From contig JAJPHC010000013.1 of the NCBI GenBank assembly GCA_021325515.1, forward strand, positions 64,001-128,000: DNA of 64,000 nucleotides. Reading direction: 5' to 3'. Source of the stretch: Acidobacteriota bacterium. GTDB lineage: Bacteria; Acidobacteriota; Thermoanaerobaculia; Gp7-AA8. The notes beneath the pieces were generated by a model. That model worked only from the letters and a program-made list of their open reading frames with translations. It made no database searches and had not been told where the DNA came from. Each line of letters starts with the position of its first letter. The first letter of the stretch is position 1. The translations under genes and the position numbers were made by a program. Positions 1 through 64,000 of the stretch are shown piece after piece.

Positions 1-2
1 CG

Positions 3-1493
3 ATGGAATACATCGCGACGCAGTTCGAGGCCCTCGGCCTCAAACCGGATGGCGACCACGGCACCTACTTCCAGAAAGTCGCGTTGATCGGAGTCACGAC
101 GGACGGCAGCAGGACAGCAGTCTCCTTCACGAAGGATGGCGCGCCCGCAATCGGTCCGCTCAAGTACCTCGAGCAGTTCGTCGGCAACGACGAATCGCAG
201 ACGAAGCAGGAGACCGCCGCGACGCAGCTCGACTCCGAGCTCGTCTTCGTCGGCCACGGCGTCGTCGCTCCCGAATACAAATGGGATGACTACAAAGGTC
301 TCGATACGAAGGGGAAGACGCTCGTCATGCTCGTCGACGATCCGCCGGCGAATGCGAGCGAGCCCGATCTCTTCAAGGGCAAAGCGCGCACGTACTACGG
401 CCGCTGGACCTACAAGTACGAGATCGGCAATGTGAAGGGCGCCGACGGCGTCATTCTCATCCACACCAACGACGCGGCCGGCTATCCGTGGAGCGTCGTG
501 CGGAACTCGTGGGGCGCAGAGCATTCGTATGGCCGCAGGGGCGCGAATGATCCTGCGCTGAAGTTTGCTGGATGGATTTCCGAGGATCTCGCGAAGCAGC
601 TTTTCACGGCGGCGGGACAGGATCTCGACGCGCTGACGAAGGCGGCGGCCTCGCGCGACTTCAAGCCGGTCGTCCTCGGCGGCTACAAGCTGAGCGGCTC
701 GATCTCCAGCAAGGTTCGTCCATTCGATACGGCGAACGTCGTCGCGAAGCTCGAAGGCTCCGATCCGGTGCTGAGCAAGCAGGCCATCCTCTACTCCGCC
801 CATCACGATCACCTCGGCATGGATCCGAACAAGAGCGGCGACAACATCTACAACGGCGCGATCGACAACGCATCGGGCTGCGCGCTGCTCATCGAGATGG
901 CGCGCGTCTGGGCGAATACGAATCCGAAACCGAAGCGCTCGATCATCTTCAACGCCGTTGCGGCTGAGGAGCAGGGACTGCTCGGCTCCGAGTATTACGG
1001 CAAGCATCCGTCGATTCCGGCCGGACGCATCGCGCTGAACATCAACTTCGATGCGATCCCCGAGCTCGGCCGCGTGCGCGATGTCTACATGAATGGCATC
1101 GAGCGGACGACGTTCTTCGCCACGGCGCAGAAGATCACGAAGGCGATGGGCATCACGATCGTTCCCGATCCCGAGCCCGAGCAGGGCCATTACTACCGCT
1201 CGGATCACTTCAGTCTCGGCAAAGTCGGCGTGCCTGCGTTCTCAGTCGATCCCGGGCAGGATGTCATCGGCAAACCGGCAGGCTGGGGCAAGGAACAATC
1301 GACGGAGTATCGCGAGCATCACTACCATCAGCCGAGCGACGAGTTCAATCCGAAGTGGGACTGGTCGGAAGCGGTGGAGATGGGCCAGCTCGGATTCTGG
1401 CTGGGATGGGACGCAGCGAACGCGCCGGAGATGCCGAACTGGATCGCGGGCGATGAGTTCCGCGCGATCCGCGACGCCTCGCTGAAAAAATAA
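3..1493 (+). CDS. M28-family zinc metallopeptidase with PA-like insert (5' end cut off)
   Basis: This is the C-terminal 496 residues of a secreted-type M28 (aminopeptidase Y/PSMA-like) zinc exopeptidase; the first base of the window lies inside the gene. Residues ~80-180 (VFVGHGV...GADGVILIH) look like the protease-associated domain found in this family. The zinc site is visible: HHDHLG near residue 268, DNASG near 290 (bridging Asp), AAEEQGLLGS near 321 (catalytic Glu pair), NFDAIP near 348 and the final SDHFSL near 401. A signal peptide must lie upstream of the window. It converges on the minus-strand kinase gene with only 13 bp between stops. Substrate (peptide or amino sugar) cannot be told from sequence. 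Confidence 0.9.
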   Translation: MEYIATQFEALGLKPDGDHGTYFQKVALIGVTTDGSRTAVSFTKDGAPAIGPLKYLEQFVGNDESQTKQETAATQLDSELVFVGHGVVAPEYKWDDYKGLDTKGKTLVMLVDDPPANASEPDLFKGKARTYYGRWTYKYEIGNVKGADGVILIHTNDAAGYPWSVVRNSWGAEHSYGRRGANDPALKFAGWISEDLAKQLFTAAGQDLDALTKAAASRDFKPVVLGGYKLSGSISSKVRPFDTANVVAKLEGSDPVLSKQAILYSAHHDHLGMDPNKSGDNIYNGAIDNASGCALLIEMARVWANTNPKPKRSIIFNAVAAEEQGLLGSEYYGKHPSIPAGRIALNINFDAIPELGRVRDVYMNGIERTTFFATAQKITKAMGITIVPDPEPEQGHYYRSDHFSLGKVGVPAFSVDPGQDVIGKPAGWGKEQSTEYREHHYHQPSDEFNPKWDWSEAVEMGQLGFWLGWDAANAPEMPNWIAGDEFRAIRDASLKK

Positions 1494-1506
1494 CGATTGA
1501 ACGCCG

Positions 1507-2445
1507 TCACCGTTCGCGCCGCGGTCCTCCTGCGGCGCGAACGGCCATCATCGCCGCCCCTTCCACCGGCGTGACCTTCGGCGGCGCGATCGTGGCGTGT
1601 GGTGCGCGCGCGTGAATCGCCTTGCGCATCGGATCGAGCAGCAGCTCGTGCGCGTGAAACGCACCGCCGACGTACGCGACGGGAAAGGAATCCGCGAGCA
1701 TCTCCAACCGGTCTGCAACCGCGAGCACACAGACCGCGAGCTCGCGTCCCGCGTTGGCGATGATGGATTGCGCGACGGCATCACCGCTCTGCGCCGCCTC
1801 GATCACCAGCTTTCCGTAGCGCGCGATGTCGTCGGCGTGCGTCGTCGCGGCGTAGACGAACCGCGGCAGATCACCCGGATCGCACATGTCGTACTCGTTG
1901 CAGAGGAGCTGCGTCATGAGCGTCGGAGTTCCTCGCCCGTCGTAGGAGCGGACGATTGCCGCGAGTCCGTCGCGTGCGATCGCGTAGCCGCTGCCTTCAT
2001 CGCCGAGTGTCGGTCCCCATCCGCCGGCGCGCGCTTCGCGGCCGAGCGTGTTGCGTCCGAAGGCGACGGAGCCTGTGCCGGAGATGATCACGACGCCGGC
2101 GCCGAAGCCGATGGCGCCCGTCAGCGCGACACGCGCGTCGGTGTCGACGATGAAGTTGCCGCGCGGAAAGAAGAGCCGCAGCGACTCGACGACGCGCTCG
2201 TGATGCGTCGGATGATCGGAGCCGGCGATGCCGCAGTACGCATATTCGATCTCGCGAATCGCGATGCCGGCCTCGACCAGCGCGCCGTTCACCGCGCGCT
2301 CGACGTTGCGCGTCGCCTCTTCGATTCCTGCCCGCAGATGATTCGATCCGCCGGCGAGTCCGCGGCCGAGAATCGTGCCGTGCTCGTCCGTCACGATTGC
2401 AGCAGTCTTCGACGCGCCCCCATCGACGCCAAGAAAGTAGCTCAT
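1507..2445 (-). CDS. BadF/BadG/BcrA/BcrD-type ATPase, probable N-acetylglucosamine kinase
   Basis: A 312-residue cytoplasmic sugar kinase of the ASKHA fold. The N-terminal phosphate loop (FLGVDGGASKTAA), the second phosphate motif (ISGTGSVAFGRN near residue 119) and the adenosine motif (YVGGAF near 270) are present and in order. Family members phosphorylate N-acetylglucosamine or related cell-wall sugars, which would suit recycling of murein sugars. I start at 2445 (MSYFLGVDGG) rather than the longer reading from 2475, because the conserved fold begins right there and a weak GGGAAA precedes it. It is transcribed divergently from the lipoprotein gene at 2500. Confidence 0.85.
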   Translation of the reverse strand: MSYFLGVDGGASKTAAIVTDEHGTILGRGLAGGSNHLRAGIEEATRNVERAVNGALVEAGIAIREIEYAYCGIAGSDHPTHHERVVESLRLFFPRGNFIVDTDARVALTGAIGFGAGVVIISGTGSVAFGRNTLGREARAGGWGPTLGDEGSGYAIARDGLAAIVRSYDGRGTPTLMTQLLCNEYDMCDPGDLPRFVYAATTHADDIARYGKLVIEAAQSGDAVAQSIIANAGRELAVCVLAVADRLEMLADSFPVAYVGGAFHAHELLLDPMRKAIHARAPHATIAPPKVTPVEGAAMMAVRAAGGPRRER

Positions 2446-2499
2446 GCGTTTCCCATTCAGGTGCTCTGTTTGCACAAACCTGGCCCCTGGAGGTAACGA

Positions 2500-2982
2500 A
2501 TGAAAACGAATCGAGCAGTAGCGATCCTGTCGGTGGTCGTCGTGGCCATCGTTCTGTTCGCCGCCGCCGGTTGTAAGTCGAGCGGTATGGCGCTCACTTC
2601 ACGCGGGCAGCTCCTGAAACTGAACATCATGCATCCGAAGGATCTCCCCGAGTCGGGTGAGGACAATCTCGACGTCGTGTTGTCGAATCGCGGCGTCAAC
2701 AACATGAAGGACGTCCTGGTCGACGTCGAGCTGCCGCCGCAACTCGTCGTGCTCGACGCGACGCACGACCGCGGCGTGATGGAGTCTCATGATCCGGGCT
2801 CCAACGTCTATCACTTCACGTTCGGCAACGTGCAGCCGGGCGAAGATTCGACGATGCGCTTCCACGTGCGCACGTCGTTCGGCACGTACCGGGAGACCGG
2901 CAGCGTGAAGGCGACGGCATGGCAGCGCGATCTTCCGGGCGACAAGCTCGTGGAGACTGCCGTGATCAAGCTGCGCCAGTAA
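2500..2982 (+). CDS. Lipoprotein with DUF11/CARDB-like beta domain
   Basis: A 160-residue protein with an N-terminal hydrophobic segment (residues 7-23) ending in AAAGC, a plausible lipobox with Cys25. The mature part (LDVVLSNRGVNNMKDVLVDVELPPQLVVLD) reads like an immunoglobulin-type beta domain of the DUF11/CARDB kind, usually found in surface or envelope proteins. A strong ribosome binding site (GGAGGT, 7 bases before the ATG) fixes the start. Function is unknown. It is divergent from the kinase, followed by palindromic repeats, and seems to be a single-gene unit. Confidence 0.75.
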   Translation: MKTNRAVAILSVVVVAIVLFAAAGCKSSGMALTSRGQLLKLNIMHPKDLPESGEDNLDVVLSNRGVNNMKDVLVDVELPPQLVVLDATHDRGVMESHDPGSNVYHFTFGNVQPGEDSTMRFHVRTSFGTYRETGSVKATAWQRDLPGDKLVETAVIKLRQ

Positions 2983-2989
2983 GCGTGCA

Positions 2990-3041
2990 GGACAACCTCT
3001 TTAGGTTGTCTATGGGTAGGACAAGCTGAGAGCTTGTCCTA
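2990..3041. repeat. Two adjacent palindromes of the GGACAAGC family
   Basis: Two short inverted repeats lie back to back after the lipoprotein gene: GACAACCT-cttt-AGGTTGTC at 2991-3010 and TAGGACAAGCT...AGCTTGTCCTA at 3017-3041. The second belongs to a family that recurs at 25288-25340, 50036-50062 (inside a gene) and 51124-51172. There is no T-run, so these are dispersed REP-like elements rather than ordinary intrinsic terminators, though they may still stabilise a 3' end. Confidence 0.7.
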
Positions 3042-3075
3042 CACTCGCCGTCCGCGCGGCGACTGTTTCCCTACA

Positions 3076-3840
3076 ATGCGCGATATGGAAGATCACGAAC
3101 AGCACATCCCTCCCAAGCCGCGCGAGTCTCTGGAAGATCGGAAGCTGCTCGATCGTCCCTCGCGTGAGGAGACGCTGCAGAGTGAGTCGTGGCGAGTGCT
3201 GCGGATCACGAGCGAGTTCGTCGCGGGAATCGATCATCTGGCCGAGGTCTATCCGGCCGTCTCGATCTTCGGCTCGGCGCGAACGAAGCTCTCGAACCGT
3301 TACTACGAGCTCGCCGTGAAGACCGCCGAGCTCCTCGGCCGCGCAGGTTTCGCGATCATCACCGGCGGCGGCCCCGGAATCATGGAGGCCGGCAATCGCG
3401 GTGCGCGCGAGGCGGGAGCGTTGTCGATCGGCTGCAATATCGAGCTGCCGTTCGAACAGACGCTCAATCCATACGTCGACAAGTCGATGACCTTTCGCTA
3501 CTTCTTCGTTCGCAAGACGATGTTCGTGAAGTACTCCGAGGCGTTCGTGACGTTTCCGGGAGGCTTCGGAACGCTCGATGAGATTTTCGGAGTTCTCACG
3601 CTGATCCAGACGAAGAAGATCTCCGATTTTCCCGTGATCCTGTTCGGCAGCGAGTACTGGGGTGGGCTCGTCGACTGGCTGAAGAACGTCGTGCTGACGG
3701 AGAACAACATTCTTCGCGAGGATGTGGAGAGCATTCACATCGTCGATGATCCGGAGCGTGTTCGCGACATCGTCGTCGAGTATCACGAACGCGCCATCCA
3801 GCACGGATCGAAGCCGCAACAGGCATCCCCCTCGCAATGA
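3076..3840 (+). CDS. LOG-family (TIGR00730) nucleotide 5'-monophosphate phosphoribohydrolase-like protein
   Basis: A 254-residue Rossmann-fold protein of the LOG/lysine-decarboxylase-like family. The diagnostic PGGFGTLDE motif is at about residue 164, preceded by GGGPGIMEAGNRGA near 98. Family members cleave nucleoside 5'-monophosphates to free base and ribose 5-phosphate and can release cytokinin-type bases; the real substrate here is unknown. ATG codons at 3076 and 3085 are both possible and neither has a good ribosome binding site; upstream codons lie in repeat DNA. Confidence 0.85.
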   Translation: MRDMEDHEQHIPPKPRESLEDRKLLDRPSREETLQSESWRVLRITSEFVAGIDHLAEVYPAVSIFGSARTKLSNRYYELAVKTAELLGRAGFAIITGGGPGIMEAGNRGAREAGALSIGCNIELPFEQTLNPYVDKSMTFRYFFVRKTMFVKYSEAFVTFPGGFGTLDEIFGVLTLIQTKKISDFPVILFGSEYWGGLVDWLKNVVLTENNILREDVESIHIVDDPERVRDIVVEYHERAIQHGSKPQQASPSQ

Positions 3841-3863
3841 ATCAACTGCGAAAGGGGGGTCGC

Positions 3864-4016
3864 ATGCGAATCCAGGAAACCGACAGAATCCTGAAGGAAT
3901 CGAGGTATTCGCGTAGCGCCAGCCACGAAACGGAGCAGGAGGGACGCCTCAGCCGTTTGTGGAAGAGCGTTGCGCATGTCCCGGCCAGGCTGACCGGATT
4001 GTTCCGGCGCCACTAA
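3864..4016 (+). CDS. Small basic hypothetical protein (50 aa)
   Basis: A short ORF (starts MRIQETDRILKES, ends LTGLFRRH) placed between the LOG-family gene and the convergent CNNM gene. It is supported by a purine-rich ribosome binding site (AAAGGGGGG, ~4 bases before the ATG) and by filling a gap of 180 bp exactly. The product would be basic with an amphipathic C-terminal half (SRLWKSVAHVPARLTGLF). I recognise no family; it could be a small membrane-associated peptide or a chance ORF. Confidence 0.45.
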   Translation: MRIQETDRILKESRYSRSASHETEQEGRLSRLWKSVAHVPARLTGLFRRH

Positions 4017-4022
4017 CCCGGG

Positions 4023-5360
4023 TTATTGCTGCGCTTCTTCTTCCGGTTCCGGCTCTTCTTCCGGCTCCGTAAGCTTCGTCTGCACGAGAACCCATCGGAC
4101 GCGGAATCGTTCGGCCTCGAGCACGGAGATCTTCAGATCGCCGAGCTCGCATGTATCGCCAGCCGCGATTTCGTGTCCGATGCGTGCGGCGACGTATCCG
4201 CCGATCGTTTCCTCCGCCGGCTCGCCGACATCGACCTTCAGACGATCCGCGAGGTCCTCGATCAGATAGTCGCCGCGCACGCGGTACTTGCCGTTGCCAA
4301 GCGGCTCGATCTCCGGCCGCTCGCGATCGAACTCGTCCTGAATCTGCCCGAACAATTCTTCGGTGATGTTCTCGAGCGAGACGATTCCCGAGGCGCCGCC
4401 GTACTCGTCGAGCACGACCGCCATGTGCGTCTTGTGCTCGATGAACTGGGAGAGGAGCGCTTCAACGGTCGAATTCTCCGGAACGAACAGCATGTCGCGC
4501 TTCAGCTCGTTGAGCGGACGTCCCGGGCCGCGCAGTTGCGCGTGGAAGAGGTCCTTCACATGAATGAGGCCGACGGTCTGATCGAGTGTGCCGCCGTCGC
4601 AAAGCGGATAACGCGTGTGGCGCGTCTTGCGAATGACCTCGAGATTCTCGGAGATGGTTTTTGATGTGGAGAGGATCGCGACGTCGATGCGCGGCACCAT
4701 GATCTGCCGCGCCGTCCGTTTCGAGAACTGGAAGACGCCTTCGATGATCTCGCGGTTCTCTTCGGAGAGCACACCCGCCTTTTCCGAGCTCGCGAGGATG
4801 ATGCGCAGCTCTTCCTGCGAGTGCGCCATCTCTCCTTCCGTCGCCGGCCGGATTCCGACTGCGCTGAGCACCGTGTTGGAGATCCGGTTGAGCAGCCAGA
4901 TCGCGGGAAACATCAGAACGTAGAAGCCGCGCAGCGGGTGCGCAACGGCGAGGGATGTGCTGAGGCTCTTGTCGATCGCGATGTATTTCGGACCGAGCTC
5001 GCCGACCACGATGTGCATGACGGTGATGACGGTGAAGGCGATCGTCGCGCCGATCGAGTGGGCGATGCCATCGCTGAAGACGCCGAGGCGCATGAGGCGC
5101 GGACGGATGACAGCTTCCACCGCGGGCTCGCCGACCCATCCCAGCGCGAGCGACATCAGGGTGACGCCGAGCTGCGTTGCGGAGAGATAGCTGTCGAGCC
5201 TCTTGGTGATCCGGCGCGCCATCCGCGCGCGGGTGCTGCCTTCCGCCGCGCGCTCGGCGAGCTGCGTCGGACGGACTCGGATGATCGCGAACTCCGCCGC
5301 GACGAAGAAGCCGTTCGCCAGAATGAACAACAGCGCGAGGAACAGATACCAGGTGGGCAT
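4023..5360 (-). CDS. CNNM/CorC-type (hemolysin family) transmembrane protein with CBS pair
   Basis: A 445-residue inner-membrane protein. The N-terminal DUF21/CNNM domain has hydrophobic segments near residues 4-24, 60-80, 95-120 and 130-150 and the family sequence GELGPKYIAI. It is followed by a CBS pair (~205-330, with VPRIDVAIL and VVLDEYGGASGIVS) and the small CorC_HlyC domain at the C-terminus. Relatives affect magnesium or cobalt export; direction of transport is not proved. I prefer the ATG at 5360, 10 bases after GAGG, over the ATG at 5369. It nearly abuts the aroA stop, so it is the last gene of the cbpA-aroA run. The C-terminus is a Glu/Pro-rich tail. Confidence 0.88.
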   Translation of the reverse strand: MPTWYLFLALLFILANGFFVAAEFAIIRVRPTQLAERAAEGSTRARMARRITKRLDSYLSATQLGVTLMSLALGWVGEPAVEAVIRPRLMRLGVFSDGIAHSIGATIAFTVITVMHIVVGELGPKYIAIDKSLSTSLAVAHPLRGFYVLMFPAIWLLNRISNTVLSAVGIRPATEGEMAHSQEELRIILASSEKAGVLSEENREIIEGVFQFSKRTARQIMVPRIDVAILSTSKTISENLEVIRKTRHTRYPLCDGGTLDQTVGLIHVKDLFHAQLRGPGRPLNELKRDMLFVPENSTVEALLSQFIEHKTHMAVVLDEYGGASGIVSLENITEELFGQIQDEFDRERPEIEPLGNGKYRVRGDYLIEDLADRLKVDVGEPAEETIGGYVAARIGHEIAAGDTCELGDLKISVLEAERFRVRWVLVQTKLTEPEEEPEPEEEAQQ

Positions 5361-5362
5361 GC

Positions 5363-6619
5363 TCAACATGCCTCGTCGAGTGTGCGCCAGAAGCGCGGAT
5401 AGGATTTCGAGACGACGCGCTCGTCGCCGATGGTCACGTTGCCGCGCGCAAGCCCGGCAATCGCGAAGGCCATCGCGATGCGATGGTCGTTGTGCGTTTC
5501 GACCACCACGGCGTCGTGATTCCAGCCGGGTTGAATGAGCATGCCGTCGGGGCGCTCTTCGACTTGCGCGCCGAGGCGGCGGAGCTCGGAGGTGACCGTC
5601 GCGATGCGGTCGGACTCCTTCACGCGGAGATTCGCGATGTTCACGATCTCGACCGGAGATGACGCGAGCGGCGCGATGGCCGCGAGACTCGGAACGATAT
5701 CCGGCGTGTCGACGCAGTCGAACGTTCCGCCGGCAAGCCGTTCCGGCCCCTCGAGCGTGATCTCTTCGTTGCCGACGCTGACCCTGCAGCCCATGCGTGA
5801 AAGGATATCGACGAATCCGGCGTCGCCCTGTGCCGTCGGTGAGGCGAGGCCGCGCACGCGCGCGATTCCTCCGGTCGCCGCGGCCGCCGCGAACCAGTAG
5901 GAGGCCGAGGAGTAATCGCCCTCGACGCGATATTCGTCGCATTTCAGAGCACGCGCGGAAACATGAATGCGGTTGCCCTGGCGCTGCACGCGCGCGCCGA
6001 ACGAGATGAGCGCATCGGCGGTGATGTCGAGATACGGCGCCGATGCGAGCTTCTCGAGCACGACGGTGATGCCGCCGGGGAGCGTTGCGCCGCCCATCAT
6101 CAATGCGGAGGCGAACTGGCTGGAGGTGTCGGCGGAGATGGGAACTTCGAATCCGCCGCGCATTTTCTTGCCGCGGATGCGCAGCGGCGGATACCCTTCG
6201 CGCTCCGCATATTCGACCTCTGCGCCGATCTGCAGCAGCGCTTCCACGAGGTCGCCGATCGGCCGGTTGCGCATCCGCTCCTCGCCGTCGATCAGGAATC
6301 GTCCCGGCGTGAAAGCGAGCCATCCGGTGAGGAAACGCATCGCGGTGCCGGCGTTGCCGATGAAGAGCGTGACGTCATTCGCCGACATGTGGGTGCGCGG
6401 GCCGATCGTGAGTCCTTTGGCGAACGAGCCGCCGGTCTCGAATCCGATCGCGCGCAACGCCTCGTATGCGTATCGCGTGTCATCCGAGTCGAGGCAGTTC
6501 GTGATCGTCGTCGTTCCCTCGGCCATCGCGGCGAGCAGCAGCGCGCGGACGGAGTACGACTTCGACGGCGGAACGGTAACCGTGGCGTCGAAGCGATCGA
6601 TGCGCGGAATGACTTTCAT
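5363..6619 (-). CDS. aroA: 3-phosphoshikimate 1-carboxyvinyltransferase (EPSP synthase)
   Basis: A 418-residue EPSP synthase that joins phosphoenolpyruvate to shikimate 3-phosphate in the chorismate pathway. PPSKSYSVRA near residue 17, GNAGTAMRFLTGWLA near 95, and LRVKESDRIA near 335 match the two family signatures, and the length is normal. The true start is the ATG at 6619 (MKVIPRID), which overlaps the stop of the MBL gene as ATGA; the longer upstream reading runs through that gene in another frame. tyrA at 13.7 kb uses the same pathway's product but is in a different run. Confidence 0.95.
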   Translation of the reverse strand: MKVIPRIDRFDATVTVPPSKSYSVRALLLAAMAEGTTTITNCLDSDDTRYAYEALRAIGFETGGSFAKGLTIGPRTHMSANDVTLFIGNAGTAMRFLTGWLAFTPGRFLIDGEERMRNRPIGDLVEALLQIGAEVEYAEREGYPPLRIRGKKMRGGFEVPISADTSSQFASALMMGGATLPGGITVVLEKLASAPYLDITADALISFGARVQRQGNRIHVSARALKCDEYRVEGDYSSASYWFAAAAATGGIARVRGLASPTAQGDAGFVDILSRMGCRVSVGNEEITLEGPERLAGGTFDCVDTPDIVPSLAAIAPLASSPVEIVNIANLRVKESDRIATVTSELRRLGAQVEERPDGMLIQPGWNHDAVVVETHNDHRIAMAFAIAGLARGNVTIGDERVVSKSYPRFWRTLDEAC

Positions 6620-7383
6620 TCGAACCTCAGCGTCAGCCCGTCGTACGCAATCCGGATGTTCTCCGGCAGCGTTGCCTCCACCGTCGCATGATCGACTTCG
6701 TGCGCCATGTGGATCAGCCACGTCTTCTTTGCGCCGATGCGCTGCGCCGCCTCGACCGACTCCGAGATCGTGAAGTGCGTCGGATGGTTAGGCGCCAGGC
6801 GAAGGCCGTCCAGTGCGAGCTCCTCGACTCCCTCCAGCAGGTGCAACGAATGGTCAGGGATGCCGTTCGTGTCCGTGATGTAGGCGAATGGGCCGATGCG
6901 AAAACCGAGAATCGTCCAATCGCCATGAACGACGGGAACCGGCACGATGTCGACTCCGTCGTGCGAGAACGGGCCGGTGACCTCGGTCAGCTCGAGCTGA
7001 GGTTTCCCGCCCCCGATCTGCGAATTCGCATCCCAGATGTAGCTGAACGCGCGGCGAATCGCCTTCGCGGTGAAGTGGCTCGTGTAGGCCTGGATCGTTT
7101 CGCGCTGACGGAAGTTGAACGGGCGGATGTCGTCGAGGCCCATGATGTGATCCGCGTGCGAATGCGTGAAGAGCAGGAAGTCGAGGCGCGGAATCGGATC
7201 GCGCAGCAGTTGCAGCCGCAGGTCGGGCGTCGTGTCGATGAGGAAATGCTTTCCCTTGGCCTCGATCTTCACCGACTGCCGCAGACGCTTGTTGCGCGGA
7301 TCCGTTGACGTGCAGACGCGGCAATGGCAGCCGACGACGGGAACGCCCGTGGAAGTGCCGGTGCCGAGAAAGGTAACGATCAT
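6616..7383 (-). CDS. MBL-fold metallohydrolase, PhnP-like
   Basis: A 255-residue metallo-beta-lactamase-fold hydrolase. The N-terminal GTGTSTGVPVVGCHCRVC with DPRNKRLR is the zinc-knuckle signature of PhnP-like phosphodiesterases, and the HSHADHIMG metal motif is at about residue 76. Later ligands are seen in VHGDW, DTNG and IHMAHE. Relatives hydrolyse cyclic phosphoribose or cyclic nucleotides; no phosphonate genes are nearby, so the name is structural only. ATG overlaps the upstream phosphoesterase stop as TGATG, showing translational coupling. Confidence 0.85.
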   Translation of the reverse strand: MIVTFLGTGTSTGVPVVGCHCRVCTSTDPRNKRLRQSVKIEAKGKHFLIDTTPDLRLQLLRDPIPRLDFLLFTHSHADHIMGLDDIRPFNFRQRETIQAYTSHFTAKAIRRAFSYIWDANSQIGGGKPQLELTEVTGPFSHDGVDIVPVPVVHGDWTILGFRIGPFAYITDTNGIPDHSLHLLEGVEELALDGLRLAPNHPTHFTISESVEAAQRIGAKKTWLIHMAHEVDHATVEATLPENIRIAYDGLTLRFE

Positions 7384-8099
7384 CAGACCGTCATCCAATC
7401 GAAGTCGCCGGTGACGGGATCGATAGCCATGGCCTCGCCCGTCTCGTACCACGGCGGGAGGATGCTGACCATCGCGTCACCTGCGGGAATGGTTTTCTTC
7501 TCATGAAAATGGCCGAAGACGACGTGCGTGTAACCCTCGGCCGCGCGCTCGCGCCCGTACTTTTCCATCAGCTCGAGCGGCAGCCGTGACTTGTGCTTGA
7601 AATTCGAGCTCGAGAGCCTCTTCTCCACGCCGTCGACGAAGTCGCGCGCGATCGTGCGGGGAATCAGGTTGATGCCGAATTTCGAAACGGGATTCTTCGA
7701 TGCGCGGCGCCAGAAGCGGTACTTCCAGTCGCGGTCGTTGATCATGTCGCCGTGGATGATCAGATACTTTTTCGCGCCGGCCCTGATGTCGTAGCTGTGG
7801 GCGATGTCGCTGACGGCGTCTTCGACGAATGAACCGTGCAGAAAGAAGTCGCGGTTGCCTTCGACGTAGTGAACCGGCACGCCGGAGTCGCGCAGCGCCT
7901 TGAATCGCTCGAACACTTTGCCGACGGCAGGCGTGAAGAACTTCGGATGCGCGATCAGGTAGTGAAAGAGATCGCCGTTGAGGTAGAGCGCGGCCGGCGC
8001 GAGTTTCTCCAGACGGTCGCACCAGGCGACGACCGATTTCTCGGCGTCTTCGCCCAGCCCGATGTGGGAGTCGCCAATGACGAAGATGCGTCCGCTCAC
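7383..8099 (-). CDS. Metallophosphoesterase, LpxH-like (UDP-2,3-diacylglucosamine diphosphatase family)
   Basis: A 238-residue calcineurin-type phosphoesterase with the five metal motifs in order: GDSHIG (residue 9), NGDLF (40), EGNRDFF (79), IIHGDM (114) and GHFHEK (195). The GNRDFF form and the spacing resemble LpxH, which removes UMP from UDP-2,3-diacylglucosamine in lipid A synthesis, but LpxH-like paralogues of other function exist. Its stop codon overlaps the MBL start and its own start overlaps the cbpA stop (ATGA). Confidence 0.8.
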
Positions 8100-9013
8100 A
8101 GCGCCGTCTTCAGATTCGCGCGTGGATTCTCGCCGTACGCGGACTCGATCGCGTCAACGGCGCTGGCGGGCGTCTCTTTCGGAAGCACGATCATGACGCG
8201 ATAGTAGTGATCGCCCTTCTTCCGCACCCCTTTTCCGGAGAGGCGGAAGGTCTGTCCGCCCTGAGTTCCGGCAGGAATGCGCGCGCGCACCGGGCCGTGA
8301 ATCGTCGGCACTTCGACCTCGGCGCCGCGCGTGGCCTCACCGATGGTGATCGGGAGATCGATGTGGATGTCATCCCCCTTCCGCTCGAAGAACGGATGGG
8401 GCCGAACGTGGACGAGCACGTTGAGATCGCCAGGCTCGCCGCCCGGATACGCAGCGCCTTTGCCGCGGATTCGGATCTTCTGTCCGTTGCGGACTCCTTC
8501 GGGGATCTTCACCTTCACACGGTCACCGTTCACATTCAGTTCCATCGTGGTACCGAGGACCGCGTCGCGGAAGTCGATCGTGAGCTCGGCCTCGGTATCC
8601 GGACCTTTGACATCGGTCTGGAATCCGGGGCCGCCTGCACCTCCGAAGAGGTCGGAGAAGATGTCGGTGAAGTTGCCGGTCGTCGTGCGCGTACGGCCGC
8701 CGCCACCACCCGTGCGGCGGCCACGGCCGGTGAACTGCGAGAAGTCGAAACCTCCGAACGGACCGCCGGCGCCAAAGGGATTGCCGCCGGAGAACGCCTC
8801 GGAGCCGAGGCGATCGTACTGCTCGCGTTTCTCCTTGTCGCCGAGAACGGCGTAGGCCTCGGAGATCTCCTTGAACTTCGCCTCGGCCGCCTTGTCACCC
8901 TTGTTTTTGTCGGGATGGTATTTCTTGGCGAGGGCGCGGTAAGCCTTTTTGATTTCGTCCTCGGTCGCCGCTTTCTTCACGCCGAGGATGTCGTAGTAGT
9001 CACGGTCAGCCAT
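8096..9013 (-). CDS. cbpA: DnaJ-class co-chaperone, CbpA type
   Basis: A 305-residue J-domain protein. The J domain fills residues 1-70 with the HPD motif (YHPDKNKG near 33), followed by a Gly/Phe-rich linker (75-130) and two beta-sandwich substrate-binding domains without the CxxCxGxG zinc repeats, which makes it CbpA-like rather than DnaJ proper. It would stimulate DnaK ATPase. It is the first gene of the five-gene minus-strand run to the CNNM gene; the promoter must lie in the ~140 bp shared with glgC. Confidence 0.88.
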
Positions 9014-9033
9014 GGGTCAGGTTACGAAGTATA

Positions 9034-9077
9034 GGGGAGCGCGCACGTCTCGTCCGCTACGGATCGGACGTCTCCCC
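9034..9077. repeat. Degenerate GCGGACG-type palindrome in the cbpA-glgC divergent gap
   Basis: GGGGAG...ACGTCTCGTCCG followed by CGGATCGGACGTCTCCCC forms an imperfect inverted repeat. It resembles the two-hairpin module seen intact at 11236-11290 and in tandem at 30279-30531. The remaining gap (9078-9153) should hold the promoters of cbpA and glgC but I see no convincing -35/-10 pair. Confidence 0.5.
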
Positions 9078-9153
9078 CGATCGTGATCGTGGTCAAACAT
9101 TTGCTTTGCCACATCGTGTCGTACAACAATCGATTAAAGCGGCAGGAAGGCAA

Positions 9154-10431
9154 ATGTATTCGCTACTCTCGCGGCGCCATGTGCTGACGATGATCCTTGC
9201 GGGTGGCATGGGCGAGCGCCTTTATCCACTCACGCGCGACCGGGCAAAACCGGCGGTGCCGTTTGGCGGCCGCTACCGCATCATCGACTTCGTCATCAAC
9301 AACTTCGTGAACTCCGGATTCACGAAGATCAAGATCCTCACGCAGTTCAAGTCGAATTCGCTGATCGAGCACATCACGCGCACGTGGCGGCTGGTGCCGG
9401 AGATCGGCCAGTACGTCGACGTCGTGCCGGCGCAGATGCGCAAGGGGCCGTTCTGGTTCCGCGGGACGGCGGATGCGGTCTTTCAGAATCTGGAACTGAT
9501 CTTCGACGAGCGTCCCGAGTTCGTCTGCGTCTTCGGCGGCGATCACATCTACAAGATGGATGTGAACCAGATGCTGCAGGAGCACATTACGAACGATGCC
9601 GATCTGACGATCGCCACGATCCCGGTGCCGCTCAGCGAAGCGCATCACTTCGGCATCGTCGAGGTCGACGAGAACTGGCGTGTCACCGGCTTCGTCGAGA
9701 AGCCGAAAGAAGGGGCGAAGACGATTCCGGGACGCCCGGACATGGTGCTCGCCTCGATGGGCAACTACATCTTCAAGTCGAATGTGATGATCGACGTGCT
9801 GCAGCGGAACGCGCTGCGGGACTCGGCTCACGATTTCGGCAAGGAGATCATTCCCGACATGTACGACCGGATGAAGGTCTACGCGTACGACTTCGCGAAG
9901 AACTTCATTCCCGGCGAGAGCGAGCTGAATCGCGGCTACTGGCGCGACGTCGGAACCGTCGACGCATTCTTCGAGGCGTCGATGGATCTGGTGTCGGTGA
10001 CGCCGCTGTTCAATCTCTACAATCCGCGCTGGCCGATCATCTCCGCGCCGATGCATCTTCCGCCGGCGAAGTTCGTCTTCGCCGATGCGTCATCGCAACG
10101 CGTCGGCATCGCGACCGACTCGCTGGTGAGTGACGGCGTCATCATCTCGGGCGGCACGATCAATCGCTGCGTGCTCCATCCGCGCGTGCGGATCCACTCC
10201 TATTCCGACGTCGACGAGTCGATTCTGATGGATGGCGTGGAGATCGGACGGCACTCGAAGATCCGCCGGACGATCGTCGACAAGGGAGTGAAGATTCCTG
10301 CGGGCTCCACGATCGGATACGATCTCGAGCTCGACCGGCAGCGGTTCACCGTCACCGAGTCGGGAATCGTCGTCGTTCCCAAAGGAGCGGTGATCGAGGA
10401 GAAAGTCGCCACAACGACTGCCGCGTCATGA
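9154..10431 (+). CDS. glgC: Glucose-1-phosphate adenylyltransferase (ADP-glucose pyrophosphorylase)
   Basis: A 425-residue enzyme that makes ADP-glucose for glycogen. The nucleotide-binding signature [14 protein letters not shown] and [10 protein letters not shown] lies at residues ~12-38, FRGTADAV near 100, and [10 protein letters not shown] near 120; the C-terminal left-handed beta helix is seen as hexapeptides from ~300 ([18 protein letters not shown]). The start at 9154 has AGGAAGG just upstream. No glycogen synthase gene is in view. It is coupled to rph by an ATGA overlap. Confidence 0.93.
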
Positions 10432-11228
10432 CCACTACAGCATCGACCCCCGGAAAAGCGCGCAACGACGGGCGTGCGCACGATCAGTTGCGCCCCGTGC
10501 GCATCACGCCCCACTTCAACAAACATGCAGAAGGATCGGCGCTGATCGAAGTCGGCGACACGCGCGTGATCTGCACCGCATCGATCCAGGAGAAAGTTCC
10601 GCCGTTCCTTTATCGCAGCGGAAAAGGGTGGGTGACCGCCGAGTACGGAATGCTTCCGCGCGCGACGACGGAGCGCACCGAGCGGGAAGCGGCGAAGGGA
10701 AAGCAGGGCGGGCGCACGATGGAGATCCAGCGCCTGATCGGACGCTCCCTGCGCGCCGCGGTGAATCCGGAGCTGCTTGGCGAGCGGACGGTGTGGATCG
10801 ACTGCGATGTCATTCAGGCCGACGGCGGAACGCGTACGGCCTCGATCACGGGCTCTTACGTCGCGCTCGTCCTCGCGCTGTCGCGCCTCTACGTCGACGG
10901 CAACATGCAGAGCTGGCCGGTGAATGAATGGGTGGCCGCGGTCTCCGTCGGCATCATCGGCGGCACGCCGGCACTCGATCTCAATTACGAAGAGGATTCG
11001 AAAGCGCACGTCGACATGAACGTCGTTGCGACGGAGAAGGGCCGCTTCGTCGAATTGCAGGGCACTGCCGAGGTGCAGAGCTTCAGCGAAGAAGAGATGA
11101 CGGCGATGTTGGGCCTCGCCAGGCGAGGCATCGGCGAGCTCGTCGCGAAACAGCGCGAGGTGCTGACGCCGGCCATCGCGCGCGTGGACAACATCGCGAG
11201 GGAACGCCTCAACCGGAAGTTCCGCTGA
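10428..11228 (+). CDS. rph: Ribonuclease PH
   Basis: A 266-residue phosphorolytic 3'-5' exoribonuclease that trims tRNA 3' ends. Family motifs are all present: [20 protein letters not shown] (residues ~22-41), [14 protein letters not shown] (~66), [15 protein letters not shown] (~88), the catalytic [17 protein letters not shown] (~125) and LDLNYEEDS (~183). The length is slightly over the usual ~240 because of an N-terminal extension rich in Thr, Ser and charged residues. The stop is followed directly by dispersed repeats. Confidence 0.93.
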
Positions 11229-11235
11229 GGATCAG

Positions 11236-11290
11236 AGGAGCGCGGACGTCTCGTCCGCGAGCCGCTGCCGTCGAGGCAGCGGTGCTCTGA
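11236..11290. repeat. Two-hairpin dispersed module, single copy
   Basis: Two palindromes in a row: GCGGACG-tct-CGTCCGC, then CCGCTGCC-gtcga-GGCAGCGG. The same module occurs four times in tandem at 30279-30531 and, in changed order and orientation, at 53925-54303. Truncated versions occur at 9034, 35380 and 46206. No T-run follows, so it is not an ordinary terminator. Confidence 0.75.
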
Positions 11291-11293
11291 TGC

Positions 11294-11384
11294 CCGCCTC
11301 GCCTGCCGGCTCGGTGGACAGGCGAGGCGCCTGTCCCTCCACGTGCTCACCGCGCCGGCAGGCGAGGGCGCCTGCCGCTCCACC
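11294..11384. repeat. GGCAGGCGAGGCGCCTG repeat pair running into the YfhO gene
   Basis: GC-rich palindromic sequence built on GCCTCGCCTGCC and CGAGGCGCCTGTCC, then GGCAGGCGAGGGCGCCTGCC at 11358-11377. The last copy lies inside the 3' end of the YfhO-family gene and supplies its final residues (SGRRPRLPAR). It is a second dispersed repeat type, distinct from the GCGGACG module next to it. Confidence 0.6.
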
Positions 11385-13734
11385 AGAACAGCCCAACGAT
11401 CGTCGCCAACATCACGATCACGCCGATGCGGAACGACCATGGCGCGTACCAGACGCGCACGTCGTTCTCGCCGGGCGGCACGACGAATCCGAGAAACGCG
11501 CCGTTCACTTCGAGCGGCCGCAGCGTCCTGCCGTTCGACGTGACATGCCATCCCGGCCAGGACGCGATGCTGCAGGCGATCATCGTGTGGCGCGGTGCGC
11601 TGACGTGCACGCGGTAGCCGGCTGCCGATGATTCCTGAATGACGACCTTCGCAACCGGTGCGTTCGCCGGGCGCGGGGCCAGGAGATCCTTTCGCTCCTG
11701 ATCGCCGCTGACCGGAAGGCGGTTCATGAGGCAGGTCTCGCGGAACTCTTTCTGCGCGATGAGCTGGCGCATGAACTGCGCGCGATTGAAATCGAGGATC
11801 ACGTTCTGCACCGCGAAGAAGCGCGGCATCGCGTCGTGATTTACGAAGATGCGGCCGTCCTTCCCGCTGTAGATCTCCTCGAAACGCTGGCGGTCTCTGA
11901 CCTCGCCATGCGTGTCGGCGAGGATGTAGCGCACGTTAAGAAAATCGAGCATGCGCGAGTCGAGATTTCGCCAGGGGGCGAAATAGCTCGTCGAATCGTA
12001 GTCGCCGCGCTCCCGCAGCACGCGGAGGTAACGGCCGTTCGCCATCGGATCGTGCATCCGCACATCCTCGAAGCCGAAGATCGCATTCATGTTCGGAAAG
12101 AACATGGCGCCGATGCCGGCGATGCGGAACGGCTCGTGCGATTTCTCCTGCAGCGCCTGCAGCTTCTCGATGAGCGGCGTCTTCGGATAGAGGAACTCGA
12201 TCGGCAGATTTGGATTCCATCCCCAGTTGAAGATGAACACCTCGGCCACGACCGCCGTGGTGACGAGCATCAGCGCCCACTCCCGGTAACGGCCAGCGAG
12301 CGGCACGAGCGATGCGAACAGCAGCACGGCCATGCTGGGCGCGATCGCCATGACCGCCGTCGATTTCGCGAAATCGCTCGGGAACTGCACGCGCGTGATC
12401 AGCAGCAGGAGCGTGATCGCGCCGCAGAGGAGTCCGGCGAGATACGGCCACGCGCGCTCGCGCCGCGCGAAGTCGAGGGCCGCCGCCGTCTGCAACGCGC
12501 CGAGGAAGCAGAGCATCGAGCGGAGCCGTGCGTTTGCGGCGAGCTTGAAGAAGAAGTTGAAGATGTCGCTGATCCCCGGCCATGCCAGCACGACTCCGAG
12601 GAAGAAGATCGTGGCCAGGACGAAGAAGAGCTCGCGATCGCGGAAGCGGCGAAGCGCGATCGAACGAAGCGTGATCGCGATCATCGAGCAGAGCCCGAGG
12701 ATGCCCGCGGCTCCTTCCAGCCCCTCGGCTGACGCGGCGTCGGCCCACGCGCGCTCGAGTGGAACGTGTCCGAAGAACGTCGGCTCGAGCAGCAGAACCT
12801 TCGATGTCCAGTCGGAGAAGATGCCGATCACGTGCGGCTGCACGAGCAGCTCCTGATAGCGCTTCGATCGCGGGAGCGCCTCGAGGAACGGCGCGATGTA
12901 AGGCATCGCCAGCATCGCGCCGCAGGCGATTGCCGCGCCTGCACCGAAGAGCGTCCTCCATGCGTTCTGTCCGCGCCGTTCGACGAACGCGATCCACAGC
13001 AGATACAGCGCGCAGAGGAACGCGGTGTGCGACACGGTCTCCGGATGTCCGTTGTAGAGCATCGCCGCCCAGAGCACCGCGGTGAATACGAAGCGCCGGT
13101 ACGTGACCCGCTCGGCGATCAGATCGATCGAGTAGAGCGCAGCGGGAATGAACGCCGCCGCGGTGCCGAGCGGAAAGTGCAGCCAGACGTGGATGAAGGT
13201 GGAGAACCCGTACGACGCGGCGGCGACGACGCTCGGCAGTTCGCCATACGTGCGGCGGCGCGCGAGCAGATACATGAATGTCAGGGCGACGAGGACCTTG
13301 AGGCCTGCCTCCGCCGTCATCGCCCATCCGAGCGGAAGCGGCAGCGCGAGGAGACGGATGAGCGAGAAGGGGGCGCTCTGTCCATTGGCGAGCAACGGAT
13401 ATCCGCAGCCGGCCATCGAGTTCCAGAGCGGAAGTGAAAAGGAACGGAGCGCCTCGCGCGCCTGATGTGCCCACGGGACGATCTGCAGAACGATGTCGTT
13501 CAGTTGCCCGTTGATCGGCTGCTTCACGTGCGAGAGGTGATACCAGGGCGGCAGGCGCTGGATGTAATCCGCAGGGACGGTGACCCATGGACCCGTCAGC
13601 GGTTTCCACATGAAGATCAGCACGAGCGCGTAGAAGAAGATCGCGACTCGCGCTGGAATGATCGTTCCCGCACGCCTCGCGAGCCAGACCGCGATCGCAT
13701 AGATCGCGCCGACGTAGAGCCACGTTGGATTCAT
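11347..13734 (-). CDS. YfhO-family multi-spanning membrane protein (GT-C-like)
   Basis: A 795-residue membrane protein with about 12 hydrophobic segments up to residue ~500, then a soluble part and a last membrane helix near 765-785. The stretch LQIVPWAHQAREALRS...LPLWNSMAGCGYPLL (residues ~80-120) is typical of YfhO proteins, which are involved in glycosylating lipoteichoic acids or other envelope polymers; in Gram-negative bacteria their target is unknown. The start at 13734 overlaps tyrA as ATGA. The extreme C-terminus is encoded by a dispersed repeat, so the original stop may have lain earlier. Confidence 0.82.
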   Translation of the reverse strand: MNPTWLYVGAIYAIAVWLARRAGTIIPARVAIFFYALVLIFMWKPLTGPWVTVPADYIQRLPPWYHLSHVKQPINGQLNDIVLQIVPWAHQAREALRSFSLPLWNSMAGCGYPLLANGQSAPFSLIRLLALPLPLGWAMTAEAGLKVLVALTFMYLLARRRTYGELPSVVAAASYGFSTFIHVWLHFPLGTAAAFIPAALYSIDLIAERVTYRRFVFTAVLWAAMLYNGHPETVSHTAFLCALYLLWIAFVERRGQNAWRTLFGAGAAIACGAMLAMPYIAPFLEALPRSKRYQELLVQPHVIGIFSDWTSKVLLLEPTFFGHVPLERAWADAASAEGLEGAAGILGLCSMIAITLRSIALRRFRDRELFFVLATIFFLGVVLAWPGISDIFNFFFKLAANARLRSMLCFLGALQTAAALDFARRERAWPYLAGLLCGAITLLLLITRVQFPSDFAKSTAVMAIAPSMAVLLFASLVPLAGRYREWALMLVTTAVVAEVFIFNWGWNPNLPIEFLYPKTPLIEKLQALQEKSHEPFRIAGIGAMFFPNMNAIFGFEDVRMHDPMANGRYLRVLRERGDYDSTSYFAPWRNLDSRMLDFLNVRYILADTHGEVRDRQRFEEIYSGKDGRIFVNHDAMPRFFAVQNVILDFNRAQFMRQLIAQKEFRETCLMNRLPVSGDQERKDLLAPRPANAPVAKVVIQESSAAGYRVHVSAPRHTMIACSIASWPGWHVTSNGRTLRPLEVNGAFLGFVVPPGENDVRVWYAPWSFRIGVIVMLATIVGLFWWSGRRPRLPAR

Positions 13735-14477
13735 TTCGGGAGAGAGCGGTACAGGTGTTGTGCGCGCGTGAAGTGAGGCGAAGGATCGCGCTCGAGCATC
13801 TCGCGCACGATCTGCATCACCGCATCCGTATGCGGCGCGATGTTGTCGCGATTCTCGGCGAGGATCGGCGCCCACATCTCCACGCCCATTCCCGCGAGGC
13901 GGAGAAACGTTCGCAGCCCGCCGGCGGAAAAGCGGAGCGCATCGCGCCGGTCATCCAGATACGAAGCGAGGGCCGTGGAGAGGAGTTGCGGCAGATGGCT
14001 GACCAGCGCGACGGCGCGATCGTGCTCGGCGGCATCGACGAGCTCGGGGCGCGCGCCGCAGTCTTCGATCATCCGTTCGACCACCTCGCTGCGGCGATCG
14101 ATGAACCATGACGGCGCGTTCGCGAAGAGCTCGCGCGATGCCGCCTCGATTCCGCTCTGCTCTGTGCCGGTCATCGGATGTCCTGCGACGAAGTCGCCGG
14201 CTGCTGCGCGGCGAAGAGGAGCCATGACACTGCACACCGACGTGACGAGGCCGCGCGTGTGTGGCAGAAGCTCGAGCGCGACGTTCTCGGGAGTTGCGAG
14301 AATCGTCAGGTCGACCGGATCGTCGAACGTGCCGCGCGCATCGGCCGCGTCTCGCGTGCCGGCGAATTCATGACGGTCGAAGTAGAGGATGTACCAGCCG
14401 CGCGCGCGCAATGCCATGCCGATCGAGGCGCCGATGGCGCCGAGGCCGGCGATGAGCGCACGCGGCTGCCGGGTCAT
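13731..14477 (-). CDS. tyrA: Prephenate dehydrogenase
   Basis: A 248-residue NAD-dependent enzyme converting prephenate to 4-hydroxyphenylpyruvate for tyrosine. The dinucleotide site GLGAIGASIG is at residues 11-20, the prephenate-binding GHPMTGTEQSG near 100, and the catalytic-type VSHLPQLLS near 155. No ACT or chorismate mutase domain is fused. It overlaps its neighbours on both sides (ATGA with the lipoprotein and with YfhO). Confidence 0.88.
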   Translation of the reverse strand: MTRQPRALIAGLGAIGASIGMALRARGWYILYFDRHEFAGTRDAADARGTFDDPVDLTILATPENVALELLPHTRGLVTSVCSVMAPLRRAAAGDFVAGHPMTGTEQSGIEAASRELFANAPSWFIDRRSEVVERMIEDCGARPELVDAAEHDRAVALVSHLPQLLSTALASYLDDRRDALRFSAGGLRTFLRLAGMGVEMWAPILAENRDNIAPHTDAVMQIVREMLERDPSPHFTRAQHLYRSLPK

Positions 14478-15016
14478 TGCCTCGTCATCAGAATCAGCGT
14501 GCGGTTCACGACTTCCGAGCGCGTCGGATCGAAGTAGGGGCGCTCGATCGTGACATGCGGCCGGCTCGGCTTCGCTTCGATCTCGGCGGCTTTGTATGCG
14601 CCGGATGCCTTGCTCACGTCGGCGTTGACTCCCATCTTCGTCAGAAGATCCTGCGTGGCTTTCGCGTCGTTGCCGAGATCGCCGCTGCGGTAGAACGCGG
14701 ACGGTTTTCCAGGGCCGGAGTTGGCCGGCGTGTCGGGCGCGACCTTTCCGTAGCCGTACTGCTGCGCGTAGTAGGTCGCGACGTCTTCGAGTGGCGCGTC
14801 CGTGTCGTACACCGCGGTCGCAGGAGGCTCCTGCGTGGGAGCGAGAACCTTGTGCGCGCGTTTGAAGAGATCGGTGACCTGAGGAAGGTACTTGGCGCCC
14901 GGATAGACGACGAATGCGAATGCTTCAGTTTCGAGTTGCGCCGTTTCTTTTTTGCATCCGATGAGTGTGGCGGCAGCGATCAGAGCGATGACTACCGGCC
15001 GAGAGAATGTCCGCAT
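14474..15016 (-). CDS. Putative lipoprotein, unknown function
   Basis: A 180-residue protein with a lipoprotein signal (VIALIAAATLIGCKKE, lipobox LIGC with Cys at ~20). The mature part has YPGAKYLPQVTDLF early and YAQQYGYGK later, recalling small envelope proteins that describe a conserved paired beta-alpha domain, but I cannot place it in a named family. GGAGG 10 bases before the ATG supports the start at 15016; the longer reading from 15064 has no such site. It is coupled to tyrA by ATGA. Confidence 0.75.
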   Translation of the reverse strand: MRTFSRPVVIALIAAATLIGCKKETAQLETEAFAFVVYPGAKYLPQVTDLFKRAHKVLAPTQEPPATAVYDTDAPLEDVATYYAQQYGYGKVAPDTPANSGPGKPSAFYRSGDLGNDAKATQDLLTKMGVNADVSKASGAYKAAEIEAKPSRPHVTIERPYFDPTRSEVVNRTLILMTRQ

Positions 15017-15060
15017 GCGTGGACTGCCTCCGGAGTGGTTTTTCGCGACGCGCGACCATA

Positions 15061-15369
15061 TCACACGTACTCGCGCACCGGCCTGCCGACGACCGACTGG
15101 AACCGCTCGGCATAGGACTGGATCGTTCCCTCCGGCTCGTCGAGAAAAATCCGCTCGACGCGGAACAGGGGAATGAACATCGTCACCGGGCTGATGCCGG
15201 GTTCATCCTCATGCGCGAGCTGGCGCGCCCAGTCCTCGAAGGAGTCGAGGTTCACTCCTCGCATCGTGACGCCCGCGGCGGAGAGAGACATCAGGAGCCC
15301 GAAGAATTTCTCCTTCGGATTCACGAGGTTGAGGATGACCAGCGAGCCTTCGGCAAAGCCTTCGATCAT
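15061..15369 (-). CDS. Small protein, possibly Sm/Hfq-like fold
   Basis: A 102-residue cytoplasmic protein of no named family that I know. The order GSLVILNLVNPKEKFFGLLM, then AAGVTMRGVNL, then a charged middle and TMFIPLFRVERIFLDE resembles the strand pattern of Sm-like proteins (conserved Gly in strand 2, hydrophobic strands 4-5), but this is a by-eye resemblance. It lies 9 bp after mce in the same run and 44 bp before the lipoprotein gene, so it is probably co-transcribed with them. Confidence 0.7.
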   Translation of the reverse strand: MIEGFAEGSLVILNLVNPKEKFFGLLMSLSAAGVTMRGVNLDSFEDWARQLAHEDEPGISPVTMFIPLFRVERIFLDEPEGTIQSYAERFQSVVGRPVREYV

Positions 15370-15378
15370 GGGATGCGC

Positions 15379-15780
15379 TCAGGATTCGATCTTCTCACTC
15401 AGTTCGATGAGCACGCCGTTTCCCGCGGCGGGATGGAGAAATGCGACGCGGCAGCCGTGCGCGCCGGGGACCGGCGACTCGTTGATCAAACGGTAGCCCT
15501 CCGCCTTCAGCCGCGCGAGATGCGACTCGATGTCGTCGACGCGGAAGCAGAGGTGATGAATGCCTTCGCCGCGTTTCTCGATGAATTTCGCGATCGGCGA
15601 GGCGGCGTCCACCGGCTCGAGCAGCTCGAGATTCGAATCGCCAACGGAGAGAAACGCCGTCCGCACCCGCTGCGTCTCGACGACTTCCGTATGTTCCACG
15701 GTGAGCCCGAGGGATTCGTAGATCTTCGCCGCGTCGAGGGAGCGGACAGCAATGCCGATGTGATCGAGTCTCGGTTTCAT
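15379..15780 (-). CDS. mce: Methylmalonyl-CoA epimerase
   Basis: A 133-residue vicinal-oxygen-chelate protein that interconverts (R)- and (S)-methylmalonyl-CoA in propionate metabolism. LDHIGIAV at the N-terminus carries the first metal His, LELLEP near residue 53 and GIHHLCFRVDD near 74 give further ligands, and GVLIELSEK near 123 the last Glu. The length is typical. Its start codon shares a base with the queE stop (TGATG). No methylmalonyl-CoA mutase is in the window. Confidence 0.9.
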   Translation of the reverse strand: MKPRLDHIGIAVRSLDAAKIYESLGLTVEHTEVVETQRVRTAFLSVGDSNLELLEPVDAASPIAKFIEKRGEGIHHLCFRVDDIESHLARLKAEGYRLINESPVPGAHGCRVAFLHPAAGNGVLIELSEKIES

Positions 15781-16412
15781 CAGACACCTTTTACATCAGG
15801 TCCCCAGATGTGTTTATGCAGCTGCGTCTGAAACCGCGCCGGCAGGCGGTCGCTCAGCATCCATTCGGCGAGCGGCTTCATCTCCATCTCGCCCCAGACG
15901 GGAGAGAGGAGAATCGTGAAACGTTCCAGCCTGTGCTCGGCGATCACGCGCCTCGCCCATTCGTAATCGGCGCGGCTGGCGATCACGAACTTGATCTCGT
16001 CACGCGGCCGGAGGATCGCGAGATTCTCCCAGCGGTTCTTGTCCGCCTCGCCGGAGCCGGGACACTTGAGATCGAGGATCAGCGTGGCGCGGGGATCGAC
16101 GGGCGTCACATCGATCGATCCGGAGGTTTCGATGAGGACTTCGAAGCCCTCATCGCAGAGGCGCTTGATCAGCTCGAACGACTCCGCCTGTGCCAGCGGT
16201 TCGCCGCCGGTGACCTCGACGAGGTTGCAGCCGTAGCTCTTCACGCGGTCGAGGATCTCGTCGATCGACATCCGCTCGCCGCCGGTGAACGTGTACTCGG
16301 AGTCGCACCAGCGGCAGCGGAGATTGCAGCCGGTGAGGCGGATGAACACGCAGGGGCGTCCCGCGTGCGACGACTCGCCCTGAATCGAGTGAAAGATCTC
16401 GGTGATCCGCAT
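15780..16412 (-). CDS. queE: 7-carboxy-7-deazaguanine synthase
   Basis: A 210-residue radical SAM enzyme that contracts 6-carboxytetrahydropterin to 7-carboxy-7-deazaguanine on the way to queuosine. The cluster motif is CNLRCRWC (CX3CX2C, residues ~31-38), preceded by SIQGES and followed by the SAM motif EVTGGEPL near 68. The ATG at 16412 (MRITEIFHSIQG) is chosen over longer readings because the family begins there. queC lies two genes upstream in the same run, which supports the function. Confidence 0.92.
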   Translation of the reverse strand: MRITEIFHSIQGESSHAGRPCVFIRLTGCNLRCRWCDSEYTFTGGERMSIDEILDRVKSYGCNLVEVTGGEPLAQAESFELIKRLCDEGFEVLIETSGSIDVTPVDPRATLILDLKCPGSGEADKNRWENLAILRPRDEIKFVIASRADYEWARRVIAEHRLERFTILLSPVWGEMEMKPLAEWMLSDRLPARFQTQLHKHIWGPDVKGV

Positions 16413-16426
16413 GTCCGTTGCGAATG

Positions 16427-18703
16427 TTACTTCGCCCGGGCTATGGGGAACTGCGGAGTCTCGATCAGCCCATGCAGCAGGCGCGCTCGCTCGCGGCGGT
16501 CGTGCCATTGTTTCGCGAGATCTGCGCTGTAGGCCTCGCCGGGATCGCGGCTGGCGGCCGCCAGGAACGCGGCGCGGATGAAAGTCGCATCGGTCGAGCA
16601 TTCGTACTCTTCGATCATCGCGTCGACGAGCTGCTCGACCGTGATGCGGCCGGAGCGGAGCGCGGCGGGGGTCGCGTCCGGATCGAAGCCGGCGCGGGCG
16701 CAGAAGAGGCGCAACGCCGCGGGGTCGGTCTTTTGCGGCGCGTAGCGCGATCGCTCGCGCGGCGGCTCATCGAGGAATCCCTCCATCCGCACCGGGTGCA
16801 GCGGCAGGTTAGCCGGCTTCTCTCCGGCCTCGATCGAGGTGAACATCGCGGAGAGCGGACGCATGTCGGGCGAATGAGGATCGGCGTCATGCGGCGCCGC
16901 GGAGTGCGCGAAGCGCAGGGTCAGCGTGTGGCGATCGCCTTTCCAGACCCCCGCCGGCGCCTCGATCTCGTAGTCGCGCCATCCCGCGCTCATCGCGACG
17001 CCGCCGAGGCTCGAGCCATCGATGAGCACCTCGACTGTTTGCGAAGATCCGGCGGGCAGCGCGTGAAAACGGATCGTGCGATCCGTCGCCCCGGAAACGG
17101 GAAGCACGACCGTCGCCTCCGGTCCCAGCGCCCAGCGCCACTGTTCATCGCCGTTGCTCTCGAGCGTTCCCCAACCGCTCGCGAAGAAGATGGCGTCGGA
17201 GGTATCGGCGAGCAGGCGGCATGCGCCATTCGGATACTGCGCGGCGATCGTTCTCAGCTCGGGCCCGAGCGCGCGATGCTGGAGGAAATGGCCCAGCGAG
17301 GGAGCGTAGTGAATGCGAAGCTGCTCGCGCTTCGACGCCATGAGGAGCGGATAGGCACAACTCCAGCCGGTCACCGTGGTGTCGGCCTCGAAGCCTGCGC
17401 TGACGATCCACACAGGCTCGCGGCTCTTCACGGTTCGCTGCGCGATCGCGAGTGATTCCGCGGCATTCACGAGATGCACACGCGGAGGAAGCCGCTGCAG
17501 GTAGAACTGCAGCGAGAGGAACGACCACGAGTTCGTGGTCAGGACCGTGTCGCCGGGCGCGGCATGATTCCAGATCGACGAGGCGACCTCGCGCCAGTCG
17601 AGCTTGCGCGACCACTCCTCGCGGGCGGCGGGCCAGGATTCCTTGCCGATCGCTGCGACGACGGCCAGCGCGACGATCCAGAACGCATGGCGGCCGATCC
17701 GCTGCGTCGCGATCATCGCGATCCACTCGATGCCGGCCGCGACCAGCAGCAGCCATGCGGGGAGAGCGGCGGAGACGTAGCGGACGTTGTACCAGTGGCC
17801 GATGATGGCCAGCGCCGCAATCCCTGAGGCAACCGGAAACGTCGCCAGGACGACGGCGATCGTCGCATGGACACGATTGCGGCGGAAGAGCGCGATCGCG
17901 CCGGCGATCGCCAGCGCGAGCATCGCGTACGCCGCGCGCCGCGCCGCGAACGGCGGCAGCACCTGAAGTGTGAATGTCTGCAGAAGCTCGTTGAAGAATC
18001 GGGCGCTGACACCAGGGAAGCCGGCGGTAGGAACGCCTTCCGGCACGTGATAGAGCAGTGGAATCAGAAGGGGGGAGGCTGCGGCGACCGCCGCCGCGAT
18101 CGCGAAGCGCTTTCGTTCCTCGCGCTGTTCCGCCAGCCAGGCGGCGATGGCCGCGGAGCAGGCCGCGCTCAAGACGAACGGGCCGGCGGCCTTGCTCGTC
18201 AGCATGCACGCGGTTGTCGCCGCGCCGAAGAGAATCGGGTTGCGCTTCACGAGCGCGATCAGCGCCACCGTCGCGAGCAGCATCAGCAGCGCATAGGGCC
18301 GTGCCTCATGGCTGTAGTAGACGTGCAGAGGCGAGAGCGCGAGGAGCAGCGCAGCGATGCAGCCGGTGGTTAGGCCGGCCGAGCGAGCCGCGAGCCACAG
18401 CGCAACGATCGCGATGACGCCGAAGATCGCGGGAAACAATCGAGCCGAGATCTCCGGCGACGCGAACACACGTCCCGCAAGCTCCGTCGCATAGAAGAGA
18501 GGCCCGTGCTCGGACGACAGGCCGGGGAACAATGCGCGGAACGGATGGCGCAGAACGTTGGTGGCGACGTCGTAGTCGATCAGTTCGTCGAGCCAGAGGC
18601 TGACCGTATCGAGGTGCGTGAGGCGCAGGGCCGCCCCCAGCAGCGCCGCCGCTGCGAGAAGTACCGCATCCATCCAGCGCACGCGATCAGGAATGGCCGG
18701 CAT
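16427..18703 (-). CDS. GT-C (GT39/PMT-type) glycosyltransferase with C-terminal DUF4214-like part
   Basis: A 758-residue membrane enzyme. The first ~400 residues hold ~10-11 hydrophobic segments; the first loop has [10 protein letters not shown], the acidic motif of PMT/ArnT-type transferases using polyprenyl-phosphate sugars, and [14 protein letters not shown] follows. Residues ~400-600 are soluble, with a jelly-roll-like stretch ([16 protein letters not shown]). The last ~80 residues ([13 protein letters not shown]...[14 protein letters not shown]...[11 protein letters not shown]) resemble DUF4214, a domain common in secreted or glycan-linked proteins. It lies between queC (17-bp overlap) and queE, with no obvious link to queuosine. 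Confidence 0.8.
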
Positions 18704-19364
18704 AGTGAGTGGGATCGGGAACGCGCGCCTCCTCGAAGCCGCGCCGGCGAAGAATGCAGGAGTCGCAATGACCGCATGCGCTCCCGTCGGCCGCCGGGTC
18801 GTAGCAGGAGTGAGTGATGGAGTAATCGACCCCGAGGGCGATGCCCTGGCGGATGATGCCGGCCTTGGTCATGGAGATCAGCGGCGCGACGATGCGCGGC
18901 GTGCCATGCTCGACGCCGCTGCGCGTCCCGCGGAGGATCACCTGCTGAAAGGCATCGATGAATTCCGGCCGGCAGTCGGGATAGCCGCTGAAGTCGACCG
19001 CATTGACGCCGAGCCAGATCTCTTCCGCCTCGCGCGCTTCTGCGAATCCCAGCGCGAGCGAGAGGAAGATCGTGTTGCGTGCCGGCACGTAGGTGATCGG
19101 AATGCCCGGCTCGCCCGCGGAATCCTTCGGCACGTCGATGTCCGCGGTCAGCGCACTCGCGCCGAAGACACGAAGGTCGAGGTTGTAGACGACATGCTCG
19201 GCGACGCCCATCGCTTCCGCGACGCGCTTCGCCGCTGCGAGCTCGATCTGATGGCGCTGGCCATAAACGATCGACAGCGCGTGACATTGACGGCCTTGGT
19301 CGCGGGCGATCGCGAGGACCGTCGCAGAGTCGAGACCGCCGGAAAGGAGGATGACTGCTTTCAT
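18687..19364 (-). CDS. queC: 7-cyano-7-deazaguanine synthase
   Basis: A 225-residue ATP-dependent enzyme that makes preQ0 from 7-carboxy-7-deazaguanine. The PP-loop [11 protein letters not shown] is at residues 6-16, [14 protein letters not shown] near 99, and the four zinc cysteines are in [17 protein letters not shown] near the C-terminus. It is the first gene of the eight-gene run reaching YfhO; its promoter must lie in the 77-bp gap shared with deoA, which is mostly an inverted repeat. Confidence 0.94.
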
Positions 19365-19374
19365 CTTGTTTTCG

Positions 19375-19440
19375 ATTTTCAGTTTATCCCGGCGCGCTGG
19401 TCTGCTGGTCCCTCGCTCTGCTCGGGATAAACTGAAAAAT
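19375..19440. repeat. Inverted repeat filling the queC-deoA divergent promoter gap
   Basis: Left arm ATTTTCAGTTTATCCCG (19375-19391) matches the right arm CGGGATAAACTGAAAA (19423 on) perfectly over 16 bp, with a 31-bp centre. It leaves only ~10 bp on the queC side and 1 bp on the deoA side, so promoters of both genes must be within or overlap the repeat. The sequence looks like a dispersed REP-type element. Confidence 0.75.
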
Positions 19441-19441
19441 C

Positions 19442-20755
19442 ATGAGCGACTACAGCGTCTACGAGCTTCTCAACCGCAAGCGCCGCGGCGCACCCCTCGA
19501 GCCTCGCGAGATCGAATTCTTCATCGATGGCTACACGCGCGGCTCCATTCCCGACTATCAGATGTCCGCGCTGCTGATGGCCATCGCGATCAACGGCATG
19601 ACCGGCACGGAGATGGCGACGCTCACGCAGGCGATGCTCCGCTCCGGCGAGCAGTGGCACCTGCGCGACTCGTACGACTTCATCGCTGACAAGCATTCCA
19701 CGGGCGGCGTCGGCGACAAGGTCTCGCTCGTGCTCTCGCCATGGGTCGCCGCCTGCGGCGTCAAGTCGGGCATGCTCTCCGGCCGCGGCCTCGGGCACAC
19801 CGGCGGGACGCTCGACAAGCTCGAAGCGATTCCCGGTTTCAATGCCCGTCTGTCGCGCGCGGAGTTCGAGCGCTGCGTGCATGAAGTGCTCTGCGTGATC
19901 TCGACGTCGACGGAGGGAATCGCGCCGGCCGACAAGAAGATCTACGCGCTGCGCGACGTGACGGGGACGGTCGAGTCGCTGCCTCTCATCACGGCCTCGA
20001 TCATGTCGAAGAAGCTCGCGATGGGGGCGTCGGCGCTCATTCTCGATGTGAAGACCGGAAGCGGCGCGTTCATGCGCAAGTATCAGGACTCGAAGGCGCT
20101 CGCGCAGTCGCTGATCGCGGCGGCCGAAGGCTCGGGGACGAAGGTCGAAGCGCTGATCACCGATATGGACCGGCCGCTCGGCGTCGCCGCGGGCAACGCG
20201 AACGAGATCATCGAAACGATCGAAGTGCTGAAGGGCAACGGACCCGCGGATGTGGAAGAGGTGACGCGCCAGCAGTGCATCCGCATTCTGGTGATGTCGG
20301 GCCAGTTCGATGACGCTTCGGCAAAGGCTGCACTCGATGAAGCACTGAAGTCGGGCCGCGCGCTGGAGCAGGCTCGCAAGTGGATCGCGGCGCAGGGCGG
20401 CAATCCGGAGGTCGTCGACAACTATGCGCTGCTCGCGCAGCCGCGAACGGCCGTCGAGGTGAAGGCGCCGCGCAGCGGCTTCATCACGGCGATCGACACG
20501 TATCAGGCAGGCATGTTCACGGTCGATCTCGGTGCAGGCCGCAAGAAGGCCGATGACCAGATCGACTACGCCGCCGGCGTGATGTTCGATCGCAAGACCG
20601 GAGACGAGGTGAAGGCCGGCGACGTCATCGCGCGCGTTCAACTCGGGAAAAAGGAGTTCGACCCCGAGGAACTGCGGACGAGGTTCCTGTCGTTCGTCGA
20701 GATTCGCGACGAAGCCCCGGCGGAGCGGCCGCTCGTGCACGAACACCTTTCTTGA
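19442..20755 (+). CDS. deoA: Pyrimidine-nucleoside (thymidine) phosphorylase
   Basis: A 437-residue enzyme that splits thymidine or uridine with phosphate. ADKHSTGGVGDKVSL near residue 81 is the phosphate site, and SGRGLGHTGGTLDKLEAIPG near 114 is the family signature; the C-terminal PYNP domain (KAPRSGFITAID near 340) is complete. It supplies deoxyribose 1-phosphate, the substrate of the phosphopentomutase encoded downstream. The stop TGA at 20753 is the first TGA of the heptanucleotide array that separates it from deoB. Confidence 0.93.
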   Translation: MSDYSVYELLNRKRRGAPLEPREIEFFIDGYTRGSIPDYQMSALLMAIAINGMTGTEMATLTQAMLRSGEQWHLRDSYDFIADKHSTGGVGDKVSLVLSPWVAACGVKSGMLSGRGLGHTGGTLDKLEAIPGFNARLSRAEFERCVHEVLCVISTSTEGIAPADKKIYALRDVTGTVESLPLITASIMSKKLAMGASALILDVKTGSGAFMRKYQDSKALAQSLIAAAEGSGTKVEALITDMDRPLGVAAGNANEIIETIEVLKGNGPADVEEVTRQQCIRILVMSGQFDDASAKAALDEALKSGRALEQARKWIAAQGGNPEVVDNYALLAQPRTAVEVKAPRSGFITAIDTYQAGMFTVDLGAGRKKADDQIDYAAGVMFDRKTGDEVKAGDVIARVQLGKKEFDPEELRTRFLSFVEIRDEAPAERPLVHEHLS

Positions 20756-20871
20756 ACGATGAACGATGAACGATGAACGGGGGAGGGCGAAACGATGAAC
20801 GATGAACGATGAACGATGAACGGGGAGCCTCCGCTGTTCATCGTTCATCGTTCATCGTTCATCGTTCCCTC
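20754..20871. repeat. Heptanucleotide inverted array, cassette A (unit GAACGAT)
   Basis: Direct units GAACGAT run from the deoA stop: three full units at 20754-20774, a partial one, a short interruption (GGGGGAGGGCGAA), then three more full units to 20817. A centre (GGGAGCCTCCGCT, 20823-20835) is followed by four inverted units GTTCATC (20836-20863) ending at GTTCCCTC just before the ATG of the four-helix-bundle gene. The two arms can pair into a long hairpin over the start region of that gene. Confidence 0.9.
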
Positions 20872-21225
20872 ATGATCTCGCTTCGCGATCGGACGAAGGC
20901 GTTCGCCCTTCGCATTGTTCAGGCCTATGCCGCCCTTCCGAAGTCGGAATTGGCGCGTGTTCTTGGGCGGCAGCTTCTGCGATCCGGGACGTCCGTGGGG
21001 GCTCATTGCCGCGAGGCGTACCGGTCCCGCTCCGATGCCGAGATCGTCAGCAAGCTCGAGGTTGCCCTTCAGGAGCTCGACGAAACCAACTATTGGCTCG
21101 AGTTGATCGTGGAGTCGAACATCATGTCGAGCCGCCGTCTGCAACCGTTGATGGAAGAAGCAAACGAGATCACCGCGATCATCGTGAGCTCCGTCAAGAC
21201 GATCAAGCGGCGGATGAAACGATGA
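20872..21225 (+). CDS. Four-helix-bundle protein (TIGR02436, S23/IVP-type, Avd-like fold)
   Basis: A 117-residue, mostly helical, basic protein. LLRSGTSVGAHCREAYRSRS (residues ~37-56), VALQELDETNYWLELI (~68) and EANEITAIIVSSVKTIKRR near the end match the family first seen as ORFs inside rRNA intervening sequences and structurally related to Avd of diversity-generating retroelements. No biochemical role is settled for stand-alone members. The start at 20872 follows array cassette A; the stop TGA at 21223 is part of the first repeat unit of cassette B (CGA TGA A...). It sits between deoA and deoB, and no reverse transcriptase or rRNA is near. Confidence 0.85.
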   Translation: MISLRDRTKAFALRIVQAYAALPKSELARVLGRQLLRSGTSVGAHCREAYRSRSDAEIVSKLEVALQELDETNYWLELIVESNIMSSRRLQPLMEEANEITAIIVSSVKTIKRRMKR

Positions 21226-21329
21226 ACGATGAACGATGAACGATGAAACGATGAACGATGAACGATGAACGATGAACGAGCGGCGGTTCCCCCGTTCATC
21301 GTTCATCGTTCAAGGTTCATCGTTTCAGA
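21224..21329. repeat. Heptanucleotide inverted array, cassette B
   Basis: Starting in the stop codon of the four-helix-bundle gene, units GAACGAT run to 21280, with one 8-bp variant (GAAACGAT at 21245) and a last unit GAACGAG. The centre CGGCGGTTCCCC is followed by inverted units GTTCATC, GTTCATC, GTTCAAG, GTTCATC and GTTTCAG. The segment 21274-21312 is repeated exactly at 21356-21394 in cassette C. Confidence 0.88.
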
Positions 21330-21355
21330 GTGGAGTCGAACCTCATGTCGAACCT
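21330..21355 (+). pseudogene. 26-bp relict of the four-helix-bundle gene between arrays
   Basis: This segment matches 21109-21134 inside the intact four-helix-bundle gene at 23 of 26 positions (differences at the 13th, 23rd and 26th base). In the matching frame it reads VESNLMSNL against VESNIMSSR in the gene. It is flanked by array cassettes B and C. The simplest reading is that a second gene copy once stood here and was largely deleted by recombination between arrays. Confidence 0.7.
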
Positions 21356-21469
21356 GAACGAGCGGCGGTTCCCCCGTTCATCGTTCATCGTTCATCGTTC
21401 ATCGTTCATCGTTCCAAATCATCGTTCATCGTTGACTGTTCCTCGTTCATCGTTCATCGTTCATCGTTC
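21356..21469. repeat. Heptanucleotide inverted array, cassette C, ending at the deoB start
   Basis: One GAACGAG unit and the GC-rich centre are followed by inverted units GTTCATC in several blocks, interrupted by GTTCCAAATCATC and GTTGACTGTTCCTC. The last unit ends GTTCATG, so the deoB start codon is built from the array itself. The first 39 bp duplicate 21274-21312. No ribosome binding site is present before deoB, so the array must also affect how deoB is translated. Confidence 0.88.
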
Positions 21470-22639
21470 ATGAGAGTCATCACGATCGTTTGCGATTCGC
21501 TCGGTGTTGGTGAGCTGCCTGATGCGAAGGAGTTTGGCGACGAAGGTTCGAACACGCTGGGGCATGTGCTGAGTGCCGAGCGTCCGAGTCTTCCCACGCT
21601 TGCGAGGCTCGGTCTGCTGCACACACTGCCGGAACCGGCAACGAGCGACGCTCCTGTCTCTGCTTTCGGGCGCATGGCGGAAGTCAGCGCGGGGAAGGAC
21701 ACGACGACGGGTCATTGGGAAATGATGGGACTCGTCGTCACCGATCCCTTCCGCACGTATCCGGACGGCTTCCCGCCGGATGTGATCGGCGAGTACGAGA
21801 AGCGCATCGGCCGCAGGACGCTGGGCAACAAGCCGGCGAGCGGGACGGTGATCCTCGATGAGCTCGGCGAAGAGCACATGCGCACGGGCGCGCCGATCGT
21901 CTACACGTCGGCGGACTCCGTGTTTCAGGTCGCGGCGCATGAAGACGTGATCCCGGTTGAAGAGCTCTGGCGCATCTGTGCCGTGGCGCGCGAGCTGATG
22001 CGGGGCGAGCACAACATCGGCCGCATCATCGCGCGCCCGTTCGTCGGTCCGGGGAAGGGCGCCTTCAAGCGCACCGCGAATCGCAAGGATTTCTCGGTGA
22101 AGCCGACGGGCGAGACGGTCGTCGAGCGCGCATCGAAGAACGGCCGGCGTGTGATCGGCCTCGGGAAGATCGCCGACATCTTCGATCGCGTCGGCATCGA
22201 CGAGGAGATCCGGACCGAGTCGAATTCCGACGGCATGCGCAAGACGATCGACCTCGTGCGCGAATCGGACGCGAGCTTCATCTTCACGAACCTCGTCGAC
22301 TTCGATTCGAAGTACGGGCACCGCAACGACGCGCATGGCTACGCGAAGGCGCTCGAGACATTCGATCAGGAGCTGGGCGGGTTGCTGCAGGTGATGCGCC
22401 CCGAGGATCTGCTCTTCATCACCGCGGATCACGGCTGCGATCCGACGGATGTCTCGACCGATCACACGCGCGAGTACGTGCCGATGCTGATCGCCGGCCC
22501 CGCGATTCGCGAACAGCGCCCGCTCGGTACGCGCACCACCTTTGCCGATCTCGGCGCCACGATCTGCGACTACCTCGGGCTTCCTCACGAGGACCTGCCC
22601 GGAAAAAGTGCATTGGGTGAGTTGGGAGTGAAGCGATGA
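21470..22639 (+). CDS. deoB: Phosphopentomutase
   Basis: A 389-residue alkaline-phosphatase-superfamily mutase that interconverts (deoxy)ribose 1- and 5-phosphate. The first metal Asp is in IVCDSLGVGELPDA, the phosphothreonine site in DTTTGHWEMMG (~residue 82), NLVDFDSKYGHRND near 273 and ITADHGCDPT near 318 complete the two-metal centre. The length is the family norm. It follows deoA in the salvage pathway but is parted from it by ~715 bp of array DNA. ATG 21470 arises from the last array unit; in-frame readings further upstream are repeat-encoded. Confidence 0.92.
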   Translation: MRVITIVCDSLGVGELPDAKEFGDEGSNTLGHVLSAERPSLPTLARLGLLHTLPEPATSDAPVSAFGRMAEVSAGKDTTTGHWEMMGLVVTDPFRTYPDGFPPDVIGEYEKRIGRRTLGNKPASGTVILDELGEEHMRTGAPIVYTSADSVFQVAAHEDVIPVEELWRICAVARELMRGEHNIGRIIARPFVGPGKGAFKRTANRKDFSVKPTGETVVERASKNGRRVIGLGKIADIFDRVGIDEEIRTESNSDGMRKTIDLVRESDASFIFTNLVDFDSKYGHRNDAHGYAKALETFDQELGGLLQVMRPEDLLFITADHGCDPTDVSTDHTREYVPMLIAGPAIREQRPLGTRTTFADLGATICDYLGLPHEDLPGKSALGELGVKR

Positions 22640-23532
22640 GACTCGTGATTCTGATGTTCGCCGCCACAGCGGCGCTTGCGCAGCAGGTGCAGGTGCCCGT
22701 CGCGCGCATCGCCGATGACGCGAAAGTGATCGACCGCATTGCGGAAGTCAGCAAGGGCAACGAGCTGCCGAAGGATCTGCTGCGCCGCATCATCTACGAA
22801 GACATCGAGCTGTTGCGCGGCCGCCGCGCGGATGGCACGTATGCGTACGCGAGCTACGAGCGGATGGAAGCGTCGCGCGTTTCGGAATCGTTCTCGGTGC
22901 AGCCTTCGAGCGACGATCGCACCACGAAGCTCGAGATTCACGGCGAGTTCGGCTACAGGCTGACGATCGGCCTGCCGCAGCGGCGGATGCTCGTCACGAA
23001 GAACCGCCCGCTGTGGGTCGAGAATGCCGAGGTCGAGTACATCCCGCAGGGATCCGCGGAACCGAAGAGGGTGAACTTCCCCATCAAGGCGATGATGGAA
23101 GCGGGCGAGACGCGCAACATCGACTTCCCCGACATCGGACGTCAGGTGACCGCTCGCGTGTTCGCGCGTGCGCAGAAGGATTCGGGATACGGCAACCTCG
23201 TGCTGACGATGATCCAGGCAAAGGTGTTCGACAATCCCGACAGCCCGTTTGCGGACGCCGTGACGAGCGCGAAATCGATTCAGCGCAATCTCGACACGGT
23301 GGACACCGCATCGCTGCGCGCGACCGCGCAGCGGATGCTGGCAAGCCTTCACGTGCAGAGCCCTCTGCCGGCCGTCGCACCCGTGCCGTCGGGGGCGACG
23401 GTCGAGGTGAGCGCTGGCTCTGATGTCTACGGCGAGTTGCAGGCGATCGAGGATCTGTTGACGGGCACCGATGCAGAACGTCGCACGGGGCTGGACCGGC
23501 TGCACCAACTGGTTAGACGATTGCGGCGGTAA
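22636..23532 (+). CDS. Secreted protein of unknown function
   Basis: A 298-residue protein with a short signal peptide (LVILMFAATAALAQQ). The mature part is mixed alpha/beta with no motif I can name; RIIYEDIELLRGRR and YGELQAIEDLLTGTDAERR are charged helical stretches. ATG overlaps the deoB stop (ATGA), so it is translated with deoB, yet no functional link to nucleoside salvage is visible. Confidence 0.75.
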   Translation: MRLVILMFAATAALAQQVQVPVARIADDAKVIDRIAEVSKGNELPKDLLRRIIYEDIELLRGRRADGTYAYASYERMEASRVSESFSVQPSSDDRTTKLEIHGEFGYRLTIGLPQRRMLVTKNRPLWVENAEVEYIPQGSAEPKRVNFPIKAMMEAGETRNIDFPDIGRQVTARVFARAQKDSGYGNLVLTMIQAKVFDNPDSPFADAVTSAKSIQRNLDTVDTASLRATAQRMLASLHVQSPLPAVAPVPSGATVEVSAGSDVYGELQAIEDLLTGTDAERRTGLDRLHQLVRRLRR

Positions 23533-23660
23533 AGCTCCTCACCGGAGGCGGTGATTCCCGGCACGAGTTGCGCATGCAACGCGGCGCGATACTTGTGTCG
23601 CAGCGCACGTTTTTCGCCATGCTCTGAGTCTCCGTTGCTCAGATTTCCATCTCTGCCGGT
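23533..23660. other. Gap between the secreted-protein gene and carD
   Basis: 128 bp before the carD promoter. A small GC-rich inverted repeat (CTCACCGGAGGCGGTGA) lies directly after the upstream stop and could help end transcription, but no T-run follows. I see no ORF with a ribosome binding site here. Confidence 0.4.
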
Positions 23661-23689
23661 TTGACGGAACAGGGGGGTTGACGTAGAAT
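23661..23689 (+). promoter_or_regulatory. Sigma70-type promoter of carD
   Basis: TTGACG at 23661-23666 and TAGAAT at 23684-23689 are separated by exactly 17 bp. Transcription would begin near 23696, leaving a ~40-base leader to the TTG start. A second TTGACG lies inside the spacer (23678). This is the clearest promoter in the window. Confidence 0.75.
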
Positions 23690-23736
23690 GCCGGTCCCTC
23701 TGGTTGTATCCGCAACTCTTCCGAAAGGAGCCACAC

Positions 23737-24252
23737 TTGTCGTTAACGAAACTTGGTTTCAAAGTCGGGGACAAGCTCGTTTATCCGAATCATGGGGTCA
23801 CGGTCGTCGAACAGATCGGCGCTTCGGCAATCATGGGATCAGATGAGTCCTACTATCACCTCCGGCTACTGGCCAATAACTCGCGGCTGATGGTGCCGAT
23901 CCGCAACACGGATCGCGTCGGTCTGCGCCGGCTGTATCAGCCTAAGGAAATCAAAGGTCTCATCAGCCTTCTCGAAGAGAAAGGCCCGAAGAGCCATACC
24001 GACTGGAAAGGCCGGTATCGCGAGAATCTGGAAAAGATGAAGACCGGCCGCCTCGAAGATGTCGCCGAGGTCCTGAAGAACCTCAACGAAGTGTCGAAGA
24101 AGAAGAGCCTTTCGTTCCGCGAGAAGAAAATGTACGACCGGGCCAAGTACCTGATCGTCTCGGAAGTCGCGATCGTCAAAGGCATTCCCGAGATGGAAGC
24201 CGAGAAGCTGATCGAGAAGTCGCTCGACAAGTCTCTCGGTCTCGGCCACTAA
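23737..24252 (+). CDS. carD: CarD/CdnL-family RNA polymerase-binding regulator
   Basis: A 171-residue protein. The N-terminal Tudor-like RNAP-interacting domain begins KVGDKLVYPNHGVTVVEQI and ends near VPIRNTDRVGLR; the helical C-terminal domain (KGRYRENLEKMKTGRLEDVAEVLKNL) binds promoter DNA near the -10 region. CarD proteins stabilise open complexes, chiefly at rRNA promoters. I place the start at the TTG 23737, 6 bases after AAAGGAG; no ATG is available in frame nearby. It has its own promoter and terminator, so it is monocistronic. Confidence 0.92.
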   Translation: MSLTKLGFKVGDKLVYPNHGVTVVEQIGASAIMGSDESYYHLRLLANNSRLMVPIRNTDRVGLRRLYQPKEIKGLISLLEEKGPKSHTDWKGRYRENLEKMKTGRLEDVAEVLKNLNEVSKKKSLSFREKKMYDRAKYLIVSEVAIVKGIPEMEAEKLIEKSLDKSLGLGH

Positions 24253-24276
24253 ACGACCTTCGTATCCCTCACACTG

Positions 24277-24310
24277 GTGCCGCTCGGAAACGAGCGGCAC
24301 TTTTGTTTTT
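24277..24310 (+). terminator. Intrinsic terminator of carD
   Basis: Perfect 10-bp stem GTGCCGCTCG / CGAGCGGCAC with a GAAA tetraloop, followed by TTTTGTTTTT. It stands 24 bp after the carD stop and is the only textbook intrinsic terminator I found in the window. Confidence 0.93.
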
Positions 24311-24318
24311 CGGCTCAG

Positions 24319-24425
24319 CATTAGCGCAGCGAAGGATCAACGAACAGCGCCGGAACGGAGGAGCCGCAAGCCGTGGAAAATGTGAGGGCCGCGGCGCCTT
24401 GGTTGATGCTTCGCTGCGCTCAGCA
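24319..24425. repeat. Inverted repeat pair (AGCGCAGCGAAG) upstream of lipA
   Basis: AGCGCAGCGAAGGATCAAC (about 24324-24342) and its near reverse complement GTTGATGCTTCGCTGCGCT (24402-24420) flank ~60 bp. These are dispersed-repeat sequences. The lipA promoter should be in this 189-bp gap (24253-24441) but is not recognisable. Confidence 0.55.
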
Positions 24426-24441
24426 TAGAGTGACGGCCACC

Positions 24442-25320
24442 ATGAATCGCCTTCCCGAATGGATCCGCGAGAAGCGGATCAACCTCCGCGAGCTGCACGA
24501 AGTGAAGTCGATGCTCCGCGAGCGGTCGCTGCACTCCGTCTGCGAATCGCTTGCGTGTCCGAATCGCACGGAATGCTTCACGCGCGGTACCGCGACCTTC
24601 ATGATCCTCGGCGATGTCTGCACGCGCTCCTGCGGCTTCTGCAACGTCACGACCGGACGTCCATACGCGCCCCCCTCGCCGCTCGAGCCTCGCTCCGTCG
24701 CCGAGACCGCGAAGCGGATGAACCTCCGCCACATCGTCGTGACCTCGGTGACTCGCGACGATCTCGCGGACGGAGGTGCACAGCAATTCGCAGACACGAT
24801 CCGCGAAATCCGCGCACTGTTGCCGCACGCAGCGGTGGAAGTTCTGACGCCGGACTTTCGAGGAAATCGCGAGGCGATTCGCATCGTCGCCGACGCAAAG
24901 CCGGACTACTTCAACCACAACGTGGAAACCGTGCCGCGGCTCTATGACTATGTGCGGCCCGGCTCGCGCTTCGAGCGCTCGGTCGCGTTTCTCGCAGAGG
25001 TGAAGCGCATTGATCGTGCGATCGTCACCAAGTCCGGCTTCATGCTCGGCCTCGGTGAACGCCGCGATGAAGTGATCGAAGTGATGCAGCGTCTGCGCGA
25101 CGCGGAGTGCGAGATCCTCACGATCGGCCAGTACCTCCAGCCGAAGCGCGAGAAGCTCGACGTCGTCGAGTACGTGCACCCGACGGTCTTCGAGGAATAT
25201 CGCCTCATCGGTGAGGAGATGGGATTCGCATCCGTCTTCTCCGGACCGTTCGTCCGCAGTTCGTACATGGCGGATCTGGTGGCCACAGGACAAGCGGAGA
25301 GCTTGTCCTACACTGTGTAG
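24442..25320 (+). CDS. lipA: Lipoyl synthase
   Basis: A 292-residue radical SAM enzyme that inserts two sulfurs into protein-bound octanoyl groups. The auxiliary cluster motif CESLACPNRTEC (CX4CX5C, ~residues 33-44) and the SAM cluster motif CTRSCGFC (CX3CX2C, ~59-66) are both intact; the C-terminal RSSYMAD carries the conserved Ser. The start at 24442 (MNRLPEWIR) fits the family. The final residues (GQAESLSYTV) and the stop are encoded by a palindromic repeat, so the native C-terminus has been replaced or extended. lipB is not in view. Confidence 0.93.
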   Translation: MNRLPEWIREKRINLRELHEVKSMLRERSLHSVCESLACPNRTECFTRGTATFMILGDVCTRSCGFCNVTTGRPYAPPSPLEPRSVAETAKRMNLRHIVVTSVTRDDLADGGAQQFADTIREIRALLPHAAVEVLTPDFRGNREAIRIVADAKPDYFNHNVETVPRLYDYVRPGSRFERSVAFLAEVKRIDRAIVTKSGFMLGLGERRDEVIEVMQRLRDAECEILTIGQYLQPKREKLDVVEYVHPTVFEEYRLIGEEMGFASVFSGPFVRSSYMADLVATGQAESLSYTV

Positions 25321-25340
25321 GACAAGCTCTCCGCTTGTCC
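25288..25340. repeat. Near-perfect 53-bp palindrome (GGACAAGC family) across the lipA stop
   Basis: The arm 25288-25313 is the exact reverse complement of 25315-25340, with a single base between them. Each arm is itself a small hairpin (GGACAAGC-ggaga-GCTTGTCC). The left arm encodes the last LipA residues, the right arm contains the lipA stop TAG, and the xerD ATG follows 2 bp later. Confidence 0.9.
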
Positions 25341-25342
25341 CT

Positions 25343-26230
25343 ATGACACACGACGACTACGTTCGCCTCTACCTCGACTTTCTCGCCGTCGAGAAAGGCC
25401 TCGCGAAGAACTCGCTCTCGTCCTATGCGACCGACCTGAAGAAGTTCGGCCGCTACCTGGACGAACAGAAGCTCGAGCTCGATCGCGTCGAGAGGCTCAA
25501 CATCGTTCGCTACTTCCAGTCGTTGCGCGGCAAGGGGATCTCGGCGCGCTCCAACGCCCGCGCTCTGGCCGCGATCCGCGGCATGTTCCGCTTTCTCGTC
25601 GCCGAGCGCCATCTCAAGACCGATCCGACCGAGAACATGGAGAATCCGAAGCTCTGGACCACGCTGCCGAAGTCGCTGCAGCCGTTCGAAGTCGAAGCGC
25701 TCCTCAAGGCGCCGGATTGCAGTACGCCCGAGGGCCTTCGCGATCAGGCGATGCTCGAGCTCCTTTACGCGACCGGCCTCCGCGTCAGCGAGCTCATTCA
25801 TGTGAAAGTGGATGACCTCGTCATGGACGCGGGCTTCCTGCGCACGATCGGAAAAGGATCGAAGGAGCGGATCGTGCCCTTCGGCGATACCGCACGCGAT
25901 TCGATTCAGGCCTATCTCGATCGCGGCCGGGCTCACTTCGTCAAACGGCCCGACGTCCATCTCTTTCTCTCGAACCGCGGCCGCCCGATGTCGCGCCAGT
26001 CGTTCTGGATGAAGATCGTGAAGTACGCGAGGCTCGCCGGAATCAAGTCGCACATCTCGCCGCACGTCCTCCGCCATTCGTTCGCCACACATCTTCTGGA
26101 GAACGGTGCGGACCTCCGATCCGTCCAACTGATGCTTGGGCACTCGGACATCTCCACGACGCAGATCTACACGCACGTCTCGCGAGCGCGACTGCAGAAG
26201 ATGTACGAGACGTTCCATCCGCGGGCATAA
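25343..26230 (+). CDS. xerD: Site-specific tyrosine recombinase XerD
   Basis: A 295-residue recombinase of chromosome-dimer resolution type. The SAM-like N-terminal domain covers residues ~1-90; the catalytic residues are in ATGLRVSEL (Arg), HVLRHSFATHLL (His, Arg), GHSDISTTQIYTHV (His and the nucleophilic Tyr). Length and sequence fit Xer rather than a phage or integron integrase, and no attachment site or cassette is near. The ATG at 25343 directly follows the palindrome, so no room for a ribosome binding site remains outside the repeat. Confidence 0.9.
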   Translation: MTHDDYVRLYLDFLAVEKGLAKNSLSSYATDLKKFGRYLDEQKLELDRVERLNIVRYFQSLRGKGISARSNARALAAIRGMFRFLVAERHLKTDPTENMENPKLWTTLPKSLQPFEVEALLKAPDCSTPEGLRDQAMLELLYATGLRVSELIHVKVDDLVMDAGFLRTIGKGSKERIVPFGDTARDSIQAYLDRGRAHFVKRPDVHLFLSNRGRPMSRQSFWMKIVKYARLAGIKSHISPHVLRHSFATHLLENGADLRSVQLMLGHSDISTTQIYTHVSRARLQKMYETFHPRA

Positions 26231-26259
26231 TCCATAGCAGGGGACAGTTAATCGCGCCG

Positions 26260-26976
26260 ATGCGCCGCACTCTCGTCACGTTCGTTCTCGCTCTCGCCGC
26301 TGCACTGCCGGCGAGCGCGAGCATTGCCATCTTCACCGATGGCAGGAACATGAAGATCGACTCCTACAGGATGATCGACGACGAGACCATGCAGCTCGTG
26401 ATGAAGGGCGGCGGCTCGATGACGCTGCCGGTGACGCGCATCGACCGCATCATCGATGATGAGATCGCCACGCCCGAGGTTGTCGCCGAAGTGAAGAAGA
26501 TCGTGGAAGAGGGCGTGTTTCCGCGGCGGTCCTGGCGCTTTGCCGAGTCGAGCGGGCCGATTTTCAAGTCGAAGTTCGACAAGATCATCGTCGAGGCGGG
26601 CCGCAAATTCGACGTCGATGCCGCGCTGATCTCCGCCGTCATCAAGGCCGAGTCCGATTTCAATCCGCGCGAGATCTCCAACAAGGGCGCTCGCGGGCTG
26701 ATGCAGTTGATGCCGGCGACCGCGCAGCGCTTCGGGGTGACGAACTCCTATGATCCCGAAGAGAACATCTACGCAGGCACGCGCTATCTGCGCTGGCTGC
26801 TGAAGACCTTCGATGGCAACGCCGATCTCGCCGTCGCGGCGTACAACGCGGGCGAGGGCAACATCTGGAAGTACAACGGCGTGCCGCCATTCCGCGAGAC
26901 GGTGAATTACATCAACCGCATCGCGCGGAACATCCGGAAGGCGATGGATTCGAAGCAGATCGCCGAAGCGCGGTAG
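26260..26976 (+). CDS. Lytic transglycosylase (SLT domain), periplasmic
   Basis: A 238-residue secreted murein hydrolase. A signal peptide (FVLALAAALPASAS) precedes a ~70-residue N-terminal region (DUF4124-like, IAIFTDGRNMKID), and the SLT domain spans ~105-225. The catalytic Glu is in AVIKAESDFNP, followed by SNKGARGLMQLMPATA and AYNAGEG, all family signatures. It cleaves the MurNAc-GlcNAc bond in peptidoglycan. Confidence 0.9.
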   Translation: MRRTLVTFVLALAAALPASASIAIFTDGRNMKIDSYRMIDDETMQLVMKGGGSMTLPVTRIDRIIDDEIATPEVVAEVKKIVEEGVFPRRSWRFAESSGPIFKSKFDKIIVEAGRKFDVDAALISAVIKAESDFNPREISNKGARGLMQLMPATAQRFGVTNSYDPEENIYAGTRYLRWLLKTFDGNADLAVAAYNAGEGNIWKYNGVPPFRETVNYINRIARNIRKAMDSKQIAEAR

Positions 26977-26989
26977 CTCGCGCGGCGCA

Positions 26990-28927
26990 TCAGGCTTTGA
27001 GGTTGTCGAAGCGCAGCACCATCACGGTCCGGTCGTCATCCGCCGCGCGCGATCCTGAATGCCGCGCGACCGCATCGAGAATCGCATCGCGGATCACGCT
27101 CGGCGAGCGCTCGCTCTGCTGCTCGAGCAGCTTCTCGAGCTGGTCGAATCCGAACGGATCGCCCTCGCTGTTCTGCGCTTCGACGATGCCGTCCGACAGA
27201 TAGACGATCGCATCGCCCTCTTCGAGTTTCAGTTCCTCGGTGTGCGTCACGATCTCGCTCCGCACTCCGAGCGGCAGCGACGGACACTCGATCGACACCA
27301 GCGACGAGCCCTTGCGCAACACGTAGGGGTAGAGATGGCCCGCGTTCGTGTGGCGGATCGTTCCATGCTCGAGATCGAAGATCGTGAACGCGAGCGTCAT
27401 GAACGCGCGGCGCTCGGTCGAGCGATAGACGAGCTCATTCAGGCGATTGAACAGCGAGGTCTCCTCCGCGCCTTCTTCGACGAGCGTCGTGATCGCGGCC
27501 TTCACCATCGCCATCACGAGGCCGGTCGAGAGGCCGTGGCCGGAGACATCGCCGATCGCTACCGCGAGCCGCGACTTGTCGAGATTGAAGACGTCGTAGT
27601 AATCGCCGCCGATCGACGCGGTCGGCTCGAAGTGCGCGGAGAACGAAACGCCGCGGAACTGCGGCCCTTCCTTCGGCAGGAGGTTGCGCTGAATCGTCGC
27701 CGCGATTTCAATCTCGCTCTGCAGGCGCTCTTTCTCCGCGACCGTGACGAGCAGCGATGCGATCGACTCGGTCATCCGGTCGAATGATTGGGCCATCTCG
27801 CCGAGCTGGTTGTGCGGCTTCATGTTGATGCGGTAGGAGAAGTCGCCCCGCTCCACGGCCTTGGTGCCCTTTTCGATGCGGTTCACGGCTCGCGAGATGG
27901 AGAAGATCAGCATCGCAGCGAATGCCGACGCGAAGAAGTAGACGATCATCAGCAGCGTCGTCAGCCCGAGGAGGACTTTGAAGATCACGCGCATGATCGC
28001 GTTGTTCGTCGCACCGCCGAGATAGAACTGGACGACGGTCGAGAAGGGCGTGGAGATGACGGTGACGAGGCGGCGGTCGGCGCGGTTGCCTGTGCTCCAC
28101 TCGTTCAGGCCGCTCTTCTCGGTGATGTCATAGAAGATGACGCGGTCGATGGCGAAGGCGGAGCGGAAGAATCCGCTCACGCGCTCGTCCTCGTCGTCCT
28201 TGTTTCTGCCCGTCTTGAAATTCAGGTTCTGGCCTTCGCGCGAGGCGAGGGTCTGGATGGCCACCATCCCGTTGCGTTCCTTCAGTTGCGACGCCCACGC
28301 CTCGTCGAGCGGCTGTGCGAGGACGATCGTTCGCATGCTGCCGCTGGCGAGCGGATATGCGCGCGCGACGACCATCAGCGCCTGTTCGCCGCGAAGCACA
28401 AGCCCGCTGAAGTTGTTGTCCTGCAGCCATTCGGGGATCTTCTTTCCCGACGGCTGCACGGAGTCGTAGAGCTCGACATCGCGCGGAACGTTGTTCTGCA
28501 GCGCATATTCGAGACTCATCGCTTCGAGCTGCCCGATGCTCGCCTGCCGCTCTGCTTTGAAGGTGGCCTGACTGCCGATGCCGGCGATGATGTACAGAAT
28601 GAAAACGAGCAGGATCGCGAACACCACGAACGGCATCAGGCCGATCATGAAGTAGCTGAGGAAGAGACGCCGGCCGACGGTCCAGAAGAGCCGCCGGAGG
28701 ATCCAGCGGATCACGATCGCAATGCCGTAGATCGTCAGCGCACAGACGACGAACCACGCGAGGAACGAGAAGAAGCCGAGGGGACCGGTGCCCATGTGCG
28801 CGGCAGTCAGCATCCCCTCGATCTGATCGAGAGCGATGATCGCGACGATCCCGCTCAGCCACACGATCAGTGCGAGGGGGAATCGTCGCCGCGGAGCAGG
28901 CGAAGAGTCGGGCATCGACGTCATCAT
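26990..28927 (-). CDS. Membrane SpoIIE-type (PP2C) serine phosphatase with HAMP domain
   Basis: A 645-residue signalling protein: transmembrane segments near residues 16-36, 48-75 and 85-115, a ~200-residue sensor region, another membrane segment near 315-345, a HAMP domain (SRAVNRIEKGTKAVERGDFSYR), a coiled connector and the SpoIIE domain (~410-640). Metal-binding motifs GGDYYDVF, GDVSGHG and DDRTVMVLRF are present, so it should be active. Such phosphatases act in RsbU-like partner-switching; no anti-sigma or STAS gene is near. ATGs at 28927 and 28924 are both possible. Confidence 0.88.
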   Translation of the reverse strand: MMTSMPDSSPAPRRRFPLALIVWLSGIVAIIALDQIEGMLTAAHMGTGPLGFFSFLAWFVVCALTIYGIAIVIRWILRRLFWTVGRRLFLSYFMIGLMPFVVFAILLVFILYIIAGIGSQATFKAERQASIGQLEAMSLEYALQNNVPRDVELYDSVQPSGKKIPEWLQDNNFSGLVLRGEQALMVVARAYPLASGSMRTIVLAQPLDEAWASQLKERNGMVAIQTLASREGQNLNFKTGRNKDDEDERVSGFFRSAFAIDRVIFYDITEKSGLNEWSTGNRADRRLVTVISTPFSTVVQFYLGGATNNAIMRVIFKVLLGLTTLLMIVYFFASAFAAMLIFSISRAVNRIEKGTKAVERGDFSYRINMKPHNQLGEMAQSFDRMTESIASLLVTVAEKERLQSEIEIAATIQRNLLPKEGPQFRGVSFSAHFEPTASIGGDYYDVFNLDKSRLAVAIGDVSGHGLSTGLVMAMVKAAITTLVEEGAEETSLFNRLNELVYRSTERRAFMTLAFTIFDLEHGTIRHTNAGHLYPYVLRKGSSLVSIECPSLPLGVRSEIVTHTEELKLEEGDAIVYLSDGIVEAQNSEGDPFGFDQLEKLLEQQSERSPSVIRDAILDAVARHSGSRAADDDRTVMVLRFDNLKA

Positions 28928-28964
28928 ATCGATACGTCGAAACGGCGCAGGAGTTTCTCGATGG

Positions 28965-29345
28965 CTACTTGCTCGTCGGCGAATCGCTCAGTCCGCGGAC
29001 GAGACCGCGGACCGCGCTGCGGATGCGATCGCCGGCGTCGCGGACTTTCATCCGGATCTTCTCTTCGCGCAGCGCATCGCGAAACGACGCCTCGGTCGTC
29101 TCTTTTTCCGCGACCCAGATGCGGCCCCGCTCCCAGTGCAGGCCTCGCCGATTCGCCTCCACGATCACCGGCACCGAAGCGAATGTCGCGCGGCAACCGG
29201 CTGTCCCGGCCGGCGTGGTCGTGACGGTCACGTTCTGGGGCACCTCGCCGTCCGGGCCTTCGCCCAACAGTTGCGTGCATTGCGTGACGCCCGGCTTGCA
29301 GGCGGCGGCGGAAAGCAGAAGGAACGCAAGCAGAATTCTTCGCAC
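28965..29345 (-). CDS. Small lipoprotein, unknown function
   Basis: A 126-residue protein with signal LLAFLLLSAAACKPG (lipobox AAAC, Cys ~16) and a pair of further cysteines. The C-terminal half is a long charged helix (KETTEASFRDALREEKIRMKVRDAGDRIRSAVRGL) that may be amphipathic. It lies 37 bp upstream of the SpoIIE phosphatase on the same strand and may be co-transcribed with it. Confidence 0.7.
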   Translation of the reverse strand: MRRILLAFLLLSAAACKPGVTQCTQLLGEGPDGEVPQNVTVTTTPAGTAGCRATFASVPVIVEANRRGLHWERGRIWVAEKETTEASFRDALREEKIRMKVRDAGDRIRSAVRGLVRGLSDSPTSK

Positions 29346-29371
29346 GCGGCAACGATAGTACGATCAGGCCG

Positions 29372-30268
29372 ATGTACGCGAACTTCGATGCGCGCTATCG
29401 GCCGAAGCCCAGCCGCTGGCGAATCGCGCTGGTCAGTCTCTGCCAGTTCCTGTTCGGTGTGACGCTCACGAATGCGATCGTTTCGGTTGCGGACATCGCC
29501 GTCATGCGCGCTGCGCCCGGAATGCCGGACGTCTGGATTCTCTACGCGGCGCCGTGGATGACGCTCAAGCAGAACCTGCCGCGCATCGTGAAGGCGTACG
29601 ACTTCAGGGCTGCGTTCTTCATCGCGACCGGAGGCCTGCTGATCGTGTCGCTCGTCGCCGCATATCTGTGGCCCGCGCGCCAGTCGATCGCGAGCCGCCT
29701 CTGGGCAGTCACCCTCGGCCAGACGCTTGCCGCGTTCGGTGCGGCACTCTTTCCGTTTCGAGGCTGGGAGTCGATCGATCCGCTGCTCTACGCCGCTCCC
29801 GTTCTCGCCGCCATCATCTGCACGGCCGGCGAATGGAATGCCATCACCCTCCTCGGCGGCTACCACGATCTCAACTCTCCGTTGCAGCGCGTCGCGATGT
29901 GGTTTCTGCGTGTGGCGCCGGGGCTTGCGCTGATCGGCGGTGCGTCCTACGGCATCCGCTACATGTGGGGCGTCTATGCAGCGGCGGGACTCGCGATCGT
30001 GACGCTCTTCGCGAATCTCATCAGGAAGCCGAGCCGTTTGCTGGAGACGATGCGCGACGTCGAGATGAAGGAAGCCGCGGCAGCGCTTCCGTTCGCGACT
30101 GCGATTCTCATCGGCGGCATCGCCTTCGTCTTCGGATACGCCAGGCCGTTCGGAATCGTGTACGCCGGCGGCCACGTCACGCGCGAGCCTCTCGCCGGAG
30201 CCGTGAAGACGATCGAGCCGCCGAAGCCGGTGATCGACATTCACTGGTCGCGCCGCCCGCGGAAGTAA
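29372..30268 (+). CDS. Multi-pass membrane protein, unknown function
   Basis: A 298-residue protein with about seven hydrophobic segments (near residues 19-45, 75-98, 108-125, 132-155, 170-190, 195-215, 238-260). I recognise no family motif. It is divergent from the small lipoprotein with a 26-bp gap, and is followed by a four-copy tandem repeat. The C-terminus is soluble (TIEPPKPVIDIHWSRRPRK). Confidence 0.7.
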   Translation: MYANFDARYRPKPSRWRIALVSLCQFLFGVTLTNAIVSVADIAVMRAAPGMPDVWILYAAPWMTLKQNLPRIVKAYDFRAAFFIATGGLLIVSLVAAYLWPARQSIASRLWAVTLGQTLAAFGAALFPFRGWESIDPLLYAAPVLAAIICTAGEWNAITLLGGYHDLNSPLQRVAMWFLRVAPGLALIGGASYGIRYMWGVYAAAGLAIVTLFANLIRKPSRLLETMRDVEMKEAAAALPFATAILIGGIAFVFGYARPFGIVYAGGHVTREPLAGAVKTIEPPKPVIDIHWSRRPRK

Positions 30269-30278
30269 CCGCGAGGTG

Positions 30279-30531
30279 GAGCGCGGACGCCCTCGTCCGC
30301 GAGCTGCTGCCGTCGAGGCAGCAGTGCTCCGTTGGGGATCAGTGGGGCGCGGACGTCCTCGTCCGCGAGCTGCTGCCGTCGAGGCAGCAGTGCTCCGTTG
30401 GGATCAGTGGGGCGCGGACGTCCTCGTCCGCGAGCTGCTGCCGTCGAGGCAGCAGTGCTCCGTTGGGATCAGTGGGGCGCGGACGCCCTCGTCCGCGAGC
30501 TGCTGCCGTCGAGGCAGCAGTGCTCCGTTGT
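30279..30531. repeat. Four tandem copies of a 65-bp two-hairpin module
   Basis: Four near-identical units begin at about 30281, 30347, 30412 and 30477. Each contains GCGGACG-tcct-CGTCCGC (or GCCCT in the centre) and CTGCTGCC-gtcga-GGCAGCAG, followed by TGCTCCGTTGGGATCAGTGG as linker. Copies differ by only a few bases. A single copy is at 11236 and a reordered set at 53925. All forward frames are open through it, giving spurious ORFs. Confidence 0.92.
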
Positions 30532-30545
30532 CACGATGTGCGGCC

Positions 30546-31766
30546 TTAGATCTCGCGCAGCGCTGTCGTGATCGGCTTCCGCGCGGCGCGAATTGCGGGG
30601 ATCGCGCCGCCATAGATGCCGGCGACCAGCGCGACTGTGAAGCCGAAGCGCGCGACGACTCCATCGACGCGGAACGTGAACGCCAGCTCCGAGAACGTCG
30701 ACCAGTTCACGGTGCCGCTGGAGAGGCCGTTCACCGGCAGCGACAGCAGGAACCCGACGGCCCCGCCCGCGAGTGCGATGAGCGCGCTCTCGAGCACGAC
30801 CGCCCCGATGATCGTGCGGCGATTGAATCCGAGTGCGCGCAGCGTGGCGAGCTCGCGCTGCCGCGGCGCGATCGCCGAGAACATCGTGTTCATCGTGCCG
30901 AGGACTGCGCCGAAGATCATGAAGAAGGCGACGATCGCAACCAGGATCTTGATGCCGAGCAGGCCGTTCATCTGATCGGTGTAGTACTGGTGCTCGGTGC
31001 GGACCTGCAGCTTCAGCCGGTTGTCGTCCTTGATCTGCGCGCGAAGCGTTTGGGCGGCTGTCTTGTCCGTGGGGAGGATGAAGACGGACGAGTACTGATC
31101 GCGCTTGCGAGCCTGACCGAGGAAGACTTCGTCGGCCCAGATCTCGGAGTCGTAGGCGGTGTTGTTCGCTTCGAACGCGCCGGCGATCGACCAGGTGTTC
31201 GGGCCGAAGGTGAACGTCTCGCCGACGTGCAGATTGAATCGCTGGCTGATCCGCTTCGAGACGAGCAGTTCGTTCGACGACGGATGGAACATGCGCCCTT
31301 CGACGATCTTCACATAGGGACGGATCGCGAACGCGGCGGGGGTCACACCGCGCACGAGCACGTTCGATCCCTTCGGCGCTCCTTCGCGCGGCAGCTTGAA
31401 GAGGATGGTCAGTTCGGGAGACACGAGCGGCTCGCCATGCGAGTCTTTGGCGATCCCGGGCATGGTGCGCATGATCTCGACCTGTTCGCGATTCACCCAG
31501 CTCGAGATCTCCGCTTCCGCTCCTTCGCGCATCACCATGAGGACATCCTTCGACGCGTTGGATTGCGTCGCGAGCTCGACGCCGTGATCGAGCGCCTTCA
31601 TCGACAACATGACGGCGATGACGACGCCGATGCCGAGGACCGACATGCCGACCGACACCTTGCGCGCCGTGATGTTGCCGAGGATGTAGGAGAAGGGAAT
31701 GCGGCGCAGCGAGAAGAGCCCCATCAACAGAAGAGCTCCGGCGCCGGCGTAAATGAGATAGTTCAT
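30546..31766 (-). CDS. ABC transporter permease (FtsX/MacB-type), second subunit
   Basis: A 406-residue inner-membrane permease with an N-terminal helix pair, a periplasmic MacB_PCD domain (~65-270) and three C-terminal helices (~285-310, 335-360, 375-395). ERELATLRALGFNRRTIIGAVV is the FtsX coupling region. It is the last gene of the exporter operon (adaptor, ATPase, two different permeases), 14 bp after the other permease. Two separate permeases suggest a heterodimer rather than the MacB homodimer. Confidence 0.85.
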   Translation of the reverse strand: MNYLIYAGAGALLLMGLFSLRRIPFSYILGNITARKVSVGMSVLGIGVVIAVMLSMKALDHGVELATQSNASKDVLMVMREGAEAEISSWVNREQVEIMRTMPGIAKDSHGEPLVSPELTILFKLPREGAPKGSNVLVRGVTPAAFAIRPYVKIVEGRMFHPSSNELLVSKRISQRFNLHVGETFTFGPNTWSIAGAFEANNTAYDSEIWADEVFLGQARKRDQYSSVFILPTDKTAAQTLRAQIKDDNRLKLQVRTEHQYYTDQMNGLLGIKILVAIVAFFMIFGAVLGTMNTMFSAIAPRQRELATLRALGFNRRTIIGAVVLESALIALAGGAVGFLLSLPVNGLSSGTVNWSTFSELAFTFRVDGVVARFGFTVALVAGIYGGAIPAIRAARKPITTALREI

Positions 31767-31780
31767 GATCTAACCTTTCG

Positions 31781-32929
31781 TTACACCACGCGGCGGAGCC
31801 CGTCGACGACGCTCATTTTCGTGGCGTTGATCGCAGGCAATCCGCCGGCAATCAGGCCAACGAGAATCGACGAACCGAGGGCCAGCAGGGCCGTCATCGG
31901 GAAAATCTGGAATCCGACGAGGAATCCCTGCGTCACTTTTCCCATCGGGACGACCATGTAAATGAGCTTCGCGCCGAGGACGCCGAGCGCGCCGCCGGCG
32001 AAGGTGAGCAGCGAGAACTCCGTCAGCATCAGCGTCATCACCAGCCCTTTTTCGAAGCCGATCGCCTTCAGCACCGCGATCTCCGTGACTCGTTCGCGGG
32101 CCGACATGCTCATGGTGATCGCCGCCAGCAGAATGACCATGAATACCGCGCAGGTCGAGATGCTGCCGAACAGCAGCTTGATGTTGCCCATCATCGCCAT
32201 GAACGAGGCCTGGAACTGCTTCTCGGTCACGGTCTCGGTCGGGAACTCGCTGTTCTTGAACATCGCGTCGATCTGCTGGCTGATCGCCGCGTTTTTCGAC
32301 GGATCCTTCACGCTCAGCCAGAACGTGTTGACGTGATCCTTCATCATCGGAGGGATCGCTTCGTTGTGGTAGCTCATGTGGTAGTAGAGCGCGGCAGTGT
32401 TCACCGGATGTTCGTAGATGCCGCGAATGGTCAGCTCCGGGTCATAGGGGAAGATCTGGCGCTTGAGCGTGATGCGGTCGCCGATCTTCCAGCCGTAGCG
32501 CTTCACGAGATCGGTGCCGACGATGCAGCCCTGGCGGTCGGCCTTGAAGTCCGCCATCTGCTTCGGATCGATCCTGTAATCGGCGAAGACCGATTCCATC
32601 CGGTCCTGATCGACGGCGAAATTCGCGAAGAAGTTCTTCTTCTCCTTGTAGTACGCACCGATCCACTGCAGCTTGCAGACGTCGGCCACGCCGGGAACTT
32701 CGCGGATCTTCTGTTCATAGGCGTAGGGCAGCGGATTGGCGAGTGAGATGGAGGACTGCACGACGAGGCGATTCGTCCCCTGACCCTGATCTTCGAATCG
32801 ATTGAACAGCTCGAGAATCGAGAGCAGCGTCGCCACGAAGAAGAAGATCACGGCAATGAGCGCCAGCGTCATCATCGAACGGAGGCGGTTGCGGAAGAGA
32901 TTGCGGCGGATCAGCTTGAAGTACTTCAT
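31781..32929 (-). CDS. ABC transporter permease (FtsX/MacB-type), first subunit
   Basis: A 382-residue permease with the same topology: N-terminal helix (~18-40), MacB_PCD-like periplasmic domain (~50-240) and a C-terminal FtsX domain with three helices. [20 protein letters not shown] is the coupling motif. Its ATG overlaps the ATPase stop (ATGA). It differs clearly in sequence from the second permease. Confidence 0.87.
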
Positions 32930-33627
32930 GCCTGTGCACGCGCTCCGTTCGCGGTGTCTTCGATGATCTGCCCCTTCTCGAGGTGCAGCGTACGCCGCGC
33001 GAAGCCGGCGGCTTTCGGATCGTGCGTGACCATCACGATCGTCTTCTTGAAGTCGGTGTTGAGATGCTGCAGCAGGTCGAGCGTTTCCGCGGCGTTCTTC
33101 GCATCGAGATCACCGGTCGGCTCGTCGGCGACGAGGATCGACGGATCGGTGACGATCGCGCGGGCGATGGCCACGCGCTGCTCCTGACCGCCGGAGAGCT
33201 GCCGCGGATAGTGCTTCATCCGGTCGGCGAGGCCGACGATTCGCAGCGCGGTCTCGACATGCTCGCGACGCTCCTTCTTCGAGAGTTTCGTCAGCAGCAG
33301 CGGCAGTTCGACGTTCTCGAATGCGTTGAGCACCGGGATCAGGTTGTACATCTGGAAAATGAAGCCGATGTGGCGCGCACGCCAGCCGGCGAGTGCGGTC
33401 TCGCTGAAATTCGAGATCTCGCGGCCATCGACGGCGATCGTGCCGCGCGTCGGCCGGTCGATGCCGGCGATGAGATTCAGCAGCGTCGTCTTGCCGGAGC
33501 CGGACGGGCCCATCAACGCGAGGAAATCTCCTTCACCGACCGAGAGCGAGATGCCGTTCAACACCGGCACTTCGAACGAGTCGCGCTTGTAGACCTTGTG
33601 GACTTCTTTCACTTCGACGAGTGCCAT
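32926..33627 (-). CDS. ABC transporter ATP-binding protein (MacB/LolD-type)
   Basis: A 233-residue ATPase. Walker A is [13 protein letters not shown] (~residue 37), the signature [14 protein letters not shown] (~144), Walker [13 protein letters not shown] (~164) and the switch His in [10 protein letters not shown] (~200). The Q-loop is FQMYNLIP. The ATG at 33627 lies 10 bases after GGAGG and is preferred to the one at 33636, which overlaps the adaptor stop. It powers export by the two permeases. Confidence 0.9.
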
Positions 33628-33632
33628 GGAAT

Positions 33633-34802
33633 TCATTCCTCCGTCAGCTTGACGAGCTGACCTTCTTTGAGTTGTTCGAGCTGGCTGGTGACGATGCGAT
33701 CGCCTTCCTTCAGGCCGCTCGTTACTTCGATGCGGCCATCGCGTACTTCGCCGGTGCCGACCTTCACGAAGTGCACGTGTCTGGTCGCATCGACGACCGC
33801 GACTTTTCCGTCGACGATGTTGGACGGCGAGAGCCACAGCTTCGGCGGCTCCTTCAGTTCGGCGCTCGTTCGCTCCGTCTGGAGGAACGAGACGTTGGCC
33901 GCCATCTCCGGAAGGAGCGGCGCATCGGGATTGATGATCGAGACCTTCACCTTCACGATCGCCTTGGCGCGATCGGCGGTGGGGATGATCTGGCGCAGCA
34001 CGCCTTTCCACTTGCGGCCGGGGAAGGCGTCGACGCTGACTTCCGCCGGCTGGCCCTGGCGAAGCTGCCCGATGTTGGATTCGTTGACGTCCGCTTCGAC
34101 TTCGATCGTCTTCAGATCGACCAGCGTGCAGATCGCGCCGCTGGGCAGCGTGCCTGCGACCTGCCCCATCATCACCGACGAGATGACTTCGCCGACCTCC
34201 GTGCTCTTCGCAGCGACGGTTCCGTCGAACGGAGCGCGGATGACCATGTCGCCCATGTTGATGCGCACCTGGTCGACGCGGGCGCGTGCAGCCTTGAGTT
34301 GGGATTCCGCGGCGTCGAGGAGCGCGCGGCTCGTGACGCCCTGCTTCCAGAGCGCGGACTGCCGTGCGTACTCGCGCTGCGCTTCACTGAGCGCCGCGTT
34401 CGCTTCGTCGAGCTGCGCCTGAACGTTGGTGCTCTCCAGCACGGCGATGACATCGCCTTTCTTCACGTTCACGCCGGTGTCGACGTTGAGCCGTACGACT
34501 TTTCCGGAGATCTTCGGCGTGATCTTGGCGGTGCGGCTTGCGACGAGATATCCGCTTGCCGTGAGGAGCGGCGGATTCGCGACATTGACACTCGGTTTGG
34601 CCACGAGTGTTTCGACGGGGGGAGCGTTCCGCGGCAGGATCCACTTCTGATAGGCGATCCAGCCGGCATAGCCAGCCGCGATCAAAACGATGATCCACAC
34701 CGCGATGCGGCCGATCTTCGGACCGCTTGCGGGAGCTTTTTCTTCATCTCGGTGGATGCGCAGCGCGCTGAGATCGGCGCGCCGGCTCTCTGCGTCGGAC
34801 AT
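33633..34802 (-). CDS. Periplasmic adaptor (MacA/HlyD family) of the exporter
   Basis: A 389-residue membrane-fusion protein anchored by one helix (~residues 33-52). The lipoyl-type halves ([31 protein letters not shown] near 85-115 and [15 protein letters not shown] near 185) flank a helical hairpin (~115-180), followed by beta-barrel and membrane-proximal domains. The start at 34802 follows AAGGAAG by 6 bases. No TolC-type outer-membrane partner is in the window; substrates may be peptides, lipoproteins or antibiotics. Confidence 0.88.
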
Positions 34803-34901
34803 CGATTCTTCCTTTGGGACGCGTAGTCGGGTGGCGTGCATGATACCGAATCGTACGGATGTCGCCTGGCAGGCGCTGCTGCACGAAGTCAGGACAGTGG
34901 G

Positions 34902-34915
34902 ATGACAGATGTCAT
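34902..34915. promoter_or_regulatory. Palindrome ATGACA-GA-TGTCAT in the divergent gap, possible operator
   Basis: A perfect 6-bp dyad with a 2-bp centre lies in the 163-bp gap between the exporter operon and the divergent secreted-protein gene at 34966. Its position and size suit a dimeric repressor site, but no regulator gene is adjacent and no clear -35/-10 pair was found near it. Confidence 0.3.
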
Positions 34916-34965
34916 AAATCGGGTTCTAATTGATCAGTACAGGTCCAAAATAGTCGGGGAAGACC

Positions 34966-35376
34966 ATGAAGCTCGTTCACCGTATCGCTGTCTTCGCGCT
35001 TGTCGCGGCTGCTGTCTCGTTGCCCGCATCGGCTGCTGTCTGTGTGAACAAGTTCCTCAGCCGCAGCGAAGGTGCGGCCAAGCAGATCGTCACCCTGCTG
35101 ACCGGTAAGCTGACCTTCCAGGAGGCGCAGGATCTCGCCAAGGCCATCACGGCCAAGAGCGCGCCGCCGCTCGAGTGGGTGGACGACAAGGGAAAGACCA
35201 TCGCCCGCCAGTTCGGCGAGCTGAAAGTGGTTCGCCCGATGCCTGTCGGCTGCGATGGCAAGACCTCAGGTGTCGTGGTCATCGCCACGTTCCAGACGCT
35301 CTCCCAGCCTTCGGGCAAGATGATCGTCAAGCTAGACCCGAATACGACGGTCACCTTCGACGAACAGAAGGAGTAG
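34966..35376 (+). CDS. Small secreted protein, unknown function
   Basis: A 136-residue protein with a signal peptide (VFALVAAAVSLPASAA). The mature chain has two cysteines (VCVNKF and PVGCDG) that could form one disulfide and ends in VTFDEQKE. GGGGAAG stands ~4 bases before the ATG. No family recognised. It is a single gene, ending at a dispersed repeat. Confidence 0.75.
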   Translation: MKLVHRIAVFALVAAAVSLPASAAVCVNKFLSRSEGAAKQIVTLLTGKLTFQEAQDLAKAITAKSAPPLEWVDDKGKTIARQFGELKVVRPMPVGCDGKTSGVVVIATFQTLSQPSGKMIVKLDPNTTVTFDEQKE

Positions 35377-35425
35377 GAGCGCGGACGTCCCGTCTGCAGC
35401 GAGCGGGCGTCCCGCCCGGTCGCGG
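35377..35425. repeat. Degenerate GCGGACG / GGGCGTCCCGCCC palindromic elements
   Basis: GAGCGCGGACGTCCCGTCTGC followed by GCGGGCGTCCCGCCCGGTCGCGGC. The first half is a decayed copy of the GCGGACG hairpin module, the second a GC-rich hairpin of its own. They fill most of the gap between the convergent secreted-protein and enoyl-CoA hydratase genes. Confidence 0.55.
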
Positions 35426-35437
35426 CTCAGTTTGTGA

Positions 35438-36190
35438 TCAGGAGGCCCACACCGGCTTGCGTTTCTCGATGAAGGCTGCCAGGCCTTCGTTCGCATCCCG
35501 GGTCTTCATCAGCTCATCGAGGTAGAGCTTCTCGATTTCCGCGAGGCGTTCTTCGAAATTCGCATTCTGCGCGAGCCGGAACGCCCGTTTTGCGAAGCGG
35601 AGCGAGGACGCGCTGTGGCGATAAAGCCGTGTGAGCCATTCATTCGCTTTCGCGTCGAACTCGGCGACCGGGAAGACCGCGTTGATCAGGCCGAGGCGCT
35701 CGGCGGACGCGGCGTCGACGGCGTCGCCGGTGAGCAGCAGCTCGAGCCCGCGCCGTTCCGCGACGTGATGCGAGAGCTGCCAGGCGGCGACCGGAGGGAA
35801 GACGCCGAGGTTGATCTCGGGCTGGCCGAAGCGGGCGCGGTCGGAGGCGAGAATGAAATCGCAGCCCATCGCCAGCTCGCATCCCCCACCAAGCGCTGCA
35901 CCACGCACCAGAGCGACGGTGGTGAGCTGGAGACGGGAGAGCATCCGGAAACAGTCGTGAAAGCGCCGCAGCATCTCGATGACGCGATCGCCGATGTGAT
36001 CCTGCACGCTCGCCCCGGCGGAGAACGCCTTTTCTCCCTCGGCGTCGATGATCAGGCAGTGGCGGTCGTTCTTCACGCTGGCCAGCGCATCGCGCAGCTC
36101 ACCCAGCATGTCGATGTCGAGGATGTGCAGCGGCGGATCGCTGAGCGTGATGCGATAGGCGTGGTCGTCGCAGTTGAGCTTGATTTTCAT
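35438..36190 (-). CDS. Enoyl-CoA hydratase/isomerase family protein
   Basis: A 250-residue crotonase-fold enzyme. KAFSAGASVQDHI (~residue 53) and GAALGGGCELAMGCDFILAS (~97) form the oxyanion holes, and ARFGQPEINLGVFP follows. The catalytic Glu pair of classic hydratases is not both obvious, so it could be a hydratase or isomerase on an unusual substrate (dienoyl-CoA hydratases of aromatic breakdown look alike). Start 36190 overlaps the beta-propeller gene stop as ATGA; the longer reading lies in that gene. Confidence 0.85.
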   Translation of the reverse strand: MKIKLNCDDHAYRITLSDPPLHILDIDMLGELRDALASVKNDRHCLIIDAEGEKAFSAGASVQDHIGDRVIEMLRRFHDCFRMLSRLQLTTVALVRGAALGGGCELAMGCDFILASDRARFGQPEINLGVFPPVAAWQLSHHVAERRGLELLLTGDAVDAASAERLGLINAVFPVAEFDAKANEWLTRLYRHSASSLRFAKRAFRLAQNANFEERLAEIEKLYLDELMKTRDANEGLAAFIEKRKPVWAS

Positions 36191-38883
36191 CGTACCGTCC
36201 GGCGCCTCGCTGGCGAGGTCAGCGCCGTAGCTGACCATATCTCCAGCGAGTCATCGGTGACAATGAACACCATTCCGTTCTGCGCGGTGAAGGACTGAAC
36301 CGGTGCGGGCACCGCTTGCGCCGGCTGCGAGGAGAACGCAGGCAGCGAGTAGAGGAGCGGCCCGAACGTGCGGCCGGCCATGATGCCGCAGTTGCCGGCC
36401 GCGCGGATCTGCGCCGCAGGATCAGAAGCGAAGGGGAGCGCCTGGCTGCTGCCCGTCAGCGAGGTCTCGCTGTAAGCGTAGAGCTTGTCGGCGATCACGT
36501 AGATCGTTCCGCCCGATTGCGCGATCGATGTCGCCGGCGCCGCTCCTTCCACGGTGCGCGAGCGGAGGATTCCCGGCAGGTTGGGGTTTGTCACGTCGAT
36601 CACGCGGATCTCGGCCGGCATGTCGGTCAGCGCGTAGGCGGTGCTTCCGCCCCACGCGACGTCGGTGATGCCGCCGGTCATCGTGGCCGTCACGGCGAGT
36701 GATTTCGGATCGAGCACGTACGTTTTCTTGGTGCAGCCGGTGGTTAGGCAGCCGAGCGAGAGCGAAATCCATGGCGCTCCGGCGACGGTGCGGATCGAGA
36801 GAGGGATCGAATCGCTCCCTTCGCTCACGGTCGTCACCGCCAGCGGCGTTCCGTCGAGCGAATGCCGCGTGACGGTGCCGCCGCTCGTGAGCGAGTACAG
36901 CGCACTCTCCGCCGCGGCGACGTCGAGCAGCCCTCCGGCGCGGATCGATCCGCTCCAGCGGGGCTCCGCCGTGGTCTCGAAGATATCCGCCGCACGTCCG
37001 TCGAAGAGCAGCATCCGTCTGCCGGCGACCGAAGCCTTCTTGTAATACGAGTTGCCGGAGTACGACGCGAAAAGCGAAGGGGACGGCGTTGGCGAGCTCA
37101 ATGTGATCAACGCCTCTCCCGATGCCGTGGCCACTGCTGCAATCGATCGTTGGGGATCATCGCCGCCGTGAATCGCGACCGGCTGCGCCGGGACGAAGAA
37201 TTTGCGCAGCAGCGTGCGCGTCGCGGTGTTCCAGGCGAGGACCGATGTGTCGGTCATCTCCAGCAGCGTCGAGCCATTGAAGGCGAGGTCCTGCGGCAGC
37301 GCGACGGAGCTCGTCGAGCCGGGGATCAGCGAGATGCTCGCCGGCGACTGGCTGAAGTCGATGAGGGTGAGGCCGAGGTAGGTGAAGAGCGCCACGGTCG
37401 AGCCTTGCGCCGCGATGCCCGCCGGCGGCACGCCCGCAATCTCCACCGGCGCGCCGAGGACGCCGTTCGTCAGGAGTCTCACGACGGTCGTTCCGTTCGC
37501 CGTCTCTTCGGCGAGCGCGATCGAGTTGCCTGCGCGAGCCATCCACGATGGCTTCATCCCCTGAAGGTTGATCTGAGTCACGACGGGCGGCGACGCGGTG
37601 AAGTCGGTCGTGAACAACGCCCTGCTGCTGAGAACGTAGAGGCTCGTGCCGCTCATCACCGCGGCGTTGGGCGAGACTCCGAGGGAGATCGTGTAGAGCG
37701 CCGAGGGCGTGATGGCGTCGATCGCCCAGATGATCGCAGTCGTGCCGGTCGTCGTCAGCAGCAGTCCGTTCGGCGACGCATCCCAGACGGTGTGAGTGCG
37801 GTTGTCCCAGTGCCGCGCCTCCGTCAACCCGCCCGAGCTGCTGATCTTGTATTCATAGATCGCCGTTGCGCGCGAGACGTAGATGGCGTCGTTGTGCGCG
37901 ACGATCGACGTCGTCGCCGCGTCGTTGTAGCTGTGGATCGGGAACGGTGATCCGAATCCGGTGATGTCCCACGTCAGCAGGCCGAGGTCCCCGCCGCCTG
38001 CGTAGAGGCGATTGCCTGCGCGGATCACCGACGAGATGCGATTGATCGAGCCTCCCGACGCCGGGATCGACTGCTCGAACACTTCGACCGGTGTGCCGGC
38101 GGTGGAGAAGTCGACGGCGTGTACGCGCGTGTCGTTCGTCCCGATCCATACGACGTCGCCGGATTGCGGCGCCAGCGCAGTGAACGGCGCGTTCACCGTG
38201 ATCAGCTTCGTCCCCGCCTCGGTGAAGATCGCGGTCGACTGCAGGCGATCGGAAACGTAGATGCGGCCGTTGTTGAGCCGGACGATCTGCGAGCTCGGTA
38301 CCGCGATGAGCGTCCCGGTCGACTGCACGATCGGCCCGCCGATCGTGAACTTCTCCACGCTGCTGTCGCCGTCCGCTGCGTACAGCGTCTGCACGTTGTC
38401 ATACGCAAGCGACTGGACATTGCTGGCCGACGTCGGAATCGTCTGTTTCGCGAAGCTGAGCAGATCGATCTGCTGCAGGCCGTTCGATGTCGCGGCGAAG
38501 ATCGAGAGCGGCGTTACGACGAGGTCGTTGACGGTTCCGCCGGCGTCGATCGTCCGGAACACCTGCAGCGTGCTGCCTGTCTTCCGAATGAAGGCGATCG
38601 TCGAGCCGCTGCCGGCATACGCGATTCCGTTCGCCAGGCGGATGATCTTCGTCGTGCCTGCGATGGGAAGCGAGGCGACGAGCCGCGGAGGATCGGCGCT
38701 GCGATCGTAGAGCGAGACGCCATACGAGGTCGCCGCCCAGAGATCATTGCTCGCGTTGTCGGCCGCGAGATCGAGAATGGAGCTGCGAAACGGCGCGCTG
38801 TAGACCGGCGCGAGAGTGCATTGCGGACGGGCCGAAAGCGAAAAAAGAAGGAGAAGAGTGAGTGCCGCCACACGCCCGCGCAT
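36187..38883 (-). CDS. Large secreted beta-propeller-like protein
   Basis: An 898-residue exported protein with signal LTLLLLFSLSARPQC. Most of the chain is repeated ~40-50-residue beta blades (NDLWAATSYGVSLYD, GIAYAGSGSTIAFI, TLYAADGDSSVEKF, RIYVSDRLQS and others), like WD40/LVIVD-type propellers; the length suggests two propellers. Few cysteines (CLTTGC late). No enzyme motif. It is translationally coupled to the enoyl-CoA hydratase downstream, an odd pairing with no evident logic. Confidence 0.78.
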   Translation of the reverse strand: MRGRVAALTLLLLFSLSARPQCTLAPVYSAPFRSSILDLAADNASNDLWAATSYGVSLYDRSADPPRLVASLPIAGTTKIIRLANGIAYAGSGSTIAFIRKTGSTLQVFRTIDAGGTVNDLVVTPLSIFAATSNGLQQIDLLSFAKQTIPTSASNVQSLAYDNVQTLYAADGDSSVEKFTIGGPIVQSTGTLIAVPSSQIVRLNNGRIYVSDRLQSTAIFTEAGTKLITVNAPFTALAPQSGDVVWIGTNDTRVHAVDFSTAGTPVEVFEQSIPASGGSINRISSVIRAGNRLYAGGGDLGLLTWDITGFGSPFPIHSYNDAATTSIVAHNDAIYVSRATAIYEYKISSSGGLTEARHWDNRTHTVWDASPNGLLLTTTGTTAIIWAIDAITPSALYTISLGVSPNAAVMSGTSLYVLSSRALFTTDFTASPPVVTQINLQGMKPSWMARAGNSIALAEETANGTTVVRLLTNGVLGAPVEIAGVPPAGIAAQGSTVALFTYLGLTLIDFSQSPASISLIPGSTSSVALPQDLAFNGSTLLEMTDTSVLAWNTATRTLLRKFFVPAQPVAIHGGDDPQRSIAAVATASGEALITLSSPTPSPSLFASYSGNSYYKKASVAGRRMLLFDGRAADIFETTAEPRWSGSIRAGGLLDVAAAESALYSLTSGGTVTRHSLDGTPLAVTTVSEGSDSIPLSIRTVAGAPWISLSLGCLTTGCTKKTYVLDPKSLAVTATMTGGITDVAWGGSTAYALTDMPAEIRVIDVTNPNLPGILRSRTVEGAAPATSIAQSGGTIYVIADKLYAYSETSLTGSSQALPFASDPAAQIRAAGNCGIMAGRTFGPLLYSLPAFSSQPAQAVPAPVQSFTAQNGMVFIVTDDSLEIWSATALTSPARRRTVR

Positions 38884-38897
38884 GGCGGCAATTCTAA

Positions 38898-38997
38898 CGG
38901 ATGGGACTATGGGACCTATGAGACCTATGAGACCTATGGGTGGCTTGCGTCAACTTCCTATAGGTCCCATAGGTCCTATCCGTCCCATAGTCCCATC
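38898..38997. repeat. Nonanucleotide inverted array (unit GGGACCTAT)
   Basis: Left arm: TATGGGACC/TATGAGACC-type units at about 38899-38940; centre TGGCTTGCGTCAACTTCC; right arm of inverted units (TATAGGTCCCATAGGTCC...) at 38957-38997. The right arm ends at the TGA of the YceI gene, and the left arm begins 15 bp from the start of the propeller gene. The same unit is used at 48274-48357, 9 kb away. Confidence 0.9.
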
Positions 38998-39624
38998 TCA
39001 CTTCGCGACGGCGAAGAAATCCACCTTCACGTTCACTTCGTTCGCGACCTTCATCATCAGCTTCTCGGGAACGGTGATGCTGTAGTCGGTTAGTTTGATC
39101 GGGAAGGTGACGGAGCCATGGATCCAGTCTCCCGGGCCGCGCGAGCCTTTCGTCAATTCATTTTCCGGGATGAACACGACGCGCGCAGGAACGCTGATGC
39201 GCTTCGTCACGCCGTGGAGTGTGAAGTCGCCGGTGAGCGTCACTTCGGTCGGTTGATTCGGCCCGATCGTCTTCGGAGCCGTGACGGAGGTCGTCTTAAA
39301 CGTCGCCGTCGGGAACTTCTCGACATCGAGGAACTTCGGACCGCGCAGATGTTCGTTGCGCATCGAGATGCCGGTGTCGAGTCCCGAGAGCTCGACGTTG
39401 ATCGTCGCCGAGGCGGTCGAAGGGCTCGCGGGATCGGCCACGACGGTGCCGGAGACTTTCGTCGTCGTTCCCTTGATCGTTTCCAGAGTCGCTTCGGACT
39501 CGAACGTCGCGTAGTTTTTGCCGTCGTCGGTGAGAGTGAAGGTGCGGGCGGCAGCCGGTCCGTCCGCAAACAGCGGGGCAGCAGAAATCAGCAAAGCGGC
39601 AGCGAGCAGTGCGTTTTTCGTCAT
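38998..39624 (-). CDS. YceI-family periplasmic lipid-binding protein
   Basis: A 208-residue exported protein: signal peptide AALLISAAPLFADG, then a lipocalin-like YceI barrel (SGTVVADPASPSTASATINVELSGLDTG, NEHLRGPKFLDVEKFPTATF, GDFTLHGVTKRISVPA). Family members bind polyprenoids or fatty amides in the periplasm. It overlaps mutY by ATGA. Its stop codon abuts the inverted array. Confidence 0.9.
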   Translation of the reverse strand: MTKNALLAAALLISAAPLFADGPAAARTFTLTDDGKNYATFESEATLETIKGTTTKVSGTVVADPASPSTASATINVELSGLDTGISMRNEHLRGPKFLDVEKFPTATFKTTSVTAPKTIGPNQPTEVTLTGDFTLHGVTKRISVPARVVFIPENELTKGSRGPGDWIHGSVTFPIKLTDYSITVPEKLMMKVANEVNVKVDFFAVAK

Positions 39625-40667
39625 GTCGAGCCGAACATGCCGAAGCGACCGCTCAATTTCAACGCTTTGGCGACGTAGGACGGATGCGCGACCGTTCGCA
39701 GTTTTGTGACATCGATCCACTCGTACTGGCTGTCGTCGGCGATGGTCGCGGAGAGCTCCGCTTCGAAGACTGCGAACTCGATCCGCCGATTCGTGACGGT
39801 ATGCCGGAAAGTGCCGAGCGCGCGTCCGGTCTGCACGTCGAGCTCCGCCTGCGGAAGCAGCAGCGAGTTGCCATGAGGCAGATGCAGCATTGCGGACATC
39901 AACGGTCCATGCTCGCGCCGCATCAGAACGCGGCCGCGATGATCGACAACGACGTACAGCGGGATGTGCAGCTCGCGCGTCGTCCGCTTCTCCTTCGGCC
40001 GCGGCAGCTCAGACGTTCTGTTTTCCGCGAACGCGCGGCATTGTCCGCGGACCGGGCAATCTCCGCATCGAGGATTCCTCGGCGTGCAGACGAGCGCGCC
40101 CAGCTCCATGAGCGACTGATTCAACGTGCGCGGATCCTCGCAAGCCGCGACGAGGGTTTCCGCGTGCGACCAGACCTCGCGCATCAGGGCCGGTGATCCC
40201 AGCGGCGACTCGATGGCTTCGAGCCGGGCGATCACGCGCGCGATGTTTCCGTCGACGATCGCTGCCCGCTGCTGAAACGCGATCGATGCGATCGCGCCGG
40301 CGGTGTAGCGGCCGATTCCGGGAATCGACATCAGTTCGTCGACGGTGTGCGGAATCGCTCCCCGCGCGGCGACGGCCTTCGCTCCCTCGTGCAGCATCCT
40401 CGCGCGGCGGTAGTAACCGAGTCCGGACCAGGCAGCGAGAACCTCCTCTACGGATGAGCTGGCAAGGAGTTTGATTGTGGGAAATCTCGCCAGAAATCGT
40501 TCGTAGTATCCGAGGACCACCTCCATCCTCGTCTGCTGGAGCATCACCTCGGATACCCAGACGTGGTACGGGTCATATCGCTCACGCCAGGGTAGTTGCC
40601 GCTGGTTCGCCGTGAACCAGCGCTCGAGTTTGCGGGTGGTATATTTTGAATTCCGAGGAACAGACAT
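39621..40667 (-). CDS. mutY: A/G-specific adenine glycosylase
   Basis: A 348-residue DNA-repair glycosylase that removes A opposite 8-oxoguanine. VSEVMLQQTRMEVV (catalytic Glu), the helix-hairpin-helix SIPGIGRYTAGAI (~residue 115) with the following catalytic Asp (IVDGNIARV), and the 4Fe-4S cysteines in CTPRNPRCGDCPVRGQC (~195-211) are intact. The C-terminal NUDIX-like domain (~225-345) reads the 8-oxoG. The only visible start is the ATG at 40667, whose codon overlaps the start codon of the divergent gas-vesicle gene (shared CATG). Confidence 0.92.
   Translation of the reverse strand: MSVPRNSKYTTRKLERWFTANQRQLPWRERYDPYHVWVSEVMLQQTRMEVVLGYYERFLARFPTIKLLASSSVEEVLAAWSGLGYYRRARMLHEGAKAVAARGAIPHTVDELMSIPGIGRYTAGAIASIAFQQRAAIVDGNIARVIARLEAIESPLGSPALMREVWSHAETLVAACEDPRTLNQSLMELGALVCTPRNPRCGDCPVRGQCRAFAENRTSELPRPKEKRTTRELHIPLYVVVDHRGRVLMRREHGPLMSAMLHLPHGNSLLLPQAELDVQTGRALGTFRHTVTNRRIEFAVFEAELSATIADDSQYEWIDVTKLRTVAHPSYVAKALKLSGRFGMFGST
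40637..40645 (+). promoter_or_regulatory. Candidate extended -10 element for the gas-vesicle operon
   Basis: TGGTATATT (TG-n-TATATT) stands 21 bp before the first gas-vesicle ATG, inside the 5' end of mutY. No -35 match lies 17 bp upstream, so it would have to act as an extended -10 promoter. The mRNA leader would then be only ~14 bases, enough for the GAGGA site. Confidence 0.35.
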
Positions 40668-41460
40668 GGTCGACGATGAGCAGTCCGCACAGCAGGATAC
40701 TGAACAGGGACGATACGTCTACTGCATCATCAGAACCGATGCACCGCGCGACTTCGGTCCGGTCGGCATCGGCGGCCGTGGCGATCATGTCTACACGGTG
40801 CACTTCAACGAGTTCGCCGCCGTCGTCTCGAACTGCCAGTTGATCGTCTTCGATCCGACGCGGGAGAACGCGCTCGCACATGAACATGTGAATGAGCTCG
40901 TCATGAAGGACTTCACCGTTCTTCCCATGAGCTTCGGCACCGTGTTCCGCACAGAGGACGACATTCGCGCGTTTCTCAAAGGGACGTACGACGCGCTGAG
41001 CGACGTGCTGCAGAAGATGGATGGCAAGATCGAGTTCGGTCTCAAGGTGAACTGGGACAAGGACCAGGTCGTGCGCGAGATCGAGAGCGACAGCGAGGAG
41101 ATCCGGCGGTTGAAGGAAGAGATCGCGTCGAACACGACGACCTCGACGTACTTCTCGCGCATGCAACTCGGGCGCGTCGTCGAGTCGGCGCTGCAGGCGA
41201 AGGCCGATGCGTACGTGAGCGAGATCTATGAGGCGTTGCGCGATGCGGCGATCGCGTCGCGGTCGAACAAGCCGATCGGCGACAAGATGATCATGAACGC
41301 CGCGTTCCTCGTCGACCGCGAGAAGACGAAGATCTTCGACGACCAGATCTCGGACATCGCCAAGAAGTACGAGAACAAACTGTCGTTCCTCTACACAGGC
41401 CCCTGGCCGCCGTACAACTTCGTGAACATCCGGCTGAAATTGGAGAGGGCGGAGAGATAG
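40666..41460 (+). CDS. gvpF: Gas-vesicle protein GvpL/GvpF, first paralogue
   Basis: A 264-residue GvpL/F-family protein, needed in the early steps of gas-vesicle assembly through contact with GvpA. GRYVYCIIRTD at the N-terminus, DFTVLPMSFGTVF (~90), and LSFLYTGPWPPYNFVNI at the C-terminus are hallmarks. GAGGA stands 7 bases before the ATG at 40666. It is the first gene of a nine-gene cluster that reaches 46195. Confidence 0.9.
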   Translation: MVDDEQSAQQDTEQGRYVYCIIRTDAPRDFGPVGIGGRGDHVYTVHFNEFAAVVSNCQLIVFDPTRENALAHEHVNELVMKDFTVLPMSFGTVFRTEDDIRAFLKGTYDALSDVLQKMDGKIEFGLKVNWDKDQVVREIESDSEEIRRLKEEIASNTTTSTYFSRMQLGRVVESALQAKADAYVSEIYEALRDAAIASRSNKPIGDKMIMNAAFLVDREKTKIFDDQISDIAKKYENKLSFLYTGPWPPYNFVNIRLKLERAER

Positions 41461-41538
41461 GCGCACGGTTTCGCGGGCGCGCGGGCGCGTGGTCCCACCC
41501 ACCCCGCCGAGCCCGCGAGCCCGCGAGCCCGCGCAACC
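41461..41538. repeat. GC-rich octanucleotide inverted array (unit GAGCCCGC)
   Basis: The whole space between the gvpF stop and the gvpG start is an inverted array: left arm GGTTTCGCGGGCGCGCGGGC, centre GTGGTCCCACCCACCCC, right arm with units GAGCCCGC repeated three times and ending GCGCAACC just before the ATG. The same unit type recurs at 63601-63726. Confidence 0.82.
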
Positions 41539-41862
41539 ATGGCCTTTATCCTCGACGACATCCTCCTCGCACCCTTCAAGGCTCCCGTCGCCGGCGTGCG
41601 CTGGATCATGTCGACGATTCAGAAGATGGCGGACGAAGAGCTGCTGAACGATCAGCCGTGGAAGGAGCGGTTGATCGAGCTGCAGATGATGCTCGAGCTG
41701 GGCGAGATCAGCGAAGAGGATTACACGAAGGAAGAGGCGGTCGTGTTTCAGGCGCTGCGCGACATTCGTGCGCGGCGCGAGGCGATCGCGCGTGAGCAGC
41801 GCGCGGCGGCCGGCGAGGACGAAGACTCCGGCATCGGGATCTACACCGGATACGGCCGATGA
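41539..41862 (+). CDS. gvpG: Gas-vesicle protein GvpG
   Basis: A 107-residue largely helical accessory protein. LAPFKAPVAGVRWIMSTIQK followed by ADEELLN and the acidic LELGEISEEDYTKEEAVVF is the typical GvpG layout. It binds GvpF/L during assembly. It has no room for a separate ribosome binding site outside the array. Its stop overlaps the ATPase start (ATGA). Confidence 0.88.
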   Translation: MAFILDDILLAPFKAPVAGVRWIMSTIQKMADEELLNDQPWKERLIELQMMLELGEISEEDYTKEEAVVFQALRDIRARREAIAREQRAAAGEDEDSGIGIYTGYGR

Positions 41863-43586
41863 CGCCGTTCGAGTCCGCGCTCGACACGATCTCCGCGCGG
41901 CGTGTGATTCTCTTCGGCGGCAAGGGGGGCGTCGGTAAGACGACGCTGTCGGGCGTCGCAGCCCAACACTTCGCTGCATCACGGCGCGTCATCCGCTTTT
42001 CGTCCGATCCGGCGAATGAGGACTTCCGTGCCGGCGATCTCTGGTCGGAGTTTCTGAAGAAGAATCTCGACGCGTTTCTCGAGATCGGCGACCGCGGCAC
42101 GTATCTCGATCGCGAGGAGCTGCGGCGATTCTTCGAGCTCTCGCTGCCCGGTGTGGATGAGTTGATGGCGTGGATGCGCATCGGCGAGCTCGCCGAAGAA
42201 CAGAGCGACGCGCTGATCGTCGTCGATACGGCGCCGACGGGACACACGCTGCGCATGCTGTCGTCGGCGGTGCACTTTCAACAGATCGGCGAGGCACTCG
42301 ATGCGATGCAGGAGAAGCATCGCAGCCTCGTGCGCCAGTTGACGCGGCGCGATGTCCGCGATGCGATGGATGCCTTCATCGCGGAGTTCACGGCCCAGGC
42401 GGAGCGGCGGCATGCCCTGCTGACCGATCCGGAGCGCGCGGCATTCATTCCGGTGATGCTCTCGGAGCCGTGGGTCGTGGAGCAGACGAAGCGGCTCGTG
42501 GCGGAGATGGAGATCGATGTGCCGTTCGTCGTGCTGAACAGGACGGTGCCGGAGAGCTGCCACTGCGCGAAGTGCGAGGAGCAGCGGAGACGGGATGCCG
42601 AAGCGATGAAGGCGTTCCCTCGCGTAGTCCCCTTCCCCTTCTCCCCCCCGGCTGCCCCCATCTCACCCGCAGTCCCAACCACCGTCCCCCTCTCCCCGCA
42701 AGCGGGGAGAGGGGCCAGGGGTGAGGGGCCGCGCATCACCTTCTTCGCAGGCAAAGGCGGAGTCGGCAAAACAACCCTCTCCTCGTCCTACGCGCTCCAC
42801 CTCGCAACGTCTAACCCGGAGCTGCACTACGTCATCATCTCCGTCGATCCCGCCCACTCTCTGCGTGACGTGTTCGCCAGCGAGAAGCCTCCTGAAAATC
42901 TCACCGTCGAGATCATCGACACGAAAGCGAAGTGGCGGCAGTTCCGCGACTCGATGGGCAACGAGATCGAGAACGCGGTCAACGCGATCACACCGAAGGG
43001 GCTCTCCATCGCCTACGACACGGACGCCCTGCAGAAGCTGATCGAGATCGCACCGCCCGGCGCCGACGAGCTCTTCGCGATCACGCGCCTCGCGGATCTG
43101 CTCGGTGACGCGACGATCAAGGGCATCGTCGTCGATACAGCGCCCACAGGACACTTCCTCCGCCTGCTCGATCTGCCGAAGAGCGCCGGGGAGTGGGTGC
43201 GCGAATTCATGCGCATTCTGCTTCGCTATCGCGATCTCATTCCGCCCGGCTCGCTGGGAGAAGAGCTCGTGAACGCATCGAAGGCGCTGAAGCTCGTGGA
43301 AGAGACGCTGCACCGCGATGCGAGCGTGATGCTCGTGACGCGTCCCGAGAGCGCGGTGGTCAGCGAGACGCTGCGGCTGGCCTCCGAGCTGGCTGCGCGC
43401 GACATTCGCATCGGCGGCATCATCGCGAACTATGTGACGCCGGACAGTGACTGCAAGTCCGATCAGTCGATGCGGAAATTCGAAGAGGAGCTGCTGGCGC
43501 AATTGCCTGATGCGATGCGGATCGAGCGGCGCGATCACCCGGTGACGTCTCTCGAAGAGCTGCGGACGTTACAATCGTGGCCGTGA
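41859..43586 (+). CDS. Tandem ArsA/Get3-like P-loop ATPase within the gas-vesicle cluster
   Basis: A 575-residue protein with two deviant-Walker halves: GGKGGVGKTT at residues 20-29 and AGKGGVGKTT near 296; each half has the switch motif VVDTAPTGHT/F (~125 and ~425). In the first half CHCAKC (Cys234, 236, 239) resembles the zinc motif of Get3. ArsA/Get3 proteins move arsenite-pump substrates or hydrophobic proteins; no arsB/arsR is near. The overlap with gvpG (ATGA) and the GvpF/L gene (GTGA) shows that it is part of the cluster. A palindromic repeat encodes the inter-domain linker. It may act as a chaperone for hydrophobic GvpA-type subunits. Confidence 0.85.
   Translation: MTPFESALDTISARRVILFGGKGGVGKTTLSGVAAQHFAASRRVIRFSSDPANEDFRAGDLWSEFLKKNLDAFLEIGDRGTYLDREELRRFFELSLPGVDELMAWMRIGELAEEQSDALIVVDTAPTGHTLRMLSSAVHFQQIGEALDAMQEKHRSLVRQLTRRDVRDAMDAFIAEFTAQAERRHALLTDPERAAFIPVMLSEPWVVEQTKRLVAEMEIDVPFVVLNRTVPESCHCAKCEEQRRRDAEAMKAFPRVVPFPFSPPAAPISPAVPTTVPLSPQAGRGARGEGPRITFFAGKGGVGKTTLSSSYALHLATSNPELHYVIISVDPAHSLRDVFASEKPPENLTVEIIDTKAKWRQFRDSMGNEIENAVNAITPKGLSIAYDTDALQKLIEIAPPGADELFAITRLADLLGDATIKGIVVDTAPTGHFLRLLDLPKSAGEWVREFMRILLRYRDLIPPGSLGEELVNASKALKLVEETLHRDASVMLVTRPESAVVSETLRLASELAARDIRIGGIIANYVTPDSDCKSDQSMRKFEEELLAQLPDAMRIERRDHPVTSLEELRTLQSWP
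42683..42735. repeat. Palindromic repeat inserted in frame in the ArsA-like linker
   Basis: CCCCTCTCCCCGC / GCGGGGAGAGGGG (13-bp perfect arms, loop AA, 42687-42714) followed by CCAGGGGTGAGGGG. It encodes PLSPQAGRGARGEGP between the two ATPase halves and keeps the frame open. The Pro-rich sequence just before it (42640-42680) is also compositionally unlike the rest of the gene. Confidence 0.85.
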
Positions 43587-44347
43587 TCCTCTACGTCTAC
43601 GCGATCACGCGCGACGCCGTGACTCCGGACTGCGAGCCGATCGATCCGGCGGGCCGTTTCGACACAGCCGGCCACGATGGCCTCTTCGCGGTCTTCACGA
43701 AGGTTGCCGAAGAAGAGCTCTCGCAGGAGGCGATCGACCGCCGCGCCGGCGATCTCGAATGGCTCGGCGCGATCGGTTACCGCCATCAGGCCGCCGCAGC
43801 GGCATTGATGAAGCAGACGACGATCATTCCGCTGCGCGCCTTCACCCTCTTCAGTTCGGAAGAGGCGCTCAATCAATATCTGCACGAGCATCGTGAGCTG
43901 CTGCAGAAAACGCTGGGGCGGCTCGAGGGCAAGTGCGAATGGACGCTTCGCATCGAATTCGATGCGGCGAAGTTCAGCGAGGCGCTCGTGCAGCGGATCG
44001 ATTCCCTGCGCGAGCTCTCCTCGCAGATCGAGAGCGCCAGCCCCGGCCGCGGGTTCCTCCTGAAGAAGAAGCTCGACGAGGAGAAGAAGCGCGCGTCGCG
44101 CGACGCCGAGCAGCAGGTCGTCAGCGAGATCGAGCGCGCCGTGCTCGAGAAGCTCTCCTGCGACACTGTGGCCGAGTCGCGCCTCGATCGCGAAGGTGCG
44201 TTCCCGCAGATCAACGTGCTGCTCAATCGCGACGAGGAATCGAAGCTGCAGGAGCTCCTCGCCGAGCTCGTGCCGCGCTACGACAACGAAGGCGTGACGC
44301 TCGCACTCACCGGACCGTGGCCACCTTACACATTCGCGAATGCCTGA
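43583..44347 (+). CDS. gvpF: Gas-vesicle protein GvpL/GvpF, second paralogue
   Basis: A 254-residue GvpL/F-family protein: ILYVYAITRD at the start, TTIIPLRAFTLFSSEE (~80), a long coiled-coil middle (EIERAVLEKL), and LALTGPWPPYTFANA at the end. GTG codons at 43577 and 43583 are possible; 43583 gives the GTGA overlap typical of this region. It shares the GPWPPY signature with the first paralogue but is clearly diverged. Confidence 0.88.
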   Translation: MILYVYAITRDAVTPDCEPIDPAGRFDTAGHDGLFAVFTKVAEEELSQEAIDRRAGDLEWLGAIGYRHQAAAAALMKQTTIIPLRAFTLFSSEEALNQYLHEHRELLQKTLGRLEGKCEWTLRIEFDAAKFSEALVQRIDSLRELSSQIESASPGRGFLLKKKLDEEKKRASRDAEQQVVSEIERAVLEKLSCDTVAESRLDREGAFPQINVLLNRDEESKLQELLAELVPRYDNEGVTLALTGPWPPYTFANA

Positions 44348-44516
44348 AGATCTCGAAGAGCTCTCGCTGCTGGAAACGCTCGATCACCTGCTCGACCGCG
44401 GAGTCGTGATCGCCGGAGACGCCGTCATCTCCATCGGCGACGTCGATCTCCTCTACCTCGGTCTCAACATCGTTCTGGCCAACGTGGATGCGATCATCCG
44501 GACAGGCAGGAAATGA
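44340..44516 (+). CDS. Short GvpA-family protein (GvpJ/M/S type, 58 aa)
   Basis: A 58-residue ORF: SLLETLDHLLDRGVVIAGD then AVISIGDVDLLYLGLNIVLA and NVDAII. This is the GvpA-fold helix-strand-turn-strand-helix pattern (LxxxLDxxLDxGVVIxGD) with almost no tail. It overlaps the gvpF stop by 8 bp and the next gene by ATGA. It is probably a minor, nucleation-type subunit; assignment to J, M or S needs a tree. Confidence 0.85.
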   Translation: MPEDLEELSLLETLDHLLDRGVVIAGDAVISIGDVDLLYLGLNIVLANVDAIIRTGRK

Positions 44517-45133
44517 AGTGGGTCGTCATCGGGGCTCATCTCCTGCGCGACGACATCGAATCGCCGGCGGAGCCGATCGCCGCGGGTGAGCTCTTTCTCT
44601 CCGGACTCGCGATTCCCGACGAACAGCCGGCCGGAGACCGCGAGCTGTTGCTGCGCGTTGCCCGCCTGCGCGCGGCGCTGCTCGATCGCGCGACGTTCAT
44701 CGCGATCCGCTATGGATTCGTGATCACGTCGCGCGACGAGGTGGCGGCGAAGTGCGCGCCCCATTTCGCGCGCTGGCGCGAGCTGCTCGAGAAGCACCGG
44801 GGACAGGTGGAGATGACGATGAAGGTCGTTGCCACTACGCACGCCGAAACGCCGCAGCGGCAGAACTTCACGAGCGGCGCGGAGTACCTCAGGGCGCTCC
44901 ATGCTGCGACGAAGGCGGTGACGATCGATCCGTCGTTTCGCGAGGAGGCGGAGCGTCTGCTCGCGGACGGGCGGTGGCTGCACCGCGACAACCAGTCGCT
45001 GGAGCTCGCGGCGCTCGTTGCGCGCGACGACGTCGAGAAAGTGAAGCACAACGGGATCGCGCTCAAGGAACGATTTCCCCAGGTCGCGTTCCTGCTGTCG
45101 GGGCCATGGCCTCTGGAGGTCTTCGGTGAGTGA
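44513..45133 (+). CDS. gvpF: Gas-vesicle protein GvpL/GvpF, third paralogue
   Basis: A 206-residue, shorter GvpL/F-family protein; recognisable by ATFIAIRYGFVITSRDE and the C-terminal VAFLLSGPWPLEVFGE. The N-terminal ferredoxin-like part is reduced compared with the other two. Overlaps on both sides (ATGA with the short GvpA-type gene, 8 bp with gvpK). Confidence 0.82.
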   Translation: MKWVVIGAHLLRDDIESPAEPIAAGELFLSGLAIPDEQPAGDRELLLRVARLRAALLDRATFIAIRYGFVITSRDEVAAKCAPHFARWRELLEKHRGQVEMTMKVVATTHAETPQRQNFTSGAEYLRALHAATKAVTIDPSFREEAERLLADGRWLHRDNQSLELAALVARDDVEKVKHNGIALKERFPQVAFLLSGPWPLEVFGE

Positions 45134-45464
45134 CCGGATCATCGCCAACGATGCGGAGCGGCTGCGCGAGGAGCTCGCCTTCACGGACACGATGATTCCG
45201 GACCGGATCGCGGCCGATCCGGAAATTGTCGAGAACGGCTTGGCAAAGCTTGTGCTTTCCATCATCGAGCTCATCCGCCGATTGCTCGAAAAGCAGGCGC
45301 TGCGACGCATGGACGCGGGCAATCTGAGCGAGGAGGAGATCGAGCGGCTCGGCGCGGCGCTGATGAAACTCGAAGAAAAGATGAATGAACTGAAGAGCAC
45401 GTTCGGACTATCCGATGCCGACCTCAACCTTAAGCTAGGCCCGGTAAAGATGTTTGAAGAGTGA
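45126..45464 (+). CDS. gvpK: Gas-vesicle protein GvpK
   Basis: A 112-residue helical accessory protein. GLAKLVLSIIELIRRLLEKQ, ALRRMDAGNLSEEEIERLG and the end LNLKLGPV are GvpK signatures. Start is GTG 45126 overlapping the previous stop. The last codon and stop (GAG TGA) form the first unit of the GAGTGAC array downstream. Confidence 0.9.
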   Translation: MSDRIIANDAERLREELAFTDTMIPDRIAADPEIVENGLAKLVLSIIELIRRLLEKQALRRMDAGNLSEEEIERLGAALMKLEEKMNELKSTFGLSDADLNLKLGPVKMFEE

Positions 45465-45556
45465 CGAGTGACGAGTGACGAGTGACGAGTGAAGGGTAAA
45501 AGGGAGTCACTCATCACTGATTACTCGTCACTGATCACTAGTCACTCGTCACTGCA
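45459..45556. repeat. Heptanucleotide inverted array (unit GAGTGAC) at the gvpK stop
   Basis: Five tandem units GAGTGAC/GAGTGAA start inside gvpK (45459), are followed by a centre AGGGTAAAAGG, then by inverted, slightly irregular units (AGTCACTCATCACTG, ACTCGTCACTG, AGTCACTCGTCACTG). About 20 bp then remain before the gvpJ ATG. It divides the cluster into accessory genes and the two larger GvpA-family genes. Confidence 0.88.
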
Positions 45557-45577
45557 CTTAAGGTATTCTTTCGCGCC

Positions 45578-45910
45578 ATGCCGATCGAGCAACGACAGCC
45601 GCAGGGTCTCGTCGATATTCTCGACAAGATCCTCGACAAGGGCCTCGTAGTCGCGGGCGACATCAAGGTCTCTCTTGCGAACGTAGAGCTGCTGACGATT
45701 CAGCTTCGGCTCGTGATCTGCTCGATCGATAAGGCGGAGGCGATCGGGATCAACTGGTGGCGCGCCGACCGCTTCTATTCGAGCGACGCGCGCGCGCTCC
45801 CGCCCGCGGAGGAGTACGACTCGCTCAAGGCCCGCATCGCAGAACTGGAAATGAAGCTCAATGAACACGCGCCTGCTTCCGGCAAGGCGCCAGAGAGGAA
45901 AGGCAGGTAG
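45578..45910 (+). CDS. gvpJ: Gas-vesicle structural-family protein GvpJ
   Basis: A 110-residue minor GvpA-family protein. GLVDILDKILDKGLVVAGDIKVSL, then LLTIQLRLVICSIDKAEAIGINWW is the GvpJ form (INWW end of the conserved domain), followed by a ~45-residue charged tail. It is thought to help begin the gas-vesicle cone tips. It lies after the array and 3 bp before gvpA. Confidence 0.88.
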   Translation: MPIEQRQPQGLVDILDKILDKGLVVAGDIKVSLANVELLTIQLRLVICSIDKAEAIGINWWRADRFYSSDARALPPAEEYDSLKARIAELEMKLNEHAPASGKAPERKGR

Positions 45911-45913
45911 ACC

Positions 45914-46195
45914 ATGGCTGTCGAACGCGCACCAGGCGGCACAAGTCTGATCGACGTACTCGACCGAATTCTCGACAAGGGTATCGTCGTCGACGCGTGG
46001 GTCCGCATCTCCCTCGTCGGTATCGACCTGATCACGGTTGAGGCTCGCGTCGTCATCGCATCGATCGACACGTACCTCAAGTACGCAGAAGCCGTCGGTA
46101 TCACCTCCACCGTCGCCCGCCCGGCCCTTGGACCCGGCGAAGGCGGCACACCGAGCGGCTCGTCATCCGCGCCGTCAGGTGCAGCGAGAGGTTAG
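45914..46195 (+). CDS. gvpA: Major gas-vesicle structural protein GvpA
   Basis: A 93-residue protein. [20 protein letters not shown] followed by [20 protein letters not shown] and [11 protein letters not shown] is nearly the canonical GvpA sequence, which builds the ribbed hydrophobic wall. The tail ([21 protein letters not shown]) is low complexity and atypical. GGCAGGT precedes the ATG. It is unusual for gvpA to be the last gene rather than the first of a cluster. Confidence 0.93.
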
Positions 46196-46205
46196 GGAGA
46201 ACTTG

Positions 46206-46249
46206 TGGAGTGCGGACGCCTCGTCCGCACCCCACCAGGTTGTCCTACC
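46206..46249. repeat. Composite of GCGGACG hairpin and GGTTGTCCTAC half element
   Basis: GTGCGGACGCCTCGTCCGCAC is a full hairpin of the GCGGACG family, followed by AGGTTGTCCTAC, one half of the GGACAACC family seen at 2990. The element fills the gap between gvpA and the convergent S9 peptidase gene. Confidence 0.7.
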
Positions 46250-48259
46250 TCACTTCACCCACTGATCCATCCAGTCCAGCACCGTCTGATGCCACAGCTT
46301 CGAATTCTGCGGCTTCAGCACCCAGTGCCCTTCATCGGGGTAGTAGAGCATCTTCGAAGGAATCCCGCGCCGCTGCAGCGCGGTGAAGAGCTCGAAGCCC
46401 TGTGACACCGGCACGCGGAAGTCGAGCTCGCCGTGCACGACCAGCGTCGGCGTCTTGAAGTTCTTCACGTAATTGCTCGGGCTCCACTTCTGATAGAGCT
46501 CGGGGTTGTCCCACGGATTGCCCTTGAACTCCCACTCGGTGAACCAGAGCTCTTCGGTCGTGCCGTACATCGCCGGCAGGTTGTAGACGCCGTCGTGTGA
46601 GACGAGCGCCTTGAAGCGGTCGGTGTGGCCGAGGATCCAGTCGATCATGTAGCCGCCGTAGGAGGCGCCGGCGGCGCCGAGGCGATTGCCGTCGACGTAG
46701 GGAAGGGCGGCGAACTTGTCGACGCCGTTCATGATGTCGGTGTAAGGCTTGCCGCCCCAGTCGCCGGAGACATCCTCGACGAACTTCTGGCCATAGCCCG
46801 TTGAGCCGCGCGGATTCGGCATCAGGATCACGTAGCCGCGCGCCGCCCACATCTGCGGGTTCCAGCGATACGACCAGCCGTCGCCCCACGCGCCCTGCGG
46901 TCCGCCGTGAATGAGCACGATGCCGGGATACTTCTTCGTCGCGTCGAACATCGGCGGCTTCACGATGAGCGCCTGCACGTTCGCCCCTTCGGCGCCCGTG
47001 TACCAGATGTCGCTCGCTTCGCCCATCGCGATGGTCTTCAGCAGCGCATCGTTGTCGTGCGTGATCTGCGTCGCGGCGCCGCCCTTCTTCATCGACCAGA
47101 TGTCATTGGGATGCGAGATCGTCGAGCGATCGAACCAGAGCGTCCTGCCATCTTTGGAGATCGCGATCGCGTCGCACGAGCCGTCGCCGTAGATCTTCTT
47201 CGTTGCTCCGCCGCTGAGCGCCGCTTCGTAGATCGCGGTCTTGCTCTTTTCTGGAGCGGTGAAGTAGATCGATTTCGAATCGGGAGCCCAGGCGAAGAAC
47301 TCGATCCAGTTGTCCACGTCCGCCGCGATGCGCCGCGACTGCGACGTGGCGCGATCCATGATCCACAGCTCCCACAGATCGGATTCGTATCCGCCGCGTG
47401 CCTGCGAGCGCCACGCGATCCATTTGCCGTCGGGCGAATATTTCGGACTCGTGTCCGCACCCTTGCGCGTGGTGATGCGCTGCGCCTCGCCGCCGCTGAC
47501 CGGCACGATGAAGAGATCGGCGTTCGTCGAGACTTCCGGATGATGGTCGGTGTTGCGCGCGTAGACCAGCTCCTTGCCGTCGGGCGAGACGTCGAATTCA
47601 TCGCCGCCGCCGACGGAGAACGGCGGCGCATCGACGGAGCCCGGCGTGAGATCGCGCGCGATCCTGCCGTCCAGCGAGACATAGAGGATGTGCGAGCGCG
47701 TCGCTTCCTGCCACGACTTCCAGTGACGGTAGAGCAGGCCGGTGAGAATGCGCGCCTGCGTCGGCTGCCCGGCTTCCGCCGTCGTCTTGTTCTTGATGCA
47801 GTTCGGATCGACGCCGCACTCGGGATAGATGTCGGAGACGAGCACGAGGCCGGCGCCGTCCGGCGTCCACTTCACGCTGCCTGCGCCGCCCTGCAGATCG
47901 GTGAGCTTCTTCGACGTGCCGGCGGCGACATCGTAGAGCCACACCTGCTTCGCTGCGCTGTCGCGATTCGAAACGTACGCGATCGTCTTTCCATCCGGCG
48001 ACCATGCGGGACCTTCGTCCTGCTTCACGCCGTCAGTGATCTGCTTCGACTCTCCGCCATTCGCGGAGACGAGGAAGATCGCGCTGTGCCTGTAGTTTTT
48101 CGGAAGGTCGACGATCGACGCGTCATACGCGATCCACTTGCCGTCCGGCGAGAGTTGCGGCGCACCAATGCGGTGAATCGAGGCGAGATCGTCGAAGGTG
48201 AGAGGGTGTTGCGCGAGAAGAGGGAATGCGAGGAAAAGCAGGAGAGCTAGTTTTTTCAT
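46250..48259 (-). CDS. S9-family prolyl oligopeptidase-type peptidase, exported
   Basis: A 669-residue enzyme. Signal LALLLFLAFPLLAQ, then a WD40-like propeller (~30-400, repeated LSPDGKWIAY, WSPDGKTIAY, YSPDGKWIAW) and an alpha/beta hydrolase. The nucleophile Ser is in GAAGASYGGYM (~residue 527), Asp in HGELDFRVP (~610) and His in DEGHWVLKP (~643). The start at 48259 has AAGGAG 5 bases upstream; the longer reading (GPIGPMGP-type) is repeat-encoded. Confidence 0.92.
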   Translation of the reverse strand: MKKLALLLFLAFPLLAQHPLTFDDLASIHRIGAPQLSPDGKWIAYDASIVDLPKNYRHSAIFLVSANGGESKQITDGVKQDEGPAWSPDGKTIAYVSNRDSAAKQVWLYDVAAGTSKKLTDLQGGAGSVKWTPDGAGLVLVSDIYPECGVDPNCIKNKTTAEAGQPTQARILTGLLYRHWKSWQEATRSHILYVSLDGRIARDLTPGSVDAPPFSVGGGDEFDVSPDGKELVYARNTDHHPEVSTNADLFIVPVSGGEAQRITTRKGADTSPKYSPDGKWIAWRSQARGGYESDLWELWIMDRATSQSRRIAADVDNWIEFFAWAPDSKSIYFTAPEKSKTAIYEAALSGGATKKIYGDGSCDAIAISKDGRTLWFDRSTISHPNDIWSMKKGGAATQITHDNDALLKTIAMGEASDIWYTGAEGANVQALIVKPPMFDATKKYPGIVLIHGGPQGAWGDGWSYRWNPQMWAARGYVILMPNPRGSTGYGQKFVEDVSGDWGGKPYTDIMNGVDKFAALPYVDGNRLGAAGASYGGYMIDWILGHTDRFKALVSHDGVYNLPAMYGTTEELWFTEWEFKGNPWDNPELYQKWSPSNYVKNFKTPTLVVHGELDFRVPVSQGFELFTALQRRGIPSKMLYYPDEGHWVLKPQNSKLWHQTVLDWMDQWVK

Positions 48260-48273
48260 AAGGCTCCTTAAGG

Positions 48274-48357
48274 GGATGGGACAGATGGGACCTATGGGAC
48301 CTATGGGACCTATAGGCGGACCACCCATTGGTCCCATAGGTCCTATAGGTCCCATTC
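48274..48357. repeat. Nonanucleotide inverted array (unit GGGACCTAT), second locus
   Basis: Left arm GATGGGACAGATGGGACCTA... (48274-48316) with three to four units, centre GGCGGACCACCCATT, right arm of inverted units to 48357. The right arm reaches the TGA of the downstream minus-strand gene. The unit is the same as at 38898-38997, so this sequence has spread or been exchanged between loci. Confidence 0.88.
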
Positions 48358-49915
48358 ATCTGATATACCCCAGCGATTTCAAATTCTCGTAGTACTCCTG
48401 ATCCACTCCATGAGAAGTCACACCCGTCGCGCGATTTCCGTAGCTGCTGATGCGCGAGACTTCGCCGGCGAGCGAATGGCCGGGCATTTCGTTCGATGCG
48501 GGGAATCCAAGCAGTTTGCAGATCGTCGGCGCGATGTCGAAGGCCGATGAGCCTGCCGTGAGCCGGAACGTCGACGCAATCACGGCGTGGCCGGCCTGCT
48601 GGTCGCCCGGCATTCCGACGAGCACCACGTCATAGCCTCGCGATGCGAGCGCGGCGAGCGTGGCATTCACTCCGTCGAGCGCTCGCACCGACTGCGCGAG
48701 TTGCGCCGAGCGGTCGAGCGGCAGGCGATTGAGGATGACGTCGAGCGCCGGCAGGTAGATCGTCACGAACTGCGGATGATCGCGATCGATCGCGGTGATC
48801 ATCCTCCGCGCGGCGATCGCATCGACCGCAAGAGGATCTCCCTTCGCTGCGGCGAAGATCGACTGCTGCGTGATCCCTTCGCTGCTCGTCCACCAGTTGA
48901 CCGCGAGCACGCGCACGCCGCGCTTCGCGAACGACTCCCAGACGAAGTCGCGCCGCCGCACGGCCGGCGGCAGCGGCTCGCGCTGCGCCAGCTTGCGAAT
49001 GGCGAGGTCGGCGTCGGAGATCGATTGCAGGATGTGTGAGCCGCCGAAGAAACGGATTCCCTCGATCGCCCGCACGCCGTGGATCTTCGGCGGCACTCCT
49101 GTGCCGACCGACGCCCAGCGTTCCGCCGTCGATGCCGAGATCATCGGCTGGATCGCCTGCTGCCCGGTGAGTGTGGACGATGAGAGGATCTCCTGCGTCA
49201 GGCCGTCGACGGCGACCAGAGCGACCTTTCGCGAGACCGGCATCGTCACGATCTGCAGCGGCTCGTGTTCGGCGTTGCGCTCCTGGCCGATCCATGCGGG
49301 GACGAGAAGCAGCATGAAGAGCATGACCGCTGCGATCGACATCGGAACGGTGCGCGGCCGCTGATGGATCGCCGGGACGCGCTTTACCTCGTAGATCGAG
49401 AACGAGAGCAACGCGGCGGAGACGACGATCGTCGCAATGAGGAAGAACACGAGCGACAGCGCGATGCCGGCCGCGAGCTCGGGCAAGGAGGGAGGCGTCG
49501 GGAAACGCCACCACCAGTAGCCGATCAGCGCGGTCAGCAGCGCACTGGCGAAGATCGAGATGACGAGCAGGGCGCGTGGCGTATCGATTGCGAGCGCCGG
49601 CCTGAGCTTCAGCACGAGCGCGATGACGACGATGAGTGTGAATACGACGGAAATCCAGGCTGCGCCGTAGATGAGAGCGAGGTCGACGATCTCCAGTGCC
49701 GAGAGCGGATGATTGCGAAAAAGCATCACGGTTGTGAGCGGCAGCACACCGAACAGGGCGATGACTGCGGCAGCCTTGAGGGCAACGATCGCCAGCTCGA
49801 CCCAGAAGGTCCGCGAGCTCCACGGATCCAGCGCGAACCAGCGCTCGATTCCGTGCGAGAGATAGCCCCGCTCGCGGAGCTGCTGACGAAGAGTGTCGAC
49901 GGACGGATCCGGCAC
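48356..49915 (-). CDS. Membrane protein with alkaline-phosphatase/phosphodiesterase-like domain
   Basis: A 519-residue protein. Four hydrophobic segments (near residues 38-62, 75-100, 108-130, 140-170, with a last one near 190) are followed by an extracytoplasmic domain starting RKVALVAVDGLTQEIL, an alkaline-phosphatase-superfamily beginning (metal Asp), with QAIQPMISASTAERWASVGTG and late SSAFDIAPTICKLLGFP. The nucleophile region (QPMISASTAERWAS) fits type I phosphodiesterases loosely. GTG 49915 is the best start; there is no ribosome binding site, and TATAGT ends six bases before it, which would suit a leaderless transcript. Confidence 0.75.
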   Translation of the reverse strand: MPDPSVDTLRQQLRERGYLSHGIERWFALDPWSSRTFWVELAIVALKAAAVIALFGVLPLTTVMLFRNHPLSALEIVDLALIYGAAWISVVFTLIVVIALVLKLRPALAIDTPRALLVISIFASALLTALIGYWWWRFPTPPSLPELAAGIALSLVFFLIATIVVSAALLSFSIYEVKRVPAIHQRPRTVPMSIAAVMLFMLLLVPAWIGQERNAEHEPLQIVTMPVSRKVALVAVDGLTQEILSSSTLTGQQAIQPMISASTAERWASVGTGVPPKIHGVRAIEGIRFFGGSHILQSISDADLAIRKLAQREPLPPAVRRRDFVWESFAKRGVRVLAVNWWTSSEGITQQSIFAAAKGDPLAVDAIAARRMITAIDRDHPQFVTIYLPALDVILNRLPLDRSAQLAQSVRALDGVNATLAALASRGYDVVLVGMPGDQQAGHAVIASTFRLTAGSSAFDIAPTICKLLGFPASNEMPGHSLAGEVSRISSYGNRATGVTSHGVDQEYYENLKSLGYIR

Positions 49916-49987
49916 GCGCGGACTATAAAGTAAGTATTTGGTTTCAAGAATTAACAAAGAGTGACGAAGGTTCTCCCATTGAGCTCC

Positions 49988-50884
49988 ATGGACCCCTCGG
50001 TTTCTACCCCTGATCAAGCTGGGCAACTCATCCCGGGACAAGCGGAAGGCGTGTCGTACACGCCGGCTGCCAAACCGAAGCGGTGGACCTTCCGCCGCCT
50101 CGCCAGCGGAGCTCTGGTCACGATCGGCCTCATCCTCCTCAAGCTGAAAGCGCTCGTGCTGCTCGCGATCGAGCAGGGGCGGCTGCTGCTGGTGAATCCT
50201 TTCGAAGGATTCGGCGCCTGGCAGTTCGCGGTCGCCGGCGGATCGATGCTCGTCACGATCGCCGCTTACGCGCGCCAGTATCGCCTCGGCCTCGTCATTG
50301 GCTTCGTGGTCATCACCGCGATTCATGAGCTCGGACATCTGCTCGTCATCCGAGCCAAAGGCCTGCGCCCCGGCTGGGTGCTGTTCATCCCCTTCCTCGG
50401 CGGCGCGACCACTTCGACCGATCAGCCGCGCAGCGCGTACGACGACGCACAGATCGGCCTCGCCGGTCCGATTGCCGGAACGTTCGCCTCACTCGCGGCC
50501 CTGCAGATCTACAAGTGGACCGGCAACCCGCTCTATCTGCTGATCGCGTTCATCGGCTTTGCGATCAATCTGCTGAACCTGCTGCCGCTCGGGCTGCTCG
50601 ACGGCGGCCGGATCTCCGGCGCAATCACCAAGTGGATGTGGTTGGTGGGCGGAGCCGCTTTGACGTATAAGACCGTCACGCATCCGAATGTGCTGTTGAT
50701 TCTGGTGCTGCTGCTCGCGCTGTTTCAGGTGTATGCCTCGATCATGCGCGAGAAGAGCGAGGAGTTTTATCGGGTCACCGGGGCCCAGCGGGCCGCGGTT
50801 GCCGTGGCGTATTTCTCGCTCGTCATTTTTCTCGGACATCAGGCGTTGCTGACTTTCGATAAACTCGGAACGATCGCGAAATGA
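49988..50884 (+). CDS. M50-family (site-2-like) membrane metalloprotease
   Basis: A 298-residue (from ATG 49988) polytopic protein. The zinc motif HELGH is in ITAIHELGHLLVIRAKG and the third ligand in NLLPLGLLDGGR, both in membrane segments, as in site-2 protease relatives; no PDZ domain is present. Possible role in regulated intramembrane proteolysis is only by family. Residues ~17-25 (GQAEGVSYT) are encoded by a degenerate GGACAAGC repeat. A GTG at 49961 is an alternative start. Confidence 0.85.
   Translation: MDPSVSTPDQAGQLIPGQAEGVSYTPAAKPKRWTFRRLASGALVTIGLILLKLKALVLLAIEQGRLLLVNPFEGFGAWQFAVAGGSMLVTIAAYARQYRLGLVIGFVVITAIHELGHLLVIRAKGLRPGWVLFIPFLGGATTSTDQPRSAYDDAQIGLAGPIAGTFASLAALQIYKWTGNPLYLLIAFIGFAINLLNLLPLGLLDGGRISGAITKWMWLVGGAALTYKTVTHPNVLLILVLLLALFQVYASIMREKSEEFYRVTGAQRAAVAVAYFSLVIFLGHQALLTFDKLGTIAK
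50036..50062. repeat. Degenerate GGACAAGC repeat inside the M50 protease gene
   Basis: This stretch matches the left arm of the lipA palindrome (25288-25314) at 23 of 27 positions and is read in the same frame (GQAEGVSYT against GQAESLSYT). It lies in the poorly conserved cytosolic N-terminus. Confidence 0.65.
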
Positions 50885-51126
50885 ACGTTTTTCGAATTCT
50901 GCCGATCGCGCTCGCGCTCTTCGCGGCGCCTTCGCTCGTCATCCCCAACGTGAGTGAGGGACCGGGACGGGCGGTGGTGCGCGCCGCGGTGCCGCAGGCG
51001 ACGGAGATCGAATTCGAAGAGCCGCAGATCGTCATCAGCGAGCGAACTGCGCCGAAGGTCCGTACGTCGCAGGCGATTCCGACGACGCCCCTCCGCGGCG
51101 CAGTCACCCCTCGCGCCCCCGTGTAG
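50881..51126 (+). CDS. Small secreted protein, unknown function
   Basis: An 81-residue protein with a signal-like N-terminus (ILPIALALFAAPSLV), then an acidic and Thr/Pro-rich chain (EIEFEEPQIVISERTAPKVRT). ATG overlaps the M50 stop (ATGA). PNVSEGPGRA is a peptide often encoded by dispersed repeats, so part of the gene may be repeat-derived. The stop lies at the edge of a palindrome. Confidence 0.55.
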   Translation: MNVFRILPIALALFAAPSLVIPNVSEGPGRAVVRAAVPQATEIEFEEPQIVISERTAPKVRTSQAIPTTPLRGAVTPRAPV

Positions 51127-51172
51127 GACGAGATCTCAGCTCGTCCGGACGATCCGAAAGGTTGTCCTACAC
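51124..51172. repeat. Palindromes upstream of secA (GGACGAG / GGTTGTCC types)
   Basis: GTAGGACGAG-atctcagc-CTCGTCC and the half element AGGTTGTCCTAC lie between the small secreted gene and secA. They belong to the families at 2990-3041 and 25288-25340. Only 26 bp remain before the secA ATG. Confidence 0.65.
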
Positions 51173-51198
51173 CATCAACCGATATTGGGGCTATTGCA

Positions 51199-53922
<2,724 letters not shown>

Positions 53923-53924
53923 TT

Positions 53925-54303
53925 GTGGAGTGCGGACGCCTCGTCCGCACATCGTGACAAAGCACAAGGGAGCCACGGTGTGGTGGGGTGCGGACGTCTC
54001 GTCCGCACATCGTGACAAAGCACAAGGGCACCGCAGTGGGGTGGAGTGCGGACGCCTCGTCCGCACATCGTGACAAAGCACAAGGGCGTCACGGTGGGGT
54101 GGGGTGCGGACGTCTCGTCCGCACATCGTGACAAAGCACGAGGGCACCGCTGCCTCGACGGCAGCGGCGCGCGGACGAGGGCGTCCGCGCCCCACGTCAG
54201 GCAGCTCGCTCGGGATGACGCACATCGTGACAAAGCACAAGGGCACCGCTGCCTCGACGGCAGCGGCTCGCCGACGAGGACGTCCGCGCCCCACGTCAGG
54301 CAG
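53925..54303. repeat. Composite tandem array: four 58-bp units, then two ~95-bp units
   Basis: TGCGGACG hairpins begin at 53931, 53989, 54047 and 54105, exactly 58 bp apart; each unit carries GTGCGGACG-nnnn-CGTCCGCAC, then ATCGTGACAAAGCACAAGG and a variable 15-20 bp. They are followed by two longer units (from ~54141 and ~54239) with CCGCTGCC-tcga-CGGCAGCGG and an inverted GCGCGGACG hairpin plus CCCCACGTCAGGCAGCT. These are the two-hairpin modules of 11236 and 30279 in the other orientation. Confidence 0.9.
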
Positions 54304-54307
54304 CTTT

Positions 54308-55276
54308 TCACCGGGCATCAACGCAGAGAATCTTCTCCAACCGCACCGGCTCCCCCCGCGCAACCCGCTTCCCATCCGCGATGTAATCGACGAACTGCGC
54401 CGGCAATCCTTCCGCGCCGGTCCCGAACTTCGGCCCGTTCTGCAGGTGATAGTGCAGATGAGGCTCGCTGCTGTTGCCGCTGTTTCCGCATCGGCCGATC
54501 AGCATGCCGCGCGTCACCCGGTCGCCAACCTTCGGCACGACGGTGCCGTTGCGAAAATGCGCGAGCACTGAGTACTCGCCATTGCCGTGATCGATCACGA
54601 TGTGATTGCCCGCCGCATGCGCGGGATTCATCTCGCCGGGAACGTTGTCCGCGATGCCGTCGACGGATTCGGTGACGATGCCGGCCGCGGGCGCGTAGAT
54701 CGGTGCGTTCCAGCAGTAGTAATTCGGATTCAGCTTCGCGTCATCGTGATGCGAGACGCCGTCGCGCGTGATCACGAAGTCGTACGCGAAGCGCTGATCG
54801 GCCGCGATCACGTGATAGTTCTGCTCTTTGGTGCGGCCGCCCCAGAAGACCGTCCACTCACCGTCGAAGGGGAGCCGCAGATTCGTCTTCGTCTGGTAAT
54901 CGGCGTATTTCGTAGGTGCGATGACGTTCGCCGGCTTCACGAAGAGGCCGGCGATCTTCTTGTCCGCATCGAAGACGACGCGCACGTCGAACGTCCCCTT
55001 CTCGAACTGCGAAGTCAGATCGAAGATCTCGAATCCGCCTTGTGCGCTGCGATGCACGTCGCCGATCTTCTGAAACGCGCCGGTCTGCGGAAAGATCTGC
55101 TGCTCGAACGTCGACTGCAGCTTCTCCTTCGGCAGCGCCGCGAGCATCTGCGGATTGAAGTTCTGGGCGAGCTCCGCGTACTGCCTGCCGGCGAGTGCGA
55201 AGACGACTTCGCGTGCGCGCTGTTCGAGATTGGCGGCGGAGATGGCTGCCATGATCAGTGCGATGGCGATTCGCAT
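54308..55276 (-). CDS. M23-family metallopeptidase with N-terminal DUF3887-like domain
   Basis: A 322-residue exported protein: short signal (ALIMAAISAA), an N-terminal ~100-residue domain (AREVVFALAGRQYAELAQNF...) like DUF3887, and a LytM/M23 domain (~150-320). Zinc ligands are in NHIVIDHGNGEYSVLAHF and EPHLHYHLQ. It probably trims peptidoglycan cross-links. It is divergent from proC with a 23-bp gap. Confidence 0.88.
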   Translation of the reverse strand: MRIAIALIMAAISAANLEQRAREVVFALAGRQYAELAQNFNPQMLAALPKEKLQSTFEQQIFPQTGAFQKIGDVHRSAQGGFEIFDLTSQFEKGTFDVRVVFDADKKIAGLFVKPANVIAPTKYADYQTKTNLRLPFDGEWTVFWGGRTKEQNYHVIAADQRFAYDFVITRDGVSHHDDAKLNPNYYCWNAPIYAPAAGIVTESVDGIADNVPGEMNPAHAAGNHIVIDHGNGEYSVLAHFRNGTVVPKVGDRVTRGMLIGRCGNSGNSSEPHLHYHLQNGPKFGTGAEGLPAQFVDYIADGKRVARGEPVRLEKILCVDAR

Positions 55277-55299
55277 GAACCGATAATATGCGGGACGAG

Positions 55300-56130
55300 A
55301 TGAGCGACAACAGAACGATCTCTTTCATCGGCGCGGGCAACATGGGCGAGGCAATGATTCGCGGACTGCTGCGGGGGAAGGTGTTTGCGCCGGGGAACGT
55401 GACGGCGTCCGGGCCGCGCGAGGAACGCCTCAGCGAGCTGGCCGAGCGATTCGGAATCCGCACGACGAAGGACAATCACGAAGCGGCGAAGGCCGACATC
55501 GTCGTTCTGTCGGTGAAGCCGCAGATTCTCAGCCGCGTGCTCGATCAGATCGGAAACGACATCCGCGAAGAGGCGCTCGTGATCTCGATCGCGGCCGGCG
55601 TTCCGGTGGCCGCGATCCAGGCGAGGCTCGCGGCAGGGACGCGCGTGGTGCGCGCCATGCCGAACACACCTGCGCTCGTCGATGCCGGTGCAACCGCGAT
55701 CGCCGGCGGCGAACATGCGCGCGATTCCGATCTCGCCGATGCGAAGAAGATCTTCGATGCCGTCGGAATCACCGTCGTGCTCGAGGAATCGGCGCTCGAT
55801 GCCGTCACAGGATTGTCGGGCTCGGGTCCGGCGTATGTGTTTCTCATTCTCGAGGCGCTGAGCGACGCGGGAGTGAAGGTGGGATTGTCGCGCCGCAACT
55901 CGCAACTCCTCGCCGCGCAGACGCTGCTCGGGTCGGCGAAGCTGCTGCTCGAGACGAACGAGCATCCCGGACGATTGAAGGACATGGTGACATCGCCCGG
56001 CGGCACGGCGATCACCGGCCTGCACACGCTCGAGAACGGCGGCGTGCGAACGACCCTGATGAACGCAGTCGAGGCGGCGACGAAGCGCTCCCGCGAGCTC
56101 GGCGATGCGCTGATCAGGAAGCGCGAGTAG
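55300..56130 (+). CDS. proC: Pyrroline-5-carboxylate reductase
   Basis: A 276-residue enzyme making proline. ISFIGAGNMGEAMIRGLL is the NAD(P) site, VSIAAGVPV and RAMPNTPALV follow, and the C-terminal signature (LKDMVTSPGGTAITGLHTLE) is complete. ATG 55300 is preferred (GAG before it); an in-frame ATG at 55288 is possible. Its stop overlaps the convergent DedA gene by 17 bp. Confidence 0.94.
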   Translation: MSDNRTISFIGAGNMGEAMIRGLLRGKVFAPGNVTASGPREERLSELAERFGIRTTKDNHEAAKADIVVLSVKPQILSRVLDQIGNDIREEALVISIAAGVPVAAIQARLAAGTRVVRAMPNTPALVDAGATAIAGGEHARDSDLADAKKIFDAVGITVVLEESALDAVTGLSGSGPAYVFLILEALSDAGVKVGLSRRNSQLLAAQTLLGSAKLLLETNEHPGRLKDMVTSPGGTAITGLHTLENGGVRTTLMNAVEAATKRSRELGDALIRKRE

Positions 56131-56767
56131 CGGCGGCGCGCTTCTGCATGTACGTCATCAGCCAGTAGAGCGCGCCGATGACGACTGCGAAGCCGATCAG
56201 CCAGTGCGACTTCGACTTCAGCACGGCGATCAGCACCTTCGGATCGTTCATCAGCGCCGGCTGATCGCCGATCACCTTCATGCCCCACCATGCGAGTGCG
56301 CCGTTGAACAGTCCCGCGCCGATGACCGTCATCAGCGAGAACTTCGCGAAGTTCATCTCGAACAGGCCGGCGGGAATCGAGATGAGATGGCGGATCACGG
56401 GCAGCAGGCGCGCGACGAAGATGCCGCCCGAGCCGTAGGCCTCGAACCATTCATCCGCTTTTTCCACCTTGTGGGGAGGCATGAGGACGTAGCGGCCGTA
56501 CTTCTCGACGAGCGGCCGTCCGACGCGAATCGAAACCCAGTAGCTGAGAGCGGAACCGACCCATGAGCCGAACGTCGCGGCGATGATCACCAGCCAGACA
56601 TTCATCCGTCCCTGCGCCGCCCAGTAGGCGGCGGGCGGCATCACGATCTCGGCGGGCATCGGGAACGCGGTGCTTTCCAGCAGCATCAGCACGAACACGC
56701 CGAGGTAGCCGTAGTCGAGAACGAACTGCATCCAGACGGTGAGCAGATGATGGAGGGTCTGTTCCAT
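56114..56767 (-). CDS. DedA-family membrane protein
   Basis: A 217-residue inner-membrane protein with the DedA domain: LLESTAFPMPAEIVMPPAAYWAA, SWVGSALSYWVSIRVGRPLVEKYG, and RLLPVIRHLISIPAGLFEM (conserved Arg and Gly). Recent work links DedA proteins to undecaprenyl-phosphate or phospholipid flipping. The start at 56767 (MEQTLHHLL) is chosen over upstream in-frame ATGs (56779 etc.) by homology. Confidence 0.88.
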   Translation of the reverse strand: MEQTLHHLLTVWMQFVLDYGYLGVFVLMLLESTAFPMPAEIVMPPAAYWAAQGRMNVWLVIIAATFGSWVGSALSYWVSIRVGRPLVEKYGRYVLMPPHKVEKADEWFEAYGSGGIFVARLLPVIRHLISIPAGLFEMNFAKFSLMTVIGAGLFNGALAWWGMKVIGDQPALMNDPKVLIAVLKSKSHWLIGFAVVIGALYWLMTYMQKRAAATRAS

Positions 56768-56798
56768 GCGGGCGCGCATGCTAGCATGCCGCGCCGTC

Positions 56799-57152
56799 AT
56801 GTCCCGCGTCGCCCTCGTCCTGGTCAAAGACTTCCGTGACTCGTTGCAGAAGCTCGCGTTCCGCATGCCCGTCTGGCTGCTGGAGACGCAGGAGAACCGT
56901 CTCGCCGCGGCGGAGGCCGTGCGAATGTCGGAGGAGTGGCCGCAGATCGACGTGACGATCTTTACGGGGATGCCGAGGGATCGCGAGGAGTGGATCGATC
57001 GCGTGAAATCGATGGAGCTGAATCGCCGGATCACCAGCCTCGAAGTGATCGGCAGCGAGATGACGCTCCCCGCCCGTGCCGCCCTCACCGAGCTCGGCTT
57101 CGACAAATTCGAATCCACCCCCGAAGGCTTCCGAGCCAGGCGCCCCCGTTAA
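56799..57152 (+). CDS. Small cytosolic protein, unknown function
   Basis: A 117-residue protein (SRVALVLVKDFRDSLQ..., FRMPVWLLETQENRLAAAEA, QIDVTIFTGMPRDREEWIDR). The alternating strands and helices suggest a small alpha/beta fold, but I know no family. It is divergent from the DedA gene (31-bp gap). Its stop codon TAA is part of the 44-bp inverted repeat that follows. Confidence 0.7.
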   Translation: MSRVALVLVKDFRDSLQKLAFRMPVWLLETQENRLAAAEAVRMSEEWPQIDVTIFTGMPRDREEWIDRVKSMELNRRITSLEVIGSEMTLPARAALTELGFDKFESTPEGFRARRPR

Positions 57153-57263
57153 GTTGGTTTTCGGGGGTCACACCTGGAAAATCAACTTAACGGCGCCGGC
57201 GCTCCACAAATCGCTCCAGCGTTAAGTTGATTTTCCAGGTGTGACCCCCGAAAACCAACTTAA
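57149..57263. repeat. Perfect 44-bp inverted repeat between convergent genes
   Basis: Arms 57149-57192 and 57220-57263 are exact reverse complements with a 27-bp centre. Each arm is itself a near palindrome (TTAAGTTGGTTTTC ... GAAAATCAACTTAA around GGGGGTCACACCTG). The stop codons (TAA) of both convergent neighbours lie in the outer ends of the arms. The arms are AT-richer than the surroundings, and no other copy is in the window. Confidence 0.93.
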
Positions 57264-58603
57264 AGGTGGGCAAGGGCGGCACGTTTGATCTTGCCGCGCT
57301 CGTCGACGGGGAGCTGCTCGATCAGTTTGACGATGCGCGGGACTTTGTGCGCCGAGAGGCGCGAGGCGCAGTGCTCGCGCACCTGCTCGCGCGTGATGTC
57401 GGGGCTCGCGACCACCGCCGCCGCAACGACATCGCCCCGCGCGCCGGCCGGTGAGCCGAACACCTTCACCTGCCGCACGCCATCGAGTTGCAGAATCACC
57501 TGCTCGACCTCGCGAGGATTCACTTTTTTCCCCGCAGTGTTGATCAGATCGCTGACGCGGCCGGCAAGCGCGACCTCTCCATCCACCATCTCGACGAGAT
57601 CATCGGTGACGAACGTCCGCGGCTCGAATGGATGAAACGAGCTGACATCGTGCAGATACCCGAGCGCGACGGAGTCGCTCTGCACGACCAGCCGCGCCGA
57701 CTCGATCGACAGCGACACGTTCTTCATCGCCGCACCGACGCAGCCGCGCTCCACCGCTCCGCCGCGATAGTCGTACGTGATGCCGCCGCACTCGCTGCAT
57801 CCATAGAACGAGTGAATCGGCTTGCCGAAACGCTCGCGGAATCGCCGCGACGTCGCCGCCGGCAGCGGTGCTCCTGCCGACAGAAATGTTCGCGCGGTTT
57901 CGAAATCGTCCGGCAGCGCCGAAAGATGCTCGAACACCATCGGGATCAGCGGAACGACCGTGCACGCGTAGCGATTGCAGAGATCGATCACCGACTGCGG
58001 CAGATACTGATTCGAGATCACGATCTGCGTTCCCTGCATCAGCAGCGGCATCACGAGATTCGAGAAGCCATACGAGTGCGACATCGGAATGGCGCCGAAG
58101 TTGATGTCATCCGCGCGGATGTCCATCGATGCGCAGATGCTCGTGCAATCGGCCATCAGATTCCGCTCCGACGTCACGATCCCTTTCGGAAGCCCGGTCG
58201 AGCCCGACGTCAGCTTGATGAGGCGCGCCTCCGCCGGAATCGACGGCGGACCATCGACGACGCGGGTCGAGATCGACGTACCGCCATTGCGATAGATCAG
58301 CGATCGCACCGCGAAGTGCCCGAGGACCGTCATGACTTCGGGAGGGAGCGCGTCGCGATCGATCGGGACGAGGACGAGGTCGAGCTTCGCCGCGGCGAGA
58401 ACGGCGGCAACGAAGTCGGCGGAGTTCGGCAGTTGCACCGCGATCAGATCGCGTGCGCGCAGGCCACGCGCCTGCAGCTCGCGGGCGAGCTCTTCCGCTC
58501 GCGCGAGCAGCGCTTCGCGCGTGACGACACGACCGCCATCCGTTTCGATGACCGCCGTCGCGCCGGGTGCGCTCTCCACCTGCCGGAGGAACCGATCGAA
58601 CAT
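57260..58603 (-). CDS. AMP-binding acyl/aryl-CoA (or ACP) ligase
   Basis: A 447-residue class I adenylate-forming enzyme, on the short side for the family. P-loop LIKLTSGSTGLPKG (~residue 128), SFYGCSECGGITYD (A5, ~265), FVTDDLVEMVDGEVALAGRVSDLI (A7/A8) and the catalytic Lys near the end in DERGKIKRAAL. Divergent from the flavoenzyme-ACP-KS genes with a 24-bp gap, it probably activates the starter acid of that pathway, as in aryl-polyene clusters. Confidence 0.87.
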   Translation of the reverse strand: MFDRFLRQVESAPGATAVIETDGGRVVTREALLARAEELARELQARGLRARDLIAVQLPNSADFVAAVLAAAKLDLVLVPIDRDALPPEVMTVLGHFAVRSLIYRNGGTSISTRVVDGPPSIPAEARLIKLTSGSTGLPKGIVTSERNLMADCTSICASMDIRADDINFGAIPMSHSYGFSNLVMPLLMQGTQIVISNQYLPQSVIDLCNRYACTVVPLIPMVFEHLSALPDDFETARTFLSAGAPLPAATSRRFRERFGKPIHSFYGCSECGGITYDYRGGAVERGCVGAAMKNVSLSIESARLVVQSDSVALGYLHDVSSFHPFEPRTFVTDDLVEMVDGEVALAGRVSDLINTAGKKVNPREVEQVILQLDGVRQVKVFGSPAGARGDVVAAAVVASPDITREQVREHCASRLSAHKVPRIVKLIEQLPVDERGKIKRAALAHL

Positions 58604-58627
58604 CCTCAGTCAACTATCATACAGACC

Positions 58628-59878
58628 ATGCATGATGTCATCGTCATCGGCGGCGGGCCTGCCGGGTCCACGGCTGCGGCCCTGCTCGCGCGGCGCGGAT
58701 TCAAGGTCGTGCTCTTCGAGCGCGACAAGTTCCCGCGCTTTCAAATTGGCGAATCGCTCCTTCCCTACAACAACGACGTATTCCGCCGCCTCGGCATCTT
58801 CGACACGCTCTGCGAAACTTTTTTTCCGAAGTATGGAGGGACGTTCGTCACCGCCGACGGCTCGGCCAAGACCGTCTTCCGCTTCGACAGGAATCTGACG
58901 CCTCCCTATCAGCGCGCATTTCAGGTCAAGCGAGCCGATTTCGATCTGCTGCTGCTCGATCACGCGCGCGCATCCGGCGCCGAAGTTCACGAGCAGAAGC
59001 AGGTGACGAAGGTCGATGTCGCCGATCCCGCCCGCGCCGTGGTGACGACAGCCGACGGAGTAGCGCACGAAGCCCGCTTCGTCATCGATGCCGCCGGGCA
59101 CGGCACGTTTCTCGGCCAGAAGATCGGCGGCAAGTCCGACGTCGAAGAGCTGAAGCGCGTCGCAGTCTTCTCGCATTACAAGAACGTGCTGCGTGAAGAA
59201 GGACGCGAGGGCGGCAACACCGTGATCGTCGTTCTGCGCGACGCGTGGTTCTGGCTGATTCCCCTCAGCGACGAGCTGATGAGCGTCGGACTCGTGCTCG
59301 ATCGCGAGCATTTTCTGAAGTGCGGCCTCGAGCCGCTGGAACTTCTGGAGCGGACGATCGCGCAGACTCCGTACGTCGCCGAGCGGATGACGAACAGCGA
59401 GCGCGTCATGGATGTGAAAGTGCGGCGCGATTTCTCCTATCGGATGAAAAGCGTCGCCGGCGAGAACTTCGTGATGGCGGGCGACGCCGCCGGATTCCTC
59501 GATCCGATCTTCTCGACGGGCGTCATGCTGGCGATGAAGTCGGCCGAGCGTGCAGCCGATGCCGTGGCGGAAAAGCTCGAGCGGGGCTCGATGAAACTGC
59601 TGCGGCGCTATGAGCGCGAGAGCCAGGTCTCGATCGATCGCTACTTCCAGTTCATCGCGAATTTCTATCGGCGCGAGTTCCTGGAAGTCTTCCTCAGCCC
59701 CGATCCGCCGCGCCTTTTCTTCTTCCCGATCATTCGCGTCCTGGGGGGCGACGTGCTCTCCTCGTGGCTCGACCGGATGCGGCTCGCGTTGTTCTTCCGC
59801 CTCGTCGCGCTGCAGAAACGCTGGGCGTTCTCCCCCCGAATCGCCTGGGACGCTCTGCCGCCGCCCGCATCTGTGTGA
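58628..59878 (+). CDS. FAD-dependent halogenase-like oxidoreductase
   Basis: A 416-residue flavoprotein. FAD site VIVIGGGPAGSTAAALLARRG, then FPRFQIGESLLPYNN (GESLLP is common in halogenases), the sequence WFWLIP (~residue 209) that fits the WxWxIP halogenase signature, and VMAGDAAGFLDPIFSTGV. Together these point to a flavin-dependent halogenase acting on carrier-bound substrates, but the geranylgeranyl-reductase family is similar. The ATG at 58628 is the true start; the open frame extends much further upstream through the ligase gene. Confidence 0.82.
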   Translation: MHDVIVIGGGPAGSTAAALLARRGFKVVLFERDKFPRFQIGESLLPYNNDVFRRLGIFDTLCETFFPKYGGTFVTADGSAKTVFRFDRNLTPPYQRAFQVKRADFDLLLLDHARASGAEVHEQKQVTKVDVADPARAVVTTADGVAHEARFVIDAAGHGTFLGQKIGGKSDVEELKRVAVFSHYKNVLREEGREGGNTVIVVLRDAWFWLIPLSDELMSVGLVLDREHFLKCGLEPLELLERTIAQTPYVAERMTNSERVMDVKVRRDFSYRMKSVAGENFVMAGDAAGFLDPIFSTGVMLAMKSAERAADAVAEKLERGSMKLLRRYERESQVSIDRYFQFIANFYRREFLEVFLSPDPPRLFFFPIIRVLGGDVLSSWLDRMRLALFFRLVALQKRWAFSPRIAWDALPPPASV

Positions 59879-59901
59879 AAATAAACCCCGGATCGGAACC
59901 A

Positions 59902-60168
59902 ATGGACCTCAAACGAAAACTGAAAGAGCTGCTCATCGAGCGGCTGAAGTTCGAAGACATGACCCCCGACGACATCGGGGATGACGAGCCGCTCTTTGCC
60001 GGCGGCCTCGGGCTCGACTCGATCGACGCGCTGGAAATCGTCGTGATGCTGGAGAGCGAGTTCGGAATCCGAGTGAAGAACGAGACCTCGGCGCGCGAGC
60101 ACTTCCGCTCGATCGCAACTCTTGCGGACTTCGTCGGGCAGCGGCTCGCCGAAGGCGTGTCGTCCTGA
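59902..60168 (+). CDS. Acyl carrier protein
   Basis: An 88-residue carrier. The phosphopantetheine Ser is in GLGLDSIDALEIVVMLES (DSI instead of DSL, as in many polyketide and aryl-polyene ACPs). The acidic helix II and FGIRVKNE follow. It lies 23 bp after the halogenase-like gene and 5 bp before the dehydratase. Confidence 0.92.
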   Translation: MDLKRKLKELLIERLKFEDMTPDDIGDDEPLFAGGLGLDSIDALEIVVMLESEFGIRVKNETSAREHFRSIATLADFVGQRLAEGVSS

Positions 60169-60173
60169 CGGCG

Positions 60174-60542
60174 TTGTTCCTCAGCGCACTTCCTCATCAG
60201 TATCCGTTTCGCGCGGCATCGGCACTCGTCCGCCGCGATGAGAAGACGATCGAAGGAACGTACCTCGTGTCGGCGGATGAACCGCTGCCTCTCGAGGTGA
60301 TGCTCGTCGAGGCGATGGCGCAGTTCGCAGGCGCACTCGCGTTCGAGCCGGGACGGCCGGGGATGCTGACGGGCGTGGATCGATGCGAGATCGACCGGCT
60401 GCCCGCCGTTGGCGAGGCCGTGCGGATCACCGTGACCCTCGAAGCTTCGTTCGGCGGGCTGTATCGCTTCAGCGGTACGGGCTCGATCGACGGAGTAGAA
60501 GTCGTACGCGGAAGGTTCTATCTCGGCGATGCGCAAAGCTGA
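60174..60542 (+). CDS. FabZ/FabA-like 3-hydroxyacyl-ACP dehydratase (hotdog fold)
   Basis: A 122-residue hotdog protein. LPHQYPFR holds the catalytic His of the FabZ type and VEAMAQFAGAL the catalytic Glu on the central helix. The start seems to be TTG 60174, directly after the ACP stop. It would remove water in each polyene chain-extension cycle. Overlaps the ketosynthase start by 14 bp. Confidence 0.85.
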   Translation: MFLSALPHQYPFRAASALVRRDEKTIEGTYLVSADEPLPLEVMLVEAMAQFAGALAFEPGRPGMLTGVDRCEIDRLPAVGEAVRITVTLEASFGGLYRFSGTGSIDGVEVVRGRFYLGDAQS

Positions 60543-61731
60543 TCCAACGACGCGAATCGCGGTCACCGGCGTCGGGGTGATCTGCGCGATCGGGCGGAAC
60601 AAGCAGGAAGTGTGGACGTCGATCCGCGAGTCGCGCTCGGGAATCGGCAAGCTGACGCGGTTTCCCGGCGAGACCTTTCCGACCGATACCGCCGCGGAAG
60701 TCGACGCCGATCTCGCGCTCCCCATGCCGCGTCGCGATGCGAAGCGCATGTCGCGCACCGATCTCCTCGGCATCATCGCGGCGAAGGAAGCGATCGATCA
60801 GGCGAGCGAGAAATCGCAGCTGCCGATGGATCGCGCCGTCGTATCGACGGGAACCTCCACGGGCGGTCTGCTCGAAGGGGAAGACTTTTTCTTTCGCCGT
60901 GTCGTGCGCGGGCGTGAGCGTTCGCGTGCGTCGCGGGTGTTGCAGCAGCCGACATCCGCCCCCAGCGACGCGATCGCGCGCGTGTTTCGCGCCGCCGGCG
61001 GCGTGATCTCGAATGCAACGGCGTGCGCATCCGCGGGCGCTGCGATCGGCATGGCGATGGACTATCTGCGCTCGCGCCATGCGGATGTCGCGATCGCGGG
61101 CGGGAGCGATGCGCTCTGCCGTCTGACCTACAGCGGTTTCAACGTGCTGCAGGCGGTCGATCCCTCGCCCTGTGCGCCGTTCTCCGCGGAGCGCAAGGGC
61201 ATCACGCTCGGCGAGGGTGCCGCGTATCTCGTGCTCGAGCGGTGGGACGATGCAGTGGCGCGCGGCGCGACGATCCTCTGCGAGCTCGCCGGCTACGGCG
61301 CATCGTGCGATGCCCATCACCCCACCGCGCCGCACGAGGAAGGACGCGGCGCCGAGGCGGCGATGAGGCTGGCTATGGGCGATGGTACGCAGGTTGACTA
61401 TGTCAACGCGCACGGCACCGGCACGCTCCTCAATGATTCCGCCGAGACGAAGGCGATCATCGCGGCGGTGGGAACGGCCGTCCCCGTCTCCTCCAGCAAG
61501 TCCTACTTCGGCCACACGCTCGGCGCCTCGGGCGCTGTCGAGGCAGCGATCACCGTGCTCGCGCTGCAGCATCAGCTCGCGCCGCCGACGCTGCGTCTCG
61601 AGGCCGCAGCCGCGGATTGCACACTCGACTACATCCCCCACACGCCGCGGCCCATGGCGATGACGAGCGCTCTGTCGAATACATTCGGTTTCGGCGGCTC
61701 GAACGTCTCGCTGCTGTTCCGCATGGTATAA
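60529..61731 (+). CDS. Beta-ketoacyl-ACP synthase (KAS II type), catalytic
   Basis: A 400-residue ketosynthase with an intact Cys-His-His triad: SNATACASAGAA (~residue 164), VNAHGTGTLLND (~298) and SSSKSYFGHTLGASG (~330). NTFGFGGSN ends the family signature. It is the condensing subunit of the cluster; the following gene is its degenerate partner. Confidence 0.92.
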   Translation: MRKADPTTRIAVTGVGVICAIGRNKQEVWTSIRESRSGIGKLTRFPGETFPTDTAAEVDADLALPMPRRDAKRMSRTDLLGIIAAKEAIDQASEKSQLPMDRAVVSTGTSTGGLLEGEDFFFRRVVRGRERSRASRVLQQPTSAPSDAIARVFRAAGGVISNATACASAGAAIGMAMDYLRSRHADVAIAGGSDALCRLTYSGFNVLQAVDPSPCAPFSAERKGITLGEGAAYLVLERWDDAVARGATILCELAGYGASCDAHHPTAPHEEGRGAEAAMRLAMGDGTQVDYVNAHGTGTLLNDSAETKAIIAAVGTAVPVSSSKSYFGHTLGASGAVEAAITVLALQHQLAPPTLRLEAAAADCTLDYIPHTPRPMAMTSALSNTFGFGGSNVSLLFRMV

Positions 61732-61745
61732 ACCGCGATCCGTTC

Positions 61746-62918
61746 ATGACACGCGTTCCCATTTCCGGTGCCGGCGTCATCGCGCCGGGCGCGATCGGCT
61801 TTGAGGCGTTTCGCGCTCTGCTGGCGGCGGGAACGACGGCCGCGGCGCCGGTGGATCGCTTCGATACGGCGGGCATGCGCGCCCACGATGCAGCGCTCGT
61901 GCGGGACTTCAAGCCGCGCGATTTCATCAATCCGATGAAGATGCGGCGGATGAACATGCCGTCGCGGCTTGCGCTCTCCGCGGCGAAGCTCGCGATGGAA
62001 GACGCAGGCTCCGATCCCGGCCGCAACACGGGCGTCGCGATGGGAACGGCGTTCGGTCCGGTGCAGACATCGGTCGATTACATGCAGGAGTACGTCGCGA
62101 AGGGTGCGGCGCTCGCTCCTCCGCAACTGTTTGCGGAGTCGGTGGCGAACGCGCCGGGAAGTCACATCGCGATCGAGTCCGATCTGCGCGGCTTCAACGT
62201 CACCATCACGCAGCGCGAGTCGTCGGCGCTCGCCGCGGCGATGCATGCGTCCGCGCAACTCGTGAAAGGCGCAGTCGATGCGGCGCTCGTGGGCGGTGTC
62301 GAAGAAGTGAGCGAGATGATGTTCAGCGTGCTCGATGGGATCGGAGCGCTGTCGGGGCAGGGGGCGCGGCCGTTCGACCGGACGCGCGATGGCATGACGG
62401 TGGGCGAGGGGAGTGCCGTCCTCGTGCTTCAGCCCGGCGCGGCGAAGGCGTACGCTTATTTCTCCGGTTTCGGCATGGCAAGAGACACGACGGCCTCGAT
62501 CTCCGATTGGGGCAATGACCATGGCGCTGTGGTGACCGCGATGCGTGCGGCACTCGAGGATGCGGAGCTCAGCGTCAGCGACATCGACGCGGTCTACGCG
62601 AGTGCCAACGGCACGATCCGCGGCGACCTCGTCGAGGCGCGCGCCATCGAAGCGCTGTTCGCCGATCGCATTCCGCACGTCGTTGCGACGAAGGGGATCT
62701 TCGGCGAATACGCCGCGGGCGGCGCGCTGCAGCTTCTCGCCGCGGTGATCGCGCTCGACGCACAGGTGGTGCATCGTTCGGTTGGGTTCGGGCATGGCGA
62801 TTTCCGTTTCGAGCCGACGCGCGAGCAGCAGTCCGCGAGGCTTCGGCACGTGCTGGTGAATTCGGTCTCGGCCGGCGGCGGCATCGTCTGCGCGGTCCTG
62901 TCGAAGGAGGCGGCGTGA
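61746..62918 (+). CDS. Degenerate ketosynthase, chain-length-factor-like
   Basis: A 390-residue thiolase-fold protein related to the ketosynthase upstream. All three catalytic residues are lost: the Cys position is Glu (ITQRESSALAA), the first His region reads YASANGTIRGD and the second KGIFGEYAAGG. This is the pattern of a chain-length factor (KS-beta), which heterodimerises with the active KS; the usual KS-beta residue is Gln, here Glu. ATG 61746 lies 15 bp after the KS stop. Confidence 0.88.
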   Translation: MTRVPISGAGVIAPGAIGFEAFRALLAAGTTAAAPVDRFDTAGMRAHDAALVRDFKPRDFINPMKMRRMNMPSRLALSAAKLAMEDAGSDPGRNTGVAMGTAFGPVQTSVDYMQEYVAKGAALAPPQLFAESVANAPGSHIAIESDLRGFNVTITQRESSALAAAMHASAQLVKGAVDAALVGGVEEVSEMMFSVLDGIGALSGQGARPFDRTRDGMTVGEGSAVLVLQPGAAKAYAYFSGFGMARDTTASISDWGNDHGAVVTAMRAALEDAELSVSDIDAVYASANGTIRGDLVEARAIEALFADRIPHVVATKGIFGEYAAGGALQLLAAVIALDAQVVHRSVGFGHGDFRFEPTREQQSARLRHVLVNSVSAGGGIVCAVLSKEAA

Positions 62919-63595
62919 TCAGCGACATCGCGGTGATCATCCCTGCGCTGAATGCCGCGAAATCGATCGGGCCGATCGTTGCCGGCGCGAGGCAGTTCGT
63001 CGACCTCGTCGTCGTCATCGATGACGGCTCGAGCGATGGCACCGGCGATCGCGCGCGTGAAGCCGGCGCGCATGTGATCCGCCACGAAGTGAATCGCGGC
63101 AAAGGCTGCGCGCTGCGCACGGGATTCAACTGGGCCATCGAGCAGGGATTGGACGGCGTGATCACGCTCGATGCAGATGGCCAGCATCTGCCGCGGCAGA
63201 TTCCCGATTTCATCGAGCAGCGGCGTGCGACAGGCGCCGATCTCATCATCGGCGGGCGCGCACATCTCTTCGACGGCATGCTTCCGCGCCGCCGCATGGC
63301 GAATCGCTTCTCCGCCTGGGCCGTGGCGAAGGCTTCGCGCACGAACATCAAGGATTCACAGAGCGGCTTCCGCTTCTACTCGGCGCGCCTTCTGCGCGAG
63401 ATCCCGCTGCGCACCGAGGGGTTCGACATGGAGACGGAGGTCATCATCCGCGCCGGTGTGCGCGGCCTCAAAGTCATCCAGATCCCGATCGACCTCGGCT
63501 TCGTCGACGGCCTGTCGACCAGCCACTACAAGCCGCTGATGGACACGCTGCGGATCGCCTGGACAGGAGTGAGGGCGCGGTTTTTGTGGAGGTGA
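62915..63595 (+). CDS. Family 2 glycosyltransferase (dolichyl-phosphate-mannose synthase-like)
   Basis: A 226-residue cytosolic GT-A enzyme: VIIPALNAAKSIGPIVA, VVVIDDGSSDGTGD (DxS), EVNRGKGCALRTGF and ITLDADGQHLP (DxD). No membrane helices. The GTG start overlaps the previous stop (GTGA). GT2 enzymes occur at the end of aryl-polyene clusters, where they modify the polyene or its lipid anchor. Confidence 0.88.
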   Translation: MISDIAVIIPALNAAKSIGPIVAGARQFVDLVVVIDDGSSDGTGDRAREAGAHVIRHEVNRGKGCALRTGFNWAIEQGLDGVITLDADGQHLPRQIPDFIEQRRATGADLIIGGRAHLFDGMLPRRRMANRFSAWAVAKASRTNIKDSQSGFRFYSARLLREIPLRTEGFDMETEVIIRAGVRGLKVIQIPIDLGFVDGLSTSHYKPLMDTLRIAWTGVRARFLWR

Positions 63596-63600
63596 TTCTG

Positions 63601-63726
63601 AGGGGTCACGCGGGCTCGCGGGTTTGCGGGCTCGCGGTGGGGTTTCCGTAACGATCCCCTGCTGCGCCTGTTGCACGAGGCCTCACCTCCGAGCCCGCGT
63701 ATCCGCGAGCCCGCGTGACCCGGAGG
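63601..63726. repeat. GC-rich octanucleotide inverted array (unit GCGGGCTC)
   Basis: Left arm GGTCACGCGGGCTCGCGGGT... (63603-63640), a ~60-bp centre, right arm with units GAGCCCGCG repeated and ending GCGTGACC (to 63721). Outer ends GGTCACGCGGGCTC and GAGCCCGCGTGACC pair exactly. It separates the GT2 gene from a convergent partial gene. The unit type is shared with 41461-41538. Confidence 0.85.
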
Positions 63727-64000
63727 TCACTCCAGTTCCGACCAGTCCACCGTCGTCGGCAGATTCGATTTCGCGAACAGCGTCGACAGCATTTCTTTCG
63801 GCGAGTAGACGCGGACATCGCCGAACTCGCTCGGGCGGCGGTTCTTCATCGTGAAGAGTGCGCGCTGTGATGTGTAGTCGAAGTTGGCGAAGTAGTCGTC
63901 GTCCTTCTTCTGATCGAACATCGTCTTCAGCACGTTGAGCTGCGATGTGAGGTGATCCGTGGAATCGGAGAGCGAGGACTTCGTCTTCGTCGCGCGTCTC
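63727..64000 (-). CDS. C-terminal end of an unknown protein (runs off the window)
   Basis: The minus-strand frame is open from the right edge to the stop at 63727, giving ~90 residues: ...SDSTDHLTSQLNVLKTMF, DDDYFANFDYTSQRALFTM, PSEFGDVRVYSPKEMLSTLF, TTVDWSELE. The codon use is like its neighbours. There is no start codon with a ribosome binding site inside the window; I therefore treat it as a 3' fragment. No family recognised. Confidence 0.65.
   Translation of the reverse strand, partial: RRATKTKSSLSDSTDHLTSQLNVLKTMFDQKKDDDYFANFDYTSQRALFTMKNRRPSEFGDVRVYSPKEMLSTLFAKSNLPTTVDWSELE

Follow-up and report, generated by a model that had tools for sequence, protein, structure and literature searches.

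A four-helix-bundle gene enclosed by inverted heptanucleotide arrays between deoA and deoB, and a candidate REPIN-RAYT-like system of repeats and protein

Why should a small gene between deoA and deoB be enclosed on both sides by inverted arrays of a seven-base unit, and do the protein and the repeats belong together? The locus lies in the window, by which we mean the whole stretch of 64,000 nucleotides of acidobacterial DNA that was analysed, and the gap between the two genes (positions 20753-21472) holds one gene of the TIGR02436/PF05635 family set between direct and inverted GAACGAT arrays. The arrays were located by direct reading of the sequence, by TRF and by a custom scan, and the parts of the locus are as follows.

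19442-20755, forward strand: deoA (thymidine phosphorylase; NF004490, E 1e-157), its stop being the first TGA of the array
20753-20779, forward strand: direct GAACGAT array (TRF, custom scan)
20791-20822, forward strand: direct GAACGAT array forming the first arm of the hairpin that precedes the gene (TRF, custom scan)
20836-20867, forward strand: inverted array (ATCGTTC) forming the second arm of that hairpin, with the centre at 20823-20835 (TRF, custom scan)
20872-21225, forward strand: four-helix-bundle gene, TIGR02436/PF05635, 117 aa (profiles, AlphaFold2, Foldseek)
21213-21279, forward strand: direct GAACGAT arrays 3' of the four-helix gene, in two blocks (TRF, custom scan)
21290-21324, forward strand: inverted array that pairs with 21247-21279 (TRF, custom scan)
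21330-21354, forward strand: 25-bp copy of a fragment of the four-helix gene, equal to 21109-21133 at 23 of 25 bases
21372-21414, forward strand: inverted array, third block (TRF, custom scan)
21438-21471, forward strand: inverted array ending in the deoB start codon (sequence, TRF, custom scan)
21470-22639, forward strand: deoB (phosphopentomutase; NF003766, E 1e-156)

The first-pass annotation had described an array that begins in the deoA stop codon, restarts in the stop codon of the four-helix gene and ends in the deoB start codon, and all of this can be read in the sequence: the deoA stop TGA (20753-20755) opens the first array, the stop of the four-helix gene (21223-21225) lies inside the direct array that follows, and the deoB ATG (21470-21472) closes the last inverted array. 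Its description of the gap as made only of repeat units and one gene is right about the arrays and the gene, but leaves out the short centres and the duplicated 25-bp gene fragment, which aligns with a score of 21 against a shuffle maximum of 17. Likewise, the scheme of a direct array, a centre and an inverted array in each cassette breaks down at the third block, where no separate direct arm exists; the inverted arrays of this block are able to pair with the direct arrays farthest out. RNA folding gave a z-score of -15.8, which speaks against chance. An in-frame ATG at 20809 falls within an array, and the preferred gene call is 20872-21225.

The assignment of the embedded gene to the TIGR02436/S23 family was borne out by matches well above the profile cut-offs, both to TIGR02436 (91 bits against 24; E 5e-26) and to PF05635 (70.8 bits against 33.8; E 1.3e-19). 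The AlphaFold2 monomer model (pLDDT 97.3) has four helices, and Foldseek aligned it to the solved structures 2rld and 2gsc with TM scores of 0.86 and 0.84, to Avd (4dwl) with 0.78 and to the complex of a diversity-generating retroelement (8ub7) with 0.76-0.78; a paralogue also showed weak profile similarity to the PHROG Avd family (E 6e-5). Both 2rld and 2gsc contain five chains, and the protein is probably a pentamer like these relatives. Neither a catalytic domain nor a Y1/HUH domain was recognised in the protein, for which PF05635 was the sole profile matched, and PADLOC returned no close family. Third codon positions are 2.5-5 times more diverged than second positions, which shows purifying selection on the protein. 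A viral origin was rejected, as no relative was found in viral contigs and only two weak phage records were recovered.

That the protein and the arrays form one unit had been proposed from this single locus, together with a comparison against random genes, and the proposal is upheld both in the organism's own genome and across phyla. All seven TIGR02436-type genes of the genome lie between inverted arrays of 7-9 bp, with seven different units, whereas the same array-flank score was reached by 3 of 577 other ORFs, none of them cleanly flanked (p about 3e-14). Within the bacterial class, arrays flank 64 of 74 and 16 of 18 evaluable copies (about 80 of 92), and in a sample from many phyla, restricted to the subfamily of the window gene, they flank 55 of 80 copies against 3.4% in the swapped null. 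In this latter sample, array density falls from 1.5 per kb within 300 bp of the gene to 0.14 per kb beyond 900 bp. Array-flanked copies also occur on plasmids in Nostoc, Planktothrix and Treponema. Depending on the set, some 10-30% of copies have no clear arrays. Genome G034 has 26 gene matches, many of them partial, but few arrays in 60 kb, and genome G015 has a single gene copy, with no array in 20 kb of sampled sequence. No earlier account of this association came up in the open literature, whether searched for the repeat sequences or for the family names, and priority is uncertain.

The arrays are far more numerous than the four-helix genes, and by extrapolation there are roughly 230 gene-less array hairpins per genome, the majority of which carry the unit of one of that genome's own four-helix genes. 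They consist of a G-rich array of 4-5 units, a short centre and an inverted array, with the G-rich arm first in ratios of 51:3, 60:6 and 63:2. Most of them lie no more than about 30 bp from a stop codon, and they are rare in divergent gaps. The following lie in the window.

38903-38996, no strand assigned: gene-less inverted array of the ACCTATGGG family, the unit of paralogue L007 (TRF, custom scan)
41472-41533, no strand assigned: gene-less inverted array of the CGCGGGC(T) family, the unit of paralogue L003 (TRF)
45452-45554, no strand assigned: gene-less inverted array with the unit GAGTGAC, which resembles GAGTGCT, the unit of paralogue L001 (TRF, custom scan)
48275-48355, no strand assigned: gene-less hairpin of the ACCTATGGG family, immediately behind a stop codon (custom scan)

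There is nothing special about GAACGAT as such, since each paralogue of the genome has a private unit. Unit similarity tracks protein identity (Mantel rho 0.24, reached in 0 of 2000 permutations), and a unit is shared within one mismatch by 68% of pairs that are at least 60% identical, compared with about 1% of pairs below 50%. This correlation is partly due to common descent at one site; the link persists in pairs without common flanking genes (12 of 66 versus 6 of 1047). Furthermore, dispersed arrays match the units of paralogues in the same genome in 72%, 58% and 75% of cases, and those of other genomes in 9%, 11% and 41%. Matches to GAGNNCT arrays numbered 15-935 in the 8 genomes that encode a cognate protein (at least 52% identity) and 0-4 in the other 13, and AA[CG]GATG gave 16-72 matches in the 5 genomes with the cognate gene. 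Where there is no cognate protein the dispersed unit is absent, with the sole exception of G011, where 277 AA[CG]GATG matches were counted and no cognate gene was found; one array in this genome runs off the end of a contig, and the gene could thus sit in an assembly gap. Array density is 144-310 per Mb in G000, G008, G009 and G020 and 0-80 per Mb, with no inverted pairs, in genomes that lack the gene; the division between genomes with and without the gene partly follows phylogeny. Cyanobacterial four-helix genes are flanked by arrays of TAATTCG, CAATTCG or CCCCAAT, the last of which we take to be the published STRR1.

What, then, moves? Four-helix orthologues hold identical chromosomal sites across genera, and the cassette with the gene does not appear to be moving at present; it resembles a fixed master gene that is vertically inherited. 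The comparison of the deoA-deoB gap among relatives, suggested in the first-pass annotation, revealed both empty sites and variation in unit number, and the gap orthologous to the hairpin at 48275-48355 is empty in some genera and occupied by hairpins of other units in others. The idea of a mobile or self-amplifying element at gene ends thus looks wrong for the gene cassette, which is fixed at orthologous sites, and better suited to the gene-less hairpin: judging from the sequence comparisons, the spreading entity appears to be a hairpin with the same unit as its four-helix gene.

Several known systems share some of these features. The ends of intervening sequences in 23S rRNA can pair, and such inserts carry an S23/IVP reading frame of the PF05635 family. 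The window locus differs in being placed between protein genes; a search for 23S rRNA around the window copy and at 20 further sampled loci found none, which rules out a location inside rRNA there. The fold is common to Avd of diversity-generating retroelements, but Avd systems bear a template and variable repeat pair (PMC10053308) rather than heptamer arrays; there is no reverse transcriptase near the window locus, and the only RVT_1 match of the genome lies on contig C26, the window being on C51. In the cyanobacteria, STRR are tandem 7-bp intergenic repeats able to form hairpins, with no known function (PMC2670836), and the window arrays are built in the same way; the literature we found describes no protein partner for STRR, whereas the arrays studied here accompany one gene family in many phyla. 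In REPIN-RAYT systems, in which REP hairpins go with a cognate Y1 transposase gene, each genome has a few single-copy and mostly vertically inherited genes, each adjoining its own repeat type, along with dispersed gene-less inverted-repeat hairpins of the matching type; coevolution has been long and the mechanism of spread is unsettled (PMC3116915). The window system likewise has a single-copy, mostly vertical cognate gene, with orthologues at the same sites and a distinct unit for each paralogue, and the repeats on either side of the gene recur elsewhere in the genome as inverted pairs. The differences are that a four-helix bundle, lacking a Y1/HUH domain, is encoded beside the repeats, that tandem arrays of a 7-9 bp unit take the place of the fixed REP palindrome, and that gene-bearing and gene-less hairpins both have the G-rich arm first.

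We consider it reasonably probable that this is a bipartite repeat-protein system that operates in the manner of REPIN-RAYT, with an Avd-like protein in which no catalytic domain is recognised. One part would be the S23/Avd-like gene at its fixed site, enclosed by inverted 7-9 bp arrays private to each paralogue, and the other the genome-wide gene-less hairpins of matching unit, set just behind stop codons. The protein may recognise the repeated unit, single-stranded or as a hairpin, in DNA or RNA, and might, by way of host enzymes, cause arrays to be copied or converted at new gene ends, which would also keep master and dispersed arrays similar. The arrays would serve as harmless landing pads that terminate or separate transcripts. 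The sequence comparisons establish the association of gene and arrays, the specificity of the units, the coupled presence and absence of gene and unit, the polarity and gene-end placement of the hairpins, the differences among genomes at orthologous gaps and the purifying selection on the protein. Binding to array DNA or RNA is a well-motivated prediction; that the protein binds array hairpins and drives their spread is what we infer from these results.

An alternative is that the protein acts on RNA as a regulator or stabiliser and has no share in moving the DNA, that hosts recruit the hairpins as terminators or protectors of 3' ends, to which the protein binds in mRNA, and that the arrays owe their spread to slippage, template switching and recombination. 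The position of the hairpins directly behind stop codons and their rarity in divergent gaps agree with such a role, as do the fold shared with Avd, part of a complex of RNA and reverse transcriptase (8ub7), and the suspicion that cyanobacterial heptamer repeats influence the stability of transcripts or the coupling of translation (PMC2670836). On its own it explains neither why the gene sits within arrays of its own unit nor why orthologous gaps contain unrelated units that match the families of each genome, and we hold it to be unlikely. Rather less likely is that the arrays are self-made slippage or hairpin DNA, with the four-helix gene as a passenger that tolerates or prefers sites between array arms. 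The great excess of arrays over genes, which slippage could produce, and the array-rich G011 would fit, but so few other genes are placed in this manner, units and proteins covary even where flanks are not shared, and genomes free of the gene family are almost devoid of such arrays.

Two further explanations bring in an enzyme from elsewhere in the genome. The fold and the weak profile similarity to Avd could mean that an Avd-like protein acts together with a trans-acting reverse transcriptase, which copies array RNA to new sites. This we regard as very unlikely: reverse transcriptases were not found in the array-bearing genomes G001, G003, G006, G011 and G012, which led us to reject such an enzyme as an obligatory partner, and the only one in G000 is encoded on another contig (C26). 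There is also hardly any probability that a classical Y1 (HUH) transposase mobilises the hairpins and that the four-helix gene is incidental. Y1 genes are present in most of these genomes, but genomes free of arrays commonly have them too, the array-rich G008 has one weak Y1 match, and it is the four-helix gene that has arrays on its flanks; Y1 transposases, occurring both with and without arrays, were rejected as the specific partner.

For the family at large, we hypothesize, at about even chances, that S23/TIGR02436 proteins across bacteria are the cognate and unit-specific trans factors of dispersed heptamer-array hairpins, in a repeat-maintenance or mobility system that is analogous to REPIN-RAYT, has no recognised transposase or reverse transcriptase and would also explain the STRR repeats of cyanobacteria. 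Our findings offer each of two puzzles a candidate partner: one is a widespread protein family of solved structure with no settled role, the other the dispersed heptamer repeats. The collection of about fifty pairs of protein and unit can be used for binding and swap experiments. If the hypothesis is correct, bacteria would have a second, unrelated counterpart of REPIN-RAYT, and the specificity of a small helical protein could be read from the DNA that adjoins its gene.

The gap between deoA and deoB contains a single gene of the four-helix family (S23/Avd-like), set amid direct GAACGAT and inverted ATCGTTC arrays. As the first-pass annotation had claimed, the window sequence has arrays reaching into the deoA stop codon, the stop codon of the four-helix gene and the deoB start codon. 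Folded as RNA, the gap is far more stable than shuffled sequences (z = -15.8). The features are:

20753-21472, deoA-deoB gap with direct GAACGAT and inverted ATCGTTC arrays around one TIGR02436/PF05635 gene
20872-21225, four-helix gene (TIGR02436/PF05635, 117 aa)
21330-21354, duplicated 25-bp piece of the four-helix gene itself

The duplicated piece suggests that a gene-bearing copy was the source of part of the array block.

Seven TIGR02436 genes are encoded by the genome holding the window (G000; 5.38 Mb in 63 contigs, 99.84% complete). All seven are enclosed by inverted arrays and no two have the same unit, the units being GAGTGCT, TGGGCGC, CGCGGGCT, GAACGAT, AAAATTG, AACGCAG and ATGGGACCT. 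Across 860 kb of this genome, 577 ORFs outside the family were scored as well, and only 3 reached an equal inverted-flank score (p ~ 3e-14); a 578th, which is the window gene read in antisense, is left out of this count. Of these three, one has a GAGTGAC array pair, and another (L068 6872-7831, contig C40), lying between the arms of a perfect 45-bp inverted repeat, is likely an ordinary insertion sequence. The expectation that arrays are commoner beside TIGR02436 genes than beside random genes was thus borne out, and it extends beyond this genome. Within the same class, inverted arrays were found at 64 of 74 evaluable copies and at a further 16 of 18, nearly always with period 7. When a genome collection was scanned for the subfamily to which the window gene belongs, the only one covered, 80 loci were recovered, spread over Acidobacteria, Cyanobacteria, Chloroflexi, Bacteroidetes, Verrucomicrobia, Proteobacteria, Planctomycetes, Clostridia and others; inverted arrays were present at 55 of these, compared with 3.4% when downstream flanks were swapped between loci, and array density within 300 bp of the gene was 10 times that beyond 900 bp. 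Array-flanked genes also occur on plasmids of Nostoc, Planktothrix and Treponema. At three plasmid loci (L177, L179, L181) with short heptamer arrays, the four-helix genes lie within operons, adjoining helicase/DNA-methylase, DISARM drmD or BREX pglX genes; the family may be linked to phage-defence operons. At L193 and L208 the four-helix gene follows tRNA genes, and a small SRP RNA gene is close by; at L208 there is a tRNA on both sides.

Gene-less hairpins are scattered through the same genome, with about 36 inverted array pairs in the 860-kb sample (42 per Mb), or roughly 230 by extrapolation to the whole genome. Most have arms of 30-45 bp separated by a centre of 4-66 bp and begin no more than about 30 bp from a stop codon; they are scarce in divergent gaps (p 0.03). 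With or without a gene, the G-rich arm precedes its partner (51:3, 60:6, 63:2). The hairpin units form a few families, and these are the ones carried by the seven genes. With at most one mismatch, 72% of dispersed arrays match an own-paralogue unit versus 9% for other genomes' units, the corresponding values being 58% versus 11% in G008 and 75% versus 41% in G009. The remainder in G000 is mostly ACGGATGGG, which the flank of paralogue L007 also contains, and GAGTGAC, two mismatches from GAGTGCT. In the window, positions 63609-63715 carry CGCGGGCT and CGAGCCCG arrays in inverted order around a 52-bp centre, with a unit matching paralogue L003. The longer tandem repeats at 30276-30530 and 53925-54305 (units of 65, 58 and 99 bp, abounding in GTCCGCG-type motifs) are unrelated to the heptamer arrays. 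In G011, a four-helix gene remnant of about 51 codons lies between intact GTGGGTA arrays (L312, C24:11500-15000), possibly an intermediate between gene-bearing and gene-less forms.

Comparisons between genomes rely mostly on draft assemblies broken at repeats, and phylogeny partly confounds presence and absence. Small samples of genomes without the four-helix family gave 0-80 arrays per Mb and no inverted array pair in about 485 kb; array densities outside G000 come from 12-200 kb per genome or group. Empty deoA-deoB sites do exist in relatives: the gap is 24-53 bp in G003, G005, G012 and G018, and holds a four-helix cassette in G000, G006, G007 and G008 and other inserts in G001 and G004. It looks like a hot spot for insertions. 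In G001 (L266) a BrnT-family toxin gene (PF04365, E 1.5e-24) and a second small ORF lie upstream of deoB, and by eye the gaps of G004 and G010 resemble it. Upstream of an S9 peptidase gene (window hairpin 48275-48355), the gap is arrayless in G002, G006, G008 and G010; in G000, G001, G004, G005, G007, G009 and G011 a hairpin follows the stop codon, with units that vary between genomes and match the own gene-borne unit in G000, G001 and G004. This pattern of sequences points to recurrent hairpin gain, or unit replacement, at the same gene end.

Unit similarity climbs with protein identity (Mantel rho 0.24, 0/2000 permutations, 56 genes), and common descent accounts for part of this, since orthologues at a single site make up many of the close pairs. 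Among pairs without a shared flanking gene, the unit was common to 12 of 66 at 50% identity or more versus 6 of 1047 below 40%. The clearest test, on whole genomes, counts 15-935 GAGNNCT arrays in the eight genomes whose L001-type protein reaches at least 52% identity versus 0-4 in the other 13 (p 5e-6; within the family, p 8e-4; neither value is corrected for phylogeny). AA[CG]GATG arrays number 16-72 in the five genomes with the cognate P0001-type protein (at least 64% identity; within the family, p 0.005). The exception is G011, which has 277 matches, one array running off a contig end, and for which no cognate protein was found. The TAATTCG unit of L215 is matched 541 times in its Nostoc genome versus 0-33 times in other Nostocales genomes.

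The window protein is predicted to form four helices (AlphaFold2, pLDDT 97.3). Among solved structures it most resembles 2rld and 2gsc, followed by Avd (4dwl) and the reverse transcriptase complex of DGRs (8ub7). The protein is under selection, because third codon positions diverge 2.5-5 times more than second positions. Profile matches recognised no catalytic family in it; reverse transcriptases were not found in several array-bearing genomes, and Y1 transposases are present in genomes both with and without arrays.

In REPIN-RAYT systems, a single-copy, site-fixed gene stands beside its own repeat type, which is dispersed as inverted pairs (PMC3116915). The four-helix genes share this architecture but are not members, because their protein is unrelated to that of REPIN-RAYT. 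A link to the STRR heptamers of cyanobacteria, whose function is unknown (PMC2670836), is suggestive in view of the TAATTCG counts in the Nostoc genome of L215. Our priority for the association of four-helix genes with arrays, judged from an open-access literature search only, is not certain. The main rival explanation is that the protein acts purely at the RNA level. We instead propose that each four-helix protein would recognise its own unit and, together with host enzymes, may promote the copying or conversion of arrays.
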